From assembly GCA_934565655.1 (NCBI GenBank), contig CAKTIE010000033.1, positions 1-11,173 on the forward strand: 11,173 nucleotides of DNA, given 5' to 3'. Position numbers and translations under genes: made by a program. This document shows, one piece after another, positions 1 through 11,173 of this stretch; the first letter of the stretch is position 1, and every line of letters starts with the position of its first letter. The DNA comes from an uncultured Oscillospiraceae bacterium. Its GTDB lineage: Bacteria; Bacillota; Clostridia; Oscillospirales; Oscillospiraceae. Under the pieces are notes generated by a model. It searched no databases and was not told where the DNA came from. It saw only the letters and a program-made list of their open reading frames with translations.

Positions 1-77
1 TCCAGAGTACCATCGGGATTCACGGCCACCTTACCGGAGGTATCGGGGACCTGCTTAACAGTAACTAAAATTTTCAT
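1..77 (-). CDS. etfB: Electron transfer flavoprotein beta subunit, N-terminal fragment (cut by window edge)
   Basis: Only the first 25 codons are inside the window. They begin MKILVTVKQVPDTSGKVAV, the typical start of clostridial EtfB (FixA family). EtfB with EtfA carries FAD and passes electrons between NADH, ferredoxin and butyryl-CoA dehydrogenase; in clostridia this Bcd/EtfAB complex bifurcates electrons. The start is fixed by an AGGAGGT ribosome binding site just upstream, in the 20-base gap after bcd. It is the fourth visible gene of the crt-hbd-bcd-etfB operon and etfA probably follows outside the window (inference). The identification rests on a short but characteristic N-terminus and on the neighbouring bcd. 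Confidence 0.92.
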   Translation of the reverse strand, partial: MKILVTVKQVPDTSGKVAVNPDGTL

Positions 78-97
78 TTTTCCTTTTACCTCCTGAC

Positions 98-1261
98 TTA
101 CTTAACGCCCAGATGGCTGGAGATGACCATACGCTGCACCTCGGAAGTGCCCTCGTAGATCTCGGTGATCTTCGCGTCGCGCATCATGCGCTCCACGGGA
201 TACTCACGGGTGTAGCCGTAACCACCGAACAGCTGGACAGCGCGGCGGGTCACATCGGAAGCGGCCTCGGCGGCGAACAGCTTAGCCATAGCGGCGTCAG
301 CGGAGTAGGGCTCGTGATTCTGCTTCTTCATAGCAGCGGAGTACACCAGATACTTTGCAGCCTCCATGCGGGTGTGCATGTCAGCCAGCTGGAACTGGGT
401 ATTCTGGAACTGGGAGATGCGCTTACCGAACTGGACGCGCTCCTTGGTGTACTTGACAGCCTCGTCAACAGCACCCTCGCCGATACCCAGAGCCTGGGAA
501 GCGATACCGATACGGCCGCCGTCCAAAGTCTTCATGGCGATCTTGAAGCCCTCGCCCTTCTTGCCCAGCATACGATCCTTGGGGATGACGCAATCCTCGA
601 AGATCAGATCGCAGGTGGAGCTGCCGCGGATACCCATCTTCTTCTCGTGCTTGCCCTGAGAGAAGCCCTTGTCGTCCTTCTCCACGATGAAAGCGGAGAT
701 CTCCTTCATGGTGCGGCCGCGCTTATCGGTGGTCTTGCCGGTGACGGCGATGATGACGAAGGTATCAGCCACGTTGCCGTTGGTGATGAAGCACTTGGAG
801 CCGTTCAGGATGTAGTTCTCGCCGGACTCATCCAGCACAGCGGTGGTCTGCTGACCCTGGGCGTCGGTACCGGCGCCGGGCTCGGTCAGACCGAAAGCAC
901 CGATCTTCTTGCCGGAGCACAGGTCGGGCAGATACTTCATCTTCTGCTCCTCGGTGCCGTTCTCAAAGATGGGGGCGGCGCACAGGGAGGTGTGAGCGGA
1001 CACGATAACTGCGGTGGTGCCGCAGACCTTGGCCAGCTCCTCAACGCACATAGCGTAGCTGAGGACGTCGGCGCCAGCGCCGCCGTACTCCTTGGGGAAG
1101 TAAATGCCCATCATGCCCAGCTTTGCCATCTTCTCGACGGTTTCCATGGGGAAACGCTCTTCCTCGTCGATTTCGGTGGCCAGGGGCTTGACCTCGTTCT
1201 CCGCGAACTCGCGGTACATCTTCTGAACGAGCAGCTGTTCCTTAGTCAGATGGAAATCCAT
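98..1261 (-). CDS. bcd: Short-chain acyl-CoA (butyryl-CoA) dehydrogenase
   Basis: FAD-dependent acyl-CoA dehydrogenase of 387 residues, the usual family length. It should reduce crotonyl-CoA to butyryl-CoA together with EtfAB in the cytoplasm. The first family signature is seen as GLTEPGAGTD near residues 124-133, and the second as QLFGGYGYTREYP near 345-357. The motif ITEIYEGTSEVQR near 365-377 contains the expected catalytic glutamate (about E370, the Glu of YEGT). The start ATG has an AAGGAG site 8 bases upstream and lies 24 bases after the hbd stop, so it is co-transcribed. Substrate length is inferred from operon context (crt, hbd, etfB); other short-chain acyl-CoAs are possible. Confidence 0.96.
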   Translation of the reverse strand: MDFHLTKEQLLVQKMYREFAENEVKPLATEIDEEERFPMETVEKMAKLGMMGIYFPKEYGGAGADVLSYAMCVEELAKVCGTTAVIVSAHTSLCAAPIFENGTEEQKMKYLPDLCSGKKIGAFGLTEPGAGTDAQGQQTTAVLDESGENYILNGSKCFITNGNVADTFVIIAVTGKTTDKRGRTMKEISAFIVEKDDKGFSQGKHEKKMGIRGSSTCDLIFEDCVIPKDRMLGKKGEGFKIAMKTLDGGRIGIASQALGIGEGAVDEAVKYTKERVQFGKRISQFQNTQFQLADMHTRMEAAKYLVYSAAMKKQNHEPYSADAAMAKLFAAEAASDVTRRAVQLFGGYGYTREYPVERMMRDAKITEIYEGTSEVQRMVISSHLGVK

Positions 1262-1285
1262 ACTATTTTCTCCTTTTCCAGAAAT

Positions 1286-2122
1286 TTACTTGTTGTAGTT
1301 AAAGAAGCCCTCGCCGGACTTGATGCCCAGCTTGCCGGCACGCACCATCTTGCGGATCAGCACGTTGGCACGGTACTTGCTGTCGTGAGTCTCGTTATAC
1401 AGCACGTCCATGATGTTCAGCACCACGTCCCAGCCGATCAGATCGCCCAGGTGCAGGGGGCCCATGGGGTGGTTGCAGCCCAGCTGCATAGCGATGTCGA
1501 TGTCCTCAGCAGAGGCGACGCCCTCCTGCAGGACGCAGACGCCCTCGTTGCAGTAGGGGATCAGGATCTTGTTGACCACGAAGCCAGGAGCCTCGTTGAC
1601 AACCACGGGGGTCTTGCCGATCTCGACGGACAGATTCTTGATGTAGTCCACCAGCTCAGCGGGGGTGTTGCCGCCGGCGATGACCTCGACCAGCTTCATA
1701 GCGGGCACGGGGTTAAAGAAGTGCATACCGATCAGGTTGTGCTTCAGACCCTGAGCCATCTCGGTGATGGACAGAGAAGAAGTGTTGGAAGCGAAGATGG
1801 CATCTTCCTTGCAGATGGCATCCAGACGGCCCAGCAGTTCCTTCTTGGTGGCCATGTTCTCGGCGACGCACTCGATGACCAGATCGGCATCGGCAGCAGC
1901 CTCGAACTCCTCGACCAGGACGCGGCTCATCAGATCATCAGCGGCTTCCTGAGTCATCTTGCCCTTGGCGACCTTCTTGTTCAGAGAGGCAGCCAGCTTG
2001 TCCTTATGACGCTGGGCGCTTGCCACGCTGGAAGCATACATCAGAGCGGTGTGGCCCTTAGCTGCGAAAACCTGGGCAATGCCGCTGCCCATAGTACCGG
2101 CACCAAATACTGCGACTTTCAT
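1286..2122 (-). CDS. hbd: 3-hydroxybutyryl-CoA dehydrogenase
   Basis: 278 residues, standard for the family. It interconverts acetoacetyl-CoA and (S)-3-hydroxybutyryl-CoA with NAD(P)H. The N-terminal Rossmann fold has GAGTMG at residues 7-12. ASNTSSLSITE (111-121) and GMHFFNPVPAMKLVEVI (132-148) hold the catalytic Ser/His region (His134), followed by NEAPGFVVNKIL and a C-terminal helical domain with NHPMGPL and KSGEGFFNY. I chose the ATG at 2122 and not the in-frame ATG at 2155: AGGAGG lies 7 bases before 2122, and the 11 extra residues would precede the first beta strand of the fold. Oddity: the acidic residue that usually ends beta strand 2 (R-D-I in relatives) is replaced by Y-A-S-S at 29-32, so the NADH/NADPH preference is uncertain. 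It lies 65 bases after crt. Confidence 0.95.
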   Translation of the reverse strand: MKVAVFGAGTMGSGIAQVFAAKGHTALMYASSVASAQRHKDKLAASLNKKVAKGKMTQEAADDLMSRVLVEEFEAAADADLVIECVAENMATKKELLGRLDAICKEDAIFASNTSSLSITEMAQGLKHNLIGMHFFNPVPAMKLVEVIAGGNTPAELVDYIKNLSVEIGKTPVVVNEAPGFVVNKILIPYCNEGVCVLQEGVASAEDIDIAMQLGCNHPMGPLHLGDLIGWDVVLNIMDVLYNETHDSKYRANVLIRKMVRAGKLGIKSGEGFFNYNK

Positions 2123-2147
2123 GTGTTTTCCTCCTATAATATATTGT

Positions 2148-2175
2148 TTAATCATCAGGCGAACCTGTTAATTAA
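2148..2175 (-). promoter_or_regulatory. RNA hairpin between crt and hbd
   Basis: On the minus-strand transcript a 4-bp CAGG/CCTG stem with a TTCG loop sits on a 7-bp A/U-rich stem, separated by one A.A mismatch. One pair of the outer stem is G.U and forms only in the minus-strand RNA. No U tract follows; the hbd ribosome binding site comes about 10 bases later. It may be an mRNA stability or processing element between cistrons. The structure is read by eye, not folded. Confidence 0.4.
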
Positions 2176-2187
2176 CGTGGGGTGAGC

Positions 2188-2967
2188 TTACTTGTTCTGG
2201 TAAGGCTCGTGCTTGCGCTTTTCAAGGAAGGCGGTCATGCCCTCGATCTGGTCGGCGGTCTTGAAGCAGTTGCCGAACAGCTTCTCTTCAATGACGACGG
2301 CGTCATCCATCTTGACCTCCAGACCGTCGTTGATGGCCTTCTTGCAGGCGCGGACGGCAATGGGGGCGTTCTTGGCGATGGTCTCGGCCAGCTTCTCGGC
2401 GGCGGCCATCAGTTCATCCAGGGGATAAACGGCGTTCACCAGGCCGATGCGCAGGGCTTCGTCCGCCTTGATGTTCTTGGCGGTGTAGATCAGCTGCTTG
2501 GCCATGCCGGGGCCCACCAGACGTGCCAGACGCTGGGTGCCGCCGAAGCCGGGGGGGATGCCAAGGCCGGTCTCAGGCTGGCCGAATACGGCGGTATCCG
2601 CGCAGATGCGGATGTCGCAGCTCATGCTCAGCTCGCAGCCGCCGCCCAGGGCAAAGCCGTTGATGGCGGCGATGGTGGGGATGGGCAGGGTCTCGATGCG
2701 GCGGAACACGTCGTTGCCGTGCTTGCCGAAGGCCTCGCCCTCTTCGGGGGTCAGGGTGCTCATCTCGCCGATGTCAGCGCCGGCCACAAAGGCCTTTTCG
2801 CCGCTGCCAGTCAGCACCAGAGCGCGGATCTCGCTGTCAGCATTGACGATATCCACCAGCTCGCCCAGGTCGGTGAGCACGTCGCTGTTCAGGGCGTTCA
2901 GCGCCTTGGGACGGTTGATGGTAGCGATCGCGATGTGTCCCTTTTTCTCTAACAGAACATTCGTCAT
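2188..2967 (-). CDS. crt: Enoyl-CoA hydratase / crotonase
   Basis: 259 residues of the crotonase family, dehydrating 3-hydroxybutyryl-CoA to crotonyl-CoA. The oxyanion-hole region KAFVAGADIGEM is at residues 58-69. The two catalytic glutamates are in GGGCELS (E112) and FGQPETGLGIPPGFGG (E132), both in the standard places. The start ATG has an AGGAGGAG site at proper spacing. It is the first gene of the operon: a consensus promoter lies about 85 bases upstream and nothing else on this strand intervenes. A thiolase (thl) gene, often beside crt in clostridia, is not in the window on the upstream side. Butyrate context makes Crt the likely role rather than fatty-acid degradation. Confidence 0.96.
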   Translation of the reverse strand: MTNVLLEKKGHIAIATINRPKALNALNSDVLTDLGELVDIVNADSEIRALVLTGSGEKAFVAGADIGEMSTLTPEEGEAFGKHGNDVFRRIETLPIPTIAAINGFALGGGCELSMSCDIRICADTAVFGQPETGLGIPPGFGGTQRLARLVGPGMAKQLIYTAKNIKADEALRIGLVNAVYPLDELMAAAEKLAETIAKNAPIAVRACKKAINDGLEVKMDDAVVIEEKLFGNCFKTADQIEGMTAFLEKRKHEPYQNK

Positions 2968-3050
2968 GTTAACTCCTCCTTACTTCCTTTTCGGACAGTG
3001 TTTCCTTACCACTTTAACGGAATGAAAACAATGCTCCTCATACAGCCTAC

Positions 3051-3079
3051 ATTATAGTACTTCGTCTAAAAATTATCAA
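3051..3079 (-). promoter_or_regulatory. Sigma-A promoter of the crt-hbd-bcd-etfB operon
   Basis: On the minus strand TTGATA (3074-3079) and TATAAT (3051-3056) are separated by exactly 17 bases. Predicted transcription start is near 3044, giving a leader of about 77 bases before crt. I looked for a Rex-type TTGTTAA-N4-TTAACAA operator in this leader and saw no convincing match. Confidence 0.82.
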
Positions 3080-3192
3080 CCCCCATCGGCACCGCTTTTC
3101 GCTTTTTTAGCACATTCCACAAAAGTCAACGAGAGAATTTGCACATTTTGAAGGAGGGTTTTTCCAGCTTCTCAGATAGGGCGTTTTCCTGT

Positions 3193-3221
3193 TTGCAACG
3201 GGGCGGTTTTTGTGGTATAAT
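3193..3221 (+). promoter_or_regulatory. Sigma-A promoter of trmB
   Basis: TTGCAA (3193-3198), a 17-base spacer and TATAAT (3216-3221) with an extended TGG before the -10. It fires divergently from the crt promoter. The stretch 3080-3190 between the two promoters shows no gene or clear structure. Confidence 0.82.
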
Positions 3222-3259
3222 GTCGACCCTGAACAAGTTGACCATTGGAGGAAATTTCC

Positions 3260-3922
3260 ATGCGGATGAGAAAAAAGAAGAATCTGGTGCCCCGGATGGA
3301 GGCCTGCGGCGCGTGGCTGGTGCGGGATCCCTTCGCGCAGAAGGGTCACTGGCGGGAGCTGATGCCGGAGGCGCGGGAGGTGCGGCTGGAGCTGGGCTGC
3401 GGCAAGGGCCGCTTTACCGCCGGGACGGCGGCGGCCGAGCCGGACGTGCTGCTGATCGCCGTGGAGAAGGTGCCGGATGCCATGGTGGTGGCCATGGAGC
3501 GGGCCAGGGACGCAGGCCTGAAGAACGTCTATTTCGTGGATGTGGACGCGGCGCTGCTGCCGGATATGTTCGAGCCAGGCGAGATCGACCGCATCTACAT
3601 CAACTTCTGCGATCCGTGGCCCAAGAGCAATCAGGCCAAGCGGCGGCTGACCCATCACAACTTCCTGAACCTGTACCGGAAGGTACTGAAGGACGGCGGT
3701 GAGATCCACTTCAAGACCGACAACGACAAGCTGTTTGAGTGGTCGGTGGAGGAGATCCCCCAGTACGGCTGGGAGCTGCGGGAGGTGACCCGCGATCTGC
3801 ATGCGGACGGCCCCGTGGGTGTCATGACCGACTATGAGAAGAAGTTCTTCGAGCTGGGAAAGAACATCAACCGGTGCGTGGCGGTGGAAATGCCGTGGGA
3901 ACCGGCCGAGGAAACGGAATAA
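3260..3922 (+). CDS. trmB: tRNA (guanine-N7-)-methyltransferase
   Basis: 220 residues, close to the usual TrmB size. It methylates G46 in the variable loop of tRNA using S-adenosylmethionine in the cytoplasm. The SAM-binding motif LELGCGKG is at residues 43-50, the acidic residue after strand 2 is in VEKVPDAM, and the family motifs NFCDPWPK (115-122), FKTDN (151-155) and TDYEKKF near the C-terminus are all present. I chose the ATG at 3260, which has GGAGG 8 bases upstream; an in-frame TTG at 3245 overlaps that site and is rejected. It is transcribed alone, with its own promoter and a hairpin terminator directly after the stop. Confidence 0.97.
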   Translation: MRMRKKKNLVPRMEACGAWLVRDPFAQKGHWRELMPEAREVRLELGCGKGRFTAGTAAAEPDVLLIAVEKVPDAMVVAMERARDAGLKNVYFVDVDAALLPDMFEPGEIDRIYINFCDPWPKSNQAKRRLTHHNFLNLYRKVLKDGGEIHFKTDNDKLFEWSVEEIPQYGWELREVTRDLHADGPVGVMTDYEKKFFELGKNINRCVAVEMPWEPAEETE

Positions 3923-3924
3923 AG

Positions 3925-3953
3925 CAAAACGCCTGCCGACAGCAGGCGTTTTG
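3925..3953. terminator. Bidirectional intrinsic terminator between trmB and the MATE gene
   Basis: A perfect 12-bp stem (3925-3936 with 3942-3953) has a 5-base loop and U-rich sequence on both exits. It lies just after the trmB stop and 25 bases past the end of the convergent MATE gene, so it can end both transcripts. Confidence 0.88.
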
Positions 3954-3978
3954 TTTTACATATTATATATGGTAGGCG

Positions 3979-5289
3979 CTAATTCCGCAGAAACCTTCTC
4001 AGGAACCACACCGCCATCACGGCGCACACGGTCTCGGAGATCACCGGCGCGTACCAGATGGCATTGCCGCCCACGGTGAAGGCCAGCACTGCCAGCGCCG
4101 CGGCCTGAAACACCAGTCCACGGCCCACGGAGATGCAGATGGCCCCGGCGGGACGCTCCACCGCCGTCAGGAAGCCGCCCATCAGGACGTTGCTGCCCAG
4201 CAGCAGATAGCACAATCCGTACCGCCGCAGCGCCCCGGCGGCGTCTGCCACCAGCGCTGGGTTTTCCTTTCCCAGGAAAATACCGGCGATCTGAGGCGCG
4301 AAGGCCATCACAGCGGTGCAGATGACCACTGTCATGATCCCCACCGCCGTGAAGCCGTACCGCAGCAATTTGCGGTAGCCCGCTGCGTCCTCCTTGCCGT
4401 AGTGGTAGCTCACCAGCGGCTGGCTGCCCTGGGAGATACCCAGCATGGTGTTGATGATCAGGGTATTCACATAGGCGATGATGGTATAGCACACCAGCCC
4501 GTCGTCCCCCAGACACCGCAGGATGATGCGGTTGAAGAGGAAGATCATCACGCCGTTGCACAGCTCTGTCACGCCGTCGGCCACGCCGATGGGCAGCAGC
4601 CGCTTGTAGATATGCCAATCCATTCTGAACTTCACAAAATGGAAGGTGTTGTGGCCCCGCAGGAAGTGGCGCAGATAGATCACGCAGGTCAGCAGCTGGG
4701 AAAGGCCCGTGGCAAAGGCCGCGCCCCACACGCCCCAGTCCAGAAGGAAAATGGCCACATAGTCCAGTACGCAGTTGGTCAGGCATCCGGTGATGACCGT
4801 CAGAATGGCAATGCGGGGATACCCGTCGGTTTTGATCAGCACCTCCATGTTGTACGACACGATGAAGCACACCGCAAAGGGCGCAAGCCCCCGCAGATAA
4901 TCCATGGTGTACTGGTAGGTAACGCCTTTCGCGCCCAGCAGCACGGCGAACGGCTCCAGAAAGACGAACACCAGCACTGTGATGGTCAGGCCGATGCATG
5001 TCAGCAGCAGCGTGTTCTGGCTGAACAGGCTGTTGGCCTTTTCACCCTCGCCCTTGCCCAGATAGATGGCGATGATGGTGCTGGTGCCCACGGCGAAGAT
5101 GATGCCGATGGAAAACAGCACGTTGGTAAACGGCACCGCCAGATTCACCGCCGCCATGGCGTATTCTCCCACGCCCTTGGCGACCATCAGCCCATCCACA
5201 ATGGAATACAGACTGAACACCATCAGCGACGCCACCGTTGCGGCCACGAAATGTAGAAACTGCGATAAAAGACTGCGCTCATTGAGCAT
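3979..5289 (-). CDS. MATE family multidrug/sodium antiporter
   Basis: 436-residue, highly hydrophobic protein with about 12 membrane segments, the normal size for MATE exporters. The first half contains SIVDGLMVAKGVGEYAMAAV near residues 28-47 and VGTSTIIAIYLGKGEGEKAN near 66-85, both typical of the clostridial MepA-like branch; a second internal repeat begins around residue 230. MATE proteins export drugs or metabolites in exchange for Na+ or H+; the substrate cannot be read here. The ATG at 5289 is preceded by GAGGAG at 11 bases, slightly long. It is monocistronic, with its own promoter and a shared terminator, and diverges from the phosphate transporter gene. Confidence 0.92.
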   Translation of the reverse strand: MLNERSLLSQFLHFVAATVASLMVFSLYSIVDGLMVAKGVGEYAMAAVNLAVPFTNVLFSIGIIFAVGTSTIIAIYLGKGEGEKANSLFSQNTLLLTCIGLTITVLVFVFLEPFAVLLGAKGVTYQYTMDYLRGLAPFAVCFIVSYNMEVLIKTDGYPRIAILTVITGCLTNCVLDYVAIFLLDWGVWGAAFATGLSQLLTCVIYLRHFLRGHNTFHFVKFRMDWHIYKRLLPIGVADGVTELCNGVMIFLFNRIILRCLGDDGLVCYTIIAYVNTLIINTMLGISQGSQPLVSYHYGKEDAAGYRKLLRYGFTAVGIMTVVICTAVMAFAPQIAGIFLGKENPALVADAAGALRRYGLCYLLLGSNVLMGGFLTAVERPAGAICISVGRGLVFQAAALAVLAFTVGGNAIWYAPVISETVCAVMAVWFLRRFLRN

Positions 5290-5343
5290 TTTAGATAGTA
5301 CTCCTCACTTTCCTCCCTCAGCTTGCAAAGGGGTATTATTTCT

Positions 5344-5372
5344 ATTTTAACGAAAATTTTCAACAATGTCAA
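5344..5372 (-). promoter_or_regulatory. Sigma-A promoter of the MATE gene, with a palindrome in the spacer
   Basis: On the minus strand TTGACA (5367-5372), a 17-base spacer and TAAAAT (5344-5349). The spacer contains the perfect 10-base palindrome GAAAATTTTC (5352-5361), a possible operator or simply an A/T-rich spacer. Confidence 0.78.
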
Positions 5373-5442
5373 ATAGTCTTTCCGTTAAGGAGATACTATA
5401 TAAATAAATTGTGCAGAATCTATGTGGAAAAAATAACAAAGC

Positions 5443-5471
5443 TTGTCAAACCACCGGCGGTCATGTATACT
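5443..5471 (+). promoter_or_regulatory. Sigma-A promoter of the Na+/Pi cotransporter gene
   Basis: TTGTCA (5443-5448), a 17-base spacer and TATACT (5466-5471). The spacer holds a near-palindrome ACCACCGGCGGT (5450-5461, one mismatched pair). I do not see a clear Pho box. Confidence 0.72.
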
Positions 5472-5519
5472 GACACTGTATATTAGAATTTATTATTTGT
5501 AATATGGGGGAGTTTGGGC

Positions 5520-7277
5520 ATGGGCATTGCGGACGTCATATCGCTGCTGGGCGGTATCGCGCTGTTTCTGTACGGCATGGCTGTTATGGGAGATAATCTG
5601 AAAAAGGTGGCCGGCAGCAAGCTGGAGCTGGTGCTCTATAAGCTGTCGGGCACGCCGCTGAAGGGCGTGCTGCTGGGTACTGCCGTCACCGCCGTGATCC
5701 AGTCCTCCTCCGCCACCTCCGTGATGGTGGTGGGCTTCGTCAACTCCGGGATGATGAAGGTGCGGCAGGCCATCGGCGTCATCATGGGCGCGATCCTGGG
5801 CACCAGCGTCACCGGCTGGATCCTGTGTCTGAACAGTCTCTCCGGCGGCAGCGGCTGGGTGGACCTGCTGTCCACCGCCACGCTGACGGGTATGTTCGCC
5901 ATCGTGGGCATCCTGTTGCGGATGGTGAAGGGCAAGCCCAACCGCAAGCATCTGGGCAACATCCTGCTGGGCTTCGCCGTGCTGATGTACGGCATGACCG
6001 CCATGTCCGGCGCGGTGGCTCCCCTGAAGGAGAGCGAGGCCTTTATTGATATCCTCACCAAGTTCTCCAACCCTATTCTGGGTATTCTGGTGGGCCTTGC
6101 CTTTACCAGCATCCTGCAAAGCGCCAGCGCCGCCGTGGGTATCCTGCAGGTGCTGGCCGGCACCGGCGCCATCACCTTTGAGATCGCCCTGCCCATCACC
6201 ATGGGCATCGCCATCGGCGCGGCAGTCCCCGTGCTGCTGTCGGCGCTGGGCGCGAATATCAGCGGCAAGCGTACTGCCTTTGTCTATCTGCTGATCGATG
6301 TGCTGGGCGTGGCCATCTGGGCGATGCTGTTCTACGCCGCCAATGCCATTTTCCACTTTACATTCCTGTCCGTCGTCATGTCCACCGTCACCGTGGCGCT
6401 GATGAACACCCTGTTCCGTCTGGCCACCGTGGTGGTGCTGACCCCCGTCATTCCGCTGCTGGAAAAACTGGTGGTCTGGCTGATCTCCGACAAGGGAGAC
6501 GAGCTGCTGTCTCAGCACGATATGGACCGTCTGGAGGAGCGCTTCCTCCAGCACCCGGCGCTGGCCATCGAGCAGAGCCGTCTGGTGACCGATTCCATGG
6601 CGGAAAAGGCGAAGGACAACCTGCTGCGTGCCATGGCCCTGCGGGGTGAATACAGCAACCGGGGCTATGAGATGGTGGACGAGTCCGAGCAGCTGATCGA
6701 CCGCTACGAGGACAAGCTGGGCACCTATCTCATGAAGCTGACGGCCCGCTCTCTGTCCCCGGCCCAGACGGAGGAGGTGGCCAAATACCTCCACACCATT
6801 TCCGACTTCGAGCGTATCTCCGACCACGCCTGCAACGTGGCCGATGTCTGTCAGGAGATCGACGAGAAGAAGATCGTGTTTTCTGACAGTGCCCTCCATG
6901 AGCTGGAGGTGTTGGAGGGCGCGGTGACGGAGATCCTTGGTATTTCCATCGAGGCGTTTACCAGCGGCGATCTGCAGCTGGCCGCCCGGGTGGAGCCGTT
7001 GGAGGAGATCATCGACGGCCTGTGCGATGAGATGAAGTCCCACCATGTGGATCGTCTCCAGCAGGGCGTCTGCACGCTGAATCAGGGCTTCGTATTCAAC
7101 GACCTGCTGACCAACTACGAGCGCGTGGCAGACCATTGCTCCAACATCGCCGTGGCCGTCATCGAGGTGGAGAGCGACAGCTTCGATACCCACGAGTATC
7201 TCAACAGCGTCAAGGCCATGAAGGACGCCTCCTTCGCCCGGTACTACGACGAATACAAGAAGAAATACACGTTCTGA
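5520..7277 (+). CDS. Na+/phosphate cotransporter with C-terminal PhoU-like domain
   Basis: 585 residues. Residues 1-325 form a membrane domain with two inverted Na/Pi-cotransporter repeats, marked by AVIQSSSATSVMVVGF (58-73) and the degenerate partner SILQSASAAVGILQVLAG (197-214). Residues 335-585 are a charged, all-helical PhoU-like region (for example SDFERISDHACNVADVCQEI). The family couples sodium entry to phosphate movement across the cytoplasmic membrane; the PhoU part is thought to control it. The ATG at 5520 is chosen because GGGGGAG lies 7 bases upstream; the in-frame TTG at 5514 is too close to that site. There are no phosphate-regulon genes beside it, and a strong terminator follows, so it stands alone. 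Confidence 0.94.
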   Translation: MGIADVISLLGGIALFLYGMAVMGDNLKKVAGSKLELVLYKLSGTPLKGVLLGTAVTAVIQSSSATSVMVVGFVNSGMMKVRQAIGVIMGAILGTSVTGWILCLNSLSGGSGWVDLLSTATLTGMFAIVGILLRMVKGKPNRKHLGNILLGFAVLMYGMTAMSGAVAPLKESEAFIDILTKFSNPILGILVGLAFTSILQSASAAVGILQVLAGTGAITFEIALPITMGIAIGAAVPVLLSALGANISGKRTAFVYLLIDVLGVAIWAMLFYAANAIFHFTFLSVVMSTVTVALMNTLFRLATVVVLTPVIPLLEKLVVWLISDKGDELLSQHDMDRLEERFLQHPALAIEQSRLVTDSMAEKAKDNLLRAMALRGEYSNRGYEMVDESEQLIDRYEDKLGTYLMKLTARSLSPAQTEEVAKYLHTISDFERISDHACNVADVCQEIDEKKIVFSDSALHELEVLEGAVTEILGISIEAFTSGDLQLAARVEPLEEIIDGLCDEMKSHHVDRLQQGVCTLNQGFVFNDLLTNYERVADHCSNIAVAVIEVESDSFDTHEYLNSVKAMKDASFARYYDEYKKKYTF

Positions 7278-7282
7278 GCATC

Positions 7283-7322
7283 AAAAAAGTACCGTATGGC
7301 TCATGCCATACGGTACTTTTTT
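7283..7322. terminator. Strong bidirectional terminator
   Basis: An 18-bp perfect stem (7283-7300 with 7305-7322) has a TCAT loop; its outer six pairs are A-T, giving a run of six T on either exit. It lies between the convergent Na+/Pi cotransporter and Xre-family genes and touches both ends. Confidence 0.93.
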
Positions 7323-7324
7323 GC

Positions 7325-7765
7325 TTATTTCCAATGCTTCAGTGTGGACAGGTATCCGTCGAACTGCGCGCGGCGGACATCCTCCGCCGTACCCTCCGGG
7401 TTGGGCATGTGGGCCACCAGAAAATCCAGCAGCGACGCCTTGTCGGCATAGGCAAACTTTCCATCGGCATAGCACCACTTGCAGTAATCCTCGTTGAACG
7501 CGCCGTCCGGCTCGCGGCTGGTGGTGCCATCCTCCAGCGGCATCCCGCAGCACTGGCACACCAGCGTCCGGGGCGAGCCCAGCAGCGTATTGATGGATGC
7601 GTCCAGCTCCTTCGACAGCAGCTTCAGCGTCTCCACATTGGGCATGGTCTCGCCGTTCTCCCAGCGGGACACCGCCTGACGGGTCACATGCACCCGCTCC
7701 GCCAACTCGTTCTGGGACAGGCCCTGCTTCGTCCGCAGCGTCTGAATGATCTCTTTTGTCTCCAT
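7325..7765 (-). CDS. Xre-family HTH regulator fused to a zinc-ribbon domain
   Basis: 146 residues. Residues 5-62 are a helix-turn-helix of the Xre/Cro type (GLSQNELAERVHVTRQAVSR, then WENGETMPN). Residues 68-146 match the putative zinc-ribbon family zf-ribbon_2 (PF12674), with Cys70, Cys72, Cys73 in CQCCGMPL and Cys95, Cys98 in CKWCYADGKF. The HTH probably binds DNA; the ribbon could sense metal or a partner, but no function is established from sequence. The start at 7765 has AAGGAGG 7 bases upstream; an in-frame ATG at 7816 would add 17 unlike residues and is rejected. It lies 70 bases downstream of the EamA transporter on the same strand and may also have its own promoter. Confidence 0.87.
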   Translation of the reverse strand: METKEIIQTLRTKQGLSQNELAERVHVTRQAVSRWENGETMPNVETLKLLSKELDASINTLLGSPRTLVCQCCGMPLEDGTTSREPDGAFNEDYCKWCYADGKFAYADKASLLDFLVAHMPNPEGTAEDVRRAQFDGYLSTLKHWK

Positions 7766-7787
7766 TTGACCGCCTCCTTGTGGAAAC

Positions 7788-7816
7788 AGCTTACCACATC
7801 CGGCGGGATCTGACAA
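7788..7816 (-). promoter_or_regulatory. Candidate promoter of the Xre/zinc-ribbon gene
   Basis: On the minus strand TTGTCA (7811-7816), a 17-base spacer and TAAGCT (7788-7793) with an extended TGG. The -10 is imperfect. The start of transcription would fall only a few bases before the ribosome binding site. Read-through from the EamA gene is the alternative. Confidence 0.45.
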
Positions 7817-7835
7817 GCAACCGTCTGTTGCCCCC

Positions 7836-8729
7836 CTATTCCGCCTTCGGCTTATCCTCCTTATAGGCGAAAATGACGCCCACGGTGATCAGCACCGCGC
7901 CGATGATGCTCATGACGGAGATGGGCTCGTCCAGCAGCAGCCAGCCTACGAACACCGTCACAAAGGGAGAGGCGTACAGGTAGTTGTTGGTGACCACCAC
8001 GCCCAGCGCCTTGAAGGCGATGTTCCAGATGGCGAAGCACACCGCGTTGCCCATCACGCCAAGGAACAGCCAGCTGATCAGCACCTTCACGTCGGTGAAC
8101 AGCGGCGTCAGCACCGGCATACCGTCGGTCAGCAGCATCAGCGGCACCGCGGTCAGGAAGGCCCACAGGAACACCCGCCGCGTGACGATGAAGTTATCGT
8201 ACTGCTCGGTATACTTTTTAATAAGGATAGAATAGATGGCCCACATCAATGCCGCCGCCAGGGCCAGCAGGTCGCCCACAGGGCTGAGATGGAAGGACAT
8301 CTGGCCGTTCAGCACCACCAGCACCACGCCGGCAATAGCGATGACCGCGCCGATGTACACATACTTGCCCAGCCGCTCGTTGCCGCGGCTGAACAGCTGC
8401 GCCAGCAGCACCGTCAGAATGGGGCTCATGGCCACCAGAATACTGACGTTGGCGGCGTAGGTGTGATCCAGCGCCGTATTCTGCAGGTAGAAGTAGAAGC
8501 TTCCGCCGGTGATGCCGATGAGGATGAACATCAGTTCATCCTTCCAGGGCAGCTTCATGGTCCTGGGCCGCAGGATCCACAGCGTGATATACGCAAGGCC
8601 CATCCGCAGGGGGATGATCTGGATGGGCGTGAAGTACACCAGCAGATTCTTGGTCAGCACAAAGCAGCTGCCCCAGACCAATATGGTGATGATGGCAAAG
8701 ATATGGCCCATCAATTTTGACTTTTCCAT
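7836..8729 (-). CDS. EamA/DMT-family transporter
   Basis: 297 residues with about 10 membrane segments in two EamA repeats (residues roughly 8-140 and 152-285), the standard drug/metabolite transporter layout. The first repeat has ILVWGSCFVLTKNLL (residues 17-31) and the second SPVGDLLALAAALMWAIYSI. The ending YKEDKPKAE is a short charged cytoplasmic tail. Members export amino acids or other small metabolites; the substrate is not readable. The ATG at 8729 has AGGAGG 8 bases upstream. The next gene on the strand is the Xre/zinc-ribbon regulator, which could control it (inference from position only). Confidence 0.93.
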   Translation of the reverse strand: MEKSKLMGHIFAIITILVWGSCFVLTKNLLVYFTPIQIIPLRMGLAYITLWILRPRTMKLPWKDELMFILIGITGGSFYFYLQNTALDHTYAANVSILVAMSPILTVLLAQLFSRGNERLGKYVYIGAVIAIAGVVLVVLNGQMSFHLSPVGDLLALAAALMWAIYSILIKKYTEQYDNFIVTRRVFLWAFLTAVPLMLLTDGMPVLTPLFTDVKVLISWLFLGVMGNAVCFAIWNIAFKALGVVVTNNYLYASPFVTVFVGWLLLDEPISVMSIIGAVLITVGVIFAYKEDKPKAE

Positions 8730-8767
8730 GGGAAACGCCTCCTGAGATATTTTTTCATAACATATCT

Positions 8768-8796
8768 ATTATAAGGGGGCGCAATGGGAAAATCCA
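8768..8796 (-). promoter_or_regulatory. Promoter of the EamA gene with weak -35
   Basis: On the minus strand a perfect TATAAT (8768-8773) has only TGGATT at the 17-bp -35 position (8791-8796). An inverted repeat AGATAT (8745-8750) / ATATCT (8762-8767) lies directly downstream over the expected transcription start and could be an operator. Confidence 0.55.
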
Positions 8797-8840
8797 GAGA
8801 AAAAACAAATTTCCGCAAAATTTTCTCTTGTGAAAGGCGG

Positions 8841-8869
8841 TTGCCCTTTCCGGGGAAACGTGGTATCAT
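8841..8869 (+). promoter_or_regulatory. Sigma-A promoter of the nucleotidyltransferase gene
   Basis: TTGCCC (8841-8846), a 17-base spacer and TATCAT (8864-8869) with an extended TGG before the -10. It is divergent from the EamA promoter. Confidence 0.68.
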
Positions 8870-8905
8870 AGCGTTGGAACAATTTCCGCGAGGAGGATTC
8901 AAAAC

Positions 8906-9826
8906 ATGCAGCATGCAACACTGGTGATCATGGCGGCCGGTATGGGCTCCCGTTACGGCGGCAACAAGCAGGTGGACGGCGTCGGCCCCCACGGCGAGAT
9001 CCTGATGAACTACGGCATCTATGACGCGGCCCGGGCCGGGTTCGATAAGGTGGTGTTCGTTATCAAGCCGGAGATCCGGGAGCTGATCCACCGTCTGGCA
9101 GGCGACGCTCTGGAGACGCTGCACACGCCGGACGGCCGCAAGGTGGAATTCTGCTATGCTGAGCAGACCTTCGACTCCGTGCCGGACTTCTATCATATCC
9201 CGGAGGGCCGCACCAAGCCCTTCGGTACGGCTCACGCGGTGCTGTGTACCCGCCCCTTTGTCCACGAACCCTTCTGCGTCATCAACGCCGACGACTATTA
9301 CGGCGTGGACGCCTACCGCACCATGTATGAGGCGCTCCAGACCCTGCCGGAGCAGGGCAAGGCCGTCATGGTGGGCTATCTTCTGAAAAACACCGTCAGC
9401 AAGTACGGCACCGTCACCCGCGGCGTATGCCACACGGCGGACGGCTGCCTGACCGATATCCGCGAGACTATGAAGATCCAGCAGTTCCCCGACGGCAGCA
9501 TCGCTGACATGGCGGACGGCACCCGCCGGGAGCTGGACGGCGACAGCGTGGTATCCATGAACTTCTGGGGCTTCTCCCCCGCCATTTATGAGGACATGGA
9601 GCGGTATTTCCACGATTTCCTTCACCATGTGGGGGACGACGTCAAGGCCGAGTGCCTGCTGCCCGCCATGGTGGGCGACCTGATGGACAAGGGCAGGCTG
9701 ACGGTCTCCGTGCTGCATTCCGCCGACCAGTGGTTCGGCATGACCTATCACGAGGATCGTCCCCGTGTGGCGGCGGCTTTGCAGAAGCTCCACGACGAGG
9801 GCGTGTATCCCGACAAGCTGGCGTGA
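8906..9826 (+). CDS. Sugar-phosphate nucleotidyltransferase-like protein
   Basis: 306 residues with an N-terminal NTP-transferase Rossmann fold. The nucleotide-binding loop is LVIMAAGMGSRYGGNKQ (residues 6-22), a variant of the usual GxGxRxxPxTxxxPK signature without the proline. GTAHAVL (107-113) and NADDYYG (127-133) supply the expected substrate loop and metal-binding aspartates. The enzyme would join an NTP to a sugar phosphate or similar alcohol phosphate, releasing pyrophosphate, in the cytoplasm; the substrate cannot be assigned. The ATG has AGGAGG 9 bases upstream. No sugar or choline-phosphate genes are next to it, so there is no pathway context. A GC-rich hairpin follows the stop. 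Confidence 0.84.
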   Translation: MQHATLVIMAAGMGSRYGGNKQVDGVGPHGEILMNYGIYDAARAGFDKVVFVIKPEIRELIHRLAGDALETLHTPDGRKVEFCYAEQTFDSVPDFYHIPEGRTKPFGTAHAVLCTRPFVHEPFCVINADDYYGVDAYRTMYEALQTLPEQGKAVMVGYLLKNTVSKYGTVTRGVCHTADGCLTDIRETMKIQQFPDGSIADMADGTRRELDGDSVVSMNFWGFSPAIYEDMERYFHDFLHHVGDDVKAECLLPAMVGDLMDKGRLTVSVLHSADQWFGMTYHEDRPRVAAALQKLHDEGVYPDKLA

Positions 9827-9836
9827 AAACAAACAA

Positions 9837-9868
9837 CAAGGCCGCGGAGTGCAGACTCCGCGGCCTTG
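9837..9868. terminator. GC-rich terminator hairpin, best in the minus direction
   Basis: A 14-bp perfect stem (9837-9850 with 9855-9868) and GCAG loop. On the minus strand it is followed by TTGTTTGTTTTC, a fair U tract, ending the small peptide gene. On the plus strand the exit is not T-rich, so termination of the nucleotidyltransferase transcript is less certain. Confidence 0.75.
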
Positions 9869-9901
9869 CCGGCGATACCCGATGTTTGTTTCCCTCTGCC
9901 G

Positions 9902-10018
9902 TCAGCGGCAGTTGGTGTTGTCCTTCGCGTTCTTGTTGTTCTTGGTATTCTGAGTGTTCTGGGTATTGTTCTGGGTGTTCTGTGCATCCTTGGTGTTCTT
10001 GCAATTCTTGTTTTCCAT
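9902..10018 (-). CDS. 38-residue Asn/Thr/Gln/Lys-rich small protein
   Basis: A short gene of 38 codons, beginning MENKNCKNTKDAQ and ending NAKDNTNCR. Thirteen residues are Asn, six Lys, six Thr and four Gln; the centre repeats N-T-Q. The only two cysteines, Cys6 and Cys37, sit close to the two ends. There is no membrane segment or signal peptide, and it should be disordered and very hydrophilic. Support for a real gene: a full AAAGGAGGT ribosome binding site (10027-10035) 8 bases before the ATG, a terminator about 35 bases after the stop, and a promoter candidate correctly placed upstream. I do not recognise the family. Low-complexity N-rich small proteins in spore formers are sometimes spore or coat components, which would fit the forespore-like promoter, but that is inference. 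Confidence 0.75.
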   Translation of the reverse strand: MENKNCKNTKDAQNTQNNTQNTQNTKNNKNAKDNTNCR

Positions 10019-10048
10019 GAATTTGCACCTCCTTTATTTGTGCAAGCC

Positions 10049-10078
10049 TAGCATTTCCCGCGAAAACGCCGCCTATGC
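10049..10078 (-). promoter_or_regulatory. Candidate forespore (sigma-G/sigma-F) promoter of the small N-rich gene
   Basis: On the minus strand GCATA (10074-10078) is followed after 18 bases by AATGCTA (10049-10055), close to the sigma-G -10 CATACTA at sigma-G spacing. Read as sigma-F, GGAAATGCTA (10049-10058) follows after 15 bases. No good sigma-A promoter is seen between this point and the gene. The leader would be only about 24 bases. Confidence 0.42.
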
Positions 10079-10111
10079 ATGGAAAAAATAAAAAATCGCC
10101 GCAGAATTGTG

Positions 10112-10140
10112 TTGACAAACCGGAAAGGAACAGGTATAAT
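10112..10140 (+). promoter_or_regulatory. Sigma-A promoter of infC-rpmI-rplT
   Basis: Perfect TTGACA (10112-10117), 17-base spacer and perfect TATAAT (10135-10140). Transcription should start near 10147. It is the best promoter in the window, as expected for a translation operon. Confidence 0.92.
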
Positions 10141-10141
10141 A

Positions 10142-10283
10142 CTTCTGCAAAACAAAGAAGGTCGGTGCATCCGCCTCACCTCCCGCCTAAGGCAAAGAGG
10201 TCAACAGCGAAGTTTCACAAAGACGCGTAAAAGCGGCTTTTTGGTGTTGCGCGGATGCATGATCGCATTCGCGTTTTATTTTT
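10142..10283 (+). promoter_or_regulatory. L20-type autoregulatory attenuator leader of infC-rpmI-rplT
   Basis: The 5' leader carries an intrinsic terminator: stem 10250-10258 with 10265-10273 (one G.U), loop ATGATC, then TTTTATTTTT. Its left arm also pairs perfectly with an upstream segment: 10166-10174 with 10251-10259, nine pairs plus a G.U. The two helices exclude each other, as in an attenuator. Inside the long helix are a local hairpin (10178-10182 with 10197-10201, capped by GCC/GGC), a helix 10202-10206 with 10245-10249, and a hairpin 10219-10240. In Bacillus this operon has an L20-binding leader that causes premature termination when free L20 is in excess; by position this is the same kind of element, but I could not match it to a covariance model. 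Confidence 0.8.
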
Positions 10284-10302
10284 GATTGGAGGTGCTTGTA
10301 GT

Positions 10303-10821
10303 ATTAGCAAGGTAGTGCATCAACTGAACGAGGACATCAACGACCGCGAGATCCGGCTCATCGGCGAAAACGGCGAGCAGATGGGTATCGTGTCGTCGGC
10401 CGAGGCGCTGCATATCGCAGAGGAGCGCGGTCTTGATCTGGTCAAGATCTCTCCCCAGGCTGTCCCCCCCGTATGCAAACTCATGAACTATGGCAAGTAT
10501 CGCTTTGAGCAGAGCAAACGCGAAAAAGAGGCCCGTAAGAACCAGCATGTGGTGGAGATCAAGGAGATCCGCATGTCCCCCGGCATCGACGTGGGCGATT
10601 TCAACACCAAGCTGAAGAACGCCCAGAAGTTCCTGGCCGACGGCAACCGCGTCAAGGTGTCCGTCCGGTTCCGCGGCCGCGAGATGGCCCATACGGAGAT
10701 CGGCCGCGACCTGCTGACCAAGTTCGCCGAGCAGTGCGGCGAGGTGTCCACCATGGAGAAATCCGCCAAGATGGAAGGCCGCAACATGTCCATTTTCCTG
10801 GCTCCCAAGGCCGGTAAATAA
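10303..10821 (+). CDS. infC: Translation initiation factor IF-3, AUU start
   Basis: 172 residues, standard for IF-3. It binds the 30S subunit, blocks early 50S joining and checks the start codon. The N-domain runs about residues 4-73, with NDREIRLIGENGEQMG and the signature CKLMNYGKYRFEQ (58-70); a lysine/arginine-rich linker follows (71-80), then the C-domain from about 84, with EIKEIRMSPGIDVGDF and RVKVSVRFRGREM. The only start at good spacing from GGAGG (10288-10292) is the ATT at 10303, ten bases away. The in-frame ATG at 10255 lies inside the terminator stem, and the GTG at 10315 is 22 bases from the site. An AUU start is the known self-regulation signal of infC in several bacteria. Confidence 0.96.
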   Translation: MSKVVHQLNEDINDREIRLIGENGEQMGIVSSAEALHIAEERGLDLVKISPQAVPPVCKLMNYGKYRFEQSKREKEARKNQHVVEIKEIRMSPGIDVGDFNTKLKNAQKFLADGNRVKVSVRFRGREMAHTEIGRDLLTKFAEQCGEVSTMEKSAKMEGRNMSIFLAPKAGK

Positions 10822-10868
10822 ATTTGTATTCTGTTTGCAATCGCGCAATATAGGAAGGAGAAACAACT

Positions 10869-11066
10869 ATGCCTAAACTGAAGACCCACAGCGGCGCAAA
10901 GAAGCGCTTCAATCTGACGAAATCCGGTAAGGTCAAGAGAGCTCACGCATTCAAGAGCCACATCCTGACCAAGAAGGACACCAAGCGCGGTCGTCGCCTG
11001 CGCAGCACCACCTATGCTGACTGCACCACCGAGGCGACCATCCGCAAGATGATCCCTTATAAATAA
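10869..11066 (+). CDS. rpmI: 50S ribosomal protein L35
   Basis: 65 residues, basic, full length for bL35. [17 protein letters not shown] at the start and the closing [10 protein letters not shown] are typical. It is a structural protein of the large ribosomal subunit. The ATG has AAGGAG 8 bases upstream and lies 47 bases after infC, in the conserved order infC-rpmI-rplT, so it is translated from the infC transcript and subject to the same leader control. Confidence 0.98.
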
Positions 11067-11102
11067 GAGACGGAATCGTTAGAAATAGGAGGCTAATTAG
11101 AT

Positions 11103-11173
11103 ATGGCACGTGTTAAAGGCGCAATGATGACGCGCAAGAGAAGAAATAAGATGCTGAAGCTGGCCAAGGGCTA
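11103..11173 (+). CDS. rplT: 50S ribosomal protein L20, N-terminal fragment (cut by window edge)
   Basis: The first 23 codons begin MARVKGAMMTRKRRNKMLK, characteristic of bL20, the early-assembly 23S rRNA-binding protein and, in Bacillus, the repressor of this operon. AGGAGG (11087-11092) lies 10 bases upstream of the ATG. The gene continues beyond the window. It is 36 bases after rpmI with no terminator between them. Confidence 0.98.
   Translation, partial: MARVKGAMMTRKRRNKMLKLAKG

Follow-up and report, generated by a model that had tools for sequence, protein, structure and literature searches.

The γ-type small acid-soluble proteins (SASPs) of Bacillus are 70–100 amino acids long, and one of them, SspE, is rich in Asn and Gln. 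The cleavage site of the germination protease GPR exists in an EFA form. It is also given as EIA in a report that proposes the γ-type SASPs as the amino-acid reservoir of Bacillus spores (PMC8452069), and two papers describe clostridia as devoid of γ-type SASPs (PMC3533761, PMC8452069). A different spore-formation protein, GerG of C. difficile, contains about 30% Asn, carries Asn-rich repeats and is predicted to be disordered. GerG is reported to gel in vitro at a concentration of about 200 μM and to affect germination; its repeats are dispensable for its function, its control depends on the mother-cell factor σE, and it is reported in C. difficile only (PMC5241399).

Here we describe a short Asn-rich gene lying upstream of infC in a window of 11,173 nucleotides (the whole stretch of DNA that was analysed) from an uncultured Oscillospiraceae bacterium, together with the 50-member family to which it belongs. 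Like SspE, these peptides are small, hydrophilic, rich in Asn and Gln, poor in hydrophobic residues and preceded by a forespore-type promoter. Unlike SspE, they are clostridial, measure 23–49 amino acids (median 36), match no Pfam or NCBIfam model and have no GPR site: no sequence of the E-I/F-A type occurs in the 50 members, whose 1831 residues include no Ile, Leu, Phe or Trp. Models of γ-type and other SASPs gave no match to the window peptide in Pfam or NCBIfam, and 16 family members matched no Pfam family of any kind. We therefore rejected homology to γ-type SASPs, as model match and GPR site are both missing and the length is half. The family shares with GerG its Asn-richness, repetitiveness and predicted disorder. 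However, GerG has Met/Pro-containing GMPNNMSNNMNSNM repeats and is under σE, whereas the Asn-rich family has a forespore-type promoter and 2.7% Met and 0.3% Pro; neither GMPNNMSNNMNSNM-type repeats nor mother-cell σE control was found for the 50 members. Finally, the α/β-type SASPs (PF00269) share their promoter class with the Asn-rich genes of these genomes but have no detected sequence similarity to the Asn-rich peptide, and they are encoded by a separate gene in 23 of the 25 genomes tested.

Results

The window peptide, MENKNCKNTKDAQNTQNNTQNTQNTKNNKNAKDNTNCR, has 13 Asn among its 38 residues (34%) and Cys at residues 6 and 37; Pro and Gly are absent and the only Met is the start residue. 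The length, the Asn content and the Cys near each end had been named in the original prediction, as had a well-placed Shine-Dalgarno sequence (SD) and a terminator directly downstream, and both signals were confirmed (Table 1); the hairpin is followed, on the gene's own strand, by the T-rich tail TTTGTTTTCA. The gene converges on a nucleotidyltransferase gene (8906–9826, PF00483) and diverges from infC, the infC promoter standing back to back with the forespore-type one. At gathering threshold, no entry of Pfam, NCBIfam or Rfam covers it.

Table 1. Positions in the window of the Asn-rich gene, its putative signals and the adjacent infC promoter
Feature	Position	Strand	Details
−10 element GGAAATGCTA, forespore-type (σF/σG)	10049..10058	−	12 of 13 consensus letters together with the −35 element
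−35 element GCATA	10074..10078	−	15 nt from GG of the −10 element, 18 nt from AATGCTA (10055–10049)
ORF of the 38-aa Asn-rich peptide	9902..10018	−	ATG 10018–10016, TGA stop 9904–9902
Shine-Dalgarno AAAGGAGGT	10027..10035	−	8 nt 5' of the ATG
Intrinsic-terminator-like hairpin, 17 pairs	9834..9871	−	starts 30 nt past the stop
Divergent infC promoter TTGACA-N17-TATAAT (12/12)	10112..10140	+	context, outside the Asn-rich gene

We then used the IF-3 of the window as a query and compared the best 80 of 547 confirmed loci, labelled mostly Oscillospiraceae, Oscillibacter or Dysosmobacter. Seventy of these offered 900 nt upstream of infC, the other ten being too short for such a reading, and 49 of the 70 carry, on the minus strand, an N/Q-rich polar ORF that is short and preceded by an SD; the weakest of the 49 calls (L059) is doubtful. 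In the closest relative (L001, IF-3 92% identical), the contig ends within the locus, but a GCATA-N14-GGCAACACTA promoter, an SD and the first part of an Asn-rich frame can still be read, and L012 is a cut locus of the same kind. Cultured relatives that carry the gene are Oscillibacter sp. PC13, O. valericigenes An907, O. ruminantium GH1 and Oscillibacter sp. ER4 (L031, L034, L058 and L062). When all six frames of the window and its 80 related loci were filtered by composition, 31 ORFs of the loci and the window's own remained, every one of them upstream of infC on the minus strand, and none anywhere else in those loci. These locus-restricted survivors, together with the frame-preserving indels described below, led us to reject a chance ORF. 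The 50 sequences of the family were chosen by a strong SD and a polar composition, so that neither property is independent evidence in this set. A terminator-like site follows 39 of the 50 ORFs; this, and the convergent orientation of the downstream neighbour in the window, led us to reject a leader peptide. The claim that an unannotated but real gene lies here, and the synteny upstream of infC by which it was to be checked, are thus both borne out by the conserved frame, start, SD, gene order and terminator.

Asn and Gln make up 55.7% of the 1831 residues of the family (N 32%, Q 23%, K 10%, R 10%, E 9%, and M, G and P 2.7, 0.9 and 0.3%), with 1.95 nitrogen atoms per residue, and V, I, L, F, W and Y together account for six residues. 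A single His codon stands against 429 Gln codons, although the two are only a third-base transversion apart. A secreted or signal peptide was rejected, as a hydrophobic stretch is absent. Single-sequence AlphaFold returned a pLDDT of 56 with no secondary structure, which, like the composition, supports the disorder proposed earlier. Thirty-eight pairs were selected for the identity of their infC genes; they share loci and are non-independent. Of their 69 gaps, 67 have a length divisible by three, both exceptions coming from the single pair L053–L059. The original prediction had staked itself on a frame, start and SD conserved in relatives, and a conserved frame is what these indels point to. 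Changes at the three codon positions of these pairs numbered 237/140/326 in the Asn-rich ORF versus 243/153/1320 in infC, a weaker third-position excess than that of infC, and nonsynonymous changed codons (310) exceeded synonymous ones (162). The constraint therefore bears on composition rather than on exact sequence. A set of 24 pairs chosen for the similarity of their peptides, and so leaning to synonymous change, gave counts of 32/21/152.

Scored against the 13 letters that we take to be the σF consensus, the window promoter, read as GCATA-N15-GGAAATGCTA, has 12, a score met by 3 of 1500 dinucleotide shuffles of the 50 upstream regions; at least 11 of the 13 letters are found in 46 of these 50 regions versus 66 of the 1500 shuffles. 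The consensus of the family itself is GTATA, N14–15, GG-C-M-A-N-A-M-T-A, usually 34–37 nt 5' of the start codon, and the −35 element is immediately preceded by a minus-strand TGTCAA, in keeping with the divergent infC promoter, in 44 of the 50 members. A matrix trained on 44 of the family's sites was applied with a threshold of 10 bits, leaving out 9 of 24 SASP and 8 of 19 spoIIR loci that were cut off or had no start with an SD. This threshold was reached by 13 of the 15 testable α/β-SASP upstream regions of the same genomes (0.7% for shuffles), by none of the 50 infC upstream regions, and by 3 of 11 regions upstream of spoIIR, a σF gene, which is a weak showing. With 11.7 bits versus a family median of 24.7, the window promoter is among the weaker members. 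The Asn-rich gene thus has the conserved promoter class common to known forespore (σF/σG) genes of the same genomes. The original prediction of a forespore-type promoter, GCATA-N18-AATGCTA, holds up in the consensus score, the SASP-matching matrix and the composition-blind searches, and as judged by sequence, which does not separate the two factors, the promoter is one of σF or σG type. In C. difficile the two consensus sequences are reported to resemble each other, σF being marked by a conserved upstream G and σG by a conserved downstream A (PMC3789822).

The pattern GTATA-N14–15-GGNNANAMTA-N14–32-AAGGAGGT, which is blind to the protein, was searched with its reversed form as a control. In 26 genomes it gave six sites (control, none), five of which precede short N/Q-rich ORFs; three of these five are in genomes without such an ORF near infC, of which 3 in 22 carry the gene elsewhere. 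In 300 genomes of the taxonomic family of G030, 19 sites were found in 18 genomes, with no control match, and 16 of the 19 precede short N/Q-rich ORFs, three of these lying in the genomes, or having the peptide, of already known loci. Of the remaining three sites, one precedes a small Cys-rich protein that we take to be DUF1540-like, and the other two precede what we take to be DUF378-like and rubrerythrin-like proteins. Elsewhere in the genome, too, the Asn-rich gene is therefore found behind this promoter. Among 295 genomes of the order and 245 of the class (G030 apart), samples that carry no kinship labels, 11 sites were found, none of them N/Q-rich, and the reversed control gave one match per sample; as the pattern recovers only 12 of the 50 known members, this result sets bounds to the distribution and does not prove absence outside the taxonomic family.

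Searching for promoter plus SD is a simple route to such genes that makes no use of protein sequence. Searches by protein sequence are nearly useless here because the peptides are of low complexity: of 7970 candidates scored with an alignment as query, none reached E 0.01, a 42-aa relative gave no match and a 45-aa relative one unnamed protein. An HMM of 16 members matched 2 of 4 control genomes and none of 22 others, and is unable to prove absence because only half of the controls matched. The peptide escapes family models by being short and of low complexity, and no published description of the family was found by title or abstract in the literature searched, which was covered in part.

Some lineages are without the gene. 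Twenty of the 70 covered loci have no N/Q-rich ORF near infC, and in one more, L080, the gene lies at a distance of about 1 kb from infC. Missing sporulation was rejected as the cause, since σG-level matches are present in 20 of 22 genomes without the ORF near infC (45 of the 50 genomes tested); no genome of the 50 passed the curated cut-off of TIGR02850, and σG was judged by the score gap, most scores being about 386–439 bits, one a 260-bit piece at a contig edge, and other sigma factors at most 190 bits. The loci L015, L017 and L019, whose genomes still have σG-level matches, form a natural loss series in which the nucleotidyltransferase gene and infC are both kept and the Asn-rich ORF is lost. 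The gene is therefore useful but dispensable in evolution.

Discussion

With a conserved frame and composition, a forespore-type promoter of its own, a strong SD, a terminator and recurrence elsewhere, the Asn-rich ORF is very probably a genuine monocistronic gene of the forespore type. The expression, location and function proposed for its product are predictions drawn from these sequence features. We propose that RNA polymerase with σF and/or σG would transcribe the gene in the forespore and that the peptide, short, disordered and amide-rich, would accumulate in the spore core. There it would act as a hydrophilic filler and as a bulk, nitrogen-rich store of amino acids to be drawn on at germination. 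This is the role assigned to γ-type SASPs in Bacillus, which would here be reached with an unrelated sequence. We lean somewhat towards this explanation as a whole, the reserve/filler role being its uncertain step. More tentatively, and with doubt prevailing, one could imagine an unrecognised Oscillospiraceae class of composition-selected, amide-rich disordered forespore mini-proteins replacing the γ-type SASPs missing from clostridia, as a core nitrogen reserve or a gel-like glass. If made in spores, the Asn-rich peptide would be a candidate functional substitute for γ-type SASPs in abundant gut spore-formers.

The main rival to a reserve or filler is gel formation, in which the N/Q-rich peptides would self-associate in the spore core or beneath the inner membrane. 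The resulting gel or condensate might stabilise the dry core or retain partner proteins. GerG is a precedent for an Asn-rich spore protein that gels and influences germination, and the family matches GerG in N/Q-richness and repetitiveness; yet the GerG repeats are dispensable and mother-cell σE governs GerG, and the peptides are short with about one third of their residues charged (K/R/E/D), so that we consider a matrix role unlikely. The net charge of the 50 members, +1 to +5 with a median of +3, could instead suggest that the peptide, disordered and net-positive, binds to and covers DNA, RNA or ribosomes in the forespore. Such binding seems quite improbable to us, as the charge is low, K/R are interleaved with E/D, and nearly all genomes tested have α/β-type SASPs of their own.

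The original prediction also envisaged that the two Cys residues near the ends might cross-link the peptide. Cys near both ends recurs in L081 and L090, both at other genome positions, and Cys is the penultimate residue in 10 of the 50 members; however, 35 of the 50 have no Cys and three have two, so the Cys positions are not generally conserved and cross-linking is very improbable. The overall reading proposed earlier thus stands as to a real gene, a forespore-type promoter and disorder, and is not supported as to cross-linking as a general feature. We give still less credit to a functional forespore RNA, for example an antisense to the infC leader, with an incidental ORF. Transcription does diverge from infC close to its promoter, but indels preserve the frame, the composition is strict down to the avoidance of His codons, and the gene recurs away from infC.

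Two features are unexplained if the reserve/filler peptide we favour is merely a reserve, namely the penultimate Cys and a C-terminal KENRK tail found in 21 of the 50 members. For one group, the tail suggests a role beyond bulk storage.

Several minor observations were made beside the family. Around position 1500 of L150, L151, L152 and L154, four class-level genomes have GTATATGTCAAGGGTTTAGGGTAATAATAGG in common, a near-identical promoter-like block that precedes a gene starting MKYLYERVSYLRGL. Around position 1500 of L156, L157 and L093, small Cys-rich proteins, which we take to be DUF1540-like, are encoded downstream of the same forespore-type promoter and SD. In the window, the infC leader (10149–10286, plus strand) has a sub-threshold match to RF00558, the ribosomal protein L20 leader (28.9 bits versus a gathering threshold of 58.7, E 0.001), plausibly a divergent L20 leader. 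At 98–2967 on the minus strand, three adjoining ORFs resemble acyl-CoA dehydrogenase, 3-hydroxybutyryl-CoA dehydrogenase and crotonase, which we take to be a butyrate-pathway cluster. Antisense to the dehydrogenase genes runs a 690-codon open frame (113–2185, plus strand), probably a spurious one that GC-rich codon use has left open.
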